DNA of 64,000 nt from Methanooceanicella nereidis (lineage in GTDB: Archaea > Halobacteriota > Methanocellia > Methanocellales > Methanocellaceae): the NCBI RefSeq assembly GCF_021023085.1, contig NZ_PGCK01000004.1:62001-126000 (forward strand), read 5' to 3'. Under the pieces are notes generated by a model. The model saw only the letters and a list, made by a program, of their open reading frames with translations. It was not told the origin of the DNA and ran no database searches. The first letter of the stretch is position 1. The number at the start of each line of letters is the position of its first letter. The position numbers and the translations under genes were made by a program. Of the stretch, positions 1-64,000 are shown one piece after another.

Positions 1-692
1 AGCTCCTCTTCCCGGTAAACATAATCGTAGCGGTTCATCCTTCCCTTCATGTCCCTGTCCTTACCGTACCATATGTCAGGGTTGCGGCCATGGAACCTGA
101 TGTAAGCATGATCTGCCGTATCCTCGATCATGCCCGGCATGGACGGCCCGTCGACGGCGCATACTGCGACGCCCGACCTTTGGAGCAGATCCCTGACCCC
201 GGCGTTCAGGCCCTTATCCTCGAGCCATGAGCGGTGACGGAACTCTATAGCGTAATCGAATTTTTTAGTGTCCAGGCTTTCAAGTAAACTTTGAAGGCGG
301 CTAAGATGGTCCGTAGTTCTTTCTTCGTCGATCATCTTAAAGTAAGGCGATAGCTGTATCAATACCCCGCCAAGATACCCTGAATCGGATAAAGGCGACA
401 AAACTTTTTCCTCGAACTCGAGAGCGTGACTGACGTCAGAAAGCAGGCTATCGTGAGTGACGCGCTTTGGGAACTTCACGGAATATTCAAATCCGGAAAA
501 TCCAGATGCCTTCGATATCCAGCTATTGACCACCGCGGCGGTAGGAAAGCTGTAATATGTGCTGTTTATTTCCGTGGTCTTGAAGAACCTGGCATAATAG
601 GATAACCATTCTTCTTTTTTAAGATGGGGAGGGTAAAACGTTCCCACCCAGTCATCATATGACCAGCCGGAAGTACCGATAAGGACAGGCAT
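1..692 (-). CDS. DUF72 (YecE-like) family protein, partial
   Basis: Reads leftwards from an ATG at 690-692 and runs off the window edge, so about 230 N-terminal codons are visible and the C-terminus is missing. The start MPVLIGTSGWSYDDW, then INSTYYSFP and later EFRHRSW, are the conserved blocks of the DUF72 TIM-barrel family. The biochemical role of this family is not established; it is widespread in bacteria and archaea. The MinD-like gene lies 39 bp upstream on the same strand, so the two may be cotranscribed. Family assignment is firm, function is unknown. Confidence 0.85.
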   Translation of the reverse strand, partial: MPVLIGTSGWSYDDWVGTFYPPHLKKEEWLSYYARFFKTTEINSTYYSFPTAAVVNSWISKASGFSGFEYSVKFPKRVTHDSLLSDVSHALEFEEKVLSPLSDSGYLGGVLIQLSPYFKMIDEERTTDHLSRLQSLLESLDTKKFDYAIEFRHRSWLEDKGLNAGVRDLLQRSGVAVCAVDGPSMPGMIEDTADHAYIRFHGRNPDIWYGKDRDMKGRMNRYDYVYREEE

Positions 693-731
693 CAATAAAT
701 TATCATCCTGTCCTGTTAAAAGCCTGATGGT

Positions 732-2036
732 TCAAGACCTGAATAGCGCATCCATTAGTTTTGTGACGAACGACGGGGACCCTGCGGGGACAAAATCATT
801 CCTGCCGGCGAGCGATCGTGCCACGCTGTAGAACTCGGACGCTATTCGCGAGTTCGGACTGGCCAGCACGACCGGCACTTTATCCTTGCGCCTCGTCCCG
901 GGGTCTTCGGGCAGCATCGCGATGACAGGCGTCCCGAAATATTCCTCGACCTGGGAACGTGTGAACTGGGGGTTTTTCATGTCAAATCGGTTCAGCACTA
1001 TGCCTATGACATTCACTCCCAGTATGCGAGCCATCTCCTGCACCTTTATTCCGTCAGTCATGCTTCCTTCGTCAGGGTTAAGCACGAGTATCAGATGGTC
1101 AGAGGCGAGAAGGGATAGCGCGACCTCTTTGTTATATCCTGCGGGAGTATCTATGACTATAAAGTCAGCGTCACTTGAGAAATATTCGATGACGTCATTG
1201 AGAAGGTCCCTGTCCATTTTTAAGAATCCTTCGATGGATAATCCGCTGGGCACTATCAGGAGGTTATCGTTAAAGACCTTATACGCGGCTTTATCAGGCT
1301 CTGCCTCCCCTGACAGGACCTCGTGCAGGGTTGCTTTCATGTTTTGAGGATCGATGCCGATGTATGTGGCAAGATTGCTCATGCTGGCGTCTGCGTCCAT
1401 GATGACCGTCCTGGATCCCATCTCGGACAGCGCCACGCCAAGATTTATGGAAAAAGTCGTCTTCCCGGTACCGCCTTTACCCGCGCCTACCGAGATGACC
1501 GTGCCGCGTTTTCCCGGATTCGCTATGGGTGATGACTGTGGTAAGACAGACAGGCTTTTACAATTATCAGGGGATCCTTGCTCCACTTCAGGTCGTATTT
1601 CTACTGGCCCATCTACATCCGCATGTTGTTCCGACCTTAAGGAAGGCTTCACGGACGCCATCCCGGCCAGAAGGCCTGCATCTCCCTGTGACGGTCGTTT
1701 TTTCATATAATGATTATTGAGCGTTTCCCTGGTAAGTGAAGTGTATATGAGTTCCTTCACGTCACCCGGGTTGACGTTAGGTATCCTCCAGGTAATTTTG
1801 CCTCCGGAGGCTGTTGCCATAGGCGCCACGCCTCCTGATCTCGCGAAGCATATCATGCCGGAAAGTGATACCGGATAAAGGTCCTCGACTGTCACGTCCT
1901 TAAAGCTATTTTCCCCGTTCTTCAGAAAGATTATCATTCTTTCATTGACATCGTCCCAGTGCTTTATTATCTCAAGCCCGGTGTCGGCATTGGTGATTTT
2001 TATCATGTCTTCCATACTAACTATACTTATTTTCAT
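732..2036 (-). CDS. MinD/ParA-type P-loop ATPase with an extra N-terminal domain
   Basis: 434 residues. Residues about 180-400 form a MinD/ParA ATPase: deviant Walker A KGGTGKTT (near residue 187), the switch block VIMDADASMSNL, and Walker B FIVIDTPAG. Such proteins are ATP-driven membrane or DNA positioning factors. The first ~100 residues are a separate beta-rich domain ending ITWRIPNVNPGDVKELIY, which resembles an immunoglobulin-like or DUF11-like fold and is unusual ahead of a ParA ATPase. A low-complexity linker of about 70 residues joins the two. It sits directly upstream of the DUF72 gene on the same strand. No ParB/MinC/MinE partner is nearby, so its cargo cannot be named. Confidence 0.85.
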   Translation of the reverse strand: MKISIVSMEDMIKITNADTGLEIIKHWDDVNERMIIFLKNGENSFKDVTVEDLYPVSLSGMICFARSGGVAPMATASGGKITWRIPNVNPGDVKELIYTSLTRETLNNHYMKKRPSQGDAGLLAGMASVKPSLRSEQHADVDGPVEIRPEVEQGSPDNCKSLSVLPQSSPIANPGKRGTVISVGAGKGGTGKTTFSINLGVALSEMGSRTVIMDADASMSNLATYIGIDPQNMKATLHEVLSGEAEPDKAAYKVFNDNLLIVPSGLSIEGFLKMDRDLLNDVIEYFSSDADFIVIDTPAGYNKEVALSLLASDHLILVLNPDEGSMTDGIKVQEMARILGVNVIGIVLNRFDMKNPQFTRSQVEEYFGTPVIAMLPEDPGTRRKDKVPVVLASPNSRIASEFYSVARSLAGRNDFVPAGSPSFVTKLMDALFRS

Positions 2037-2142
2037 TTTATTGCATATAATGTTTTCCGGGTAAATTATATGGCATAGGGAAGTTCGGAGCTATTTCTGC
2101 GAAGACTTTTAATATTAAAAAGTCTTAAGGCAATTGAACAAT

Positions 2143-3171
2143 ATGGTCGATCAAGTCACTAGCATTTTAAAGGAGTACTCCGTCCATACCGATAATAAAA
2201 TGAATGAGATAGTAGAGAGCCGAAAACGCGTCGGCCACCTGTATGATATGATGAAGTATCATCTCGGCTGGATGGATGAAAACTTTAATCTGTCCAGGGC
2301 CAGCGGAGGTAAGCAGCTCCGCTCCACTATGTGCCTCTTATCTTGCGAGGCTATCAGCGGTGACTTCAACAAAGCACTGCCGGCGGCTGCAGGCCTGGAA
2401 CTTATCCATAATTTCTCACTCATCCATGACGACATAGAGGACGGTGACGAAAAGAGAAGGCATCGCGACACGCTCTGGAAAGTATGGGGCGTGCCCCAGG
2501 CGATAAACACCGGGGACGCGATGGATGTCATAGCGAACATCGCGATACTAAGCCTCGAGGACACGGTAAAGCCGAAGGTGCTCGTGTCGATAATGAAGGT
2601 CTTTAACGACATGGTCATCAGGCTCTGCGAAGGCCAGTACCTGGACATGGATTTCCAGACCAGGGAAGAGGTCACCGTGGACGAGTATATTGAGATGATA
2701 TCCGGCAAGACAGCGGCGCTCATAGAGGCATCGACCGGGATAGGCGCAATGATCGCCACCGAAGATGCGGACATCATAGACCGCTTCAAGACATTCGGAT
2801 TCAAAATCGGTATCGCATTCCAGATACAGGACGACATCCTGGGAATATGGGGAGACCCCGCGACGACCGGTAAATCGGCCAAGAATGACATCCGCAACAA
2901 GAAAAAATCGCTGCCGGTCCTGTATGCAATGCAAACCTCGGCGGAAAAGGAAGAGCTGAAAAACCTGTACAGGAAGGAAACCCTTACCGAGGATGACATA
3001 TCAAGGATCTATGATATTTTAACAGCTGCAGGATCCCTTGAGTACACCCAGAGTATGGCAAACAGATACAAGGATGAGGCGATGTCCCGGCTGGAAGGCC
3101 TGTATCCGGGTAGCGAGCCCATGAAGAAGCTCCATGAGATCGGAAAATTCCTGGTCGAAAGAGACTATTAG
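2143..3171 (+). CDS. Polyprenyl (probably geranylgeranyl) diphosphate synthase
   Basis: 342 residues from ATG 2143; an in-frame TTG at 2134 sits closer to the AAGG at 2127-2130 and is an alternative start. It condenses isopentenyl diphosphate with allylic diphosphates to make the C20 precursor of archaeal membrane lipids. Visible motifs: GGKQLRS substrate loop, first aspartate-rich motif HDDIEDGD, KTAALIEAS, and second motif FQIQDDILGIWGD. A Phe five residues before the first DDxxD fits the archaeal type I GGPP/FPP synthases, where an aromatic residue there limits chain length. Exact product length is inferred. Confidence 0.9.
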   Translation: MVDQVTSILKEYSVHTDNKMNEIVESRKRVGHLYDMMKYHLGWMDENFNLSRASGGKQLRSTMCLLSCEAISGDFNKALPAAAGLELIHNFSLIHDDIEDGDEKRRHRDTLWKVWGVPQAINTGDAMDVIANIAILSLEDTVKPKVLVSIMKVFNDMVIRLCEGQYLDMDFQTREEVTVDEYIEMISGKTAALIEASTGIGAMIATEDADIIDRFKTFGFKIGIAFQIQDDILGIWGDPATTGKSAKNDIRNKKKSLPVLYAMQTSAEKEELKNLYRKETLTEDDISRIYDILTAAGSLEYTQSMANRYKDEAMSRLEGLYPGSEPMKKLHEIGKFLVERDY

Positions 3172-3334
3172 CACTGACAGGGGTTGAAAACCCCTCACTA
3201 CTTTTATATTATCACCGTAAAAAGATATTTTAATCATGTGACTGTTTTGATATCTGATCTTTTGTACATCGCAGAGACGATCAATATCATAGATATATAT
3301 AATAATAAATACGAGGATTAAGAGAGGAAAAACA

Positions 3335-4105
3335 GTGAGCGTTCGTGAAGTGCTTGAAAAACTCTCTGCAGGAGAGATAGACATTGAAACAGCCCAGAGA
3401 CTTTTAAAGCTTGACTATGTGGAAAGGATAGGCAACCATACAGTCTTCGACATGACTCGCGAATCAAGGTCCGGCATACCGGAGGTCATATATGCTGAGG
3501 GAAAGACCCCCCGGAAAGTGTCTGACATCGTAGAAAGAGTAGTATCCCAAAAGGGCATGATAGCGGTATCAAGAGCATCGGAGGCGGACCACGCCGAGAT
3601 CATCCACAGGATAGGTACCGAAGGCGTCGTGCACAACCGGGAAGCCAGGATGATAATCGTTGACAGGCGAAAGGATAAGCCATCTAATGTCGGCAGGATA
3701 GGAGTGCTCACCGCAGGCACGTCGGACATTCCCATAGCAGAAGAAGCTGCATGCGTAGCTGAGATAATGGGCTGCGACGTGATAAGAGGATATGACGTGG
3801 GCGTGGCAGGCATTCACCGCGTGCTCGAGCCTCTGAAGACAATGATATCCGAGGATGTCGCATGCGTCATAGTCGTGGCCGGAATGGAAGGCGCTTTACC
3901 CTCGGTAGTAGCCGGAATGGTCGGAGTCCCCGTGATAGGCGTCCCCACCAGCGTAGGTTACGGGCTTGGAGCAGGAGGCATAGGTGCTTTGACCACGATG
4001 CTGCAATCATGTGCTCCCGGGCTTGTGGTGGTCAACATCGATAACGGCTTCAACGCAGGTGCCACGGCAGCCCTGATTGCCAGAATGCGGAAAAGTTCGC
4101 TATAA
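3335..4105 (+). CDS. larB: LarB: pyridinium-3,5-biscarboxylate mononucleotide synthase
   Basis: 256 residues, GTG start at 3335 preceded by AGAGAGGA (about 3321-3328). The C-terminal half is a PurE-like (NCAIR mutase) domain with VGRIGVLTAGTSDIPIAEEA and PVIGVPTSVGYGLGAGG, typical of LarB. LarB carboxylates and hydrolyses nicotinate adenine dinucleotide in the first step of nickel-pincer nucleotide synthesis. The nickel-inserting LarC is also in this window (60663-61847) but 56 kb away; LarE and the racemase LarA were not found here. An AT-rich stretch at about 3290-3310 with TATATATAATA is a candidate TATA box. It is close in sequence to PurE, but the N-terminal extension argues for LarB. 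Confidence 0.88.
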   Translation: MSVREVLEKLSAGEIDIETAQRLLKLDYVERIGNHTVFDMTRESRSGIPEVIYAEGKTPRKVSDIVERVVSQKGMIAVSRASEADHAEIIHRIGTEGVVHNREARMIIVDRRKDKPSNVGRIGVLTAGTSDIPIAEEAACVAEIMGCDVIRGYDVGVAGIHRVLEPLKTMISEDVACVIVVAGMEGALPSVVAGMVGVPVIGVPTSVGYGLGAGGIGALTTMLQSCAPGLVVVNIDNGFNAGATAALIARMRKSSL

Positions 4106-4338
4106 GTGGTTCTTATTTTTACCCGTTGATTCCCGTTCCAGATGAATATTGAATGTTGCAGGATGCTCTCACATCATAGGGAGCAAAATGGTAACCCTGG
4201 CCCACAACATTCTACCACAAAGTCAAACTAAGGCCCACAATCTTTCACCACTAAATCTTTGATGAGCGGGTTCTTGCTCAGATTTTAATAATGAAAGAAC
4301 GTGTCGTAACTACCGGTCTTTGAGATGAAGTTTTTATG

Positions 4339-4884
4339 GTTGTGCCTGTCGGATGGCAGGTAGACACATAACCTCACAGAAACACAAAAACACAAAAATA
4401 TTTTATATGATTTTTTAAGGTCACGAAAACCCTAAGAATTTACTCAATAAATCACGAATGCTCTAGTATCACCGTCAACGCACTAACACCTCTAACGCCC
4501 GGCTCAACGCACTAACCCCTCTAAGTCACCAACTCTAAAACAAGACCCGAACATTCTCCAAAAACACGAAATCTTAACTGCACGGTTGACGTTTAAAAGA
4601 CTATTATATCTGTTATAGGTCAAGGGGAACACAAACCGGGATATTAAACTTTCGTGCTTTGGGGAATGTTCGGGTCTTGTTTTAGCGTTAGTGACTTAGA
4701 GCAGGTTGGTGCGTTGAGCCGAGCGTTAGGGCTGTTTGTGCGTTGACGGTGATACTTGAGCCCTTTGTGGTTTGGTGAGTAAATTCTTAGTGCTTTTCGT
4801 GACCTTAAAAATCATATAAAAAAATTTTTGTGTTTCTGTGTTTTTGTGAGGTTATGTGTCTACCTGCCATCCGAAAGGCACAAC
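4339..4884. repeat. Long imperfect inverted repeat, arms about 240 bp
   Basis: The left arm starts with GTTGTGCC at 4339 and the right arm ends with the reverse complement GGCACAAC at 4884. Between them many blocks pair: GGATGGCAGGTAGACACATA (from 4351) with TATGTGTCTACCTGCCATCC (to 4872), TCACCGTCAACGCA with TGCGTTGACGGTGA, and CAAGACCCGAACATTC with GAATGTTCGGGTCTTG. The central spacer, roughly 4580-4645, is not paired. No ORF or transposase lies inside. It could be a miniature inverted-repeat element or could be transcribed as a long hairpin. Confidence 0.85.
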
Positions 4885-4956
4885 ACTAGAACATCGATCT
4901 CATAACGGATGTTATATACTAATTTTTAAAAAGACCATCCATAAGTTTTTCATGGG

Positions 4957-5090
4957 AACGCACAAGGAGCTCAAGGGTACAAAAAGGACTTTTTTGAAGG
5001 TGTCCTATACTTAAAAAATTAGTGTACCTTTCTCGCCTTCGTGCGTTTTGTGGTTGGAAACCGTGCCCTTTGTGTGTCCTTTGTGGTGAT
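4957..5090. repeat. Dispersed palindromic repeat, degenerate copy 1
   Basis: It contains AAAAAGGACTTTTTTGAAGG, TTAAAAAATTAGTG, CGCCTTCGTGCG and CCTTTGTGGTGAT in the same order as the better-preserved copies at 16749-16969 and 56588-56759. The left arm is shortened to CACAAGGAGCTCAAGGGTAC. Confidence 0.75.
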
Positions 5091-5244
5091 AGAGAAGAGG
5101 AAATAAACCCTCGAATTTAGGAACTATAATTTACGAACTTATATTACTCTACATAATTTTTTGAGATAGGTTTAATTTATTTTAGCGCATATATAGTGAT
5201 TAGAATCTATAAGGACCGGGAATTCTTATACAGGAGGGTGTCAT

Positions 5245-5319
5245 ATGACTGCGGTATCAGTGTGTCAAACGTTTTTCTATGCGATACACGATCTCCGCGC
5301 TGACTTACCCGTTTGCTGA
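5245..5319 (+). CDS. Possible 24-residue leader ORF before the DUF460 gene
   Basis: An ATG at 5245 follows a strong ribosome site, AGGAGGG at about 5232-5238, and opens 24 codons (MTAVSVCQTFF...PVC) ending in TGA at 5317-5319. The stop overlaps the start of a small hairpin (ACCCGT/ACGGGT, loop TTGCTG). The DUF460 start at 5412 is 92 bp further on. The good Shine-Dalgarno sequence is the only support; it may be a regulatory upstream ORF or a chance ORF. Confidence 0.3.
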   Translation: MTAVSVCQTFFYAIHDLRADLPVC

Positions 5320-5411
5320 CGGGTCGGTAAGGCCCGTATCATTTGCCTGATCTCGGGCATGAGAAACTTTTTGAACTGCGGAAACCAAATAAAAATCATT
5401 ACAGGGTAGAA

Positions 5412-7385
5412 ATGCCAGTACAAAGCATTATATTTGGCGTAGACATCGTTAAAGGCTCAAGCAGATCGAGGGAATCTCCGCGATATGCGGTGGTCATCCT
5501 GAATGGGGACATGTTAAAATTCCCGTCCGTCAGCCGTTTCAAACTTTTAAGAATGATCAAGCAGTATCGCCCCGCGATACTCGCTGTGGACAGCATAACC
5601 GAATTAGCGGAAAACCGTAAAGATCTCGTGAATTTTCTCAAAAGGCTTCCTCCTGAAGTTAAGCTGGTCCAGGTGACCGGTAACGAGAGACAGATACCGC
5701 TGACCAAGCTCGGCCATGATGCGGGAATATCCTTTAATCCGCTGATACCGGAAGAAGAAGCCTTTGTATGCGCATATCTCGCATCCATTGGCGTGGGGTA
5801 TGTCGTATCGGTGTTCGAGGACAGGACCGTGATCAAGGTCAGCAGGGGACGCTCTCCGGGCAGGGGAGGATGGAGCCAGAACAGGTACAGAAGAAAAGTA
5901 CAGGGAATGGTAAGGGAAAAGGTGAGAGACATAGAGAGTAAGCTGAAGGGAAAAGAGTTTGAGCTTTCTGTCACCGAGGGCTTCGGAGGCCTGGTGAACG
6001 GGACATTCGTAGTAAATGCAAAGCGCTCTGAGCTCGGCATCCATAACTCAAGGGAGGAGGATGTCCAGGTGACGGTGACGAGCGTCGAGAAGGACACCAT
6101 CGAGTTCATCCCGCTTGAAAGAAAGCGCCGCGAATACATAATCGTAGGGATAGACCCGGGCACCACCATAGGCGTATCGATACTGGACCTCAACGGTAAG
6201 CTCATAGACGTCGTCAGCTCCCGGGTGATGTCTGTCCCGGACATCATCGAATACATCAGGGACAGGGGAAGGCCGGTCGTAGTCGCTACGGACGTCGTAC
6301 CGCCGCCTAATACCGTCGAAAAGATCAAGAGAGCGTTCAACGCCGTTCTTTTTGTGCCTAACGAAAGGATACCGGTTGATGAAAAGATAAGGCTGGCAAG
6401 CCCATACGGGTATTCGAACAGCCATGAAAGGGACGCGTTATCGGCAGCTGCAAAAGCCTTTAAGACTTATAAGAACAAGTTCGCCCGTATAGAAAAGAAA
6501 ACACCTTCCCATATGAACTCGGACGATGTAAAAGCGCTGGCCCTCGAAGGCAAGTCCATAGACGTGGCCCTTAACATATTGAAGCCCGCGCCGACCGTTC
6601 CGAACAATACTCCGGGCATACATGAGCCTGTCGAGGTCACTCCGGCCGATGAAAAGATAGCAGAGCTTAGAGAGCAGTTAAGTAAAAAGGATGAGCAGCT
6701 CGCTAACTTAAGGTCGTACGTAAATGACCTGAAAGGCGATATATCCCGCCTGGAGAACCGGATGGTCTCACAGGAGAAGGTCATCTCCAGCCTTAAAAAC
6801 AAGGGCATCGATGATGCCAGAAGAAGCAAGGAGGTCACCATAAGGGACCAGGAGATCGCACGCCTTAAAAAAGAGCTTACGGATACTAAAAAACGCAACT
6901 CGGACCTCAGGTCTAATATCGACAGGCTAAAGCAGATAAGGGTCCTGGAGTTCAGGGGAGATAAGTCGCCCGTCAAGATCATAGAGAACCTCTCCAAGGA
7001 CGCGATCATCGCATGCGATAAGAGACTGGGATTAAAGCCCGGTGACATCATATTCGTCAGGGATGCCGGAGGCGGCGTTCAGGCGGCATCATTGCTCATA
7101 GAGAGAGGGATTAAAGCCGTTATCAAAGGAACTGATATGTCGCACCTTGCAGAAGAAAAGTTCACAGAGGCAAAACTGCCCGTAATATCCAGGGAAGAAG
7201 TGAGCCTAAAGATAGTGGATGATTTCGCCGTGCTTGACCCGAAGCGCCTCGAGTCCGCCATGGAGAAGTGGGGGGAGATGCTGAAGGAAAGGGAGAAAAA
7301 GAAGAGCGAAGAGTGGTTCCATGGCATCGTGAACGAGTACAAGGTGCAGCGCAAGAAAGAGTTCAGAAAGGCGGGACAGGTTTAG
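5412..7385 (+). CDS. DUF460 (COG2433) predicted RNase H-like nuclease
   Basis: 657 residues from ATG 5412 (MPVQSIIFGVDIVKG); an in-frame TTG at 5343 would add 23 residues with no clear ribosome site. The archaeal DUF460 family has two RNase H/RuvC-like modules: IIFGVDIVKGSSRSR near the N-terminus and IIVGIDPGTTIGVSILDLNG around residue 260. Between residues about 430 and 550 there is a long coiled coil (KIAELREQLSKKDEQLANL onward). The C-terminal ~110 residues form a further small domain. The RNase H-like fold is predicted for the family; a role in nucleic acid processing is inference. Confidence 0.85.
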   Translation: MPVQSIIFGVDIVKGSSRSRESPRYAVVILNGDMLKFPSVSRFKLLRMIKQYRPAILAVDSITELAENRKDLVNFLKRLPPEVKLVQVTGNERQIPLTKLGHDAGISFNPLIPEEEAFVCAYLASIGVGYVVSVFEDRTVIKVSRGRSPGRGGWSQNRYRRKVQGMVREKVRDIESKLKGKEFELSVTEGFGGLVNGTFVVNAKRSELGIHNSREEDVQVTVTSVEKDTIEFIPLERKRREYIIVGIDPGTTIGVSILDLNGKLIDVVSSRVMSVPDIIEYIRDRGRPVVVATDVVPPPNTVEKIKRAFNAVLFVPNERIPVDEKIRLASPYGYSNSHERDALSAAAKAFKTYKNKFARIEKKTPSHMNSDDVKALALEGKSIDVALNILKPAPTVPNNTPGIHEPVEVTPADEKIAELREQLSKKDEQLANLRSYVNDLKGDISRLENRMVSQEKVISSLKNKGIDDARRSKEVTIRDQEIARLKKELTDTKKRNSDLRSNIDRLKQIRVLEFRGDKSPVKIIENLSKDAIIACDKRLGLKPGDIIFVRDAGGGVQAASLLIERGIKAVIKGTDMSHLAEEKFTEAKLPVISREEVSLKIVDDFAVLDPKRLESAMEKWGEMLKEREKKKSEEWFHGIVNEYKVQRKKEFRKAGQV

Positions 7386-7472
7386 TACTCTGTCCCGAAG
7401 GTCTTTTGGTCGCTAAGGCACTTATTATCGCGTTTCTAGATACTAACCGGTAGAGCCTTAACGATAAGATCA

Positions 7473-8246
7473 TCATATGGAGCCTATCATCCCGGCCTGG
7501 CTTTCAAAGTACGGGCGGGACACTTCAACCCCTTTTACGGTCTGGTCAGTGGCGTTGACATAGGTCTTTATCTGCAAGTACGAAGATACGCCTGTGTTCC
7601 TCAGGTCATACTTGTATTCCGTGACGTCCAGCCAGGTATCTGTTCCTGGTATCATACTGGTGTCCATGGTTTTGGATGCGAATCCCATTATAGAATCCTT
7701 CGAGACTCCGAGGTCATAGTGTATGTTCGGATGCAGGTTATTTACATAATGATCATAGGCGATTGTCTGTACTGTCGTTGAAGTGATGCCTTTTACCTTA
7801 TGGTCGGTCTTATTGATGCGATATATGTTTATCCAGCCTGATACTCTGGTCATGTTTTCCGAATAATACTTACCCAGCCCGATCAGCACCTCGTCCTCGT
7901 CCATCATTCCCGGGCGAGCGTCCAGGCTGATGCTGTAAGGGTCCGCAGGGTCCAGCACGGCCGAAAGATCCGGGGTCATGATCGTATCAGCTTTCACCGT
8001 TATGCCCTCGTATTGAAGGTCCATGAACTCCCCCGGGTTGGCTGACTTCCATGCCCTTTCTGCGGCATCCATGTCAGGCAGATACTCCGATATTATGAGC
8101 TTCGCTATCTGCCTCTGCTGATCCTTATATGTTTCAAGCTCATCATTTACCGAGCGTAGAGCATAATAGCTCGATATGTTCATGAGCAGGAGTATTATGA
8201 TGACAATTGCGATGCCTGCATAAACGATGATCTGTTTACGTTCCAT
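7473..8246 (-). CDS. Membrane-anchored protein of unknown function
   Basis: 257 residues. One N-terminal membrane segment (IIVYAGIAIVIIILLLM, residues 6-22) is followed by a short coil and an extracytoplasmic domain of about 210 residues. The domain contains an NxT glycosylation-type site (NMTRVSG) and many beta-prone stretches. I recognise no family. It is transcribed towards the DUF460 gene and divergently from the glycosyltransferase. Orientation suggests an N-in, C-out anchor. Confidence 0.7.
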   Translation of the reverse strand: MERKQIIVYAGIAIVIIILLLMNISSYYALRSVNDELETYKDQQRQIAKLIISEYLPDMDAAERAWKSANPGEFMDLQYEGITVKADTIMTPDLSAVLDPADPYSISLDARPGMMDEDEVLIGLGKYYSENMTRVSGWINIYRINKTDHKVKGITSTTVQTIAYDHYVNNLHPNIHYDLGVSKDSIMGFASKTMDTSMIPGTDTWLDVTEYKYDLRNTGVSSYLQIKTYVNATDQTVKGVEVSRPYFESQAGMIGSI

Positions 8247-8557
8247 CTCTTAAGACTTCCTTCTAAAACTACATTTGATTAACGCTTCGCTTTGATATAT
8301 ACCTGTTCTAGGTTTTGGGGATACGATAAGGGATTTTATGCGGCTAAAAATTTAAAATAAATTATAAAAAATATAAAAAACAGGAAAATAGCTCAAATAA
8401 TACAGAAATATGTCATATATAGAGGTAAATTTATTAAGTTGAAACGTGATTATAGCCAATTGGCATTAATAAAAGGCAGATAATGCCCTGATGTTAAAAT
8501 GCGGATTTCAAACGAGTAGCATGTGATTATCAAGTCGCTATCGTTTATGGTGAAAAC

Positions 8558-9259
8558 ATGGACATTTCGGTTGTAATACCAGCGTACAACGAAGAGAAAT
8601 ATATCGAGAAGTGCCTGAAGTCTCTTTCCAGGCAAGACTTCAAAGGGAATTACGAGATCATCGTATCCGATGGTAGCAGCACTGATAAGACAGTGAAGAT
8701 AGCCAGGAGATATGCTGACCAGGTGATCATTGATGCCAAGTCTACCATAGCATATGGAAGACAGACAGGCTCCCTTGCGGCAAAATATTCTATACTTGCA
8801 TACACCGACGCAGACACGCACATACCGTCGGACTGGCTAAGCAACATCGCAGCAAGCATGAGCGATGAGAAGGTAGTTGGCGTGCACGGTAAGCTATTGC
8901 CGCTTGACGGAAATCGCATAGAGGAAGACTTTTGCAAATACATCATCCCGCCTTATTCAAAATTTATGGTCCATATCAACAAGCCCTCTGTCCCCGGCTC
9001 TAATTTCGCGGTCAGAAAATGGGCTTTCGACAGGGTAGGCGGTTTCAACACAAAGCTGGTCACAGGGGAAGATGTCGATATCTGTGCCAGGATAAAGAAA
9101 CTCGGTAAGTTCGTATATAATCCGGACGCCCTCGTATATGTCTCGACCAGGCGTGTAAGAGAATGGGGATATTTAAAGATGATTTCGCATTACACGAGCA
9201 ACACTATCCTCACCCACACGTTCGGCAAGCCCCGTACAGACTATGATGCGATCCGTTGA
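8558..9259 (+). CDS. Family 2 glycosyltransferase
   Basis: 233 residues, ATG start preceded by GGTGA. It has the GT-A fold signature MDISVVIPAYNEEKYIEKCL, IIVSDGSSTDKT for nucleotide-sugar binding, the DxD-type metal motif YTDADT at about residue 88, and the acceptor-side GEDVDICARI block near residue 170. Such enzymes transfer a sugar from a nucleotide donor to a lipid, protein or glycan. There is no membrane segment and no sugar-nucleotide gene beside it, so the substrate cannot be stated. Confidence 0.9.
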   Translation: MDISVVIPAYNEEKYIEKCLKSLSRQDFKGNYEIIVSDGSSTDKTVKIARRYADQVIIDAKSTIAYGRQTGSLAAKYSILAYTDADTHIPSDWLSNIAASMSDEKVVGVHGKLLPLDGNRIEEDFCKYIIPPYSKFMVHINKPSVPGSNFAVRKWAFDRVGGFNTKLVTGEDVDICARIKKLGKFVYNPDALVYVSTRRVREWGYLKMISHYTSNTILTHTFGKPRTDYDAIR

Positions 9260-9423
9260 TAAAGGCACTAAAAAATATTTAACTTTTTTAATCCAAAAAT
9301 TATGGTACTACAATAATGTGATCATCGCCTTATAGAACGGTGATCTGATAGTGTTGTAAGTTGATGTTGTCCACTTACATCATAAAGGCAGCACACAAAT
9401 TTCCATGACGCAAATTAATGAAC

Positions 9424-10140
9424 TTAATCTCCTCTGGTTATTTTTTCATAGTCTACCCTGGCGCGGACTATCTTTGGAAGCCGCCCGTACGTTGCCATCT
9501 TATCGCCGATGATCCCGAGTGCCCCCTGTATTTCGGGCATTCCTTTTAAAAAGTCAAAAGCGGATTCAAGAGAGGTACTGTCAACGATCCTGTTCCCGAG
9601 AGCGGTGGCGGATGCGTCGGCCAGTGACACGTTTTCCGATATGACCATGGCCGCGTCCGAGTTCCCCAGGCTGATAGAGGGGCCTACGGTCCCGGCGGAC
9701 GTGCATATTCCCAGTATTGTGTCCCTTCCGGGTATCTCCAGGGCAAGCCCTTTTATCGGCGATTCTCCGGCATATATGCCTGCCAGTACTGGCTCGTCGT
9801 TTATCACGGCAATGTCGCCCCCGTTATCAACCAGCGCGAACGAAGCTCCGGCCTTTACCATATCCTCTACGGCTATCCAGGCTATGGTGCCGGCCACGGC
9901 GGCCATGGGCCCTACGCCAGCGATCCGCGATGCGTCCGCCATTCGCTTCACGACTTCCGGTGCTCCGGCATCGCAATGATAGGGGTCGAAAGTTACCTTA
10001 AAATAGGGGTCTTTCAGTATATACTGCTCAAGTTCGGCCCTTGAACGGCGGATGGAAGCCATGCAGACATCATGGTACTTTTCCGCGGCAATAACTGTGA
10101 CGATAGTCTCTTTTATTTGGTACTTCGCGGTCTTTCGCAT
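9424..10140 (-). CDS. UPF0280/COG2122 ApbE-like protein, sulfide assimilation
   Basis: 238 residues from ATG at 10138-10140, preceded by GAGGT on the minus strand. A longer reading from 10263 would overlap the ferredoxin gene by 80 bp and is unlikely. Family features: VDNGGDIAVIN and GICTSAGTVGPSISLG. COG2122 proteins have an ApbE-like fold; as I recall, the Methanosarcina acetivorans homologue MA1715 is linked to efficient sulfide assimilation. Here it is the third gene of an operon with the NIL-ferredoxin (43-bp gap) and the DUF39 protein, which strengthens a role in homocysteine synthesis. Confidence 0.85.
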   Translation of the reverse strand: MRKTAKYQIKETIVTVIAAEKYHDVCMASIRRSRAELEQYILKDPYFKVTFDPYHCDAGAPEVVKRMADASRIAGVGPMAAVAGTIAWIAVEDMVKAGASFALVDNGGDIAVINDEPVLAGIYAGESPIKGLALEIPGRDTILGICTSAGTVGPSISLGNSDAAMVISENVSLADASATALGNRIVDSTSLESAFDFLKGMPEIQGALGIIGDKMATYGRLPKIVRARVDYEKITRGD

Positions 10141-10183
10141 CCGGTATACCTCGCGTGAGGCGAAAAATAATAAAATGGGCGTA

Positions 10184-10573
10184 TCAGTTTTCCGGGAGCT
10201 TGATGACACCCACAGGGCATGTATTGACACATGTCCCGCACTGAACGCATTCGGACTCGTCAAACTTTACGCGCCAGTCATATTCATAGGATATCGCGCC
10301 AACAGGGCACACCGAAACACATGCTCCGCAGTGCACGCAGTTCACTTCGTCCCTTGTTATAGGCACGTCAAGCCTTGTGACGTCCACCATCTTTTTCCTG
10401 AGGTGCTCTACGACCATCCTGCAGTTCTCTTCGGGGACGTTCACGACCAGTTCGCCCATGGAGCTTTCTACCTTGGCACGCTCGATCTCGAGCATGACAC
10501 CTGTCTCCAGGACGGTCTCGGCTATGATCGGCTTCCTTATGATCTCTGAGTTGAACCTTAACAGCAGCTTCAT
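10184..10573 (-). CDS. NIL-domain ferredoxin of homocysteine biosynthesis
   Basis: 129 residues: an N-terminal NIL (ACT-like) domain (about 1-75) followed by two 4Fe-4S motifs, CVHCGACVSVCP and CVQCGTCVNTCP. Its start overlaps the end of the DUF39 gene by 4 bp, indicating coupled translation. In Methanosarcina the DUF39-CBS protein (MA1821) and this NIL-ferredoxin (MA1822) are needed to make homocysteine from aspartate semialdehyde and sulfide; the ferredoxin probably provides electrons for the reductive step. Confidence 0.92.
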   Translation of the reverse strand: MKLLLRFNSEIIRKPIIAETVLETGVMLEIERAKVESSMGELVVNVPEENCRMVVEHLRKKMVDVTRLDVPITRDEVNCVHCGACVSVCPVGAISYEYDWRVKFDESECVQCGTCVNTCPVGVIKLPEN

Positions 10574-12078
10574 TTTTGGACACCTCTTGCAAGAAGCTTA
10601 CTCAGTCCTTCGCCCGTTACGATGCCGATGACCTTTTTATCGCCGTCGATCACGGGAAGTGCCGAGATATTATACCGCTCCAGCAGCCTTACGGCCAGGT
10701 CCACGGGATCGTCAGGCCCTATGGTTATGACGTTCTTTGTCATGATGGGTTCGAGGCTGTCACGCTTTGATAGCGCCACGGCTTTCGATACGTCCCATGC
10801 GGTGACTATACCCACCAGCTTTCCGCCGTCGTCGACGACCGGCAGGTGGTTGAACCTGTCCTGTATGATCTTTTTTGCGGCCTCGTCAACGCTGAACCCG
10901 CGCCTTATGGTGGCGACGTTTCGCACCATTATGTCTTTTACCAGAGGCATGACTTGCGACTCCTTCATGGGCTTAGACAGCGACTGGCGAGTCAGGTTCT
11001 CTGCCGGAGATGAAAGGAAGAACTTTCCTCCTTTGATCCAGCTCTTTAGCTCCGCAGCTACCTTTCTTGCGTTATAGAAGCTTGACAGCGATGATGTTTT
11101 GACCTCCTTCCCGTTAAGGTCTACCATGCCGCTTTTTAGCTCCTCGTAGGATACTTCCCTGAGAGCCGGCTTGGACCTTCTCGGAACTGAGTAATCATAT
11201 ATGGTGGTCTTAATGTCCGCGTCGCTGACTGCCGTGAACTTTGCCATGTCATCGTTAAGAATGGGTATGGGTATGCCGAGGCCAACGAACATCGACGTGC
11301 CGTACTTATAGATGGAAGCGGCCCTGATATAGTCCCTGCTCATCTTTTTAAGGTCCCCGGTCACTGCAAGCGTACCGAAGCCGCTGCCGGGATTATGCTG
11401 GGTCCCTTCCGATATTATATAGCCCGGGGCTCCTCCGAGGAATATCCTCGTGCCGACCCCTATCGTGCGATATTCGGGATCGTTTGACAGCGGGGATAAA
11501 ACTCCCGCTCCGGAGTAGGTTATATTACCATAATGCGGCAAAAGCGTGCCCATATATGTATAGATCGCCTTGCCTGAGCCATTAGTGGCCGAGTTATAGT
11601 TCTGGTACCCGTTACGCGGGTTTACCATCATTGCCTGGTTGATGTCATTGATAGTGATAGATGTCTCGACATATTTTCTCGGGTAGCAATCCGTCCCGTA
11701 TGCAGTAGCCTTTAATGTCACCTCTTTTCCTGAGATGAGGTCTTCGATGACATGTGAGCCTCCGTACTCTATCCCTTTAGTTTCGGAGATCTGGGTCGCG
11801 CCGATATATGCGTCGATAGCGGCTATGCCCGTATATGCCTCCACATCGTTAAGCCATACTTTTTGCATTTTTATGGGAGGGTCTGAATGCCCGAAATTGA
11901 GGAACGCTCCTGACGAGCACATAGCGCCGAAAGTACCGGTAGTAACTACATCCACCTGCCGGGCCGCCTCTTCCACGCCGACTTCCTGGACAAGAGATGT
12001 CATCTCTTCTGCCGTTATCACGTGTACGGAACCGTCTCTTATTTTTTCGTTTATTTCTTCAATTGTCCTCTTTACCAT
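10570..12078 (-). CDS. DUF39-CBS homocysteine biosynthesis protein
   Basis: 502 residues from ATG 12078 (MVKRTIEEINEKI); a GTG three codons earlier (12087) is equally possible, and no strong ribosome site separates them. Residues 1-360 are the DUF39/COG1900 domain (GTFGAMCSSGAFLNFGHSDPPIKM, then GTQHNPGSGFGTL). The last ~125 residues are two CBS domains (IMVRNVATIRRGFSVDEAA and IMTKNVITIGPDDPVDLAV) that usually bind adenosyl ligands and could sense S-adenosylmethionine or ATP. It is the first gene of the operon with the NIL-ferredoxin and COG2122 genes. The reaction, sulfide plus aspartate semialdehyde to homocysteine, comes from work on the Methanosarcina homologue. Confidence 0.92.
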   Translation of the reverse strand: MVKRTIEEINEKIRDGSVHVITAEEMTSLVQEVGVEEAARQVDVVTTGTFGAMCSSGAFLNFGHSDPPIKMQKVWLNDVEAYTGIAAIDAYIGATQISETKGIEYGGSHVIEDLISGKEVTLKATAYGTDCYPRKYVETSITINDINQAMMVNPRNGYQNYNSATNGSGKAIYTYMGTLLPHYGNITYSGAGVLSPLSNDPEYRTIGVGTRIFLGGAPGYIISEGTQHNPGSGFGTLAVTGDLKKMSRDYIRAASIYKYGTSMFVGLGIPIPILNDDMAKFTAVSDADIKTTIYDYSVPRRSKPALREVSYEELKSGMVDLNGKEVKTSSLSSFYNARKVAAELKSWIKGGKFFLSSPAENLTRQSLSKPMKESQVMPLVKDIMVRNVATIRRGFSVDEAAKKIIQDRFNHLPVVDDGGKLVGIVTAWDVSKAVALSKRDSLEPIMTKNVITIGPDDPVDLAVRLLERYNISALPVIDGDKKVIGIVTGEGLSKLLARGVQK

Positions 12079-12289
12079 TGCTACCACTACTAAATCTACA
12101 CAGCAGTAATAATACTTATGACTATTTATAATTGCTGGTAATAATCATGACCGCGTTGCCATATTATGAAAGTAAGGCATAACGTATCAGGCCCCTTGAC
12201 GTGATACGCCGGTCGATGACGACATACATGATAATATCTGATAACATCAATACACGAATACTTTATGTTGAATGCGGCCGGGAGCTGAT

Positions 12290-14071
12290 TTAATGCCGCA
12301 GCTTGTTTTGATCGGCAGCAGGCAGGGTTATCAGGAACTTGGCGCCCTTTTTATAATCCCCGGGTACGCGGTCATCGACGCGTATTTCGCCGCCATATTT
12401 TTCCACGAGGTTTTTTACTATATGTAGCCCCAGCCCTTTTCTTGACCCGCGCTTAAATATATAAAACAGTCTCTTTTTAAAGTCGTCATCTATACCGGTC
12501 CCGTCATCTTCATAGATTATACGGTAACAATCCTTTTTACCTGACTTTATTTTCTCGACCCTTATCCATATGGTCACTTCGTCTCTTGAGTATTTCACGG
12601 AATTGTCCAGAAGGTTCGCGAAAATCTCACCTATGAGCGGTGTCGCGAGAATGTACGATCCGGGAGCCGGCTCATAGTTTATTTCCACCTTTTTGTTGGC
12701 GATCTTTTTGTAATATTTGATCGATTCAAGTATCGCGTCATTCAGGTCTACCCTGCTGAAAGCCTCTTCGAAATATTTTATCCGCTGAAGCTTTTTTACG
12801 TTATCGATCAGGCTAGAGCTCTTCGCTATGGCATCTATGGCCTGTCTTATGGGACCGATTATGTCCTCGCTCGCGTCCTGAAGCTTTATCTCGGTCATCT
12901 CCAGGTTTCCAAGGCTGACCTGGTTCATATTATTGACATCATGCGCCAGCAGATCGAGGTATAGCTCCGCCTCATTACGGGATTCGATAAGCTCTTTTTC
13001 AAGCTGCTTTCTTAGAGTGACGTCCATACCGAAACGTATAACACCGATGACGCTCCCGTACTCGTTCCTTAGGGCGGTCTCTGTCCATGAGATAGTGCGT
13101 TCACCATCGTTTTTTATCTTTATAGGCTCATCCACGGTCCTCGGATAAGCGTTCTTTATCATCAGTTCCACATATTCTTCCCGCTTCTTTGACGGTTCCG
13201 CGGGATGAAATAGCTCATAAAAGTCCTTTCCAAGTACCTCATCCTTATCGTAGCCGGATATCATTTGCGCCCCGCGGTTGAACAGGGTGATCCTGCCCCT
13301 GACGTCTGTCGCGACGATAAAGACGTTAGAGGTCTCAATTATACTTCTTGCAAGCTCCTTCTCTCTTGTAAGCTCCCTTGTCCTGTTCTGGACCATAGCT
13401 TCAAGGCCTTTTGAATATTCTTCCAGTGCCGCGGTCTTATCCCTTATAAGCTTCTCCATGTAGCTCAGGTCTTCCCCGATGGTCGTAGGCTTTAGCGCTT
13501 CGATGATCTCATCCGCCTCCGAGCCCCACTGGTCCCTGGTCTTTACCGTAAAAGAGCATATATTGTCACCCATCGCCTCGCACGACCGCTCCAGGCATAT
13601 GGCTTCATGCCCGAGGAATGCGGAGCAATAGCCGCTGGCATACCCCATTAGAGTCCAGCAGACCGGCTCGTCGGACTCCCCGAAATATTTTTTATGCTCC
13701 AGGGCCTCATACGAGTCGGTCCATATACCTTCCATATAAAAAAGCCCGGCTTCACGGTCAAAGGTCAGCTTTTTCGTCCTGACCCTGGCCACTCCCTCGA
13801 TTGAGTGAAGCATCGGCCCTGCCTTCATCCAGTCCTCTTCAGAATCCCAGTCATATTTTTTCTTCAGGTCAAGGGCATCCCGGTAGCCGCTGGCATAGCC
13901 ATATCTCATAAGGACCCCCATTGCCAGCCGCTTTCCGATAGTGCCTATTAGCTGCTTTCTCAGGTTACCCAGCGACTCTGCACTGGTAAGAATGAACCTA
14001 TCGTCGCCTATCTTGATGAAACCATCAGGCGTAAAGTCTATCATGTCCATGCTGATGTCGCTGAATTTCAT
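12290..14071 (-). CDS. Sensor histidine kinase with XylR-N/V4R and PAS domains
   Basis: 593 residues from ATG 14069-14071; an upstream ATG would overlap the radical SAM gene. Residues about 1-190 match the XylR N-terminal plus V4R (4-vinyl reductase) sensor, ending CLERSCEAMGDNICSFTV, which binds small hydrophobic ligands in relatives. A coiled coil leads to a PAS domain (about 240-360), then the H-box LAHDVNNMNQ (His 377) and a HATPase domain (N box NLLDNSVKYS, G boxes DDGTGIDD and RKGLGLHIVKNL). There is no membrane segment, so it is cytosolic. No response regulator lies nearby. Confidence 0.9.
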   Translation of the reverse strand: MKFSDISMDMIDFTPDGFIKIGDDRFILTSAESLGNLRKQLIGTIGKRLAMGVLMRYGYASGYRDALDLKKKYDWDSEEDWMKAGPMLHSIEGVARVRTKKLTFDREAGLFYMEGIWTDSYEALEHKKYFGESDEPVCWTLMGYASGYCSAFLGHEAICLERSCEAMGDNICSFTVKTRDQWGSEADEIIEALKPTTIGEDLSYMEKLIRDKTAALEEYSKGLEAMVQNRTRELTREKELARSIIETSNVFIVATDVRGRITLFNRGAQMISGYDKDEVLGKDFYELFHPAEPSKKREEYVELMIKNAYPRTVDEPIKIKNDGERTISWTETALRNEYGSVIGVIRFGMDVTLRKQLEKELIESRNEAELYLDLLAHDVNNMNQVSLGNLEMTEIKLQDASEDIIGPIRQAIDAIAKSSSLIDNVKKLQRIKYFEEAFSRVDLNDAILESIKYYKKIANKKVEINYEPAPGSYILATPLIGEIFANLLDNSVKYSRDEVTIWIRVEKIKSGKKDCYRIIYEDDGTGIDDDFKKRLFYIFKRGSRKGLGLHIVKNLVEKYGGEIRVDDRVPGDYKKGAKFLITLPAADQNKLRH

Positions 14072-14141
14072 TAATATAAAATAAGATAATAAAATATAAA
14101 AAGATAATTTATAATGGATCGCGCCCGGATAGGCATCGATT

Positions 14142-15692
14142 TTATTTATGTTCTTCTGATGGCCTGGAAAATTTCTTTTCAAGCGCCTCCCTGTATAGCA
14201 TATTATAGGAACAGAAAGGTATTACCCTGCCGTCGGGAAGCGCATAGTGTATGCCGCAGCTCCTGAGCCTTTCCAGGTCGATGTTATACGGGTCCTGGAA
14301 ATGCATCGCCCCGATGAATAGCGCGTTATCATGGAACTGGCAAAGCGCGTCGATGGACCTGCCCCTTATGAAGCTCCTGATTATGCCATGATAGTCCAGG
14401 TTTCCGGGCATCTTCTCCCGGTCTACATACTTCGGGACTTCCTTGAGCAGCCTTTCTGTGACCATCACTTTCGAGAACCTTGAGTTCTTAAATTCTATGC
14501 TGATACTTTCCAGGGTGTTTAAGAGACCGCTGACATCCACGAACCTTGTGACCGGTATCATCTTATTCCCTTCGATGAACACATACGTTCCGCACCCGCA
14601 ATGGGGATGGACCGTGAACCTGACCTGGCTTTCATGTGACCATGTTTCTGCCAGGTCTGAGATCGGGGTCACGCATGGCACAGGATAGAAATCGTCCTTC
14701 GTGATCTCCCCGGATGTCTGATCTTCCAGTAATCCCATAAAGTCCGGTATGGTGATCCTTTGCCTTTGAAGCTCGGAGCTTTCGATCCTTCCGGTAAAGG
14801 ACACAGGCTGGAAATTAACCCCCCTCACGACGTCAAGGTTCTCTATCGCGAACCGCACTATGTCGCCTACCTGGCCGCTGTTGACATCTTTGACGAGCGT
14901 CGGGACTAGCACAATGTTATCGAGGCCCGTCTCCCTCATGTTTGATATGGCTTTCAGCTTAAGGGGAAGAGCGTTAAAGCCTCTGGCCCGGACATAAGGC
15001 TCTTCCGTGACCCCATCAAATTGCAGGTATACGGTTGACAGAGGGGACTTTCTCAACTCCCGGCAATAATCCTTGCTCGCGGCAAGCTTAACGCCATTCG
15101 TGGCGATCTGTATCTGTATGAATCCCATTTCCTTTGCCATCTTGATTATTTCGGGAAGGTCTTCCCTCATAGTAGGCTCTCCGCCAGCGAACTGTACGGC
15201 ATAGCACGGGACGGGCTTTTCGTTGCGAAGCACCGTCATCATGTGCCGGATCTCTTCGAACGACGGCTCGTACACATAACCGCTTTTCTTTGCGTTGGCG
15301 AAGCATATCGGACATGATAGGTTGCATCTGTTGGTAACGTCTATATTGGCAAGAAGCGTATGCGACCTGTGACCGGGGCATATGCCGCAATCATAAGGAC
15401 AGCCCCTGGAGATTGTTGTCATAGGATCGCTGAGGCCGTTGCCGATGGCACGATAATTCAGGAACCTGCCATATATCCGGCTATCAGAATAGTAGATATC
15501 GCTGAACACTCCGTGCGCCTTACATTCTTTTGATAGGATCACTTTTGTCCCGTCGTCCAGGATCTCGGCATCCACCACCGCCAGACACTCAGGACATAAG
15601 GACTTCGTATCCGATATCTTAGTTATTAAAGTCTCATCCTGTATCTTACCGTCTTTTAATTCAGGGTAAGACACCGATCTTGTCACAGCCAT
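14142..15692 (-). CDS. Tes-like radical SAM enzyme (tetraether lipid synthase family)
   Basis: 516 residues from ATG 15692, preceded by GAGGG on the minus strand; a start 12 codons upstream is less likely. Cysteine pattern: CPEC at 33-36, KECKAHG around 57, GCPYDCGICPGH at 97-108, and the radical SAM motif CNLSCPIC at 123-130. This layout matches the MJ0619/MA_1486 family shown to couple the phytanyl chains of two archaeol lipids into tetraethers. Paralogues of unknown substrate exist, so tetraether synthesis is likely but not proved. It is transcribed divergently from a TrmB-family regulator across a 183-bp gap. Confidence 0.75.
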   Translation of the reverse strand: MAVTRSVSYPELKDGKIQDETLITKISDTKSLCPECLAVVDAEILDDGTKVILSKECKAHGVFSDIYYSDSRIYGRFLNYRAIGNGLSDPMTTISRGCPYDCGICPGHRSHTLLANIDVTNRCNLSCPICFANAKKSGYVYEPSFEEIRHMMTVLRNEKPVPCYAVQFAGGEPTMREDLPEIIKMAKEMGFIQIQIATNGVKLAASKDYCRELRKSPLSTVYLQFDGVTEEPYVRARGFNALPLKLKAISNMRETGLDNIVLVPTLVKDVNSGQVGDIVRFAIENLDVVRGVNFQPVSFTGRIESSELQRQRITIPDFMGLLEDQTSGEITKDDFYPVPCVTPISDLAETWSHESQVRFTVHPHCGCGTYVFIEGNKMIPVTRFVDVSGLLNTLESISIEFKNSRFSKVMVTERLLKEVPKYVDREKMPGNLDYHGIIRSFIRGRSIDALCQFHDNALFIGAMHFQDPYNIDLERLRSCGIHYALPDGRVIPFCSYNMLYREALEKKFSRPSEEHK

Positions 15693-15841
15693 AATAATTT
15701 TCCCTCTTATACCTTTATTTTTTATCACGTTCGTTATGATGGGTTTACATTATCCGAAATTTTTCTAATACAATATCAAATGAAACATAACTAATTTGTT
15801 GTTATTTTAATACTAACTGTATTGTTACTATAATAATAGAA

Positions 15842-15851
15842 ATTTATATAA
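15842..15851 (+). promoter_or_regulatory. TATA box of the TrmB-family gene
   Basis: TTTATATAAA lies about 28 bp before the ATG at 15876, the usual archaeal TATA-to-transcription-start distance, and no ribosome site precedes the ATG. The transcript is therefore probably leaderless. The intergenic region is shared with the radical SAM gene on the other strand. Confidence 0.6.
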
Positions 15852-15875
15852 AGTTTACGCACCATTCAAAAATAC

Positions 15876-16676
15876 ATGAGCGACGAATGGGTTGTGGACT
15901 CCTTTAAGCGCCTTGGGCTAACGGAATATGAAGCCCGGGCATATATGGCTTTGAACCGGATCAAGGCAGGAACTGTCTCAGACATACATGTGGCGTCCGG
16001 AATACCTCGATCAGCCATCTACGGTGCGCTTACGAAACTTGAAGAGAAAGGGCTGATAGAGGTAGAGCACGGTAAACCGATGCGTTACAGGAGTATAATC
16101 CCTTCAAAGGCAATGAATAAGATAAAGAGCGCCATCGACGATGAGCGCGATAAGGTCCTGAACTACCTGGAAGAGGCCCATGCAAGGGGCGAGAACGACG
16201 AAGCTTCCGAAGCCGTTTGGACCATAAGGGGCGTTAAAAACCTGTATAATAAGCTGTCAGATACGCTATGCGACGCGGAAAAGGACATCATACTCATTGC
16301 GACCGACCCCATATTCGTAGAATTAGAAAAACACTACTCCATATTCGGGAATATCAGGCCGATCATCAACAGAAGGATCGAAGAGGGAGTCAGGGTCCGG
16401 GTAGTATGCACCCAGGGATCGGATGTGGACCTGATCAGGTCCGAGATACCAAAAGTCGAGATAAGGGTCATCGACCCGTCTAAACCCTCATCCAAACTGG
16501 ATTTCAGGGGAGGTGTCCTCATGGTGGACAACGCCGAAGTTATGATAAGCATCCTGGATAAAATGGTACAGGGAGAGGGCAAGGACATCACGGCAGTATA
16601 TACACGCATGGACAGTATGATATCCGTATTCAAGCATTTTGCCGAGGTCGAATGGGACTCGGCGCTGCCGGTATAA
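15876..16676 (+). CDS. TrmB-family transcriptional regulator
   Basis: 266 residues. The first ~80 are a winged helix (LGLTEYEARAYMALNRI, ASGIPRSAIYGALTKLEEKG), and a coiled linker precedes a C-terminal TrmB/PLD-like sensor domain from about 110. Members are archaeal repressors or activators, many responding to sugars or other metabolites. Being divergent from the Tes-like gene, it probably controls that gene and itself. The effector is unknown. Confidence 0.88.
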   Translation: MSDEWVVDSFKRLGLTEYEARAYMALNRIKAGTVSDIHVASGIPRSAIYGALTKLEEKGLIEVEHGKPMRYRSIIPSKAMNKIKSAIDDERDKVLNYLEEAHARGENDEASEAVWTIRGVKNLYNKLSDTLCDAEKDIILIATDPIFVELEKHYSIFGNIRPIINRRIEEGVRVRVVCTQGSDVDLIRSEIPKVEIRVIDPSKPSSKLDFRGGVLMVDNAEVMISILDKMVQGEGKDITAVYTRMDSMISVFKHFAEVEWDSALPV

Positions 16677-17220
16677 GCATAATGCCGGATCGCCCGTTAT
16701 TTTTCTTCATGATAATTTTTTACAAGACGACAAAAAAGATTACGTAAGTTAACCACAAAGGCAACTAAGAACACGGCTTTTTAACCACGAAGCGCACGAA
16801 GGCAAATAAGTACACCAGTTTCCACCACAAAGCGCACAAAGGGACACAAGGGTACACAAAGGACTTTTTTTAGAAATTCGGTATATATCTAAAAAAATTA
16901 GTGGTCCTTGTTCGCCTTCGTGCGCTTCGTGGTTAAAATATTGGTGTCCCCTCTTGGCCTTTGTGTTAAGTTTGATCAATTATGAATTGATGGATACACA
17001 TAAAAGCTCACAGGACAGAGAATAGATGACACAGTAGATCCTCTTATGCCGGCAGGAAGAATAAATACTTGCGATGAAATTGTACATACGCAAAAACATT
17101 TGTCGCAGTGTATAGCATTATTCAAACCATTGCTGAAGGAAAAATATAGCGCTTGATCTTTCAGATATAGTGTTTATCTATTATAGGGTCTTCATAGTAT
17201 AATTTAAGGAGAGATGACCC
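16677..17220. other. Gene-free region with a repeat element
   Basis: Between the TrmB and marC genes I find only the palindromic repeat at 16749-16969. The short ORF inside it (NHEAHEG-type peptide) is a by-product of the repeat. From 16970 to 17220 the sequence is AT-rich promoter-like DNA with AAGGAGAG just before marC. Confidence 0.6.
16749..16969. repeat. Dispersed palindromic repeat, copy 2
   Basis: Nested inverted repeat: outer TTAACCACAAAGG with CCTTTGTGTTAA, middle CCACGAAGCGCACGAAGGC with GCCTTCGTGCGCTTCGTGG, and a core GGACTTTTTTTAG...CTAAAAAAATTAGTGGTCC. Other copies are at 4957-5090, 52686-52905 and 56588-56759. CCACGAAG-type motifs recur in the gene-free DNA of various prokaryotes; their function is unknown. 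Confidence 0.88.
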
Positions 17221-17853
17221 ATGAACATAGAATTTTTTCTCAGCGCGACGATAGCGATATTCGTTATGGCGGACCCGTTCGGTAATATTCCCATATTCCT
17301 TTCGCTTACGAATTTTATGAGCGGTACTGAGAGAAGGTATGTGATCACCAAGGCTTCAGTCGTCGCAGGCATCATACTCATAGTGTTCGCATTGATCGGA
17401 AAAGAGTTCATGGATATTCTTGCCGTATCGATCAATTCGCTGCGTATAGCCGGAGGTATCCTTCTGCTCATCATAGCGTTCGACATGCTCATGGGGAAAG
17501 AGACCAGGGCTAAAAAGACGGACTCTTCGCCGCCGGAAGTGGACGAGGAGTACGGCTCAGTGGCGATCACACCCATGGCGACACCCTTGATCGCAGGCCC
17601 GGGAGCGATGACCGTCACAATGGTATACATGAATGAGGCGATAGGTTTTGATAAGATATTCATCCTGGCCGCCATTGTCCTGGCCATTCTGGTATCATGG
17701 ATCATACTTGTGAACTGTGACTTCCTGTTCAGCATATTCCGTAAGGATGGGACCAGGGTGCTGACAAAGGTGATGGGTATAATCCTTGCGGCGATAGCTA
17801 CGGAAATGGTCATCGGCGGCCTTAGCGGGGCTTTCCCTGCCTTGCTAGGATGA
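17221..17853 (+). CDS. MarC-family integral membrane protein
   Basis: 210 residues with about six membrane segments. The N-terminal block FFLSATIAIFVMADPFGNIPIFLSL (here read as positions 5-29) and the later ATPLIAGPGAMTVTMVY are the two repeat signatures of the MarC/NAAT family. Despite the name, the family is not clearly tied to antibiotic resistance; some archaeal members were reported to carry neutral amino acids. It stands alone, with a ribosome site AAGGAGAG upstream. Confidence 0.9.
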   Translation: MNIEFFLSATIAIFVMADPFGNIPIFLSLTNFMSGTERRYVITKASVVAGIILIVFALIGKEFMDILAVSINSLRIAGGILLLIIAFDMLMGKETRAKKTDSSPPEVDEEYGSVAITPMATPLIAGPGAMTVTMVYMNEAIGFDKIFILAAIVLAILVSWIILVNCDFLFSIFRKDGTRVLTKVMGIILAAIATEMVIGGLSGAFPALLG

Positions 17854-17997
17854 GGATGATATATAATCGGTGAGCGTTTTTTGGTTAATATGCAGGAGGG
17901 ATTAATCGGAAAATAATCCTTTTTTAACAGGATAATATCGTTTTATTTTATGTAATTAATATAAATATGGAGTACTATAATATTTTTGGCGTATTGT

Positions 17998-19572
17998 ATG
18001 AGGCTGAAAGTGTTATTTGCAATAATTTTGATAATTGCGGTCCTGACTATGGGATTCATATTTCCCAGGGGCGCTATATACTATGAAGAGAAAGCGAACG
18101 TTGTCCTGAAAGTGATCGGCAATACCCATACCATAAAGCCATCCGGGGAGTTTGTCATACCTGAAAAGCCTTTACAAAAGTCCGCGAGGGTAGTGACAAT
18201 GTACTCCGATGACCCGGAAATAGAGAAATACCGCTCATACAGCCTTATCATTAATTACTATACGGCTCCGGAGCCTCCCGGATTTACAGAGAATTTCCTT
18301 GATGATTTTGTAAGAGGCGCCATAGTAGGCGTGGATGAATACAGGCTGGAAGGAAACAACATTACGGTATTTATCGGCAATACGCCTGACTGGAAAGATC
18401 AGATACGCCTCATAAGGGATCAGGATATGCCGACAAAGGAAATAAAATTATTTAAGATAAGTTTTGACCTTCTTGACACTGGCGTCTATAGCCCGGACAT
18501 ATCAGGTTTTAAAAAATACCCTTTTGAATACAATAATAACCCATTTTCCAGGATCGGTAACAACCGTGATTTCGAGGGATACCCGAATTTCCCTGAACAG
18601 GGGTCGGTATTCAAATGGACATCGAATGATAGCGCCTCAGAGCTCGGTCTTAGAGGTGTGGCAAATTACCTCGGATTTTCATATGAGCCCTTTAACGCAG
18701 CTCTGCTATGTGAGGGAGAACTGTATTACACGGGACAGTCCTTTGACGGGAAAAAAATATATGTCTCCGCGCTTTGCAGCGAAAATAAAGAAAGAGTTCC
18801 GGACATTATCTTTTTAAAGAACGACGATGGGAGCTATTCCGCCTATAAGCTATCGGATAGGCCGCCGGTATACGCTTACACGCTTTACGGGGCATACAAT
18901 ACGAACGAGTCGGTAGGCTTCGGCGTGTATAATGATCGCGGAGGGAAAATAGAGCTAAAGAACGCCGCTCCGTGGGAGATACAGTTCATGAAGGACGGGT
19001 CATGGAAGACCATTTTCAGCCCGATAGCGGCACAGGTGATAACGCCGCTGGCAGAAGGATCATTCAAGGAATGGTCATGGGACCAGAAGCTGGATGACGG
19101 CAGCATGGCTCCTTTCGGAGAATACCGGGTCGTTGTGGATAACAGGTTTATGACGAACTTCCGGATCTCGCCGGATGTCCCGCTAGTTGACCATGAAGAT
19201 ACCAACTATGACAGTGAAGCGGCCGATGGCGTGTTCATGGACCCGGCAGTGCAGAAAGCATTCGGCAACGCATATACGACTTCATCGTATAACGACGGGT
19301 TAAAGGACGAAATGATCAGCCAGATGCAATATAAGGCATGGGCAAAGGGCCTTGACCCGAAAAAACTGATCTCGTGCATAAATGCCACAGGCATATATGA
19401 CGATAATACGAAAGCCCTGCCCAGTGAGGCCGTGTACGCTAAATATAACGGTAAGCCCGTATGGATAATAGTCTTTAACTGGGGCATGGGTGACGAAAGC
19501 CTGTCCCATATAAAATACTTCATCGTGGACGAAGCCATGGAAAATGTAGAGCACAGCAATGGATGCAGGTAA
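17998..19572 (+). CDS. Secreted or membrane-anchored protein with an Ig-like domain
   Basis: 524 residues from ATG 17998 (MRLKVLFAIILIIAVLTMGF), an N-terminal signal or anchor. A TTG at 17986 is an alternative. Residues about 300-390 (SVGFGVYNDRGGKIELKN, then GSFKEWSWDQKLDDG) resemble a bacterial Ig-like domain of the Big_14/Big_19 type. The C-terminal ~120 residues form a distinct domain. The flanks are unrecognised. A TATA-like ATAAATATGG is at about 17961. It is probably a cell-surface protein of unknown role. Confidence 0.7.
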   Translation: MRLKVLFAIILIIAVLTMGFIFPRGAIYYEEKANVVLKVIGNTHTIKPSGEFVIPEKPLQKSARVVTMYSDDPEIEKYRSYSLIINYYTAPEPPGFTENFLDDFVRGAIVGVDEYRLEGNNITVFIGNTPDWKDQIRLIRDQDMPTKEIKLFKISFDLLDTGVYSPDISGFKKYPFEYNNNPFSRIGNNRDFEGYPNFPEQGSVFKWTSNDSASELGLRGVANYLGFSYEPFNAALLCEGELYYTGQSFDGKKIYVSALCSENKERVPDIIFLKNDDGSYSAYKLSDRPPVYAYTLYGAYNTNESVGFGVYNDRGGKIELKNAAPWEIQFMKDGSWKTIFSPIAAQVITPLAEGSFKEWSWDQKLDDGSMAPFGEYRVVVDNRFMTNFRISPDVPLVDHEDTNYDSEAADGVFMDPAVQKAFGNAYTTSSYNDGLKDEMISQMQYKAWAKGLDPKKLISCINATGIYDDNTKALPSEAVYAKYNGKPVWIIVFNWGMGDESLSHIKYFIVDEAMENVEHSNGCR

Positions 19573-19904
19573 GGAACGATACGGTCTGCCTGCTTCAATT
19601 TTTTTGTTTCCTTTAATATATCGGGGATAATTTTTACTATTTTTCCTACTTTTCACGTAAAAATTTTGGAAAAATTTATAAAGGGTATATAAAGCTTTAT
19701 ATACTGAATGGTCTCTTAATTTATATTTAAATATAAAGGTAAGAGTTATTGCGAGCCGCGGGATAGGCGCCATATCCACGGATATAGCCTCGCGTTAACG
19801 GGTATCGTAAATAAAAAGGTATCAAATTTTGATGCAGTATAAATACGCATACCTTAAATAGTATAAATACTCTTATAAGTGAAGCTATAAAAGAGGTCAA
19901 ACTT
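19573..19904 (+). promoter_or_regulatory. tbp upstream region with two identical TATA-like motifs
   Basis: AGTATAAATAC occurs twice, at 19836-19846 and 19860-19870, 24 bp apart, upstream of the tbp ATG at 19905. The distal and proximal copies lie about 60 and 35-45 bp before the start codon. A hairpin (ATATCC/GGATAT with flanking AGGC/GCCT) lies at 19765-19790. The paired motif could allow TBP to bind its own promoter twice; this is inference. Confidence 0.4.
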
Positions 19905-20471
19905 ATGAGCAAAGCTGAAGAAGCGAAGAAGACGATAACAATCGAAAATGTCGTAGCATCCACCGCTATCGGACAGGAGATCGACCTCAAGTCCGTCACG
20001 CTCGCGCTGGAAGGAGCAGACTATGACCCGGAACAGTTCCCGGGACTGGTATACAGGACAAAGGACCCGAAGACGGCAGCCCTCATATTCAGGAGCGGTA
20101 AGATCGTATGCACGGGCGCAAAAAGCATAGAGGATGTGGATCGCGGACTTAAAAAGGTCTTCAAAAAGATGGACAGTGTAGGAATAAAGGTCGACCCGAA
20201 CCCGGAGATCACCGTCCAGAACATAGTCGCATCAGCGGACCTCGGCTCAGTTCTTAACCTTAACGCCATCGCTATCGGCCTGGGCCTCGAGAACATAGAA
20301 TATGAACCCGAGCAGTTCCCGGGTCTTGTCTATCGTTTAGATGTCCCGAAAGTGGTCGTACTCTTATTCGGCTCCGGCAAGCTGGTCGTCACAGGCGGCA
20401 AGAAGCCTAAGGACGCAGAGGAAGCCGTCGACAGGATCGTAAGGGAATTAGAAGGCCTTGCGCTGATCTAA
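19905..20471 (+). CDS. tbp: TATA-box binding protein (TBP)
   Basis: 188 residues made of two direct repeats of the TBP saddle: [28 protein letters not shown] in the first half and [28 protein letters not shown] in the second. It binds TATA boxes and with TFB recruits RNA polymerase. Length and repeat structure are normal for archaea. It is monocistronic, with a T-rich terminator just downstream. Confidence 0.97.
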
Positions 20472-20475
20472 GGCT

Positions 20476-20506
20476 TTCATATTTTCTTTTTCTTTTATTA
20501 TTTTAT
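20476..20506 (+). terminator. T-rich terminator after tbp
   Basis: The stretch TTTTCTTTTTCTTTTATT begins a few bases after the tbp stop codon without a marked hairpin, as in intrinsic archaeal terminators. Confidence 0.5.
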
Positions 20507-20788
20507 AGCCGCCCGGAAGCATGCCGGATCATAGCTCATTAATATCCCGTTTTTTAAAGACAGTTCTGTTGTAAATATTACATTATGAACATTATGAATA
20601 GATTTATATATACAGAGCTATATGCTATCATATAACACACAAAAAGTTATAGTTTCGGGGCTTAAATATACGTCAGATAGTATATTGAGAGTATTATCAT
20701 AAGCCTTGACGCCGAAATCGATCGATAGCCAGAGAGAAAAATATTGTGAGGTCGGGGGCCTTAAGATACGATAGATAATGCAAGATTA

Positions 20789-22423
20789 GTGGAAGAAATT
20801 TTTCATCAGAAAGGCATTATAATACTAGCTGACCTGCTCGAAAACATATCACTTCCTTTTGCCGCCGTATATCCTGACGGGAGATTAGTGCTATGTAACA
20901 ATGCGTTCTCCGCCCTTACCGGCTATACAAAAGAGGAATTAAGTAAGTTAAGGTTGTCCGGGGATTTTACGCCCGAGGAATGGCATGAACAGGACGAGGA
21001 ATTGAGAAGGGTGCTACGCCTGACGGGGCGGACACAGAGATATGAAAAAGAATACCAGAGGAAAGATGGGAAAAGAGTCCCCGTCGAGCTATTTATGCAC
21101 AGGGCGTGTGACGCTGATGGAAATCTCCTGTTCTATTATAGTTTTGTCCTTGACATAACAAAACGTAAACTGGCCGAGAAAGAGATCTGGGCGGTCTATC
21201 AAAGATTAATGGACATAATCGAGTTTTTACCCGACCCCACATTTGTCATTGACAAGGACAAAAAAGTGATCGCATGGAATAAAGCGATGGAAAACATGGT
21301 AGGGGTCGAAAAGAAAGACATAATCGGTAAAGGTGACTACTTTTACTCCATCCCGTTCTATGGAGAGAGAAGGCCGATATTGATAGACATTATCTTTAAC
21401 AGTGACACGTCTATCGAGTCAAATTATAATTACCTTAAAAGATGCGGGAATATGATCTACGGAGAGACCTATATTCAAACCTTTGAGGGAAAAGGAGCCT
21501 ATTTATGGGGAAAAGCTTCGCCGCTATATGACACGGACGGGAGCCTGGCCGGAGCCATCGAATCGATCAGGGACATCACGGACATAAAGTATGCGGAAGA
21601 AGAGCTCAGGAAGTCCAGGGACGAACTTGAAAAAAAGGTCCAGGAGCGAACGGCGGAGATCAGGAAAGCGAATGAAAAACTAATGGATGAGATAGCCGAA
21701 CGCACCAGGGCGGAAGAAGCGTTAAGCGAGGCCAGGATGCAGGCCGAAATGTACATTGACCTTATGGGGCACGACATCAATAACATGAACCAGATAGGCA
21801 TTGGATATATAGAGATGGCTCTTGAGACGTTTAACTTTGATGAAAACGCCAGGTCGATGATCTCAAAATCCCTTAACATATTAAATAATAGCTCTACTTT
21901 GATCAACAATGTCAGGAAGATCCAGCAGGCTAAAAACGGGCAACTTGAGCAGGAAATGATAGATGTTGGGAAGATGCTCGGTGAAGTAGCGATGGAATAC
22001 TCCAGCATCCCGGGAAAATATGTCAACATTCATTACACACCCGTTTACGGGTGTGCAGTACAGGCCAACGAGCTTCTAAAGGATGTGTTCGCCAATATTG
22101 TGGAGAACGCGATAAAACACTCGTGTGAGCCTTTGGAAATACAAATAGAGATCACGATAACAAAAGTATGTTATCAGGATAAGGTATTTTACAGGATATC
22201 CATAAGTGATAACGGACCGGGCATAACTGATGAGATGAAAAAGACAATATTCGATCGTTTTAAGCGGGGGAACACAAAAGCTAAAGGCAGAGGTCTGGGC
22301 CTTTATCTCGTCAGGACTCTCGTGAACGATTTCCATGGCAAGGTATGGATCGAGGATAGAGTGCCGGGTAACAGCGATATGGGCAGTAAGTTCATTATAG
22401 AGCTGCCTGCCGCCGATAACTGA
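20789..22423 (+). CDS. Cytosolic PAS-domain sensor histidine kinase
   Basis: 544 residues, GTG start. Two PAS domains (about 10-130 and 140-265), a coiled coil (about 270-320) and the kinase core follow. The H-box is MGHDINNMNQ with His 328. HATPase motifs are NIVENAIKHS (N box), DNGPGITDEM (G1) and GRGLGLYLVRTL (G2). No membrane segment is seen, so it senses an internal signal. It converges on another kinase with the same H-box type (22469-24673). No receiver-domain gene is in the window, so its target is unknown. Confidence 0.9.
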   Translation: MEEIFHQKGIIILADLLENISLPFAAVYPDGRLVLCNNAFSALTGYTKEELSKLRLSGDFTPEEWHEQDEELRRVLRLTGRTQRYEKEYQRKDGKRVPVELFMHRACDADGNLLFYYSFVLDITKRKLAEKEIWAVYQRLMDIIEFLPDPTFVIDKDKKVIAWNKAMENMVGVEKKDIIGKGDYFYSIPFYGERRPILIDIIFNSDTSIESNYNYLKRCGNMIYGETYIQTFEGKGAYLWGKASPLYDTDGSLAGAIESIRDITDIKYAEEELRKSRDELEKKVQERTAEIRKANEKLMDEIAERTRAEEALSEARMQAEMYIDLMGHDINNMNQIGIGYIEMALETFNFDENARSMISKSLNILNNSSTLINNVRKIQQAKNGQLEQEMIDVGKMLGEVAMEYSSIPGKYVNIHYTPVYGCAVQANELLKDVFANIVENAIKHSCEPLEIQIEITITKVCYQDKVFYRISISDNGPGITDEMKKTIFDRFKRGNTKAKGRGLGLYLVRTLVNDFHGKVWIEDRVPGNSDMGSKFIIELPAADN

Positions 22424-22468
22424 TCGGGTATGATCAGCAGGATCCTGAAAAGTTTATAGAAATCGTAT

Positions 22469-24673
22469 TTATTTCCCGGACGCGGGCAACATTACGATGA
22501 ACTTGCAGCCTTTTGTATGGTCCCCTTTTATCCGGTCTTCCACCCATACTTTTCCATGATAGGTCTCTACCAGCGCCCTGACCAGATACAGGCCAAGCCC
22601 CCTGCCGCTCACGAACGTATTACCCCGGGAACTGCGTGTGAATAGCTTTGATTTCAGGTCATCGGGGATCCCGGGCCCGTTGTCTTCGATCGTGATCCGG
22701 CAGAACTCTCTTTCATCTTCGCTTACCATGTCCGCCCTTATATCTATATTAATAGGGCCGCCGGCATGTTTAATCGAGTTGCCGAGGATGTTGGAAAATA
22801 TATCCTTTACAAGTTCGTTGGCCAGTACTGTGCACCCGCCATGTTGAAGGAAATTAATGGAGACTTTCCGGTCAGGTATGCTCAAGTACCGGGATATCGA
22901 TTCATTCAAGATCACTGATATGTCGATCGGCTTGTTATGTAGATCGTCCGACTTTACGCGCTGAAGCTTTTCAACGTTCTCTATCAGGTCATTGCAGTTC
23001 ATTATGCTTCCTATGGATTTCAAGATCATCGACCGGGACGTCTCGTCGATGCCCGGGCTGTCGAGCACATATTCAAGATAGCCGATGGCTATCTGGTTCA
23101 TGTTATTGATGTCGTGCCCCATAAGGTCAACGTAAAGCTCTGCCTGTTCCTTGGCCTCTAACAGCTCTTCGTAGTACCTTTTTCTCTGGAGTATGTTCCA
23201 CATGCCGCTCATCAAGAGCGTTAACTGCCTGATGTCAGAACTATCGTATGCTCTTTCCTTATTGGCCACGCCCGCGACGATCACGATACGGTCCCCGTCG
23301 AATATAGGGACGTTCATATGCCTGAAAAGATTTACATGGCCGTCAGGTACTCCCTTTTTGTAAGGACTGGGTGCACTGTAGTCATTGGTCACTATTGGTT
23401 TTCTCTGCCTTACGGCCTCGCCCCAGAGCCCCGTGCCTTTAACCGGGTACAGGATCGGTTTATCTGTCACTTCACACTCTTTTAGCCCTTGCCTTGACCA
23501 TGCATACATCGTAAGCACGGACTCATCCTCGCTTAAAAAAGCAAGATACCCGATCTTACTGCCGGTCAGCTTTACCCCTTCCTCAAGGGTGAAGTCACAG
23601 ATCTCATGCATGGTGGCATCTGTGATACGGGACAGTTCAAGCAGCGCCTCAAGCCTGGACTCGTCAAGCTTTAAGTTCTCCTGTGCCGACTTTCGCTCCG
23701 TTACATCCTGGGCAGTGCCATAAATGCTGACTATATCCCCCTTTTCATCAAAAACGAACTCTCCGCGGAGATCTATAAAACGTTCGGAGCCGTCCGGCCT
23801 GACGATACGTATTTCCGTCATCCTTGGCCGCCTGTTTTTTAATCCTTCATCAATAGCATTTTTTAAAGCTTCAACGTCATCCCTGTACACAAAATCTAAA
23901 AACCTTTCAAATGTGATCTTATATTCTTGCGGCCTCAACCCAAAAATACGATATGTCTCGTCCGACCATTCGATGGTCCCTTCACCGGGATAGTACGTCC
24001 AGATCCCTATATGCGCTATCTGCTGTACCCATTCAAGGTCCGTCAGGCTTTCAAGCAAAGCGGCTTCGACTTGTTTCCTTTCCTCGATCTCGGATAAAAG
24101 GGACCTGTTAGCTTCAGTAAGCTCTAAAGTCCTCTCTTTTACCCTTATTTCCAGCTCATCCCGCGCTTTACGAAGCTCTTCTTCAGCGCGCTTATAGTCC
24201 GTAACATTGACGTCCATACAAAAAGCTTCCGATATTGAGCCTCGCGATGAAACTGGAAAAACTGTAGAATAAACCTGCAGATGCCTTCCGTCTTTAGTAC
24301 GCACGTCCCATTCTCTTCCGGGTACGGCCTTACCGCACTCCCATACATATTTTATGGCATCTTCAAACTCCTTGCTATGCCCGGGAGATATCAAAATTTC
24401 CAGTATATTTTTTCCGATGGCTTCGTCTGACCGGTAGCCGTATAGCATTTCGCTGGCGTTGTTCCAGTGGAATATAATGCCTTCTTTATTAAATCCCTGG
24501 ATCGCGACCAGAGGGGTGTTCTCAAAAATAGCTTCGAACCTTGATAGCGCGTCCTTCGTGTCATCAATACCATGCAGATACTGGTCCAGGGAGCCTTCTG
24601 AGCCCTGGATCTGATCTTCCGGCTGTTTTATACTATGTCGGATCCCCTGTTTTTTATTATTATCATCGTCCAT
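22469..24673 (-). CDS. PAS-PAS-GAF sensor histidine kinase
   Basis: 734 residues. Domains in order: PAS (about 40-165), short coil, PAS with PAC (about 205-335), GAF (about 340-500, containing YLAFLSEDESVLTMYAWSR), then H-box MGHDINNMNQ with His 520 and a HATPase domain (NILGNSIKHA, DNGPGIPDDL, GRGLGLYLVRAL). It is soluble. It is tail-to-tail with the related kinase at 20789-22423; their cores are alike, suggesting duplication. The ligands of the PAS and GAF domains cannot be read from sequence. Confidence 0.9.
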   Translation of the reverse strand: MDDDNNKKQGIRHSIKQPEDQIQGSEGSLDQYLHGIDDTKDALSRFEAIFENTPLVAIQGFNKEGIIFHWNNASEMLYGYRSDEAIGKNILEILISPGHSKEFEDAIKYVWECGKAVPGREWDVRTKDGRHLQVYSTVFPVSSRGSISEAFCMDVNVTDYKRAEEELRKARDELEIRVKERTLELTEANRSLLSEIEERKQVEAALLESLTDLEWVQQIAHIGIWTYYPGEGTIEWSDETYRIFGLRPQEYKITFERFLDFVYRDDVEALKNAIDEGLKNRRPRMTEIRIVRPDGSERFIDLRGEFVFDEKGDIVSIYGTAQDVTERKSAQENLKLDESRLEALLELSRITDATMHEICDFTLEEGVKLTGSKIGYLAFLSEDESVLTMYAWSRQGLKECEVTDKPILYPVKGTGLWGEAVRQRKPIVTNDYSAPSPYKKGVPDGHVNLFRHMNVPIFDGDRIVIVAGVANKERAYDSSDIRQLTLLMSGMWNILQRKRYYEELLEAKEQAELYVDLMGHDINNMNQIAIGYLEYVLDSPGIDETSRSMILKSIGSIMNCNDLIENVEKLQRVKSDDLHNKPIDISVILNESISRYLSIPDRKVSINFLQHGGCTVLANELVKDIFSNILGNSIKHAGGPINIDIRADMVSEDEREFCRITIEDNGPGIPDDLKSKLFTRSSRGNTFVSGRGLGLYLVRALVETYHGKVWVEDRIKGDHTKGCKFIVMLPASGK

Positions 24674-24852
24674 AAATCCCTTGAGTAGATTATTTGACCG
24701 GCTGGTTATGCGATTATAATAATAAGTTTATTTTTATTTATTGATCGGTTAAAATATAAACTTACCCTTAATAGGTAAATGTTCTTTATATATAAGCTAC
24801 TTGATAAAGAAAACTATTTTATCTCTGAAGCAGGTAAGGCATCTGTACTGAT

Positions 24853-25530
24853 ATGATAATACCGGAAGACGAGCGATCAGGAGAGCCCATAAAAGGCGAG
24901 AGGGTGCTGAGCCACCCGGACATGATAAAAGCCAGCGAGTGGATACTGTCGGAAAAATATGAACCTCCCGTACGCGACTTTTGCATATTCGTCCCGTGCG
25001 CAAAGCATAAGCCGTATCATCTCAGCCCTTCGCATAAAATATATGACAGGATAATATTCGGCATACTTGAGCCAAAAGAAGCACACATCGTCGTTTTCGG
25101 CACATGCGGAGTTACCCCCAGAGAACTGGATGAGGAATATCCATTCATGAATTACGAGTTCATGCTGGGAAGGTGCGACGTCGTCTCAGTGAAGGACGAG
25201 TTCGTCAGGAACGAGAGTAAAAAGCTGGCGCGCTATCTTGAAAAGACAAGGCACAACTACAGGCACAGGATAGCGTATTGCATGGGAGACTTTAGAAAGG
25301 CCATGGAAAAAGCTCTCACCATGACTGACATCCCTGTGACCATCGTACCGAAATGGGAGACGATGGAGGCCTGCATACAGCCCGATAAGCCTTTCAAGTA
25401 CGGAAGCCTTTCCAGGCGGCCGTATCTACAGGACTTCAGCGATGCCCTCACATCGATCAAAGGAGTTTCAAAAAGGACTGTCGGCGTGACCGAAGAGTCA
25501 TTGAACGATACTGACTGGTACCTGATCTAG
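24853..25530 (+). CDS. DUF5591 (archaeosine-synthase-like) protein
   Basis: 225 residues. The block IFVPCAKHKPYHLSPSHK (residues 46-63) resembles the PCS-x-x-KPY region of DUF5591, the core domain of ArcS, which converts preQ0 at tRNA position 15 towards archaeosine. Here the domain stands alone, without the TGT-like and PUA domains of full-length ArcS. It could be a catalytic piece of a split ArcS or a relative with another substrate. It is divergent from the kinase at 22469-24673. Confidence 0.65.
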   Translation: MIIPEDERSGEPIKGERVLSHPDMIKASEWILSEKYEPPVRDFCIFVPCAKHKPYHLSPSHKIYDRIIFGILEPKEAHIVVFGTCGVTPRELDEEYPFMNYEFMLGRCDVVSVKDEFVRNESKKLARYLEKTRHNYRHRIAYCMGDFRKAMEKALTMTDIPVTIVPKWETMEACIQPDKPFKYGSLSRRPYLQDFSDALTSIKGVSKRTVGVTEESLNDTDWYLI

Positions 25531-25610
25531 ATCAAGTTCATAAGGTTCTATAGTATCTGATGCTCTGCGAGTTCTGGCCGTTTAAAATCATAAGAGATAC
25601 TTAAAAAATA

Positions 25611-26087
25611 TTATATCTTTTTTACGAATAGCACCATATGCTTGCCGGGACCATTGTAATCCTTTGCTGCGGGGACACCCTGGATGTCTATAGAGTTTTC
25701 GGGCTTTACGATCTCGAACCCCATGCCTTTATGGAACCCCATTCCGACCTTGTTCTCCGGCCTTGCTATAGTATGTATCTCCGTACAGCCCATTTTCTTC
25801 ACTTCTGCCTGGAACTGTTTGAAGAGCCTTTTCCCGATCCCGTGGCCTCGCATGGCAGGGTCTACCTGTATCAAATGTAAAAACGCCTGATCCGGATTGA
25901 CCTGAGACCTGAAACCGAGGAGATATCCTATCATTTTTCCCCTATCTTCTGCGATAAAGCATGTTTTTCTGAAATGGGCCATCAAGATATGGTATACTCC
26001 TTCCCTTTCGATGACAAGGTCGCCCCACTCGCGTGATTTGTTAGTTACCTCCAGGAAATCGTACTCGAAAGCGTTTCTTACAAGCAT
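25611..26087 (-). CDS. GNAT-family N-acetyltransferase
   Basis: 158 residues. The acetyl-CoA binding motif A is visible as IQVDPAMRGHGIGKRLFKQF (about residues 75-94). The rest follows the GNAT fold, with KMIGYLLGFRSQ as the preceding strand pair. The substrate (amine, amino acid or protein N-terminus) cannot be inferred; no neighbouring gene hints at it. Confidence 0.85.
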   Translation of the reverse strand: MLVRNAFEYDFLEVTNKSREWGDLVIEREGVYHILMAHFRKTCFIAEDRGKMIGYLLGFRSQVNPDQAFLHLIQVDPAMRGHGIGKRLFKQFQAEVKKMGCTEIHTIARPENKVGMGFHKGMGFEIVKPENSIDIQGVPAAKDYNGPGKHMVLFVKKI

Positions 26088-26215
26088 TTATCAGACCTAC
26101 CAAGAAGATATAGAAATAAACTTATTTATTATTAATATATCGGATGTTCTATGTATCGTTGTCTGCACAGGACGGCGGCAGTCAATAATATCATCTAAAG
26201 AAAAGAGGGGTAGTA

Positions 26216-26671
26216 TTGAAAGACTATGCATATTCAAAAACACTGGATCTGTATATGGTCCTGGAACTTGAAGGCGATGTAATAAAAAAATTGAGCTTTC
26301 AAAGCGAAAAGCCGAATATAAGGAGAACGTCATCTGAAGTGGTAAAGGACCTCGAGGAGTATTTCGACACTGGAAAGATCGACATGTCAAAGTACAGGAC
26401 TGACCTGTCCGGATTGACCGAGTTCGAGAAAAGAGTGCTGAAGGCGACTTCGGATATTCCGCCTGGAAAGACCATGGCTTATTCAGAGGTCGCGAAGGCT
26501 GCCGGTAATCCGGGGGCTGCACGCGCCGTCGGCAATGTGCTGGCAAAAAACCCTTTCCCGGTGATAATACCCTGTCACAGGGTCGTAGCTAAAAATAGCA
26601 TAGGGGGTTTCACAGGCGACATCAACGTTAAGATAGCCCTGTTAAAGCTTGAAGGAGCTATTAAGCAATAA
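26216..26671 (+). CDS. ogt: Methylated-DNA-protein-cysteine methyltransferase
   Basis: 151 residues, TTG start preceded by AGAGGGG with 5-bp spacing. It removes O6-alkyl groups from guanine by suicidal transfer to its own cysteine. The active-site motif IPCHRVV has Cys 120, and the helix-turn-helix DNA-binding part KTMAYSEVAKAAGNPGAARA precedes it. Exonuclease III lies nearby, consistent with a small repair neighbourhood. Confidence 0.95.
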   Translation: MKDYAYSKTLDLYMVLELEGDVIKKLSFQSEKPNIRRTSSEVVKDLEEYFDTGKIDMSKYRTDLSGLTEFEKRVLKATSDIPPGKTMAYSEVAKAAGNPGAARAVGNVLAKNPFPVIIPCHRVVAKNSIGGFTGDINVKIALLKLEGAIKQ

Positions 26672-26737
26672 GACACCGTTATAATCGCCTAATAATATTT
26701 TATATTAGTATGTTTATAATATGCTTGAGGGGTGCTG

Positions 26738-27370
26738 TTGAAAAGCTCTCATGCATTGTTCTTAGCGATGATCATGATATTCGTGATATTATCCGGATGC
26801 TGTTCGGGATTACAGGGAAATCCCATGTACTCCGGCAAGAACATCACTCCCGGCTATAAGCTATACAATGTCGATAAGCTGCAGTACTGGAAGTATAACG
26901 TCACCATGGCCGCCAGCGGGGTCAATTCGACATGGGATATGACTGTACAGGTCGACTATCCGATGATAGACGGCGAAAAACTGCGCCACATGGTAGTTGA
27001 CACAGTGGGTAACGGTATGGATATTCAATATGATATCTGGAGCAACATATCCAGCTATAATATTGAGAGGATGTACGCAAAGGGCAATATAGGAGACTAT
27101 CATCAGGAGAGGGAGGTCTCGAAGCTTCAGATATATACCCTGCCGGACGTGGGTCTTGCATATATCATCGTGCCGTTCATGCATACAGGTAACATAACAG
27201 TCGTGGACCCTAACGGTAACCCTGGAAAAGTGATGTATTATTCTGCGACGGATAATAAAAATTTCACCGTCAGCTACTGGGTGCATCCTGACATACCCGT
27301 TCCGGTGAAGATAGTGCTTTCCGAAAAGAATTTCCAGATAACCATGATGCTTGTAGACTATAAGCCTTAA
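26738..27370 (+). CDS. Lipoprotein, paralogue 1 of 3
   Basis: 210 residues from TTG 26738, placed 5 bp after GAGGGG; a GTG two codons earlier is the alternative. A signal peptide ends in a lipobox-like ILSGCCSG. The C-terminal motif [15 protein letters not shown] aligns with WIASNIPVPVKSVIA and WMAPGVPVPIKVVSE of the two lipoproteins at 28358-29032 and 29205-29936. It is anchored outside the membrane; function unknown. It is the most divergent of the three and lacks the Pro/Thr/Ala linker. Confidence 0.75.
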
Positions 27371-27417
27371 AGCGTTATATCAAAACTTTTTATCATTTGA
27401 AGGCCTACCATGTTATC

Positions 27418-28182
27418 ATGAGACTGCTGTCCTGGAACGTTAACGGCATTAGAGCGGTGTTGAAAAAAGGCACGCTACAGCAACTTATGGCAAAAAGCCC
27501 CGATATCCTTTGTATCCAGGAGACCAAAGCAGTTGAAGAGCAGGTTCCTGAAGACATTAAATATCACAATGGCTATCACGCATATTTTTCCTCCGCGGTT
27601 AAAAAGGGATATAGCGGAGTGGCATTATTCACGAAAGAGAAGCCTTTGTCGGTATGGCACGGTTTTGGCATAAAGAGGTTCGACGATGAGGGCAGGGCAA
27701 TAATCGCTGACTACGGCAGGTTCATCCTTATGAACATTTATTTCCCAAATGGCAAGATGTCAAAGGAAAGGCTCGACTATAAAATGGATTTCTACGAAGC
27801 TTTCCTGGAATATGCCGACGGATTAAAGGCGGAGGGAAAAAATATCGTCGTATGCGGGGACCTGAATACCGCTCACATGGACATAGACCTGGCAAGGCCC
27901 AAAGAAAACGAAAAGACATCCGGCTTTCTACCAGGGGAAAGGGCATGGATAGATAAGTTCGTCTCGCACGGGTATATTGACACTTTTAGAGTATTCAATA
28001 AGGACCCCGGACATTACTCTTACTGGGACATGAAGACGAGGGCGAGGGAAAGGAATGTCGGATGGAGGATAGATTATTTCTTCATAGACGAAGGGCTCAT
28101 CCGGGACCTGGCTTCTGCTTTCTTAATGCCGGAAATACCGGGATCTGACCATTGTCCGGCAGGCATAGATATTAAATTCTAA
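27418..28182 (+). CDS. xth: Exodeoxyribonuclease III (AP endonuclease)
   Basis: 254 residues from ATG 27418 ([13 protein letters not shown]); an upstream TTG is not needed. It incises DNA at abasic sites and has 3'-5' exonuclease activity. Family motifs: LCIQETKA (metal-binding Glu), [14 protein letters not shown] (catalytic Asp/Asn) and PGSDHCPAG at the C-terminus (Asp-His). Length is normal. It sits between two lipoprotein paralogues. Confidence 0.95.
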
Positions 28183-28357
28183 ATACTAGTTTTTTGAAAT
28201 CAACCTGAAAACCTGCAAGCTTCTCTAAAATAACAGATAAATAAGTAGTTATTTATATTCTTAACAAATAACATATCCTACTCAAGACAGATCACCCTTC
28301 CAGAGTATATCATAGAGGAAGGAAATTGTATTGTGGTTTAATAAAGGAGGGTAACAA

Positions 28358-29032
28358 TTGAATAAGAAATATTCGATAATATTCGTTTTAGTTATACTCG
28401 CAGCGGTAACCATGGCAGGCTGCAGTGGCTCATCGGACAATCCTGGTCCGACCGCAACAGCAGATCCGGGCTCGGGCAGCGGAGCCGGCACATCGACCAA
28501 TGCTCTTTTTGACTTTGACAAGTTCAAAGTCCTTGAGTATAAGTATACGATGACGGCCGAAGGCATGACCACCGTCACGAATTACAGACTGGAGTACTCG
28601 AACGATAATTACGAGGGAGCTCCAGCCAAGCACACCAAGATGACGATGACCTCAAGCGAGGGCGCACTGACAGTAGTGGACCTGTACACAACCCCCGGCG
28701 GTGACCAGACTCTTGGCGGCCACATGAAGATGATGATGAACAACGAAGTCTTATGGGAAAGCGACATACCGGCGGACGACGCATCGGAATACACTAATTC
28801 TGACCCGACGTACGGTGTAGATGAAGACTTTGAGAATGACCTGTTCAACTCGATGGCAGGCACGGAAACCGTTACAGTCCCGGCAGGCACTTTTACATGC
28901 AACAAGTACTCGGTGAACGTAGGCGGCATCCAGGAGACCTGGTGGATAGCATCGAACATCCCCGTACCCGTAAAGTCAGTGATCGCGGGCGAGGGCACTT
29001 CGACCACCATGGAACTTGTAAGCTGGGCTTAA
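28358..29032 (+). CDS. Lipoprotein, paralogue 2 of 3
   Basis: 224 residues, TTG start after GGAGGG with 6-bp spacing. Signal peptide with lipobox TMAGCSGS; Cys becomes the lipidated residue. A short Pro/Thr/Gly linker precedes a beta-rich domain with VEYKYTM-type strand VLEYKYTMTAEG, then TVTVPAGTFTCNKYSVN and WIASNIPVPVKS. The same blocks occur in the protein at 29205-29936 (KYTVVANG, TITVPAGTYVCTKYTID). I know no function for the family; a fold like that of secreted lipid-binding barrels is possible. Confidence 0.8.
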   Translation: MNKKYSIIFVLVILAAVTMAGCSGSSDNPGPTATADPGSGSGAGTSTNALFDFDKFKVLEYKYTMTAEGMTTVTNYRLEYSNDNYEGAPAKHTKMTMTSSEGALTVVDLYTTPGGDQTLGGHMKMMMNNEVLWESDIPADDASEYTNSDPTYGVDEDFENDLFNSMAGTETVTVPAGTFTCNKYSVNVGGIQETWWIASNIPVPVKSVIAGEGTSTTMELVSWA

Positions 29033-29066
29033 ACCCGGCTCGCTTTTTTATTTTTCTTTAATAGGC
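29033..29066 (+). terminator. Terminator after lipoprotein 2
   Basis: CCGGCTCGCTTTTTTATTTTTCTTT follows the stop codon closely (longest T-run at 29046-29051), fitting T-rich archaeal termination. Confidence 0.45.
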
Positions 29067-29204
29067 AAATATTGGTCAGGATCTTATTTTCCAGGTTTAA
29101 ACAAAATATCTATTTTCATTCGGGCGGTAAGCTTTACATATGGCTTAAGTAATAATTTATTGTTTTTATCAGGTAACATGTAACCATACTTGAGGTGGAA
29201 TAAG

Positions 29205-29936
29205 TTGAGACAAAAACACTGGATAATAGCACTCATACTGATCGCATTAATCGGGGTCGCATTTTCAGGCTGTTCGGGGCCTTCGGAGAGCGTACCGGCA
29301 ACTCCGACGGCGGGTGAAGCTACTCCCGCGGCAACTTCAGCCGCAAGCCCTGAGCCCACAGGAACAGCAACTCCTGCACCGTCGCCATCCCAGGGACCGC
29401 TGACTGCAAGTTCAATATTCGACATGAACAGCTTCGACTGGTTCGAATACAAATATACCGTGGTCGCTAACGGTAAGACATCATATATGACGCTCAGGGT
29501 CGATTATAAGGACGACTCTTATAATGGCATCCCAGCAAAGCGTTTTAAGATGGATATGGTCATGGAGCAGGATACGTCGATGTACTTTGACGTATATACT
29601 GACCCTGCGGATGAAAGTGTGCTCGGTGGCCATGTAAAAATGACCATAGCAGGCCAGACAATAGTCGATGAGGACATCAAGCCTGACCAGGGCGAAAACT
29701 ATGCTAAACAAAACCCTGCATTTTCATATGGCTCTGATTCGGACGAACAGTTGATACCCGGAGAGACAGAGACCATCACGGTCCCTGCAGGCACGTATGT
29801 TTGCACCAAATACACGATAGACAGCGAGAAGGGAAAAGAATATATCTGGATGGCCCCTGGCGTGCCGGTCCCGATAAAGGTAGTATCCGAGAGCCCTGAA
29901 GGCATAAACACCGGAGAACTGGTAGGGTGGGGATAA
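29205..29936 (+). CDS. Lipoprotein, paralogue 3 of 3
   Basis: 243 residues from TTG 29205, spaced after GAGGTGG; an in-frame TTG at 29190 would place the ribosome site inside the gene. Signal peptide with lipobox AFSGCSGP, then a 40-residue Ala/Pro/Thr linker, then the domain shared with the gene at 28358-29032 (WFEYKYTVVANG, GGHVKMTI, TITVPAGTYVC, VPVPIKVV). It probably arose by tandem duplication. The Thr/Ser/Pro linker may be glycosylated in the cell envelope. Confidence 0.8.
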   Translation: MRQKHWIIALILIALIGVAFSGCSGPSESVPATPTAGEATPAATSAASPEPTGTATPAPSPSQGPLTASSIFDMNSFDWFEYKYTVVANGKTSYMTLRVDYKDDSYNGIPAKRFKMDMVMEQDTSMYFDVYTDPADESVLGGHVKMTIAGQTIVDEDIKPDQGENYAKQNPAFSYGSDSDEQLIPGETETITVPAGTYVCTKYTIDSEKGKEYIWMAPGVPVPIKVVSESPEGINTGELVGWG

Positions 29937-29958
29937 TATCCCCTGCTCTTCTTTTTAA
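29929..29958 (+). terminator. Hairpin/T-rich terminator of lipoprotein 3
   Basis: GGGGATAATATCCCC (29929-29943) is a perfect short palindrome overlapping the stop codon, followed by CTCTTCTTTTT. Confidence 0.5.
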
Positions 29959-30078
29959 TTAATTTTTTACTTCATCCTTTTCCAGTACAGTCTAATATTT
30001 TTCAGTAATTTAGACATAACATAATATTAAAAGATCCAATATTCAGCATCTCATGCCGATTTTTAAAACAAGAACATA

Positions 30079-30106
30079 ACACAAAGGCCGGTAAAAGCCT
30101 TTGTGT
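30079..30106. terminator. Bidirectional hairpin between convergent genes
   Basis: ACACAAAGGC and GCCTTTGTGT form a perfect 10-bp stem around an 8-base loop, between lipoprotein 3 and the M50 protease, which converge here. The stem sequence resembles the CACAAAGG arms of the dispersed repeat family. Confidence 0.5.
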
Positions 30107-30121
30107 CACAATGATGAAAAT

Positions 30122-31786
30122 TTACATTAAGCCATGCACGATGTATGGCGCCACTATCATGAAGATAATGGACGTGAACAGCGTTATGGCAAAGCCGTTA
30201 ACGATGGTCCTGGATATTCTCTCTACTTTGCCGTCGTCCTTAACGAACCTTCCCACGACAATGCGCGTGGCCTCCCTGAATATGTGGCCGCCGTCCAGTG
30301 GCACCATCGGGAGACAATTGAACAGGCCTATGTTAAGGTTAAGCCAGCCTATCCAGAACAGGCTGAGCGCGAGATAGAACACGCCGTTCCCGAACGGCTC
30401 CGCCCATCCCACAGGGTGATAGAGGCTCGCCAGATCGCTCTGGAATACTCCGAATCCCACGATGTCGCCGCTTACTTCCCATACCGGCAGGAATAGAACG
30501 AGGAGCCATCCGCCTATAGAGTTCGGAAGCTCTCTCAGCATGTTGAGGTGGTTCTCGGCCATGAACTTGCCGACAGCTATACCAAGAGGATTGTCAGAAA
30601 GGTCGGCGCCGCTGAAGCCAATGTACCCCTTAGGCTCCGTGCCTCCTGCAAGAGACAGTGAGATGTCTTTCACATTACCGTCCTTGTCCACAACGGTCAG
30701 AGTGACCGTCTGCCCGGCTGTCGTGTTCGCCATGTAATCCGTATATGCGGCAGAATCCGCTATCGGCGTACCGTTGATCGCGATAAGCCTCATGTTAGGC
30801 TGAAGACCCGCCTCTTTGCCCGGATAGCCGTCAAGGACCCCTAAAATATATACTCCGCTGGTATTGCCCACTGGCACTTCGTAGCTCACAGGTTTTTTAC
30901 CCTGCAAACCGGCGATAGAGATAGTGCTGCCTTCCATGGACCTCACATATTCGTTGAACTCGGCCGAGCTGGTGATGTTTTTGCCGTCCACGGACTGTAT
31001 GATCATGTTCTTTTGCATTCCGGCAAGGCCGGCCGGCGAGTCCGCCGCCACGTTGACGACAACCATGTCAGTGTTTGTGGCTGCAATAGCCCCCAGCACC
31101 GGGTAGAATAATAGCAGGAAGGCAATGATAGCGACTAAAAAGTTCGTTATGACCCCTGCCCCGAGTATCCTGATGAGCTGCATGCTGTTGGCCTTACGTT
31201 TACCGCTCTTTGCCGATGCGGTGTCCATAGGGCCTAATATTTCCCCTTTCGCGCCCTCGGTCTTAGTGCCGAACAGCTCTTCCTCGTCCAGCTCGGCAAA
31301 AGCGCCGACAGGGATCGGGGCGAGCAGCAGTCCCAGTGATTTTACCTTAATGTTCTCCACCTTGGACAATATGGCATGGCCGAACTCATGCACTACCATC
31401 GCGACGAACAGCGCTATCCAGCCCCACAGGAACGGGATGAACTCGTTAACGCCCGGTATCGCCAGGATATTCTGAGGCGCGTTCGCCATCCCGGGCTCGG
31501 GCGTATCGATGATCATCAGGACATCCACGGTGATGATCATGAATAGCATGAATATCATGGAAAAGACTATGAAAGGTATACACAGGGTTATGATCGCTTT
31601 CCATAAAGTCTTAGGCCTGGACAATAGATCCAGCAATCCCTGGCCCCTGAACGTCCTGCACATGAGTATGGGACCCATGGTACTGATATTATACTTTTCA
31701 AGTATCCCGGCCCTTTTCAGGTAGTCTACCCCTATCCACCACAATGCAAAGCCGATGATCACTATCGCCCAGATAAAATCTACCAA
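30122..31786 (-). CDS. Membrane M50 (site-2-protease-like) metallopeptidase with PDZ domains
   Basis: 554 residues from TTG 31786 (MVDFIWAIVIIGF), 9 bp after GGAG; an ATG at 31825 would add 13 residues. It cleaves membrane-embedded substrates. The zinc motif VVHEFGHAIL lies at about residue 132-141, and the second motif NCLPMVPLDGGHIF near the C-terminus supplies the third ligand (Asp). Two PDZ-like domains occupy the middle (PAGLAGMQKNMIIQSV and EAGLQPNMRLIAINGTP). About 6-8 membrane segments. It is divergent from cutA. Substrate unknown. Confidence 0.9.
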   Translation of the reverse strand: MVDFIWAIVIIGFALWWIGVDYLKRAGILEKYNISTMGPILMCRTFRGQGLLDLLSRPKTLWKAIITLCIPFIVFSMIFMLFMIITVDVLMIIDTPEPGMANAPQNILAIPGVNEFIPFLWGWIALFVAMVVHEFGHAILSKVENIKVKSLGLLLAPIPVGAFAELDEEELFGTKTEGAKGEILGPMDTASAKSGKRKANSMQLIRILGAGVITNFLVAIIAFLLLFYPVLGAIAATNTDMVVVNVAADSPAGLAGMQKNMIIQSVDGKNITSSAEFNEYVRSMEGSTISIAGLQGKKPVSYEVPVGNTSGVYILGVLDGYPGKEAGLQPNMRLIAINGTPIADSAAYTDYMANTTAGQTVTLTVVDKDGNVKDISLSLAGGTEPKGYIGFSGADLSDNPLGIAVGKFMAENHLNMLRELPNSIGGWLLVLFLPVWEVSGDIVGFGVFQSDLASLYHPVGWAEPFGNGVFYLALSLFWIGWLNLNIGLFNCLPMVPLDGGHIFREATRIVVGRFVKDDGKVERISRTIVNGFAITLFTSIIFMIVAPYIVHGLM

Positions 31787-31844
31787 GGAAGTACACTCCG
31801 TAAATGTTTTATAAGCATAAATCAAGTTAAGTTTGAGTTAGTTA

Positions 31845-32150
31845 ATGTTTTCCGTAGTATATATATCTTCCAGAGATATGAACGAAGCAAAAATGATAGC
31901 GAAGACGCTGGTAGAGGAGAGGCTCATCGCATGCGCGAACTATTATCCCATATCATCGACTTTCAGATGGGAGGGGGACATCGAGGAAGATAATGAGGTG
32001 GCTATTATCTGTAAGACAACCACCGAAAAAGTACACGATATCATAGACCGCGTAAAGCAGCTTCACAGCTATGAGGTACCCTGCATAACATCCTGGAAGA
32101 TCGATGAAGGATATCCGGGTTACCTGGAATGGGTTAAGAAAGAGACTTAA
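31845..32150 (+). CDS. cutA: CutA1 divalent-cation tolerance protein
   Basis: 101 residues, the usual length of this trimeric ferredoxin-like-fold protein. Signatures: ERLIACANYYPISSTFRWEG and HSYEVPCITSWKID. CutA is linked to copper tolerance in E. coli, but its molecular role is not settled. A nucleotidyltransferase gene follows 23 bp later and may be cotranscribed. Confidence 0.95.
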   Translation: MFSVVYISSRDMNEAKMIAKTLVEERLIACANYYPISSTFRWEGDIEEDNEVAIICKTTTEKVHDIIDRVKQLHSYEVPCITSWKIDEGYPGYLEWVKKET

Positions 32151-32173
32151 TAAAAAAGCGGGAACTTTACAGG

Positions 32174-32881
32174 ATGAGGCGTAAGACTGCTGAGATGGGG
32201 CCTCGAAAAGAGGTCGTCTATGGCGAGGATGTTTGGGAGAACTTAAAACATCTGCGGGCGAAGGCAGCCGAAGTTTTGACATCGTTAAAAAAATTTGACA
32301 TTGACGGCGTTGTGTTCGGAAGCGTAGCACGCGGGGATGTTAAGCCGACCAGTGACATTGATATTTTTATCCCGCAGGTAATAAGCTCTATGCGCGCAGG
32401 CCTTGCCCTGGAAGGATATTTTATCTTAGGCAGGTCGATCGTGCAGGCGACACCCAGGGCACTCATAAAATCCCATATCGAGCTCGAAGATAATATCACA
32501 GTCACATTTCCCCTTATTACGCCGAGGGAGAGCGAGATAGAATTCTACCTTTTTGGCGGAGAGATAGACCTGCAGGGAATACTAAAGGAGAAGCGCGTCT
32601 GCGGCGTGGATAAGCGCCTTATGTTCATCGAGCCCACGCCCGAAGGCCATATAGAGACCCCGCTATCCGACATGTCCCCCGGCCTCGTGGCTAAGAAGCT
32701 TGGCGTTAGCCAGAAGATAGTCGAGGAGAGGATGAGGGTGCTGGAGCGCAGGGCGGATATAGGGCGCACTGGCATATATATGGAGAGACCTCTGGCACCG
32801 GATGAGAGCGTCGAGCAGGTTTTCCAGGAAATGCTTGACTCTGACCCGGCCATGAGGCGCAGGGCGCAGAGCAATATGTAA
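32174..32881 (+). CDS. Predicted nucleotidyltransferase (COG1665-like)
   Basis: 235 residues. The polymerase-beta-type signature VVFGSVARGDVKPTSDIDIFI (listed here as GS at about 48 and DxD at about 57-59) marks a minimal nucleotidyltransferase. The C-terminal ~70 residues, after DMSPGLVAKKLGVSQKIVEE, look like a small helix-turn-helix. Archaeal members of this family are uncharacterised. It is just downstream of cutA. Confidence 0.8.
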   Translation: MRRKTAEMGPRKEVVYGEDVWENLKHLRAKAAEVLTSLKKFDIDGVVFGSVARGDVKPTSDIDIFIPQVISSMRAGLALEGYFILGRSIVQATPRALIKSHIELEDNITVTFPLITPRESEIEFYLFGGEIDLQGILKEKRVCGVDKRLMFIEPTPEGHIETPLSDMSPGLVAKKLGVSQKIVEERMRVLERRADIGRTGIYMERPLAPDESVEQVFQEMLDSDPAMRRRAQSNM

Positions 32882-33033
32882 ATCATTAAATTTTGGCTAT
32901 GCGGAATATCTGTGATACAGGTTTTCACTCACCTTCCTGTCCGCGGATTTTTAATCAGTATATTTGTTTTTATCGCGGCAAAACCACATTTACATAATCA
33001 GCCAATTCTTAAAATAGAAAAGGAGGCACGAAC

Positions 33034-34014
33034 ACGCGTATAGTTGTGGCCGATCCGATCTATCTGCCCGAAAATTATCAGGAAAGGCTTGAAAAGCTGG
33101 GAAATGTCAGGATATATGATACACCTCCCGGATCGCTGGAAGAGTTAAAATCGAGAGTTCTCGATGCCGATATAGCAGTGGTCAGCCACTGTGCCATACC
33201 TGAAGATATCTTTCTGGCCGCTCCGGACTTAAAATTCATAACGCTGGAGAGGACTGGTTACGATGACGTTGACATCGAGGCCGCGACCAGGGCAGGGGTT
33301 GCGGTGGCCAACGCGCCCGGATATTCGAACGAGGCCGTATCGGAGCATGTTTTCGCCCTACTCCTCGCATACATAAGGCGTGTCACCGAGGCGGACAGGT
33401 GGATGAGGGAAGGCCGCTTTGATTGTTTCAGGTTCAAAGGAAGGGAGCTTCAGGGAAAGACCATGGGCATAATGGGGACCGGAAGGATAGGCACCCGGGT
33501 GATAGAGCTATCAAAATGTTTCGGCATGGAAGTGCTGGCATACGACTATAATCCTTCCGGGGAGAGAGCCCGGAAGATGGGGTATAAAAACGTCAGCCTC
33601 GACGAGCTTTACAAATATAGCGACTTCATATCCATCCATTTACCTCTGACTTTCGACACTGAAAGCCTGATCGATGATGAGGCTTTTAATAAAATGAAGC
33701 GAAACTGCGTCATCGTCAATACAGCCAGAGGGAGGATCATCGACGAAGATGCTCTCATACGGGCATTGCGGAACAGGAAGATCGCGGGGGCATGCCTTGA
33801 CGTCTTCGCCATAGAGCCGCCCCGGATAAATAACCCGCTATTAAAAATGGATAATGTCATCCTCACTCCGCACAGCGGCTACAACACGGTCGAAGCTATG
33901 GAAAAATGTACCCGGATCACGATAGAGAACATCGAAGCGTTCTTATCGGGAAAGCCAAAAAACATCATAAACCCTGAGGCGATAGACTATTCGGCAATGA
34001 AAGGGGAAGCATAG
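33034..34014 (+). CDS. NAD-dependent D-2-hydroxyacid dehydrogenase, unusual start
   Basis: About 326 residues. Interconverts 2-keto and 2-hydroxy acids with NAD(H). Nucleotide motif GIMGTGRIGTRV, catalytic Arg in NTARGRIIDED, Glu in DVFAIEPP and His in ILTPHSGYN are all present. The start is odd: AGGAGG at 33021-33026 is followed, 7 bp later, by ACG at 33034, giving (M)RIVVADPIYLPE; the first ordinary start codon is GTG 33046, 19 bp past the ribosome site and inside the first strand of the fold. Either ACG initiates, or an ATG was mutated or misread. Substrate cannot be specified. Confidence 0.88.
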   Translation, partial: TRIVVADPIYLPENYQERLEKLGNVRIYDTPPGSLEELKSRVLDADIAVVSHCAIPEDIFLAAPDLKFITLERTGYDDVDIEAATRAGVAVANAPGYSNEAVSEHVFALLLAYIRRVTEADRWMREGRFDCFRFKGRELQGKTMGIMGTGRIGTRVIELSKCFGMEVLAYDYNPSGERARKMGYKNVSLDELYKYSDFISIHLPLTFDTESLIDDEAFNKMKRNCVIVNTARGRIIDEDALIRALRNRKIAGACLDVFAIEPPRINNPLLKMDNVILTPHSGYNTVEAMEKCTRITIENIEAFLSGKPKNIINPEAIDYSAMKGEA

Positions 34015-34450
34015 GATAGGCTTCGCATGACAGGCTTAGCTTAGCCTGCTATTAGCTCGTTTGTTTATAGGATCATATTCGGATATGATGGCGAGCGGTA
34101 TGCTGTACGCTGATGTAATGTATTTTCATCTCAAAGACACAAAGGACATCTTAAAGGTCTCAACGTTTCCTTTTATAAGAGCTTTGAGCCTTTGACAAAA
34201 GAATGTATCGTACCAATTTACTACCTGTAAGATCGCTATCTTTGAAGATCTATACGGTGATAAAATTATAAACCGTCGAATTTAAGATGCTCAGCAGTAC
34301 ATCCCCGTATGACCGGAAGCCGGATGGAACATAGTTTTCAGCACCCACAGTTAAGAAATATCGTCGATGGCTGCCGGTATCTACTATCCGCTTGTTGGCC
34401 TTGGTAATGTTTTTATAGTGTGGATTGGTACTTATATATCAGGTGGTAAC
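34015..34450. other. Gene-free region upstream of the thrS leader
   Basis: No gene is visible. CTCAAAGACACAAAGGACAT at 34131 onwards with GAGCTTTGAGCCTTTG near 34180 looks like a decayed inverted repeat; a similar trace is at 37476-37530. A candidate TATA box, TTTTTATAG, sits at about 34411-34419, about 25 bp before the AGGTGG of the short leader ORF. Confidence 0.45.
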
Positions 34451-34528
34451 ATGGCGAATTACTCTTTAGTTAATCCTGTTTGTCAGATCCGGGTCTCATT
34501 AGATGAAACCACCGCAACTACCGTTTAA
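34451..34528 (+). CDS. Possible Thr-rich leader peptide of thrS
   Basis: ATG 34451 follows AGGTGG (34441-34446) and opens 25 codons ending in TAA at 34526-34528. The peptide ends DETTATTV: four of the last six residues are threonine (codons ACC ACC GCA ACT ACC GTT). The next gene, 70 bp on, encodes a threonyl-tRNA synthetase. The resemblance to bacterial amino-acid leader peptides is striking, but attenuation of this kind is not established in archaea and I see no clear terminator/antiterminator pair. Confidence 0.4.
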   Translation: MANYSLVNPVCQIRVSLDETTATTV

Positions 34529-34598
34529 TGAGGTCGCATGTCATTTTCGCCTTATAATTTTAATCACTTCGCCACAATTGATCATGGAGGGTTTTGGA

Positions 34599-36044
34599 TT
34601 GATAAGCGAGCAAAAAAGTAGAGAGGATGTTCTGAAGGACATACATAGCAGATATTTAATAATCAGGCCGGACGGCACCGAGCTGCCCGTCGACGTTTCG
34701 AAGCCCGAAGAGGTAATCAAGGTACTCGAGGAGGTCGGATGTAAAGCCCTGGAGTCTTACGTGAAGTCCGAAGAGCTGAATATGCCGCCCAACAAAGAGC
34801 CCCCCTCCATAAAGATCATGCAGTCGCACGAGCTTGTAGGACACGAGCCTGCATCGGACTCGGGCAATTTACGATTTTACCCGAAAGGGTTCCTCATATT
34901 CCAGCTCCTTCGCGACTGGTCATATGACATAGCCGTGAACAGGTTCAAGGCGTTACAGATCGACACCCCGCTGATATACAGCTGGGACGATACTGCGATC
35001 CATGAACAGGCTGACACGTTCCACCAGCGTCACTATACAGTTAAGGTGCCGGACGACCCGGAAAAAGATTTCATATTAAGGTTCGCGGGAGACTTCGGGC
35101 TCTTTAAGATAATGAAGGACGCGATCATAAGCTACCGCAACCTCCCGTTAAGGATCTATGAGTTCACCAAGAGCTTCAGGTATGAGCGTAACGGGGAACT
35201 ATCAGGCTTAAAGAGGCTAAGGGCCTTTCACATGCCGGACATACACTGTTTCTGCAGGGACATCGACGAGGGATGGCTGGAGTACCAGGAGCTTTACCGA
35301 AACTATTCAGACCTTGCGGACGCCTCGGGAGTCGAGTATGCCGTGGTCTTCAGGATATACGAGCCGTTCTTCGCGGAACACAAGTCAAAGATACTTGACC
35401 TTGTAAAGTATTCCAATAAGCCCGCGTTCATAGAGGTGCTCTCCGATATGAAACACTACTGGGCGGTCAAGAACGAGTTCCAGGGAGTGGACTCTACGGG
35501 AAGCTGTGTGCAGCTATCGACCGTACAGCTGGACGTTAAGGACGCGCAGGTCTACGGTATAACATATACTGACCGCGACGGTAAAAAGAAAGGCTGTATC
35601 ATCTGCCACTCCAGCATCGGCAGCATAGAAAGATGGTACTATATGCTGCTTGAGGAAGCATTAAAGAGAGAGACGCCGACGCTGCCTGTCTGGCTATCAC
35701 CTATCCAGGTCCGCGTGATACCGGTATCGGAAAAATACCTGGATTATTGCAGGTACATAGATATCGACGGGGTCAGATGCGATGTCGATGACAGCGACGA
35801 GACCCTGTCAAAGAAGATCGCAAGGGCGAACATGGAGTGGATCCCGTATGTCGCGGTCGTCGGGGACAGAGAGGTCGAGTCGGGCCTATTCTCCGTCAGC
35901 ATAAGGGAGACAGGCAAGATAGTCACCATGACCAGGGAAGAGCTGTCGAAGGAGATAAGGCTGAAGTGCGCAGGAAAGCCATACAGGCCGCTCCCGTTCC
36001 CGAAGCTCCTGAGCCAGCGCCCGATATTCTCAAGGTCAAAGTGA
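34599..36044 (+). CDS. thrS: Threonyl-tRNA synthetase, form without an editing domain
   Basis: 481 residues from TTG 34599, 7 bp after GGAGGG (34586-34591); longer in-frame readings from 34503 lack a ribosome site. Class II motif 2 is FRYERNGELSGLKRLRAF followed by HMPDIHCFC; motif 3 is GSIERWYYMLLEE with LSPIQVRVIPVS; the anticodon domain fills the C-terminus. The usual N-terminal editing domain is absent, leaving only ~90 residues. At the first zinc-ligand position, where archaeal and bacterial enzymes carry Cys, I read FAGDFGLF (Asp); the two His ligands (in PDIHCF and ICHSSIG) remain. It is probably functional, but a second ThrRS elsewhere is possible. Confidence 0.82.
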   Translation: MISEQKSREDVLKDIHSRYLIIRPDGTELPVDVSKPEEVIKVLEEVGCKALESYVKSEELNMPPNKEPPSIKIMQSHELVGHEPASDSGNLRFYPKGFLIFQLLRDWSYDIAVNRFKALQIDTPLIYSWDDTAIHEQADTFHQRHYTVKVPDDPEKDFILRFAGDFGLFKIMKDAIISYRNLPLRIYEFTKSFRYERNGELSGLKRLRAFHMPDIHCFCRDIDEGWLEYQELYRNYSDLADASGVEYAVVFRIYEPFFAEHKSKILDLVKYSNKPAFIEVLSDMKHYWAVKNEFQGVDSTGSCVQLSTVQLDVKDAQVYGITYTDRDGKKKGCIICHSSIGSIERWYYMLLEEALKRETPTLPVWLSPIQVRVIPVSEKYLDYCRYIDIDGVRCDVDDSDETLSKKIARANMEWIPYVAVVGDREVESGLFSVSIRETGKIVTMTREELSKEIRLKCAGKPYRPLPFPKLLSQRPIFSRSK

Positions 36045-36144
36045 GCCGCCACAATAAGATTTATCTATCGCTTACATAATAAGAATAATATAAAGCCATA
36101 AAACTAAAATATAATGAATTTTAAGGACAGGGTAGAGGGGTAAG

Positions 36145-37350
36145 ATGCAAAGTTCCACAGCCTTAAAGGCCATAGCAGTGATCGCCGTCATTATGTGCCT
36201 GTCTGCATTTGCACTTATGACCTACAGGTCGGGAGGAGCTGCCCTGATATGGCAGCTTGGCGACGACGACCCTGTACTGAAATTTTTCCCCGCCAACAAT
36301 TCGCTGTATGTCATAGGAGCATCTAATATATCTCTTGTCAATTCCACTGGCAGCGCGATATGGACAAAGCCCTTCGCTAACACACAATACTCTGAGACAG
36401 GCGATAATGGAGAGCTATATGCCTATTCCAGGGACCAGGGGCTCGTGATATTTTACCCGGACGGCACGGAAAAGCCTGTCATAAAGACTGACATGACAGG
36501 CGATCCCGTGATCGGGACCGATGGCACGTTATATCTAAGGTCCTGGGGCATGATGTCGGCTGTAAGCCAGTCGGGTGACGAGCTATGGAATGTCCCGGGA
36601 GTGATATCAGACCCGGTCACGGATCTGGAAGGCTATGTATATTATTTCCAGAGACCGCCGGAGCACCTTTCGGAAGTTTACCTGTACTGTAAATCGCCTG
36701 ACAGCATGTCAGTATGGAGCGCCCTGTTCGAAAAATACTATTCTAACACGGTGATCATGTCAGCCGGACATGACGGCATATATGTCTATAACGACATTTC
36801 AGGCGAGATATACCGCATTGACCATAGCGGCAACCTTAAATGGCAATACTATAAGCCATATCTTGGCCAGTATCGTTTGCTGGTCGACGATGAGGACAGG
36901 CTTTATCTTTTATATCTCCGCGGCACAGTGCATGTCCTGGATAAGGATGGCAATCTGGTAAGCAAATTCAACCACGACGCTGTGACAGGCTCGAATACGA
37001 CGCACCAGCCAGCTATCAACAACGATACCATTTACATGATAGGGGAGGCTATCCCCGAGGATACCGCCGTACTGTACGCGCTAAATATGGACGGCTCAGG
37101 AAAATGGAAGACACAGATAAACTGCACAGGCCCCGCAAAGGTCTATGCTGAAGGGAGCGTTATCTGCGTCACCACTGAAATTAAGAAGAATAATCAGGTT
37201 TTGCCGGTCATCTATGTTATAGACGAGGATGGTGACCTGAAATATACTTATCACTCAGAGGACGGCCGGGCATGGGAGCAGGTATACATTAAAGGTAATA
37301 TGATATATGCCAAGACCTACGGCGGTAAACTGTACGCGCTGAAAGGCTAG
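36145..37350 (+). CDS. Membrane-anchored PQQ-like beta-propeller protein
   Basis: 401 residues, ATG after GAGGGG. An N-terminal anchor (LKAIAVIAVIMCLSAFALMTY) is followed by about seven blade-like repeats with the pattern xGxxxW (for example TGSAIWTKPF, SGDELWNVPG, SGNLKWQYYK, SGKWKTQINC). PQQ-like propellers of this type in methanogens are usually surface proteins that bind partners and not true quinoprotein dehydrogenases. Function unknown. Confidence 0.85.
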   Translation: MQSSTALKAIAVIAVIMCLSAFALMTYRSGGAALIWQLGDDDPVLKFFPANNSLYVIGASNISLVNSTGSAIWTKPFANTQYSETGDNGELYAYSRDQGLVIFYPDGTEKPVIKTDMTGDPVIGTDGTLYLRSWGMMSAVSQSGDELWNVPGVISDPVTDLEGYVYYFQRPPEHLSEVYLYCKSPDSMSVWSALFEKYYSNTVIMSAGHDGIYVYNDISGEIYRIDHSGNLKWQYYKPYLGQYRLLVDDEDRLYLLYLRGTVHVLDKDGNLVSKFNHDAVTGSNTTHQPAINNDTIYMIGEAIPEDTAVLYALNMDGSGKWKTQINCTGPAKVYAEGSVICVTTEIKKNNQVLPVIYVIDEDGDLKYTYHSEDGRAWEQVYIKGNMIYAKTYGGKLYALKG

Positions 37351-37831
37351 AAACATCATTAAGTGGTGCGTACCCTTACGTCGTTCATATTATTGCCGGA
37401 TATTGAGCCAGACGATAGTGATCTAATATCCTGTGCATTGACATCTTGTATTTTTATCTAAAATGATCAAAGGTCATCTCAAAGAACTCAAGGTTTTTAA
37501 TACGAGAGCTTTGAGTGTTTTAAGTGTTGAGCCATTCGAGATTACGGATATGACCGGGTCATACGGACATCATAAAATGTAGAATCAATAAAACAGCCAC
37601 TAAAGCAAAATTATTTTAATTAGAAAGGATTAAGGGGATTTGCACCCTGGATACAGGCGTGCGAATTTAACTATAGTTACTGTAGCTAATAGTAACATAT
37701 TAAATACCATGAGTACATAAGTAGGTTCGATATCATCATATAAGCCCTATGCACCTGTAATCCATGTGTAAGCGCATATATGCTGACTATGAATATCATA
37801 TATAAAAAATAAAACGACAGGAGGTTGAAGG
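37351..37831. other. Gene-free region before S17e
   Basis: About 480 bp. CATCTCAAAGAACTCAAGG (37475 onward) and GAGAGCTTTGAGTGTTTT echo the decayed repeat at 34131-34195. No tRNA or ORF is recognised. CAGGAGG at about 37818-37824 is the ribosome site of the S17e gene. Confidence 0.5.
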
Positions 37832-38029
37832 ATGGGATCCATAAGACAGACCTATATCAAAAGCACGGTTGACGCGCTATTAAGGCAGTACCCCAACGAG
37901 TTTAGCTCAGACTTTAACGCTAACAAGGAAAAGATCGAAAAGCTCTCGAGCGCTCAGACAAAGGAAATGAGAAACCGTCTCGCAGGATATGTAACGAGAA
38001 AGCTATCCACCAAAGGCAGGAAGAGATAA
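37832..38029 (+). CDS. rps17e: Ribosomal protein S17e
   Basis: 65 residues, the usual archaeal size. It begins MGSIRQTYIKSTVDALLRQY and contains RNRLAGYVTRKL, both typical of the archaeal/eukaryotic small-subunit protein S17e. Its stop TAA overlaps the dapA start (TAATG), so the two genes are translationally coupled. Confidence 0.95.
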   Translation: MGSIRQTYIKSTVDALLRQYPNEFSSDFNANKEKIEKLSSAQTKEMRNRLAGYVTRKLSTKGRKR

Positions 38030-39021
38030 TGAATTTCAAGGGCGTTTACCCTGCCCTTATTACTCCTTTTAAAAAGAATGGCGAGATCGATGAAGAAGGA
38101 TTCAGGAGCAACATCGATTTCGTTATCAAGGGCGGTGTAACAGGAATTGTTCCTTGCGGCTGCACAGGCGAGGCCGCGACATTGAATTTTAATGAGCAGA
38201 AGAGACTTCTTGAGATAGCCGTCGACCAGGCCAACGGCAGGGTCCCGGTCATAGGAGGCTCAGGTTCTAACAACACCCGCGAAGCGGTCGATCTTACTAA
38301 GTTCGCCCTGGAAGCCGGGGCAGACGGCGCGATGCTTATCACTCCTTATTATAACAAGCCGGGAGACGCCGGCCAGCTACTTCACTATAAGACCATCGCG
38401 GAGAAAGTGGATATACCTATCATACTCTACAATGTCCCGTCAAGGACAGGCGTCAACATGAAGCCGAAGATCATCGCCGAGCTCGCGAAAGTCGATAACA
38501 TCGTGGGTATCAAAGAGGCGAGCGGAAGCCTGCCCCAGGTAGCCGAGATCATAGAGCTTACCAGGGACTATAAGAGGCACTTCACGGTCCTGTCAGGCGA
38601 CGACAATCTCACCATACCAATAATGTCATTGGGCGGAGAGGGCGTGGTATCCGTCGCGGCGAACATACTCCCGAAAGAGGTTTCGGACATGATCAAGTAC
38701 CAGGCAGAGGGTAACACCAGGAAAGCCCTTGACCTGTACTACAGGCTTGCGCCGATCATGAGAGGTATTTTCATCGAGACAAACCCGATACCCGTAAAGG
38801 CCGCTGCGAACATGCTCGGTCTTGCTGCAGGCGAGCTAAGGCCGCCATTGACCACGCTGGCCCCTGAAAACCAGAAGGTACTGGAAGGCATGCTTACGGC
38901 GCTTGGAAAGCTACCGGTGAAGAAAGCCGCAAAGCCAAAGGCGGCACCGAAAGCCAAACCGGCAGCAAAACCAAAGGCAGTAAAGGCAAAGCCAAAGTCA
39001 AAAGCAAAGGCAAAGAAGTAA
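38029..39021 (+). CDS. dapA: 4-hydroxy-tetrahydrodipicolinate synthase with a basic tail
   Basis: 330 residues. It condenses pyruvate with aspartate semialdehyde in lysine synthesis. GCTGEAATL, ILYNVPSRTGVN (catalytic Tyr) and IVGIKEASG (Schiff-base Lys) are intact. The enzyme normally ends near residue 295; here about 33 extra residues (298-330) consist only of Lys, Ala, Pro, Val and Ser, with about 15 lysines, resembling the tail of histone H1. The tail may bind nucleic acid. The gene overlaps rps17e and is 13 bp before dapB. Confidence 0.95.
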   Translation: MNFKGVYPALITPFKKNGEIDEEGFRSNIDFVIKGGVTGIVPCGCTGEAATLNFNEQKRLLEIAVDQANGRVPVIGGSGSNNTREAVDLTKFALEAGADGAMLITPYYNKPGDAGQLLHYKTIAEKVDIPIILYNVPSRTGVNMKPKIIAELAKVDNIVGIKEASGSLPQVAEIIELTRDYKRHFTVLSGDDNLTIPIMSLGGEGVVSVAANILPKEVSDMIKYQAEGNTRKALDLYYRLAPIMRGIFIETNPIPVKAAANMLGLAAGELRPPLTTLAPENQKVLEGMLTALGKLPVKKAAKPKAAPKAKPAAKPKAVKAKPKSKAKAKK

Positions 39022-39034
39022 GCCCGGTGCTAAC

Positions 39035-39805
39035 ATGGTCAAGATCGCTATAACAGGCATTAACGGCAGGATGGGGACGATGATAACTGAGATCGTCCTC
39101 TCCCAGCCAGACATGGAACTCGTCGCAGGCTTCGACCTCGGCGGCGTCGGCAGGCAGATCGGCAAGATCACGGTATCACACGTCGATGATATGGATAAGG
39201 TGCTGAAGGAGAAAAAACCTGACGCGCTTATCGACTTCACGATAGCCCAGGCCGCAGTCCAGAACGTCAAGACCGCAGCAGCCAGCGGCGTAAACCTCGT
39301 CGTAGGCACGACCGGCTTTGACGCGGCCCAGAAGGAAGAGATGCGAAGCGCCATCCACAACGGAAAGGTCGCTGCCTTAATCTCCCCTAACTATTCTGTC
39401 GGAGTACAGGTCTTCCTTAAGCTGCTAAAAGAAGCGACCAGGAACCTTGAAGGCTGCGACATCGAGATCATCGAGGCCCATCACAACAAGAAAAAGGATG
39501 CCCCGAGCGGTACCGCGTTAAAAGCAGCGGACGTCATAGCCGAAACGCTCAGCGAAAAGCCCGGATATGTCTACGGCCGCGAAGGCGTCGCGCCCAGAGG
39601 CAAAGAGATAGGCATCCATGCTGTCCGCGGCGGAGACATCGTCGGCGACCACACTGTCCTATTCGCATGCGAAGGCGAGCGCATCGAGATAAAACATCAG
39701 GCACATTCCAGGATGGCATTCGCATCGGGTGCAGTAAAGGCAGCCAGATGGATAGCCTCGCAGAAGCCGGGACTTTACTCGATGGAAGACATGTTCAAAG
39801 AGTAA
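39035..39805 (+). CDS. dapB: 4-hydroxy-tetrahydrodipicolinate reductase
   Basis: 256 residues. It reduces the DapA product with NAD(P)H. Dinucleotide motif VKIAITGINGRMG at the N-terminus, VVGTTGF, and the catalytic EAHHNKKKDAPSGTA block are all present. Last gene of the rps17e-dapA-dapB operon; a hairpin and T-run terminator follow. Confidence 0.96.
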   Translation: MVKIAITGINGRMGTMITEIVLSQPDMELVAGFDLGGVGRQIGKITVSHVDDMDKVLKEKKPDALIDFTIAQAAVQNVKTAAASGVNLVVGTTGFDAAQKEEMRSAIHNGKVAALISPNYSVGVQVFLKLLKEATRNLEGCDIEIIEAHHNKKKDAPSGTALKAADVIAETLSEKPGYVYGREGVAPRGKEIGIHAVRGGDIVGDHTVLFACEGERIEIKHQAHSRMAFASGAVKAARWIASQKPGLYSMEDMFKE

Positions 39806-39868
39806 AGCCTAGAATATTCTAAGGCTTAGCGTGTCATCAAGACACGATCTTCTTTTTTAATTTTTTCT
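39804..39868 (+). terminator. Terminator after dapB
   Basis: Two hairpins: AAGCCT/AGGCTT around AGAATATTCT (39806-39828) and CGTGTC/GACACG around ATCAA (39830-39846). The second is followed by CTTCTTTTTTAATTTTTTC. Confidence 0.65.
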
Positions 39869-39908
39869 ATTAACTCATTATTCAGTTTCAATCTATCGCG
39901 TTCGGCGA

Positions 39909-40070
39909 GGCTTTTAGGGTCTGCCCGAGCGTAGCGAGGGATGCGTAGATGGCAGGGTAATGGACGCCGCCTCAGTCGGCGTCGCTTAGGGCTTGCGAGC
40001 GAGCATGCAGCGAAGCTGCCATGCGAGCGGGGTGCAAGCCCGGCCCTGACATCGAAGCACCCTAAAAGCC
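39909..40070. ncRNA. Candidate structured RNA or palindromic element
   Basis: A GC-rich 162-nt block in AT-rich DNA. GGCTTTTAGGGT (39909-39920) pairs perfectly over 12 bp with ACCCTAAAAGCC (40059-40070). Inside are three helices: CTGCC/GGCAG (39921-39925 with 39951-39955), GACGCCG/CGGCGTC (39963-39969 with 39977-39983), and GGGCTTGC/GCAAGCCC (39989-39996 with 40034-40041). The last encloses GCATGCAGC-GAA-GCTGCCATGC. The whole forms a four-way, cloverleaf-like fold. The strand is undetermined because either strand folds. It is not an RNA family I recognise, and it could instead be a mobile palindromic element. Confidence 0.5.
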
Positions 40071-40093
40071 GAGTAGCGAGGCCGAAGGCCGAG

Positions 40094-40505
40094 CGTCGAA
40101 CCGCGTAAAAGAACAAAAAACCGTCGAACCGCGTAAAAGAACAAAAAACCGTCGAACCGCGTAAAAGAACAAAAAACCGTCGAACCGCGTAAAAGAACAA
40201 AAAACCGTCGAACCGCGTAAAAGAACAAAAAACCATCGAACCGCGTAAAAGAACAAAAAACCGTCGAACCGCGTAAAAGAACAAAAAACCATCGAACCGC
40301 GTAAAAGAACAAAAAACCGTCGAACCGCGTAAAAGAACAAAAAACCGTCGAACCGCGTAAAAGAACAAAAAACCATCGAACAACGTGAAAGAACAAAAAA
40401 CCATCGAACAACGTGAAAGAACAAAAAACCATCGAACCGCGTAAAAGAACAAAAAACCATCGAACAACGTGAAAGAACAAAAAACCGTCGAACAACGTAA
40501 ACCAA
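40094..40505. repeat. 28-bp tandem repeat array, 14 units plus a partial unit
   Basis: Units start every 28 bp from 40094 (CGTCGAACCGCGTAAAAGAA then CAAAAAAC). Positions 40094-40485 hold 14 full units; a fifteenth at 40486 decays after about 20 bp. Variants are CG/CA at unit position 2 and CCGCGTAAA/CAACGTGAA in the middle, with the CAACGTGAA type clustered at the right end. There are no spacers, so it is not CRISPR. On the minus strand all three frames stay open because 28 is not divisible by 3; those ORFs are not taken as genes. Confidence 0.97.
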
Positions 40506-40639
40506 TAAGAAAACACAGAAAATCAAGCAGCTAAAATAATAAAATAAATCAATATAAAACGATTACACAAAGCTTTTCTAGAAAAATTTTAAGTATTAAG
40601 CAATTACTAACATACAACATTTAACTGGAGGTACATTGA

Positions 40640-40816
40640 ATGCCAGCAAAAATTAACAAGGATGAATGTGTTGGATGTGGAACTTGTGTAGACGCCTGCC
40701 CTGAGGCAGCTATCGAGATGGAAGAGGAGTTCGCAAAGGTAGACGAGAGCCTTTGCAACGAGTGCGGAACATGCGTTGAGTCATGTCCGACAGAAGCTAT
40801 AAAACTGGAAAAATAA
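40640..40816 (+). CDS. 2[4Fe-4S] ferredoxin
   Basis: 58 residues, ATG after GGAGG (40627-40631). Two cluster motifs, [12 protein letters not shown] and [12 protein letters not shown], form a classical clostridial-type ferredoxin with internal duplication. It is an electron carrier; its partner is not shown by context. It lies between the repeat array and asd, 54 bp before the asd start, so it may share a transcript with asd. Confidence 0.95.
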
Positions 40817-40870
40817 GTTGATATAAAAAGAAGTCCTATCATATAGAGACTTATAAAATTGGTGAAGTAT

Positions 40871-41905
40871 ATGATAAAAGCCGGAATACTGGGTGCCACG
40901 GGGAATGTGGGGCAGAGGTTCGTGCAATTGCTGGCGGACCACCCGTGGTTCGAGATAACAGCCCTGGCAGCGTCCGAGAGAAGCGCGGGCAAGCCGTATG
41001 GCGAAGTGGCCAAGTGGAAGCTTGAGACCGATCTCCCTGAAAGTGTCAAAGACCTTACCGTGGTCCCCACTGACCCGAAAAAGGTAGACGCTGATATAGT
41101 ATTTTCGGCGCTCCCTGCGGAACTGGCTACGGGCATAGAGAGCGACTTTGCGAAAGCAGGCGTTGTCGTTTGCTCGAACGCGAGCTCTCACCGCATGGAG
41201 AAAGATGTCCCGCTGATGATACCGGAGGTCAATCCGGAGCATCTGGCACTTATCGACATCCAGAAAAAGAACAGGGGATGGGACGGGTGTATCGTCACGA
41301 ATCCCAACTGTTCGACGATCATGATGGTCATGACGCTAAAGCCGCTCATGCAGTTCGGCATCAAGAATATCCATGTGGCCACTCTCCAGGCCATTTCAGG
41401 TGCTGGTTACGATGGTATCCCGTCAATGGCCATACTTGATAATGTCATACCGTACATAGGGAAGGAAGAAGAGAAGATGGAGTCCGAGGCTTTAAAGCTC
41501 CTTGGTACTTTCGACGGCAGCGGTGTTAAGAACGCCCCGTTCTGGGTGAGCGCTGCCTGCCACAGGGTCATGGTCATGGACGGCCACACGATGTCCATAT
41601 GGCTGAGGTCGGAGAAGAACCCGACCGCTGAAGAGGTCAAGGATGCTTTCCTGAAGTTCGACTCCGGGCTGTCAGACCTTCCGACATCGCCAAAGAAGGC
41701 CCTTATAGTCAGGGAGGAGCCTGACAGGCCGCAGCCGAGGATGGACCGCGATCAGGGAAGAGGCATGAGCGTCTCGATAGGCAGGATCAGGTCCGGCCAC
41801 GATAACGCAATAAAATATGTTTGCATGGGCCACAACACCATAAGAGGCGCTGCGGGCGCGAGCATCCTTAACGCGGAACTGTTAAAGAAGAAAGGCTACC
41901 TGTAA
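40871..41905 (+). CDS. asd: Aspartate-semialdehyde dehydrogenase
   Basis: 344 residues from ATG 40871, 5 bp after GGTGA. It reduces aspartyl phosphate with NADPH to aspartate semialdehyde, the branch point to lysine, threonine and homocysteine. Motifs: [13 protein letters not shown] for the cofactor, [11 protein letters not shown] with the catalytic Cys, and [13 protein letters not shown] with the catalytic His. The archaeal/fungal type is indicated by length and pattern. DapA, DapB and the homocysteine proteins of this window use its product. Confidence 0.96.
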
Positions 41906-41938
41906 AGTAGCCTTATAAACTTTTTATTCAATTTTATT
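41894..41938 (+). terminator. Hairpin and T-rich terminator of asd
   Basis: GGCTAC (41894-41899) and GTAGCC (41907-41912) pair across the stop codon, followed by AACTTTTTATTCAATTTTATT. Confidence 0.6.
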
Positions 41939-41939
41939 T

Positions 41940-42214
41940 TCAAATATTATATTCAGAGTCCGGGAGTATCTTATCGATCAACCGGGCATAATTTGTATAA
42001 TAGCCGGGCTTCGCCATGATTATGAACGTTTTATCGATCCTTTCCATAATGATCTCTCAAAATCTTGGATTTCGATGCTCCCATATTTATTATTAAATTC
42101 GTGCATCACGGCATGCATATAAAATTTTTGCATTTTACGATGCGAGGTATGAACGGATTTCATCCTTTTAGTGATCAAACGATTGACGTCCTTTTTGTTT
42201 TCGAGATTGTTCAA
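41940..42214 (-). pseudogene. Small gene in two overlapping frames, likely frameshifted
   Basis: On the minus strand one frame (42214 to 42020) encodes MNNLENKKDVNRLI...SIEIQDFE and then stops after RSLWKGSIKRS. A second frame from 42047 to 41940 encodes MERIDKTFIIMAKPGYYTNY...LPDSEYNI. Joining them near 42050 gives a continuous ~90-residue basic protein. This suggests a single-base frameshift in one gene, though two short overlapping genes are possible. I recognise no family. The region is otherwise gene-free between asd and the P-type ATPase homologue. Confidence 0.4.
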
Positions 42215-42253
42215 AACCTTAAAATAGTCCCGGCATTATAAGTTACGGGTTAT

Positions 42254-44284
42254 ATGGCAAATATTAGTTCCCGAAATTCAAAACCATACAGGACTTACAT
42301 ATTCAATGTCCATGGTGTCACAAACATGTCGATCGCATCCGCGATCAAGGAGTATCTCGAGTCAAAGGACGGAGTATACTCAGCAGAAATAAGCAGTGAT
42401 ATGAAAACGCTTGTCGCCAACCTGATGCAGAACACATATCCGTGGGAGGTCGAGGAGATGGCGGCGGAGATAGGGTATGCGGTACAGGAGGCCAGGTCGC
42501 CGCTGTTCAGCATAGGAGGGATACTGGAGCCGGTATTGCTGGCAATAACGGCCATAGCGACTATCATCTCTTTCGCCGGCACGAGCATGAACCTCTTAAC
42601 AGGCCCTGCAGCCGAGATTTTAGGGATGTTCATCATATTCATCTGCGGCTACCCGGTACATAAAAAAGCCATCAGCGCTTTGCTAGATAGAAAGATCAGC
42701 CTGGACATATTAGTATCCGTGGCGGTCATATCGCCCCTGTTCTATTCTTACGGCGTCATGGAGCCAGTGTACTATGCCTCGGGCATCATCATATTCGTCG
42801 TTTTATCTGCCAGCATATTTAAAAGGTCCGTCCAGGACCGCTATGAGCAGATGGATTTCTTCCTGCCTTCGGTCGCTCTTAGCGTCACGGACGGAAAAGA
42901 GGCATGGATAAATGCCGAAGACATCAATCCGGGAGACGTTGTCACGGTCAAGTCCGGCTACAGGATACCTGTGGACGGCACGGTCGACGATGGCGAAGGC
43001 ACCTTAGTGACGGTTATCGGGGGAGATAACGAGAAGGTAAGAAAGGGTGTCCGGGTCAATGCGGGCGATATACTTCTGGAAGGCGACGTCACTGTCAAGG
43101 CGGCAAAAAAAGCTATCGACTCGGTACTCAGGCCTGCAGCAGATGCTTTCAGGGAGGCAAGAAAGCCCAGGGAATTCAATAAAGGATACCCGAAGTCCGT
43201 CGAGAGAGTGCTGCTGTTCGTATCATTATTCGGGTCGATATTCGTATATTTCTTCTTTAACAGCACTGTCTCGGCAGTGGCGATATTATTAGTGGCCACG
43301 CCTCTTGCCATGTTCATTGCATGGCCCGTGTCCATAGTCACGGGAAAACTGGCAGCATCCAATGCCGGGGCTGATTTCTCATCACACGGCTCAATAGAGA
43401 GAATGAGCCTTGCGGACACTGTCGTCATAAGCGGCATCGAGTCGCTCGTCAATAAGTCCACGGTCTCTGACGTTATACCTGTGCAGGGATACACTGAGAA
43501 TGATATGAAGTCCGCCATAGCGGCTTACGGCGGCGATGAGAATGACCCGCTGGTCAAAGCGGCCAGGGAATATGCCTCAGGGGTGGCCCCATCGGAGGAA
43601 TATTCGCTCAAGAGCCTTGCAGAGGCCTCAAGGGTAGTGCAGATCCCCGCGGATTCCCATAAGCGTGCAAACGCGCTTGAGAATGAAGGTAAGCTTGTCA
43701 GATATGCTCTCAAAGGGCGCGAGTTCATGGGCATTGTCGCGTTTGATCTTGAGGTCAGCGAGGAGACAAAGAAAGCCGTGGAAAGCCTTGGCAAAGACAA
43801 AGCAAAAGCCAAAGAGGTCGTGCTGATCTCCAGGAACCCTGCAGGTTTATCCGAGGTCATCGGAAGGAAGGCCGGCATAACTAACATAAAGTCCAGGATG
43901 GACGACAGGGAAAGGCTGGAACTGGTCAAAAAGATGGTAGAGAATAAAAAAGAAGTCGTTGTCGTGTCAAAAAGAGGCGACTTAACAAGGTTTGCCGGAA
44001 ACTCCGGATCAGTGGTGATCGGGAACGCCATGCCGGGTTTCGAGGGCCTTGACGATGCCAGGTGCGACTCTTTTGCGGTGGTTCCGGGCCTGATATCGCT
44101 GGCGAAGAAGAGCCTGAAGCGCGCGAACGAAGGTTTGAACTTCGGGTTCTATTTCAATACTTTTGCGGTCATCGCGGCTTCTCTTGGAGTGATCGACATA
44201 CAGATCGCCTCGCTTATGATCATCACCAGCGTGGTCGTGGTAGCCACGAACTCGATGAGGTCGTATTTCATAAGCCTCAAGTAA
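42254..44284 (+). CDS. P-type-ATPase-like protein lacking all catalytic motifs
   Basis: 676 residues co-linear with heavy-metal (P1B) ATPases. An HMA-like domain (15-80) lacks the CxxC metal site (HGVTNMSIAS). Membrane segments follow, then an actuator domain with GGDN at 256-259 instead of TGES. The membrane CPC motif is ATP at 348-350. The phosphorylation site DKTGT is replaced by SGIES at 393-397 (DTVVISGIESLV). TGD is replaced by SRN near 526, and GDGxND by a KRGDLT-type stretch near 573. The C-terminal helices (NFGFYFNTFAVIAAS) still match CopA. It therefore cannot form the aspartyl phosphate. There are no frameshifts or stops, so the reading frame has been maintained. It could be a regulatory or structural pseudo-ATPase. 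Confidence 0.85.
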   Translation: MANISSRNSKPYRTYIFNVHGVTNMSIASAIKEYLESKDGVYSAEISSDMKTLVANLMQNTYPWEVEEMAAEIGYAVQEARSPLFSIGGILEPVLLAITAIATIISFAGTSMNLLTGPAAEILGMFIIFICGYPVHKKAISALLDRKISLDILVSVAVISPLFYSYGVMEPVYYASGIIIFVVLSASIFKRSVQDRYEQMDFFLPSVALSVTDGKEAWINAEDINPGDVVTVKSGYRIPVDGTVDDGEGTLVTVIGGDNEKVRKGVRVNAGDILLEGDVTVKAAKKAIDSVLRPAADAFREARKPREFNKGYPKSVERVLLFVSLFGSIFVYFFFNSTVSAVAILLVATPLAMFIAWPVSIVTGKLAASNAGADFSSHGSIERMSLADTVVISGIESLVNKSTVSDVIPVQGYTENDMKSAIAAYGGDENDPLVKAAREYASGVAPSEEYSLKSLAEASRVVQIPADSHKRANALENEGKLVRYALKGREFMGIVAFDLEVSEETKKAVESLGKDKAKAKEVVLISRNPAGLSEVIGRKAGITNIKSRMDDRERLELVKKMVENKKEVVVVSKRGDLTRFAGNSGSVVIGNAMPGFEGLDDARCDSFAVVPGLISLAKKSLKRANEGLNFGFYFNTFAVIAASLGVIDIQIASLMIITSVVVVATNSMRSYFISLK

Positions 44285-44350
44285 GCTATTTTTCCATTTT
44301 TTCTATTTTATTGAGAGATTTATATATTATTATTTATATATAGTATCTTA

Positions 44351-44908
44351 ATGAAGGTGCTGCGAGCAATAACAGTGGTTTTTGTTATCCTTTATTTAGC
44401 CGCTATTCCAATACATTGTATTAGCATGGGAAGCATAAGCGGAATGGTCACGTCCGGCGATAACGCGGCCATACCCGATGCGACCGTAGCACTCTGGATG
44501 ATGGACGGGGACGTGATCACAGGATTACTTGAGATCGAAGACAATCCCCAGTACACCACAAACCAGACAAGCCCTGTTGTCGGGCTATATTCATTTTTCA
44601 ACGTGCCGTCCGGCGTGTATAATATCACCGCGGAAAAGGACGGGTACTGGTTCTTCACGGAAGCCGTGGTAACGGAAGGCACCACTACGGCAAATATCGT
44701 CATACCGGAATATGTGGCCTCGGAATACCCTGCCGGTCTTGGGCCGTATGAGCCGCCTGAAAGGCAATATTTCACGTATGTACCGGTAATTATAAACAGG
44801 ACGCCTCCGGAGCCGACTATAACGAGGACGTCGGGCCCGGATATTTTAGCCTTTGCTATAGCCATGTTATTCGCCCTCTCCATCGTAAGAAAGAGAAAGA
44901 AAATATGA
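44351..44908 (+). CDS. Surface protein with carboxypeptidase-regulatory-like fold
   Basis: 185 residues: N-terminal signal or anchor (VLRAITVVFVILYLAAIPIH), then a CarboxypepD_reg/SpaA-like beta domain (GSISGMVTSGDNAAIPDATV ... YSFFNVPSGVYNITAEKDGY), a Pro/Thr-rich spacer, and a C-terminal tripartite end SGPDILAFAIAMLFALSIVRKRKK. The tail (short motif, hydrophobic helix, basic cluster) resembles archaeosortase sorting signals, though not an exact match to PGF- or PEF-CTERM motifs. Extracytoplasmic; function unknown. Confidence 0.7.
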   Translation: MKVLRAITVVFVILYLAAIPIHCISMGSISGMVTSGDNAAIPDATVALWMMDGDVITGLLEIEDNPQYTTNQTSPVVGLYSFFNVPSGVYNITAEKDGYWFFTEAVVTEGTTTANIVIPEYVASEYPAGLGPYEPPERQYFTYVPVIINRTPPEPTITRTSGPDILAFAIAMLFALSIVRKRKKI

Positions 44909-44956
44909 GAGCAGTATAAAATTTAATATAATGTGAGGATAAGATAACGGTCGGTT

Positions 44957-45871
44957 ATGTTAAAGATAATATTCCTTGGCACGGCAGGGGCGGTCCCCAC
45001 ACCTAAAAGGGGTATGCCTTCGATAATGATCCTACGAAATGGCGAGCGTATGCTTTTTGACTGCGGGGAAGGCACACAGCGCCAGATGATGTGCGCAAGG
45101 TGCGGGTTCATGGACATAAGCTCGATTTTCATAACCCATTTCCATGCCGATCATACCCTCGGAATACCGGGATTGATCCAGACCATGAACTTTCAGGGAA
45201 GGACCGAGCCTTTACACGTATACGGTCCGGCCTTCGTCGACGAATATTTTGAAGCGCTGAACATCCTGGGATACCTTAAAACGTCTTTTGACATCATCAC
45301 ACATGAGCTAAAGCATGGCGATGTCATTGAGAAGAGCGGGTATCGCATAGAGGCTTTCAGGACGTTCCACAGCGTTCCTGGGCTCGGGTATGCGCTAAGG
45401 GAAAACTCAAGGCCGGGAAGGTTCAATAAGCAAAAGGCGCTTGAACTGGGCGTCCCCGAAGGCCCCATGTTCTCGAAGCTTCACAGAGGCGAACCCGTCA
45501 TCATTAACGGAAAAGAGATAAAGAGCTCCGACGTCGTAGGAGAGCCGCGCCCCGGCCGACTTATAGTCTATACAGGAGATACAGTGCCTTCGGATGCGTT
45601 CCTGCCATACCTGAAGAACGCTGACATCTGGATCTCTGAGAGCACTTTTTCTGACGATATGATAGATAAGGCCGAGGAGACGCTTCATTCATCCGCAGGC
45701 GGCGTGGCAAGGCTCGCCAGGGCCGCGAATGTGGAGAATCTCATACTCACGCATATCAGCTCAAGATATTCCCAGGATACGACACAGCTCGTAGAGGATG
45801 CTAAAAAACATTTTGAGAACGTCATCGTCGCGGATGATCTCATGGAAATCGACGTACCCATGAAAGAGTGA
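44957..45871 (+). CDS. rnz: Ribonuclease Z (tRNA 3' processing)
   Basis: 304 residues, the short (ElaC) form. It cuts 3' trailers from tRNA precursors. Metallo-beta-lactamase motif FITHFHADHTLGIPG at about residues 57-71, the opening IIFLGTAGAVPTPKRG, YTGDT, and LILTHISSRYS near the C-terminus are all intact. A DUF5806-like gene follows and probably shares its transcript. Confidence 0.96.
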   Translation: MLKIIFLGTAGAVPTPKRGMPSIMILRNGERMLFDCGEGTQRQMMCARCGFMDISSIFITHFHADHTLGIPGLIQTMNFQGRTEPLHVYGPAFVDEYFEALNILGYLKTSFDIITHELKHGDVIEKSGYRIEAFRTFHSVPGLGYALRENSRPGRFNKQKALELGVPEGPMFSKLHRGEPVIINGKEIKSSDVVGEPRPGRLIVYTGDTVPSDAFLPYLKNADIWISESTFSDDMIDKAEETLHSSAGGVARLARAANVENLILTHISSRYSQDTTQLVEDAKKHFENVIVADDLMEIDVPMKE

Positions 45872-45916
45872 AAGATTGGAGAACATTTATCATATACCGG
45901 ATATGTTTTGATTATT

Positions 45917-46423
45917 ATGAGCGACGACGGCGCGGGCAAGGATACGGGTAAATACAGCCGCTTCCAGAAGTTCGATAAGAAAACTTACGAAGAGGTCAAC
46001 GATGCCTTGAAGTCTAAGACACATCTGACCGCCAGGGAATGGGCTATCGCCAGGCTTTGCGCCGATTTCAAGGACCATGGAAGGTCCCAGATGACATGGA
46101 TAGGCGAGAACCTTCCCGAACTTGTTCCCTTTATGAACGAGCCCTATGAGCGCCAGGATGTCGCGTCTGCGGAAGCCGCTTTCAAGAGGAAGGTGTTGCG
46201 CTCCGGCACTACTTTCTTTTATGCTTATTATTCAGGCCTCATATCTTTTGAGGAGATGATCGAGATGGTACAGGGCATCATCAGGAACATCGAGGCCTTA
46301 AAAAGGACAGAGGGATCGGAACCCGGGGATGTTAGCACCGATGTGCAGGTAATGATGGCCGAGACACTTAAAAGGATCACCGATAAGCTTAACGAGGCGT
46401 CTGACCTGCAACAGGATAGCTGA
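45917..46423 (+). CDS. DUF5806-like protein
   Basis: 168 residues from ATG 45917. The block YEEVNDALKSKTHLTAREWA, followed by IGENLPELVPFMNEPY, resembles the DUF5806 family of haloarchaea and methanogens, as far as I recall. It is all-helical and cytosolic, with no known function. Its end overlaps the end of the convergent MFS gene by 35 bp. Confidence 0.65.
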   Translation: MSDDGAGKDTGKYSRFQKFDKKTYEEVNDALKSKTHLTAREWAIARLCADFKDHGRSQMTWIGENLPELVPFMNEPYERQDVASAEAAFKRKVLRSGTTFFYAYYSGLISFEEMIEMVQGIIRNIEALKRTEGSEPGDVSTDVQVMMAETLKRITDKLNEASDLQQDS

Positions 46424-47648
46424 CCTCGGTCTTTAAGATCCTGTCCCCCGGCAATAACAGTGCCATAAAGCCCGTCAATACCAGTATCACTATCAGCGAC
46501 ATGACACCGGCGTAAACGTCACTATGGTCAGATATGACGCCCGTGAGAAGTACCAGAAGGCCGCCTATACCGTTTGAGAACCCCAGTATAAGGCCTCCGG
46601 CCATACCCTGGCTTTTCGGCAATAATTCCTGAGCCTGCAGCATCATAGGGGAGAACGAGGCGTATATCAGCCCTCCGGCAATTGCCATGAAAGGCCATAC
46701 GAGTATGTCCGGGCAGTTGAAAGCCAGGTAAAAGAAAGGCACGGACGCGAACAGGGATGACACCAGGACGTTCTTCTTACCGTACCTGTCGGAAGCCCAT
46801 CCGCCCACTATGCCGCCTATGGCGTTCGAGAATATGAACAGGAATAACGTGATGGCGGGGGCAAGGTAGGTTACGTCGTATCCCGCGACTTCCCATCCCG
46901 CGAACCTGCCTGCATAGAACAGCGGGATAAACGTGATCATACCTATCGTCACCCAGTTCCTCAGAGACACGACAGTGATCAGTGTCGTCAGTGGGCCGAG
47001 GACTTCCCTCATGCTCTTTGCCAGCGTCCCGAGGTTAATGATCTTGGAGGGGTCCTTACACTCCTCTTCCATATCGGGGGAGTAGATATACATCAGCAGA
47101 GCGACGATGATGCCCGGGCCCATAAGCCAGACCAGGGACTCGATGCCGAACATCCCGACGATTATTACGGCTATCAACGGCATGATCGAGTACCCGATGC
47201 TGCCGCCTGCAGAGAAAATCGCCACTCCAAACCCTTTTCTGTCGCCGCTTACCTTTGGGACCATGGCCGACGCCTGCGGGTGGAACATGGACGAGCCCAG
47301 CCCCGCCAGTGCGACCAGCACGACTATGGACGCATAGTTCGGGGCGATGCCCAGGCAGCACATCAGCACTGCACACCATGCCACACCGAACGCAGCTATC
47401 CACTTTTTACCATACCTGTCCGCCAGGTATCCGAAGATGGGCTGTATGAGAGTGGAAGTGATAGAGAAGATGGAAGTAAGGCCTGCGGTCGCAGCATAGC
47501 TAAGCCCGTATAACTGTTTAAATATAGGAAGTAGAGGCGGCAGCATATTGGCGTATACGTCCACTGTGAAATGCCCCAGCCCGAGTAAAAATACCCTGAA
47601 CTTGTCAAACCTGCTTCTTTCATTATCGTCTTTTGACGTTTTACTCAT
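46389..47648 (-). CDS. MFS transporter, fosmidomycin-resistance-like (second copy)
   Basis: 419 residues with about 12 membrane segments. The MFS loop motifs GYLADRYGKKW (loop 2-3) and GGWASDRYGKKN (loop 8-9) are clear. The N-terminus FRVFLLGLGHFTVDVYANMLPPLLP resembles the Fsr subfamily. It is a paralogue of the next upstream transporter (47726-48925) and is the last gene of a four-gene operon. Substrate unknown. Confidence 0.9.
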   Translation of the reverse strand: MSKTSKDDNERSRFDKFRVFLLGLGHFTVDVYANMLPPLLPIFKQLYGLSYAATAGLTSIFSITSTLIQPIFGYLADRYGKKWIAAFGVAWCAVLMCCLGIAPNYASIVVLVALAGLGSSMFHPQASAMVPKVSGDRKGFGVAIFSAGGSIGYSIMPLIAVIIVGMFGIESLVWLMGPGIIVALLMYIYSPDMEEECKDPSKIINLGTLAKSMREVLGPLTTLITVVSLRNWVTIGMITFIPLFYAGRFAGWEVAGYDVTYLAPAITLFLFIFSNAIGGIVGGWASDRYGKKNVLVSSLFASVPFFYLAFNCPDILVWPFMAIAGGLIYASFSPMMLQAQELLPKSQGMAGGLILGFSNGIGGLLVLLTGVISDHSDVYAGVMSLIVILVLTGFMALLLPGDRILKTEVSYPVAGQTPR

Positions 47649-47725
47649 CCCCTAAAGGATTGTCAACAATTCGCTAAGGACATATAAATAAGTTTTCAAT
47701 TCGCGGAAAATGGGTAAAGAAGGTA

Positions 47726-48925
47726 TCACTTTACCCTTTGAGGCCTGATGATGCCCGGCAGCATTAACGCCAGGATAAGGCCGAACAGGGGCAGCAGCAC
47801 TAGAGAGAATATCCCGGTGACGATGCCAAAGTGGTCCGATAAGGCACCGGTGACCGAGACACCAATGCCGCCTACGCCCATCGCGAATCCAAGTATTATG
47901 CCCGACGCCATGCCCTGGTTCTTCGGTATGAGATCCTGCGCTATCAATATGGCCGGAGAGAAAGACGCCAGCAGCGCCATGCCTGCGATCGCGGTCAATG
48001 CAAGGGAAAGTAAGCCCTGAGTGTACAGTGCCAGGAATAATAGCGGCCCGGTAAGGACCAGTGACGTGACGATGACGAACTTTCTGCCGTACTTATCGGA
48101 TGTATCCCCGCCGATAAGGCCTCCCATGGCGCCGAAGAATAATAGTATGAAGAGGTGAATGCTTGCGAACTCCAGAGGCTCCCCCTTATAGGCGAAGTAT
48201 AACGGCAGGAAAGTGATAAGCCCGAAGAAAAGCCAAGCCCTCATACACACTATTCCCACAATGGTCGCTAGCGGCCTGATGACCGACCTGATGTCCCTCA
48301 GCAGCTCTTCAAACCTGAGATGGGCCCCTTCCGAAGGTGCCTCCGGAGCGTATTTGAGCAGAAGGAGTGTCATGAAAAAGCCCGGTATGAATAACAATAA
48401 TGTCCCTTCCAGCCCCCATATATGTGTCACCGGCACCACGAGCAACGGCATGACAGCATAGCCCAGGTTGCCTCCGGCAGAGAACAGCGAAACACCAAGT
48501 CCCTTATGGCTGCCGCTGATCCTCGGGACCATAGTGGATGCCTGCGGGTGGTATGACGCCGAGCCGAATCCGGCCAGTGCGACCATGACAAGTAAGATAA
48601 TGTACGTGGCAGGCACATCCAGCCCCAGATAGCCTATCACGCCAATGAGTGACATGAAAAAAGCTGTCCAGATGACGCTCAATGCCACAAGCCAGCGTTT
48701 TCCGTGCTTATCGGCATAATATCCGAACACGGGCTGTATTATGCTTGATGTGACCGTAAAGACTGTCATGATCATTCCCGACGCTGCATACGAGAGGTCG
48801 TAAGCGGACCTTAATAAAGGCAGCAGCGGAGGCACCATGTTCGCATAACAGTCAGTTATGAAGTGTCCCAGTGCCAGGATAAAAATACGAAACTTATCAA
48901 AATTAACGTCTTTGCCTAAGGCCAT
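47726..48925 (-). CDS. MFS transporter, fosmidomycin-resistance-like (first copy)
   Basis: 399 residues, about 12 membrane segments. FRIFILALGHFITDCYANMV opens it, GYYADKHGKRW and GGDTSDKYGRKF are the loop motifs. About half of the visible positions match the neighbouring copy, showing a tandem duplication. Its gene lies 8 bp after the TIM-barrel gene, so it is in the same operon. A sugar acid or phosphorylated metabolite could be the cargo; that is inference from the neighbour. Confidence 0.9.
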   Translation of the reverse strand: MALGKDVNFDKFRIFILALGHFITDCYANMVPPLLPLLRSAYDLSYAASGMIMTVFTVTSSIIQPVFGYYADKHGKRWLVALSVIWTAFFMSLIGVIGYLGLDVPATYIILLVMVALAGFGSASYHPQASTMVPRISGSHKGLGVSLFSAGGNLGYAVMPLLVVPVTHIWGLEGTLLLFIPGFFMTLLLLKYAPEAPSEGAHLRFEELLRDIRSVIRPLATIVGIVCMRAWLFFGLITFLPLYFAYKGEPLEFASIHLFILLFFGAMGGLIGGDTSDKYGRKFVIVTSLVLTGPLLFLALYTQGLLSLALTAIAGMALLASFSPAILIAQDLIPKNQGMASGIILGFAMGVGGIGVSVTGALSDHFGIVTGIFSLVLLPLFGLILALMLPGIIRPQRVK

Positions 48926-48933
48926 GTTATCAT

Positions 48934-49716
48934 CTACTGGTTGTTTTTCTCCCAGTCCCTTATGAACTCCAGGCTCTTCTCGCCCTCTTCCAGGCTTCGT
49001 CCCTCTATTACGACGACGCCGTCAAAATCCTTGATCTCTTTAAGGATATATTTCCAGTCTATGATACCCGTCCCTATCTGTAAATGCTCATCATGGGCCC
49101 CCCTGTTATCGTGTGCATGGATATGGGAGAACCGGTGTTTTTCTTTTAGGAACCCGGGTATGTTCTTAACGGTGTTCGCATGGCCGACGTCGAAGGTCAT
49201 GCCCAGGTTTTCCCTGCCGACCATCTCTATCATGCCGAATATCTCGTGAGGCGTCCTGCATAAGAGCTTATCCATGTTAGGCATGTTCTCAAGACAGATC
49301 TTTACGCCGTAGTCTTTTGCGTGGTCGCAAATGATCCTTAATGCCTCTATATTCCTGTCCCACGCCTTATCCGGTACCTGATTGCCCAGTGGCGACAGTA
49401 CGCCCGGATGTATGACCATCGTGTCAGAAAAATCCGCAGAAAGCTCTATGCACTGCTTGAACTGCGCTATCGTCTCATTCCAGATAGGGTCGTTGAGCGT
49501 GGCGCAGTTGAGGTCGGAGAACGGGCCGTGTACGGTGATCTTGAGGTTCGTGGAGTTGATTATATCCTTTATTTCAGGAAGCGTCTCCCTGCTTATTCGC
49601 TGTTTAGCCTCGCTGACTATCTCCCATCCCTGGAAGCCCATGTCCTCTAGCCGATATGCCCAAGAGAACGGGTAAGTTACAAGCTTGTATGCGGAAAAGC
49701 CGACCTTCAGGCTCAA
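48934..49716 (-). CDS. Sugar phosphate isomerase/epimerase-like TIM barrel
   Basis: 260 residues of the xylose-isomerase-like (AP endonuclease 2) TIM-barrel superfamily. Metal-ligand blocks are KICLENMPN (Glu), MTFDVGHANTV (Asp/His), HIHAHDNRGAHDEH (His/Asp) and GVVVIEGRS (Glu). It overlaps the UPF0200/0201 gene by 4 bp and precedes the transporter pair by 8 bp. Superfamily assignment is firm; whether it acts on a sugar or on DNA is not decided by sequence alone. Confidence 0.85.
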   Translation of the reverse strand: MSLKVGFSAYKLVTYPFSWAYRLEDMGFQGWEIVSEAKQRISRETLPEIKDIINSTNLKITVHGPFSDLNCATLNDPIWNETIAQFKQCIELSADFSDTMVIHPGVLSPLGNQVPDKAWDRNIEALRIICDHAKDYGVKICLENMPNMDKLLCRTPHEIFGMIEMVGRENLGMTFDVGHANTVKNIPGFLKEKHRFSHIHAHDNRGAHDEHLQIGTGIIDWKYILKEIKDFDGVVVIEGRSLEEGEKSLEFIRDWEKNNQ

Positions 49717-50669
49717 AGCTCTATCTCCATCACAGGCCTGCCGTCTTTCGTTACCGGCGCAAGCCAGTCGATAATCATCTCAGGGTCGAAGTGTGATATA
49801 GTGACGTATATGCCCCCAAGGGCCACATCGTGGTCCAGGAAGTTCACTTCACCCATAAAGGCAGCCTGTTTATTCAGCTCGAACGATATTTCTTTCTCCT
49901 CTCTCGATAGGCCCTTATAGAAGAAATTTCGTGCAGTATCAAGTATTTTCTCTTTTCTTAATAGATCGTGGAAATGCGAAAGGTCCGAGGGCTTGCCTTC
50001 AAAGCGGTCCACATAGCCTTTTTGCTTTATCATGTTCAGCTTTGTGCCCGGGAAAATGTTCTCTACGGCACGGGCCACGTTTTCCTCTACCTCGGTCGGG
50101 AACACCAGAACGGACACGGTGGTCTCGATGCTCTCCCTCGTAAGTATGGACCCGATCTCCTCCCGGAATTTTTCTATAGGGTCTAGATTGACCACTTCTT
50201 TATCAGCGACCTCGATAGCCTTGCCCATGCCCCATGATAGCTCTCTTTCATCGCGCTGCCTGAGCCACTCCGGCGTGCCATTATCGTCAGAGCGGGCACG
50301 TCTTGTGAGCCTCTCCAGCCTGAGCTCGAACGGAGCGTCTATCTTGACGAGCGTGAAGTTCTCCCCGAACTTCTCCTTGAACGTCTCGACCTCGGCGATG
50401 CCGCGTATGCCGTCGATAACGACCACGTTGCCTTCCAATGACTCTATTTTCGGAATGCACCTCTTAGCTATCGCGTCCATTCCCTCATCCTTTCTCAACT
50501 GGTTCGCGACCGAGCCGATGTTGGCATCGGTAGGCTCCAGCCCCCTGTTCTTTACTTCCTCGCGAAGCACGTCTCCCATTATTATGACGGGGAGCCCCAT
50601 CTCGCGAGCGACGCCGGACGCCTCACTCTTTCCCGCTCCGGGCATCCCTACGAAAGCTATGACCTTCAT
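49713..50669 (-). CDS. UPF0200-UPF0201 fusion, P-loop kinase-like protein
   Basis: 318 residues. Residues 1-180 are a P-loop kinase domain of the UPF0200 type (KVIAFVGMPGAGKSEASGVA; VVVIDGIRG as Walker B; RLTRRARSDD lid region), related to adenylate and dephospho-CoA kinases. Residues about 185-318 are the UPF0201 domain. The two-domain form is typical of archaea. The substrate is unknown. First gene of the operon with the TIM-barrel protein and two MFS transporters. Confidence 0.88.
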   Translation of the reverse strand: MKVIAFVGMPGAGKSEASGVAREMGLPVIIMGDVLREEVKNRGLEPTDANIGSVANQLRKDEGMDAIAKRCIPKIESLEGNVVVIDGIRGIAEVETFKEKFGENFTLVKIDAPFELRLERLTRRARSDDNGTPEWLRQRDERELSWGMGKAIEVADKEVVNLDPIEKFREEIGSILTRESIETTVSVLVFPTEVEENVARAVENIFPGTKLNMIKQKGYVDRFEGKPSDLSHFHDLLRKEKILDTARNFFYKGLSREEKEISFELNKQAAFMGEVNFLDHDVALGGIYVTISHFDPEMIIDWLAPVTKDGRPVMEIEL

Positions 50670-50824
50670 GAAAATGATACCTCACTATGATTGTTTGTCT
50701 TACTGATTTGAACATATTAATACTTGTGCAAAAATCATATGATAATATCAATTACGGTTTTCAGGGCCCGGATAGCAGGAAGGTCGTACAAATTCGTGCA
50801 TAAGAAAGCCGCATATTAAAAAAT

Positions 50825-50998
50825 TCAATCTTTGAACGCCCCGATGAACACGACCGCAAAGCTCATTATCGCTGCAGTGACGCCGATCTTCTGTACCAGC
50901 GAGATATCTGACTGAGTAAAGACCAGAAGACACGCCTCGAAAACGAACAGATAGGTGGTCCACCTTACCAGCGTTCGTATAATGGAAGAATCGGACAT
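50825..50998 (-). CDS. Small two-helix membrane protein
   Basis: 57 residues from ATG 50996-50998 (MSDSSIIRTLVRW...) to TGA at 50825-50827. Two hydrophobic segments (YLFVFEACLLVF and AAIMSFAVVFIGAF) are separated by a short polar turn. No ribosome site precedes it, so translation may be leaderless. There is no known family. Hydrophobic pattern and a clean stop support coding, but the small size keeps confidence moderate. Confidence 0.45.
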   Translation of the reverse strand: MSDSSIIRTLVRWTTYLFVFEACLLVFTQSDISLVQKIGVTAAIMSFAVVFIGAFKD

Positions 50999-51165
50999 AT
51001 AGTATGAGAAATATTCATTGACGCAAATAGATTCCGCGCAACATTTTTATCTGAAAAATGAACATAAGTGTGCTTGAAAAGGGAAAATTTTTGTTGTATA
51101 AGCGTTTAAATACTTCCTTACTGTATAGTACAGGATATAGAGTAACCCACAGCCCGGAGAATAAT

Positions 51166-51717
51166 ATGAATAATATGGACCTGATCATATCGACGATTAA
51201 AAAGGTGTACTCAATAAGACATGCAGTGGAAAAGCGAGCCATGGAAAAGAACCCGTTCAATGGCATACCGTTACTCGAAGACATCGCATACAGGCTTTCG
51301 AGCGACGCGCTTTCGAAGGACCAGATGAAAGACATATCTGCCTTCGTAACGGCAACCTGCCCCAATGAAGAGACATTGGTGATCATGGAACGCATATCCG
51401 CTTTCAAGGCCGGGCAAAAAGTGGACAGGCCCCTTAAAGTGCTTTTATCCTACGTGGGACTGATCCTGCCAATACTGATCGTCATACTAATCGAAGCATA
51501 CATGGTATATCTGGGCATTATAACTGAGATGCCTTACCTGATCCTCACGTTCGTTCTGATACTGGCGGCGATCATAATATCGGTGCTCCTGTTCGCGTAC
51601 CTCGGCTATGATCCGGTGTACAGGCGCGATATGATAGAAAACCATGCATGGAAGGCCATACATAAGGAATGCGAATACAGGCTGAATCTGGGCGGCCAAA
51701 AAAGGCTCACGGATTAA
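51166..51717 (+). CDS. Membrane protein of unknown function
   Basis: 183 residues from ATG 51166, preceded by GGAG; a longer reading from 51058 has no ribosome site. A charged helical N-terminal domain of about 95 residues is followed by two long membrane segments (VLLSYVGLILPILIVILIEA and PYLILTFVLILAAIIISVLL) and a short basic tail. It ends 4 bp before the convergent nrdG stop. I recognise no family. Confidence 0.65.
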   Translation: MNNMDLIISTIKKVYSIRHAVEKRAMEKNPFNGIPLLEDIAYRLSSDALSKDQMKDISAFVTATCPNEETLVIMERISAFKAGQKVDRPLKVLLSYVGLILPILIVILIEAYMVYLGIITEMPYLILTFVLILAAIIISVLLFAYLGYDPVYRRDMIENHAWKAIHKECEYRLNLGGQKRLTD

Positions 51718-51721
51718 ACGG

Positions 51722-52492
51722 TCAGACCGTCTCGTCTCCGAGCTCGCGAGTCCTTACCACTAATTTTTTAATGTTCAATCCCTGCCTTGCCCGCAATGTC
51801 CTGGCAAGGTCCAGCAATTCGTTCCTCGGGATAGCTTCTGTCCCCTTCATCTTTTCTTCCCACGCAAGCTCGGGCCTTCCCTGCTGGATTACATAAGAGT
51901 CGCAGCATCCGAGGGACCCGGCGATGCCCGCCACGTCTTCCGGCATGTCCGCTATGTCCTTTAAAACAGTGGTCCGCGCCTCATAGTAAACAAGCTTTCC
52001 CTCTGACCTCAGCCTTGCGCATATTTCGATAGACCGGGTAATGGACTGCAGTATCTCATCCCCGTTTTCATATCCGGACGCGTACAGGTAGGGCCCCTGC
52101 TTCAACGGGGCCTTGACGTCAAGGAATACGGCATCCAGTGATCCTTCGTCGTTCAGCTCTTTTATCCGGTCGGGATACATGCCATTGGTCTGGATACCTA
52201 CCAGCAGGCCGAAGCTTTTCGCATATTTTGCGAGCTCCCGGACTGCTCCCATCTGCATGAACGGCTCCCCGCCGGAAAGGACTATACCGTCGATGAAATC
52301 TTTGGCCTTGTCGATCTCGCCTTTTACTTTTTCGATGTCAGCGGGCTCGTAGTCGTCTTCGACCTCCATGAATTGCGAGTTAGAGCAATAAGGGCACTTC
52401 AGCGGACATCCCCGCATAAATATGGTCATGACCACCTTTCCGGGCCAGTCCAGAGTCGACGTCGGTATTATGTCGCCAAGGTTAATTTTCAT
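51722..52492 (-). CDS. nrdG: Anaerobic ribonucleotide reductase activase (NrdG-type radical SAM)
   Basis: 256 residues from ATG 52492, 6 bp after GAGG; a start 35 codons earlier is unlikely. It cleaves S-adenosylmethionine and installs the glycyl radical on NrdD. Cluster motif CPLKCPYC at 29-36, with the typical lead STLDWPGKVVMTIFMRG and the GGEPFMQ motif. nrdD lies upstream on the same strand, but a 220-bp palindromic repeat separates them. Confidence 0.9.
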   Translation of the reverse strand: MKINLGDIIPTSTLDWPGKVVMTIFMRGCPLKCPYCSNSQFMEVEDDYEPADIEKVKGEIDKAKDFIDGIVLSGGEPFMQMGAVRELAKYAKSFGLLVGIQTNGMYPDRIKELNDEGSLDAVFLDVKAPLKQGPYLYASGYENGDEILQSITRSIEICARLRSEGKLVYYEARTTVLKDIADMPEDVAGIAGSLGCCDSYVIQQGRPELAWEEKMKGTEAIPRNELLDLARTLRARQGLNIKKLVVRTRELGDETV

Positions 52493-52597
52493 CGAATGCC
52501 TCATGTCAATTGAATATTGTAGATATGGGCTTACACCATAATTAATTTTCTGAGCGATATGAGTATAGTGATGGAATGATGAAAGACCATAGGTCAA

Positions 52598-53005
52598 TGA
52601 CTATGATATATTGGTTTTTCTTATAATTCCTGATCTAATAAGACCTGTATTATGATAGAAAAAGATTTAAAAACACCATATTCCTCCACCACGAAGGCAA
52701 CTAAGGGCACGGTTTTTTCACCACGAAGCGCTCGAAGGGCTCGAGGGTACACCAGTTTCCACCACAAAGCGCACGAAGGCGAATAAGGACCACTAATTTT
52801 TTTTAAGTATATGATAAATCTTCAAAAAAGTCCTTTGTGAACCCTCGAGCCCCTTGTGCGCTTCGTGGTGAAAAATAGTGGTCCTTAGTCGCCTTTGTGG
52901 CGTGGATAACTATGATCAGACAGTAAGGATCAACCTTAACCTGCGAAAATATTGAAATGAAAACTAAAATAAGGAAATAGCCGGAAATCCCGGCCATCAT
53001 TTGAT
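52598..53005. other. nrdD-nrdG spacer holding a repeat element
   Basis: About 400 bp between two genes that are normally close. Apart from the palindromic repeat (52686-52905) it is AT-rich, with no gene. Confidence 0.6.
52686..52905. repeat. Dispersed palindromic repeat, copy 3, core inverted
   Basis: Outer arms CCACCACGAAGG / CCTTTGTGGCGTGG and inner CACCACGAAGCGCTCGAAGG / CCCTTGTGCGCTTCGTGGTG surround the core. The core reads GGACCACTAATTTTTTTTAA to AAAAAGTCC, the reverse complement of that in copies 2 and 4 (GGACTTTTT to TTAGTGGTCC). The core has therefore flipped between the arms. Confidence 0.88.
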
Positions 53006-55351
53006 CTAGTTTACGCAGTATCTCTTTCTGTCCCTGAGCTCTGCGATCTTCGCGTCGTTCCAGCCGCCGGTGTTGATGTCGCCGCTTCCGATGCGCTGGC
53101 AGTAGCCGGTTATCCTGGAATAGTACTCAAGATCGTTACCGCTTGCGCCGCAGTTCGGGCATTTATTTAAAAGCCCGCCTGACACGGTCGTACATTTCTT
53201 GCAGGTTGTCAGGTCGCGGGTGTAGTCGAAAAGTCCCATGCTCGTGTTGCGGCAGAGCTTTTCGGTGAGGCTCATCAGGCCTGCGGGGTCGGGGGTGCCT
53301 TCGCCCAGGAATAAGTGGGCTATGTGGCCGCCGTTACATACAGGGTGATAGTTGCCCTCGAGCTTTGCCCTTTCGAACAGCGATATGTCGGCGTCGACCT
53401 TTATGTGAGAGCTGTTTGTATAGTATACGGCTCCGCTCTCCCTGTCGCCGTTGACGATGGCGCGGTCCCCGAAGTGGCGCATGTCGAGCTTGGCGAACCT
53501 GCCCGCGGTGGATTCTGCCGGGGTCTGGGTGAGCGTCCACCTCCATCCGGTAAGCTCCTGCTGCACTTCAGCCCAGTCGCGCATGTACCTGAGCACGTCC
53601 ATTCCGAAATCGTATGCGTCCACGGATTCGTGGAGGCTGGTCCCTGTGTGCGCCTGCACGAACTCATTCAGGCCGACGAACCCTACTGTGTGGGTGACGT
53701 CCCTGAACCTGTAGTACTCCTCGCCTTCGGCGTTCTTCTGCGTCAGGAACGGAAGGAGCTTGTTCTGGTAGAGCCTCTTTTCCATCAGCTCATGTTTAAT
53801 GACAAGAGCCTCTTTGATAAGGTCGAGCCTGGAATCCAGTATCTCGAACACTTTGCTGTCGTCGCCGTTTGCCTCAAGGGCTATGCGCGGCAGGTTGACC
53901 GTGTTATAGTGAATGTTGCCGGTCCTCATTGTGCTCATCATGGGGTTCTCATAGCCCTGCTTATCGGCCCAGTCGCCGCTAAGCCTGGTCCTGCATCCCA
54001 TGCTGTTGACCGCGTCATGCTGCCATTCCGGAAGAAGGTTCAGTATGTACGGGGTCCCGTATTTTGAGAACAGCTGATGGACTTTAAAGAGCATATCATT
54101 CTGCTCCCTGTCCTTGAACGCGCTATCCCTGACCTTCACTATAAGATTCGGGAAGAGGTGTGGTTTTCCGAGAGCGTCGCCTTCGAGGAAAACGTCCAGC
54201 AGTGCTTTCGTAAACATGACAAGCTCATCATGATAGTCGCCATAAGTGCCGGATATCTTACCCTTCGGGCCTACGGCAGGGATGTCCTGAAGGAATTTCG
54301 GCACCGTGAGGTCAATATCCATGTTTGAGAACACTACCTGGCCGCCGCGAGCGACGTACTGCATGTTCATCTCATAGACGAACGCCTGTGCCACCTGCTT
54401 GACGTCGTCGTAAGACTTGCCGGTGAAGAACGGCGCCATGAATATGTTAAAGTTATCGAAAGACTGCCCGCCGGCCATATTGGTCTGGCTTGACGCGAGG
54501 ATCTTCGCCGCATGGAGCGCTGCCACCATGCCGTGCTTCGGCGGCCCCGCGACAGACGTATGATTTCCGGTACCGTCGACCCTCAAGCCATGCTTAAAGA
54601 ACCATGAAAGGTCGTGCTGAAGGCAGTTTGGCCTTATGGCGAAATAGTCCGCGTCATGCAGATGGATGTCACCGCGCATGTGGGCGTCCGAGATGTTCTT
54701 AGGTAATATCTTTACGAGAAGATACTCCCTGATTATCTGGTCGCCTGCGAACTTGTGGATGGTCTCGGGGTTATGGTGCAGGTTTGCGTTCTCCTTGCTG
54801 CCCTGTTCGATAAGCTTTGTCACGTCGTACACGGGCATACCGAGCCTGGTGTATTGTGAACGGGCTTCTTCGAACCCTTCCTCCAGTAACTGTACCGTGG
54901 TGATCTCACGAATAAGGGGTGCTGTCAGGTAGCTCACTTTCAGTTTCCTGAGCTTCGCCTCGACTTCCCTTGCCACGTGTGCGGCGCTTTCCTGAGGGAG
55001 GTTAGTCTCTTTGACCAGAGACTCCTCTATGAACTTGCTGTTAAAAGGCTCGAGAGTCCCCCTCGACGTCCTGACGTACATTTCATGTGATTGCTTGTAC
55101 TTCAGGGCCGCATCCGGGTCCCTCTGGTCTATCATGTTGATAAGTATAGTGCGAAGAGATCTGGTAGTTATGCCGTCCTGTATCCTGTACTGGAGGTCAT
55201 CCGCTATATCGCATGCCACCTTGTAGGATATCCCTGACTTTATGAGGCTGACAACTACCTTGTTCAGGTCGAAGAGTTCGATCCTGTTGTCAGACTTTAT
55301 GATGTATAGGTCACCGTCACCGCGTGTCTTTTCGAAATTCATTGAAACCAT
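53006..55351 (-). CDS. nrdD: Anaerobic ribonucleoside-triphosphate reductase
   Basis: 781 residues; ATG 55351 lies 5 bp after GGGGGTG. It makes deoxynucleotides using a glycyl radical. An ATP-cone allosteric domain fills residues about 15-105. The catalytic core contains NCLQHDLSWFFKHG (active-site Cys) and TGNIHYNTVNLPRIALEA. The C-terminus has the zinc motif CKKCTTVSGGLLNKCPNC, then the radical site SRITGYCQ, with Gly 749. The activase gene nrdG follows on the same strand. Confidence 0.96.
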   Translation of the reverse strand: MVSMNFEKTRGDGDLYIIKSDNRIELFDLNKVVVSLIKSGISYKVACDIADDLQYRIQDGITTRSLRTILINMIDQRDPDAALKYKQSHEMYVRTSRGTLEPFNSKFIEESLVKETNLPQESAAHVAREVEAKLRKLKVSYLTAPLIREITTVQLLEEGFEEARSQYTRLGMPVYDVTKLIEQGSKENANLHHNPETIHKFAGDQIIREYLLVKILPKNISDAHMRGDIHLHDADYFAIRPNCLQHDLSWFFKHGLRVDGTGNHTSVAGPPKHGMVAALHAAKILASSQTNMAGGQSFDNFNIFMAPFFTGKSYDDVKQVAQAFVYEMNMQYVARGGQVVFSNMDIDLTVPKFLQDIPAVGPKGKISGTYGDYHDELVMFTKALLDVFLEGDALGKPHLFPNLIVKVRDSAFKDREQNDMLFKVHQLFSKYGTPYILNLLPEWQHDAVNSMGCRTRLSGDWADKQGYENPMMSTMRTGNIHYNTVNLPRIALEANGDDSKVFEILDSRLDLIKEALVIKHELMEKRLYQNKLLPFLTQKNAEGEEYYRFRDVTHTVGFVGLNEFVQAHTGTSLHESVDAYDFGMDVLRYMRDWAEVQQELTGWRWTLTQTPAESTAGRFAKLDMRHFGDRAIVNGDRESGAVYYTNSSHIKVDADISLFERAKLEGNYHPVCNGGHIAHLFLGEGTPDPAGLMSLTEKLCRNTSMGLFDYTRDLTTCKKCTTVSGGLLNKCPNCGASGNDLEYYSRITGYCQRIGSGDINTGGWNDAKIAELRDRKRYCVN

Positions 55352-55794
55352 ACGGACACCCCCGGAATGATCTTGTAAGAAGTCATGTTACCATCTCAAG
55401 CTATCGATCACCATATACTTGCTTATCGATATTGTAAAAAGCCAATACATAATGACTTACTACTTGTACTGCTTGCAAGGTTATAAGTGTTATGTTTACA
55501 TTTTGTAAGTAATTATATTAATAGTGATTTTTCAATTGAACAAATAAATATGCGGTCCGTAATTAACCCCATAAGGATTTAAAATCGGTTTTGATGGCTT
55601 ATACGTAAGCCGAAAAAATATTTGAGCGGCGTGAGAGGGTTTTTTGGGCCGTTTGAAATATTTTAAAAATATTTGTAAAAAAGTTTATGAAAATTTTCAT
55701 TTTTTAGTGAATATAATAATATTAAGAAATTATTAGCTATCCACAGCAAATATGTAGAGTATATTCGTAATATTTCATAAAAGGGAAAAACAAA
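55352..55794. other. AT-rich divergent promoter region
   Basis: 443 bp between divergent nrdD and the unknown gene at 55795. No ORF, repeat or RNA gene is recognised. It contains long A/T runs around 55640-55720 and several TTGTAAG-type words near nrdD (55373, 55505), too few to call a binding site. Confidence 0.5.
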
Positions 55795-56532
55795 ATGGAC
55801 ATTAAGATCATTGACAGGAAAACGCTGGAAAAAATAAAGAGCCTTAAGCTGCCTGAGCGAAAAGAGAGCAGCCCTTATGTCGTGCTGCACGTATATGGTG
55901 ACGGCATCCGGGCGTCGCCAAAATGGAACGCCAAGGTATACATGAATAGTAAGGGCGAGCTTAAACTGGTCACTGTTGACCTCAGTACTCTTGAGGATAT
56001 GTTATCCGGCGGCATGGGGCGCCAGAAAGAAAAAGTGCTAAAGGTGGACGATGCCGGCTGGGGGTTCCCGCTCGGGGGAGTGATGATAGGCGTCACCGAT
56101 GAAGCCCGGGTAGAGACCGGCATAGTCGAAGTAAAATATTTCCAGGGAGAGCGTTTCGAGTCAAAAGATTACCTGTATGAGACAGCGCGAGTCACAAAAG
56201 AGCTCGTATCCAGATTTAACGCAAGCCCCGAGAATACCCGTATAGAGATATGTACGGGGTATGTGAACACTATGTCAAGAACAGCCCTCCGAGAAGAGGG
56301 ATATGATGTCACCGTGGTCGAAATAAAAGGACTATTGCAGGACGAGCTGGAAAAAAGGTTCAAGGAATATGTAAAGTCGCTGGGGTATAAGAGATATTTC
56401 GACCCGAAAGAGACCCATGACATCGGATACCGTTTCAGCGAAGTCATTAAATGGATCGAAGAAAAGCCTGAAGATAGAATGAAACTGGCAAAGACAGGCT
56501 GGAAATATTTTAAGTCCGGGAGCGGTCCTTAA
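55795..56532 (+). CDS. Conserved-looking protein of unknown function, possibly RNase H-like
   Basis: 245 residues, soluble, no signal. The block VDDAGWGFPLGGVMIGVTDE (residues 81-100) recalls the first strand of RNase HII-type folds (an acidic residue followed by AGxGPLxG), and later KNIEIC-type strand TRIEICTGYVN and VTVVEIKGLLQDELE could be other strands of that fold. I do not recognise a named family. Divergent from nrdD; followed by a palindromic repeat. Confidence 0.6.
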   Translation: MDIKIIDRKTLEKIKSLKLPERKESSPYVVLHVYGDGIRASPKWNAKVYMNSKGELKLVTVDLSTLEDMLSGGMGRQKEKVLKVDDAGWGFPLGGVMIGVTDEARVETGIVEVKYFQGERFESKDYLYETARVTKELVSRFNASPENTRIEICTGYVNTMSRTALREEGYDVTVVEIKGLLQDELEKRFKEYVKSLGYKRYFDPKETHDIGYRFSEVIKWIEEKPEDRMKLAKTGWKYFKSGSGP

Positions 56533-56587
56533 ATGTCATAAGTCCTTTGATCCCTGTTTTGTCTATATTCTTTATCATTATATATCG

Positions 56588-56759
56588 CACAAAGGTAACT
56601 AAGGACCATTGTTTCTCACCACGAAGCGCACAAGGGGCTCGAGGGTTCACAAAGGACTTTTTAGAAGATTTATATCATATACTTAAAAAAAATTAGTGGT
56701 CCTTATTCGCCTTCGTGCGCTTCGTGGTGAGAAACAGTGGTCCTTAGTTACCTTTGTGA
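56588..56759. repeat. Dispersed palindromic repeat, copy 4
   Basis: Nested palindrome: CACAAAGGTAACTAAGGACC with GGTCCTTAGTTACCTTTGTG, then CTCACCACGAAGCGCACAAG with CGTGCGCTTCGTGGTGAG, and the core GGACTTTTTAGAAG ... TTAGTGGTCC. It is the most symmetrical copy, placed between the convergent 55795 gene and radB. Confidence 0.9.
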
Positions 56760-56850
56760 TGGACTTGATCAAAGAGGGACTCGCATTCAAATTAAAAATA
56801 TTACTGGACAGAACTCTAAATGATTAACACTTATTAGTCTGATAAAAAAA

Positions 56851-57528
56851 TTATACTATGCCGTTCTCTGTTATTGTGAACTCGGCGCAACCGCCCTCCG
56901 GCATAGACCTGTGCTTCTTCAGTGTCGCCATGCGCTTGCCGATCCCGGTCCTTGTCAGCTGGACTATGACCTTGCTAAGGTGTTCGAGCATGTTGCCGCC
57001 CACGGCGCGAAGCTCCTCCTTATCGACATCCATGTAGATCTGGTTCGTTATAATGACAGCAACGTTGTGCTTTCTCGCCAGTCCCAGCAATAACGTCATC
57101 TGGTTCGCGAGCTCTCTCTTTAATAGCATGCTGTCTTTGGCCTCAAGCTCAATCCGGTACAGTGCGGTAGCGGAATCCAGGATGATCAATCCCACATTTT
57201 CCCTGACAAGTTTTTCGGTGTCCTTAATGGCCACGTATTGTTCTTCGAAGCTTGTCGGCGAGAAAACGATCATGTGCCTTGCGACATCTAAAGCGTTATC
57301 ACCCGCTATCTGCCTGAAACGATCTGTGGAAAAGCCTTCGGTGTCGATATAGATGACTTTTTTACCTGACCTTAAAGTATTGATGGCAGATTGTAAGCAT
57401 ATATTAGTCTTACCGCTCGCCGGCTCTCCGTAAAGCTGGGAGATGGTGCCTGCTTCAAATCCTCCCCCGAGGAGCTCGTCGAGAGCTTTAGAGCCTGTGG
57501 GTAGCCTTTTAATGACCGTTTCTTTCAT
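56851..57528 (-). CDS. radB: DNA repair and recombination protein RadB
   Basis: 225 residues. RadB is a short archaeal RecA/RadA paralogue without the N-terminal HhH domain; it binds DNA and modulates RadA. Walker A is YGEPASGKTNIC, Walker B is VGLIILDSATALYRIE, with LPTGSKALDELLGGGFE at the N-terminus. Length is typical. It is divergent from the RuvC-like gene at 57730. Confidence 0.95.
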   Translation of the reverse strand: MKETVIKRLPTGSKALDELLGGGFEAGTISQLYGEPASGKTNICLQSAINTLRSGKKVIYIDTEGFSTDRFRQIAGDNALDVARHMIVFSPTSFEEQYVAIKDTEKLVRENVGLIILDSATALYRIELEAKDSMLLKRELANQMTLLLGLARKHNVAVIITNQIYMDVDKEELRAVGGNMLEHLSKVIVQLTRTGIGKRMATLKKHRSMPEGGCAEFTITENGIV

Positions 57529-57729
57529 CGAGATTTAACCTCTATCCTATGCAACGTGATTGTTTATATCGTTGTTGGAAAGCCCGATATTCCGGCTATG
57601 AAATGCCTCCGGGAACCCCATCGGTATTATAAGTCCGTCCCACAGGCTGTATCGAATAAAATATTGAAGCGACAAATATATCCGATATCATTAGATAGTT
57701 TTTCTTGAACATAATAAGGAGGGACTTGA

Positions 57730-58506
57730 AGGAAAAACATAGTAGCCCTGATCACGTCGGATTTTACAGTATATGAGCAAGTCGTGTTCGAATTGAAAAG
57801 CAGGCGCGTGCCGTTCATTACGCTAAGGATGGATGAGCCGGTCCCTTCTAATGTCAAGGTTGTCATCACAACGACCGCGGAGGCTAAAGAGATAATGTGG
57901 GATGGCGAGCACCTTATCGTCTATGATGAGGCACATGCCACGGTCGACAGGGCTATAAACGCGCTGACCGGGACGATACATGCAGCTTCTCTTGTTGTGG
58001 GCATAGATCCGGGAAGACGCCCCGGGATCGCCGTGCTGTCCGGGGACATTGTCATAGCTGTCCATCAGGTGGGCGTGACGGAGGTCGAGCCCCTTCTTAA
58101 GAAAATAGCCCATGACTATAGCGCAAGAGTATCGCTTGTGAGAATAGGCCATGGGGCCAGGCTTATCACGACACAGATAATCAACTCTCTTCTCCAGAGC
58201 GGCTTTAAGGTCGAGCTGGTTGACGAAAGCGGCACTACCCCGTACATTGGCAAGAATATCCACACAAGCACAGTGAGGGACTTAATAGCGGCCATAAACA
58301 TCGCCAGGATCAAAGGCGTGCCCGTAGGCAAAATGGAAGTGGAGCCGTCCAAGGGCGAGATCCGCGTCATACAGGAATCAAGCCGTTCAATGTCGGAAGG
58401 CCGCGCGACCATCCCCAGGTATCTTGCGAGACAGGTCGCTCGCGGAGAGCTGACCATCGATGAGGCCATCGCGATACATAAGGGCGAGCTAAAACTGAGC
58501 GACTAA
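57730..58506 (+). CDS. RNase H/RuvC-like protein, start codon missing or shifted
   Basis: About 258 residues. The core VVGIDPGRRPGIAVLSG and VRIGHGARLITTQIINSLL match an uncharacterised archaeal family with a RuvC-like fold. The frame stays coding back to KNIVALITSDFTVYEQVVFE, but no ATG, GTG or TTG starts it there: the frame hits TGA at 57727. TTG 57726, after GGAGGG, is in another frame; deleting one G at 57731-57732 would give (M)KKNIVALITSDF. The first ordinary in-frame codon is GTG 57784, which cuts off the first strand. Head-to-head with radB. Confidence 0.75.
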   Translation, partial: RKNIVALITSDFTVYEQVVFELKSRRVPFITLRMDEPVPSNVKVVITTTAEAKEIMWDGEHLIVYDEAHATVDRAINALTGTIHAASLVVGIDPGRRPGIAVLSGDIVIAVHQVGVTEVEPLLKKIAHDYSARVSLVRIGHGARLITTQIINSLLQSGFKVELVDESGTTPYIGKNIHTSTVRDLIAAINIARIKGVPVGKMEVEPSKGEIRVIQESSRSMSEGRATIPRYLARQVARGELTIDEAIAIHKGELKLSD

Positions 58507-58717
58507 GTAGTGTGTCCCATTAGTTCTTCGATTTATATGGTCATTGACTGATGATCTTATATGATCGCTATATTTAACGCTGCACGTGAGCGTAATGTAC
58601 TGCCAGTAATATCACAATCATTAAAGATCGATAAGCTTTGATCTCATTGAAGATAAAACATAAAAAAATATCGTGATACGGCAGTTTCTTTTTCAAGATA
58701 CATGCCGTATCACATTT

Positions 58718-59671
58718 TCAATCACCGGAGGTGATCACATCCATCTCCAATTCCCTCAGGTCTTCATCCGCTGTAATGGTCTGTTCGACCCGGACGGGTT
58801 CCTTCAGGCTGTCGTCAAACCTTATTTCGCGGTCCCTTAAGATATCAACGATCCTGCTTACATGATCGTCCGTCAGTATTTCCGGCCTTGACGAAAGGTA
58901 TTCCGGGAAATCATCATATTTCAGGAACCGCACAAAGTCTTCCTTCCCCTTAATGGTGCTGTTCGTATAGAGCACGATGCTCATGACCTTCACGCCGTTA
59001 AGGTTACAGGCGTACTTCAGGTATTTATACAGTAGATGAGAGGCGCGTCGCGCCTGCTCGCCGGGAGTGGGCTTATCCTCGTATTTCCACTTCGAGTTCC
59101 AGTTCTTTGTCTCGACGCAGTATACACCTTTTCTGCCCACCACGATGTGGTCAACTCTGGCTGATTTCAGCATTTTGCCATCGAATTTTTGGCCGTTCTC
59201 GCGGGCTATCTTGACATCACTTATCACGTAATAGTCATCGCTCAGCTGTTTAAGCGCGTCCATTACGAGCAGCTCACCGTAGTATCCTTTCAGCTCGCTA
59301 CGGTACTCTCTCGTCAGTCTGTCCAGCACCTCTTTTTCGCGGTACAGGTACAGCAGGCCGTTCTCGATGATGGCCTCCCTGTTTACCTGCAGATGGTTTA
59401 TTCTCATCATGTACTCTTCGCTTTTTTTGTTCTTATTGAAGAAGAGCAGGTAATCGAGGATGAGACTTTTTCTCATGTTCTTCTTTAACGTCCTCAGCTC
59501 TCTTTCGATGAGCCTTTCCTGTCTTGACCGCTCAAGACTGATGTACTGGTCTATGGCCTCCCGCCGCTCCATCACTTCGCGGATGGTGGTACAGCTTCGC
59601 GAGACACCCATGTCGTGCAACTTGCGGATAAGGTCGTCTCCAGCCCCGCTGCTACCAATCAAAGTTGCCAT
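58718..59671 (-). CDS. NERD (nuclease-related) domain protein
   Basis: 317 residues from ATG 59671 (MATLIGSSGAGDDLIRKL); a longer reading from 59755 has a doubtful hydrophobic start. The N-terminal ~130 residues are charged coiled coil. A NERD domain follows, with GYYGELLVMDALKQL, KIARENGQKFDGK and ARVDHIVVGRKGVYCVETKNW, which carries the D-x(n)-ExK nuclease-fold residues. NERD proteins are thought to act on DNA, but activity has seldom been shown. Stands alone. Confidence 0.85.
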   Translation of the reverse strand: MATLIGSSGAGDDLIRKLHDMGVSRSCTTIREVMERREAIDQYISLERSRQERLIERELRTLKKNMRKSLILDYLLFFNKNKKSEEYMMRINHLQVNREAIIENGLLYLYREKEVLDRLTREYRSELKGYYGELLVMDALKQLSDDYYVISDVKIARENGQKFDGKMLKSARVDHIVVGRKGVYCVETKNWNSKWKYEDKPTPGEQARRASHLLYKYLKYACNLNGVKVMSIVLYTNSTIKGKEDFVRFLKYDDFPEYLSSRPEILTDDHVSRIVDILRDREIRFDDSLKEPVRVEQTITADEDLRELEMDVITSGD

Positions 59672-59755
59672 ACAAAATAAAAAGCTAGCTTTTATGCTAT
59701 AAACATTGTCATATGCGGACAGGATAAAATCTTCAAAAATAACAAATATATCCAT

Positions 59756-60125
59756 ATTTCACAGTTTTTATAGTTTATAATAGATTTTAAACTGATAAAA
59801 ACAATATCAGGCCAGTTTGAGATCACAGATATTTTTATTGTTTAAGCTGTCAGGCATCATTAACTGGATAATTCTATAAAATATCCGTTCATCAGAAAAA
59901 ATGGCTTGTTTCTTCATCGGCGGCATAATATTATAGGCTATTTTGAAATAATGGCAAAATAGCCTTTATTAAGCGTTTTAAGTAGTAATATAACGCATTA
60001 TGAAATTAGGACAATATTAACAGATTCTCGGTAAAATATTAGGTGCGCCGACCAGACATGCGTTTTTATTTTTAATAGTATATAAATAAATCCGGGCTCA
60101 AATTAAGAGTAAAGGAGGGGATAAT
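59756..60125 (+). promoter_or_regulatory. Gene-free region with TATA box and ribosome site of the 60126 gene
   Basis: AT-rich, no gene visible. TATATAAA at 60079-60086 is a good archaeal TATA box, and AAGGAGGGG at about 60112-60120 is a strong ribosome site before the GTG at 60126. Together they suggest a highly expressed product. Confidence 0.6.
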
Positions 60126-60485
60126 GTGAAAATATCTAAATTAGTTTTAGTCCTCGTTCTCGCAGTATCGATATCAGCGATCGTAATGCCCGCAAATGCA
60201 TTCTTCGGATCCCCGTTCGGCGGATTAGGATGCGGAGTACCATTCGGCGGATGCGGGTTCGGATTCCCGTTCGGGACAAGCTCGTTCACAAGCACAGCTG
60301 CGTTCCAGGCGACCAGCTCATTTAGCACTGTTGGTGGCGTCGGATTCGGATGCGGAGTACCATTCGGCGGATGCGGGTTCGGATACCCATTCGGAGGATT
60401 CGGACTGGGAAGCTGCGGATTAGGAGGCTTCGGACTGGGAAGCTGCGGATTAGGAGGCTTCGGACTGGGAAGCTGCGGATTCTAA
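60126..60485 (+). CDS. Secreted Cys/Gly/Phe-rich repeat protein
   Basis: 119 residues, GTG start. A clear signal peptide (MKISKLVLVLVLAVSISAIVMPANA) precedes a chain made mostly of Gly, Phe, Cys, Leu and Pro. Two long motifs GCGVPFGGCGFG(F/Y)PFG and three tandem copies of FGLGSCGLGG are seen. At DNA level the latter is a 30-bp direct repeat (60399-60428, 60429-60458, 60459-60482). The nine cysteines and lack of charged residues suggest a disulfide-linked or metal-binding surface or matrix protein. I know no homologue. Confidence 0.7.
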   Translation: MKISKLVLVLVLAVSISAIVMPANAFFGSPFGGLGCGVPFGGCGFGFPFGTSSFTSTAAFQATSSFSTVGGVGFGCGVPFGGCGFGYPFGGFGLGSCGLGGFGLGSCGLGGFGLGSCGF

Positions 60486-60662
60486 TAAATGAGGATAAAG
60501 GCAAAGGTGTGGGCGGTCAGGCAACGGCTTGACCGTTACAGCTTTTTATTTTATTAAATATCAATTCAAGTGGCGCATTTTTAGTTCCGGACCTATTAAA
60601 GCTATTAAAAAAGCCTCTTGTGCGTCTAAACTTTAAAAGACATGGACAGTAAACGATAGAGG

Positions 60663-61847
60663 TCACCCCTTCTCGAACCGCTCCCATGCCTGCTTTTCCG
60701 CCATTCTCATCACTGACTTGAGCGGGACTTTCATTTCCTGGGATATCAGTTTGGCGTCCTCGTACTCCACTGACACGTCGATGACCTTCCCGGACATGTC
60801 GGACGAGACCTTAAAGCGCATATCATAATAATTATCGCCTATTGTGATCTTGTAAACGTTAATTTCTCTTTTAGCTATGTACCTGTGCTTTACGGGGATC
60901 ACGCGAACCCCGAGAGAGCCTGTCTCGAGCATGATCCGCCTGGATATCGCCGGACCGTCGTCTGCTTTAGCCACGACGCGGATAAGATGGCCGCTTCGCC
61001 CCTTTTTCATCATGGCAGGTATGATGCTGACATCCCTTGCGCCCATCGATAATAGCTCTTCCACAAGGTTACCCAGCACTTCGCCGGTAACATCATCGAC
61101 GTTCGTCTCCAGCAGCTCTATCCGGTCCCCGATCAGCGCATCATCCACCTCGCAGTAAGTCACGCGAAGCACGTTAGGTATCGGAAGGTCTATATCCCCG
61201 GCACCGTAACCGATAGCGAGCGGTTTATGCTCCGGATAATACCGGCTTGATGACCGGGTATAATAAGATAGGACTGCTGCCGCCTCATGAGTCAAAAGCT
61301 CCCCGTCGAAGGGCCCGCCCTGGGTAATGACGTTCGATCCCTTTAAGACTTGAAATGTCTCTGGCAGCGGTACCGGCATGGGCCCGCATCGGGTATCTAC
61401 CATGCCCCCGCCCATGGCTGCCGGCGTCGATTGTATCACGGGGCGGCCAAGAGTATCGATCGCGGTGCATATCCCGCCTATCATAGCCACAGAAGCGATA
61501 TGTATCTTTGATCCTTTACCGTGTATCTCATCCAGGGAATCAAGGATCATGTTAACTATTTTCATAGCGTCCGTACGAACGGGTTCTTTTTCGTGCATGA
61601 TGTTGAGCTTATAAAGGGCATCCTCGCGTGATAAAAAAACGGGCCATTCTTTGGCATCCTGTTCCTTGATATAAATATTCTTTACCTTCATGCCGTTCCT
61701 GTTCTCGTCAGATATGTGGACAGGTGCCTCGCTTAGCCATTCTACCGCGGACTTGACTCTCCAGTCATTTGCCCCGCACCCGAGCAACGCGCCCAGTATC
61801 ATCTTCTCGCTCGCCCCGCAATAAGGATCAAATATCAAGCACTTCAA
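60663..61847 (-). CDS. larC: LarC: nickel-pincer cofactor nickel insertase
   Basis: 394 residues of the DUF111/LarC family. It inserts nickel into the bisthiocarboxylate pyridinium nucleotide, the last step in making the lactate racemase cofactor. LETNVDDVTGEVLGNLVEEL and KKGRSGHLIRVVA are the typical C-terminal blocks. The N-terminal motif, usually DxxxGASGDM, reads DPYCGASEKMILGALL here, so GD is replaced by EK. Bacterial larC often needs a programmed frameshift; here it is a single frame. Its partner LarB is at 3335-4105. Confidence 0.9.
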   Translation of the reverse strand: MKCLIFDPYCGASEKMILGALLGCGANDWRVKSAVEWLSEAPVHISDENRNGMKVKNIYIKEQDAKEWPVFLSREDALYKLNIMHEKEPVRTDAMKIVNMILDSLDEIHGKGSKIHIASVAMIGGICTAIDTLGRPVIQSTPAAMGGGMVDTRCGPMPVPLPETFQVLKGSNVITQGGPFDGELLTHEAAAVLSYYTRSSSRYYPEHKPLAIGYGAGDIDLPIPNVLRVTYCEVDDALIGDRIELLETNVDDVTGEVLGNLVEELLSMGARDVSIIPAMMKKGRSGHLIRVVAKADDGPAISRRIMLETGSLGVRVIPVKHRYIAKREINVYKITIGDNYYDMRFKVSSDMSGKVIDVSVEYEDAKLISQEMKVPLKSVMRMAEKQAWERFEKG

Positions 61848-62269
61848 GATCTCACCGTTCCTTGAGAATATCAGCGGCTATTATCCTTATACCTTCTTAA
61901 TTTTCATAGCAACGGATAATATGGCTGTAAGAATATTATTTAAACACAAATTATAATTATGTTTTTAGAAAATTGACCGGACAGCCCGCGCTTCTAGTAT
62001 GGAATGGCTTAAGCGCCATAAACATTGAACATAGAGAAAATTTTTGTACATAGAATAATAAATCCATTTGAATAGTTTAATTGGACAATTCTACATTCCG
62101 GTGAACAGGCCGGCCATTGTCATAAAAAGTTGCGATGGGACCGTATTACATTAGCGTTATATTAAATAGTAAACACCCTAATAGACTTATTATACGCTAT
62201 AATGCATTTTGCCGTTTGCCAGAATCCAGGCATTGATCAAGATCATATCAATTTAACACGAGGGATCAA
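61848..62269. other. Gene-free region
   Basis: About 420 AT-rich bases between divergent larC and cdc48. I see no ORF or structured element apart from GAGGG (62260-62264), the ribosome site of cdc48. Confidence 0.5.
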
Positions 62270-64000
62270 ATGAAAGAGTTGTATTTGAAGGTTGCAAAAG
62301 CGTTGCCGAGCGACTTTGGTCGAGGCATTGCACGCATAGACCCGAACACCCTCCTGGAATTGAAGCTTTCCCCGGGCGATATCATAGAGATAGAAGGAAA
62401 GCGCGCCACGGTCGCTAAAGTCTGGCGTGCAGAAAAGCAGGACTGGGGCCAGGAGATGATAAGGATAGATGGTTTCACGAGGCAGAACGCCGACGTGGGC
62501 ATCGGGGAGCGCGTTAAGGTCACCAAGGCCGCGGTCAAAGACGCACAGTACATCGTTCTCGCGCCGCCGGAAGGAACGGCCATACAGTTTAGCGGTAACG
62601 CTGTGGAGATGGTAAAACATCAGCTCTTAAAACGCCCCATCATGCCGGGGGATGTCGTACCCCTGATGAGCAGCATGACAAACCCGTTCATGGGCAGGAC
62701 CCTGTCTAACCAGGCAATACCGCTGATCGCGGTAAAGGTAGACCCCGCAGGGCCTGTCATAATCAACGAGAATACTGAGATAGAGTTGCGCGACAAGCCC
62801 GCAAGGGGCTATGAGCAGGTTCGCGCCACGGGTATCACTTACGAGGACATAGGCGGACTGAGGGAAGAGGTGCAGAGAGTCCGCGAGATGATAGAGCTTC
62901 CGATGAAGCATCCGGAGCTTTTCCAGAGACTGGGCATCGACCCGCCAAAGGGCGTGCTTCTCCACGGGCCTCCGGGAACAGGTAAAACGCTTCTTGCAAA
63001 GGCTGTCGCCAATGAATGCGGCGCTGAGTTCTTCTCCATAGCAGGGCCGGAGATCATGTCCAAGTACTACGGAGAGTCCGAGCAGCGTTTAAGGGAGATA
63101 TTCGAGAACGCTCGTGAAAGCTCCCCGTCCATAATATTCATAGACGAGCTGGACTCCATCGCCCCAAGGCGTGAGGACGTGACCGGAGAGGTCGAAAGAA
63201 GGGTGGTCGCCCAGCTCCTGACCATGATGGACGGTCTCGAGGAGAGAGGCCAGGTCGTAGTGATAGGCGCTACAAACCGTGTCGACGCCGTCGACCCCGC
63301 ACTGAGAAGAGGCGGCAGGTTTGACAGGGAGATTGAGATCGGCGTGCCTGACTCTCATGACAGGCTCGAGATACTGCAGATCCACACCAGAGGTATGCCT
63401 CTCGAGGAAGTAGACCTGGATCGCCTTGCTGCGATCACTCACGGTTTCGTAGGAGCCGATCTTTCAGGACTGGCCAAGGAAGCCGCCATGAAAGCCCTTA
63501 GAAGATATCTTCCGGAGATAGACCTCGATAAGGAGATCCCCCAGGAATTCCTGGATAAGATGAGAGTCTACAACAGCGATTTCGTATCGGCTATGAAGGA
63601 TATACAGCCTTCCGCAATGAGGGAGATATTCCTGGAGCCCACGAACACTAAATGGACAGATGTCGGCGGCATTGACGAGGCCAGGATGGAGATCATAGAG
63701 ACCATAGAATGGCCCCTGAAGAACCCGAAGAGGTTCAAGGAAATGGGCATAAAGCCGCCAAAGGGAGTCCTCTTATACGGTCCGCCAGGTACTGGCAAGA
63801 CTCTCCTGGCAAGGGCGGTCGCCACGGAGTCCGAGGCGAACTTCGTCAATATTCGCGGTCCTGAACTGCTGTCCAAGTGGGTCGGAGAGTCGGAGAAGGC
63901 GGTGCGTGAGACATTCCGTAAGGCACGCCAGGTGGCTCCGAGCGTAATATTCTTCGACGAGCTTGACGCGCTTGCCCCGGCCAGGGGAGGCGACGAGGGC
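62270..64000 (+). CDS. CDC48/VCP-family AAA+ ATPase, partial
   Basis: 577 codons visible; the C-terminus lies beyond the window. An archaeal p97: it extracts and unfolds proteins for degradation. The N-terminal substrate domain (1-180, [19 protein letters not shown]) is followed by D1 (Walker A GPPGTGKT near 241, Walker [10 protein letters not shown]) and D2 (Walker A GPPGTGKT near 505, Walker [10 protein letters not shown]). Arginine-finger and sensor motifs, GATNR and [12 protein letters not shown], are present in D1. ATG 62270 follows GAGGG by 5 bp. Confidence 0.96.

Follow-up and report, generated by a model that had tools for sequence, protein, structure and literature searches.

A gene in the genome of Methanooceanicella nereidis encodes a homolog of the heavy-metal P1B ATPases in which the catalytic motifs have been replaced and which, judging from sequence comparison, has very probably been kept as a non-catalytic membrane protein. 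The gene lies in a stretch of 64,000 nucleotides (here called the window, and its product the window protein) from a 3.19-Mb genome. P-type ATPases are defined by their phosphorylated Asp and, to our knowledge, stand-alone dead members of this group have hardly been described. A dead P1B protein that is selected for would reveal which functions the fold can serve in the absence of ATP.

A P1B ATPase Homolog With Replaced Catalytic Motifs

The gene starts with ATG and runs through 676 codons with no internal stop, in agreement with the intact frame reported in the initial annotation. Its product of 676 amino acids was aligned by hhalign to 38 intact P1B ATPases with a probability of 100% over residues 17-673 (642 columns), and phmmer matched it end to end to the structures of ZntA and CopA, which bears out the end-to-end P1B homology claimed at the outset. 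Pfam E1-E2_ATPase (PF00122) matched residues 205-368 (5.7e-19), and the Pfam HMA model gave a weak match below its cut-off at residues 17-54 (0.031). NCBIfam P1B models spanned most of the protein at approximately 30% of their curated cut-off score; for TIGR01511 the score was 118 bits versus a cut-off of 397. The domain order is that of P1B ATPases and a crude hydropathy profile fits their helix layout. An AlphaFold model built from the single sequence with no alignment had a pLDDT of 36. The features of the gene are as follows.

42254..44284, + strand: pseudo-P1B-ATPase gene (P0001)
42293..42493, + strand: remnant of an N-terminal HMA-like domain (aa 14-80) lacking CxxC, with GVTNMSI for GMTCxxC, placed by the sub-cut-off Pfam match and the alignment
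42641..42652, + strand: I130-C131-G132-Y133, kink in the second membrane helix; C131 is common to the ortholog
42854..43153, + strand: actuator-like domain (aa 201-300, Pfam PF00122), with the core GDVVTVKSGYRIPVDGTV retained and GGDN (aa 256-259) for TGES
43298..43306, + strand: CPx site in TM6, T349-P350-L351 for C-P-C/H by alignment; Pro present, ligands gone
43382..43408, + strand: SHGSIERMS (aa 377-385), identical in both pseudo-ATPases
43430..43444, + strand: SGIES (aa 393-397) at the DKTGT position, with Ser393 for the phosphorylated Asp by alignment
43454..43708, + strand: shortened N-like domain (aa 401-485), with D431-P432 for HP and no GxG loop
43829..43840, + strand: SRNP (aa 526-529) at the TGDN position by alignment
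43967..43981, + strand: SKRGD (aa 572-576) at the GDGxND position, one residue shorter, by alignment
44099..44281, + strand: final two membrane helices (aa 616-676), including FGFYFNTFAVIAAS (aa 630-643), the longest run that the two pseudo-ATPases share unchanged

The motif replacements were read by aligning the protein with 13 intact P1B ATPases from its family, and this confirmed each of SGIES, GGDN, SRN, the loss of GDGxND and the HMA domain without CxxC as they had first been described. At the phosphorylation site DKTGT is replaced by SGIES, with loss of the Asp that marks an active member, and no intact DKTGT, whose presence elsewhere had been considered a possible objection, was found at any other place in the window protein. 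The TGES/TGEP motif of the A domain reads GGDN, so that the second G alone survives, and the Glu is gone both here and in the ortholog described below. The CPC/CPH metal motif of TM6 reads TPL in the window protein and APA in the ortholog; both ligand positions are lost and, as a refinement of the initial description, the intramembrane Pro350 is kept. In the N domain, EHP is replaced by NDP (in both pseudo-proteins the His is an Asp and the Pro is kept), the GxG nucleotide loop is missing from both, and the domain is approximately 15-30 aa shorter; the stretch between the Asp and TGD motifs measures 133 residues in the window protein versus 147-152 in paralogs. In the P domain, TGDN is replaced by SRNP and GDGIND by SKR-GD, with one residue deleted. 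The HMA remnant has neither CxxC nor another metal-ligand cluster. Because the window protein has two Cys, far apart in sequence, and four His, with no CPx and no CxxC, heavy-metal binding is unlikely. The protein retains the A-domain structural core and the membrane layout, including the intramembrane Pro, as well as its own two signatures, SHGSIERMS and FGFYFNTFAVIAAS.

These losses are exceptional and not routine variation, since DKTGT is present in 28 of the 29 P-type open reading frames listed from related genomes (the sole exception is truncated where its locus ends) and since DKTGT, TGE, the CP motif and GDGxND are present in all 13 other P1B ATPases from four genomes of the family. The host genome also encodes two intact P1B ATPases, of the CPC and CPH types, and pumping is therefore covered elsewhere.

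Shared Losses and Constraint in an Ortholog From a Second Genus

We compared the window genome with three others of the family, one of which carries an ortholog and two of which come from a third genus. The sole ortholog, found in the 2,957,635-base genome of another Methanocellaceae genus, is a protein of 658 aa with no internal stop and 43% identity over its full length. It shares the losses, and a full-length homolog of the kind anticipated by the initial annotation thus exists outside the host genome. Copies of this gene with DKTGT and CPC in close relatives, which had been raised as possible counterevidence, were not found. Recent decay and a sequencing frameshift were each considered and ruled out on the grounds that the ortholog shares the losses.

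The ortholog fills the lost motifs differently, with DGLGS for SGIES, SAP for ATP, SAEP for SRNP and GRG-CE for SKR-GD, so the proposal that the SGIES and ATP replacements are conserved among homologs failed; in DGLGS the Asp of the phosphorylation site is still there, but the following Lys and Thr are missing. The 38 intact ATPases agree at 85% identity or more in 98 columns. Of these, 35 are preserved in the window protein and 32 in the ortholog; the 25 kept by both are mostly structural Gly, Pro and Ala. Both have lost 56 of the 98, and in 25 of these 56 they carry the same new residue, besides shared deletions. Examples are HP to DP, the P-domain Lys to Arg, and the Thr of TGD to Ser. This pattern, expected of losses older than the divergence of the two genera, dates them to before that divergence.

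For this pair, the Nei-Gojobori method gave a dN of 0.52, a dS of 1.89 (near saturation) and a rough dN/dS of approximately 0.27. Intact P1B ortholog pairs from the same genomes had a dN of approximately 0.20 with saturated dS, which makes the dN of the pseudo-ATPase pair approximately 2.5 times higher. A neutral simulation to the same divergence, under a simple model with uniform substitutions, produced approximately 26 in-frame stops per lineage and a protein identity of approximately 8%, versus the observed 0 and 43%. Constraint extends over all domains: identity was lowest in the HMA remnant (33%), rising to 56% in TM7-8 and 57% in the first P segment; the A, N and P regions (38-57%) are constrained about as much as the membrane part. 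The run FGFYFNTFAVIAAS in TM7 comprises 14 consecutive residues identical in both proteins, and the codon usage and GC3 of the gene are those of neighboring genes. The gene therefore appears clearly constrained by purifying selection, as estimated from two sequences with dS near saturation. The ortholog with shared losses and this nominal dN/dS favor a maintained pseudo-ATPase over recent decay, as had been suggested, and the dN/dS well below 1 predicted for it was obtained, for one pair with dS near saturation.

The pseudo-ATPase is absent from the two genomes of the third genus, in which no gene remnant was found between asd and the gene that follows the pseudo-ATPase in the window. Since two genomes of the family lack it, the gene is dispensable; either the third genus lost it or it originated on the lineage of the two genera that carry it. 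These two group together in a weak CopA tree (support 87). In a tree, the pseudo-ATPase pair sits on a stem of approximately 4 changes per site, a long-branch case that gives no P1B subfamily placement. Among 394 genomes of the phylum, no other homolog reached 1e-32 with a profile of the two sequences. Contig scans with patterns derived from the pair returned no relative, and these scans say little, as the known ortholog was not returned either.

Genomic Context

Upstream of the pseudo-ATPase lie dapA and dapB, both named from sequence, and asd, assigned by Pfam. An RNase Z-like gene comes after the gene immediately downstream. No metal-related gene was recognized in the neighborhood. Two flanking features were considered.

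41892..41914, no strand assigned: hairpin at the end of asd, listed on the - strand by the scan; when read on the + strand, the palindrome is followed by a T-rich run
44351..44908, + strand: downstream gene for an envelope-type protein of 185 aa with a hydrophobic N terminus, a carboxypeptidase-regulatory-like domain and a hydrophobic C terminus

The hairpin weakly suggests a possible terminator of asd, in which case the pseudo-ATPase would start its own transcript. The carboxypeptidase-regulatory-like domain of the 185-aa protein scored 31.9 bits in Pfam, just under the cut-off of 32.3. The downstream gene lies within 70 bases of the pseudo-ATPase in both genomes that carry the latter. It is also present in the two family genomes without a pseudo-ATPase, where the gap between asd and this gene is approximately 90 bases in one and 870 bases in the other. 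Because the downstream gene also occurs alone, a partnership between the two proteins is a lead only.

Approximately 10 more matches to the 185-aa carboxypeptidase-regulatory-like protein occur in the host genome, and every other family genome has several. In the genome of the ortholog, a divergent radical SAM gene (L031:11415-13076) lies upstream of the pseudo-ATPase; synteny is broken on the upstream side, as this gene takes the place of asd. Between dapB and asd in the window, at 40094-40501, a 28-base unit (CGTCGAACCGCGTAAAAGAACAAAAAAC) is repeated head to tail in 14.6 copies with 95% matches and no spacers, and this array creates long spurious open reading frames on the - strand. A small stretch at 60206-60481 also contains several short tandem repeats, their periods being 15-30 bases.

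Discussion

We propose that a P1B ancestor lost catalysis and its metal ligands before the two Methanocellaceae genera split, and that selection has since retained the gene, presumably for a membrane role that needs no catalysis. In P-type ATPases, the Post-Albers cycle depends on the Asp, the Mg-binding Asp residues, TGE and the nucleotide loop, and a protein that lacks them cannot complete it. The window protein would then form no aspartyl-phosphate intermediate and pump no metal, and its role would be exerted through the folded membrane part and the A-like domain, in the manner of a scaffold or a regulatory subunit. The likeliest partners would be the envelope-type protein encoded just downstream or an intact P1B pump of the cell. 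We propose the scaffold or regulatory type of role only tentatively. We give roughly even chances to a broader reading, in which the two proteins belong to a family of free-standing archaeal pseudo-P-type ATPases, recognizable by the two signatures named above, that has turned the whole P1B fold to non-hydrolytic use in the membrane, as a scaffold or regulatory subunit. Counting against a retained non-catalytic protein are the number of sequences (two), a dN faster than that of intact orthologs, the lack of the gene in two genomes of the family, and the Asp still seen in the ortholog.

That higher dN, together with the differing letters at some lost motifs and the absence from two genomes, speaks for slow decay, in which a P1B gene without function is drifting and its open frame survives by chance. 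Such drift is nevertheless improbable given frames of 676 and 658 codons intact at near-saturated dS, the stops and low identity expected from the neutral simulation, the 14 invariant consecutive residues of TM7 and the native codon usage. The Asp in DGLGS could also point to an altered but active ATPase with catalysis shifted to other residues, and catalytic residues have migrated in some pseudoenzymes (PMC10211241). We consider this highly improbable, as the window protein has Ser for the Asp and as both proteins lack TGD, GDGxND, TGE, the GxG loop and the P-domain Lys (K to R).

If the protein was instead retained for its membrane part, the eight helices might form a passive channel or facilitator through which an ion or small molecule moves downhill with no need for ATP. 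The preserved membrane part with Pro350 and the high conservation of TM7-8 are compatible with this, but no known ligand set is left in the membrane, and A-, P- and N-like domains that would be superfluous in a channel are constrained at 38-57% identity; a passive channel is therefore unlikely. We regard as rather improbable the idea of a metal sensor or metallochaperone receptor acting through the HMA remnant and the membrane kink. An HMA-like remnant does exist, and both proteins have C604 as well as C131, which lies in the helix that provides the platform of P1B pumps. However, the HMA remnant is the least conserved domain, no metal gene lies nearby, and Cys and His are few. The metal-sensor role suggested by the initial annotation is thus disfavored: the HMA CxxC, the CPx cysteines and the His clusters are gone, and C131, C604 and H378 are the only Cys and His residues that the pair shares, with no metal motif among them. 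A retained, non-catalytic scaffold or regulatory protein remains our preferred reading.

Comparison With Known Systems

A search of a limited open-access set, which is weak evidence, found no description of a free-standing P1B pseudo-ATPase. The initial annotation knew of no previously described family of P-type ATPases that had lost all these motifs. This holds in part: a P4-ATPase-like domain without most of the signature residues has been reported in Plasmodium falciparum GCbeta (PMC6592433), although that domain is part of a cyclase fusion and of another subfamily. A degenerate P-type domain is thus already known, and the window protein would be a pseudoenzyme of a known family. For annotation it would be a caution that a domain match alone ("heavy metal translocating ATPase") can mislead.

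With the P1B ATPases (CopA/CopB/ZntA; TIGR01511, TIGR01525; PDB 4umv, 3j09) the window protein has in common the domain order, an eight-helix-like membrane layout, the A-domain core and the intramembrane Pro, but it lacks their phosphorylation Asp, TGE, TGD, GDGxND, HP His, GxG, CPx cysteines and CxxC, and its identity to them is 21-26%, with scores far under the curated cut-offs. Whereas the GCbeta domain is eukaryotic, of the P4 subfamily and fused to a guanylate cyclase, the window protein is archaeal, P1B-like and free-standing. According to reviews (PMC5106787, PMC10211241), pseudoenzymes have lost catalytic residues while fold and selection are kept, and they typically scaffold or regulate an active relative; the window protein resembles pseudoenzymes in general in that catalysis appears lost while fold and selection appear kept.
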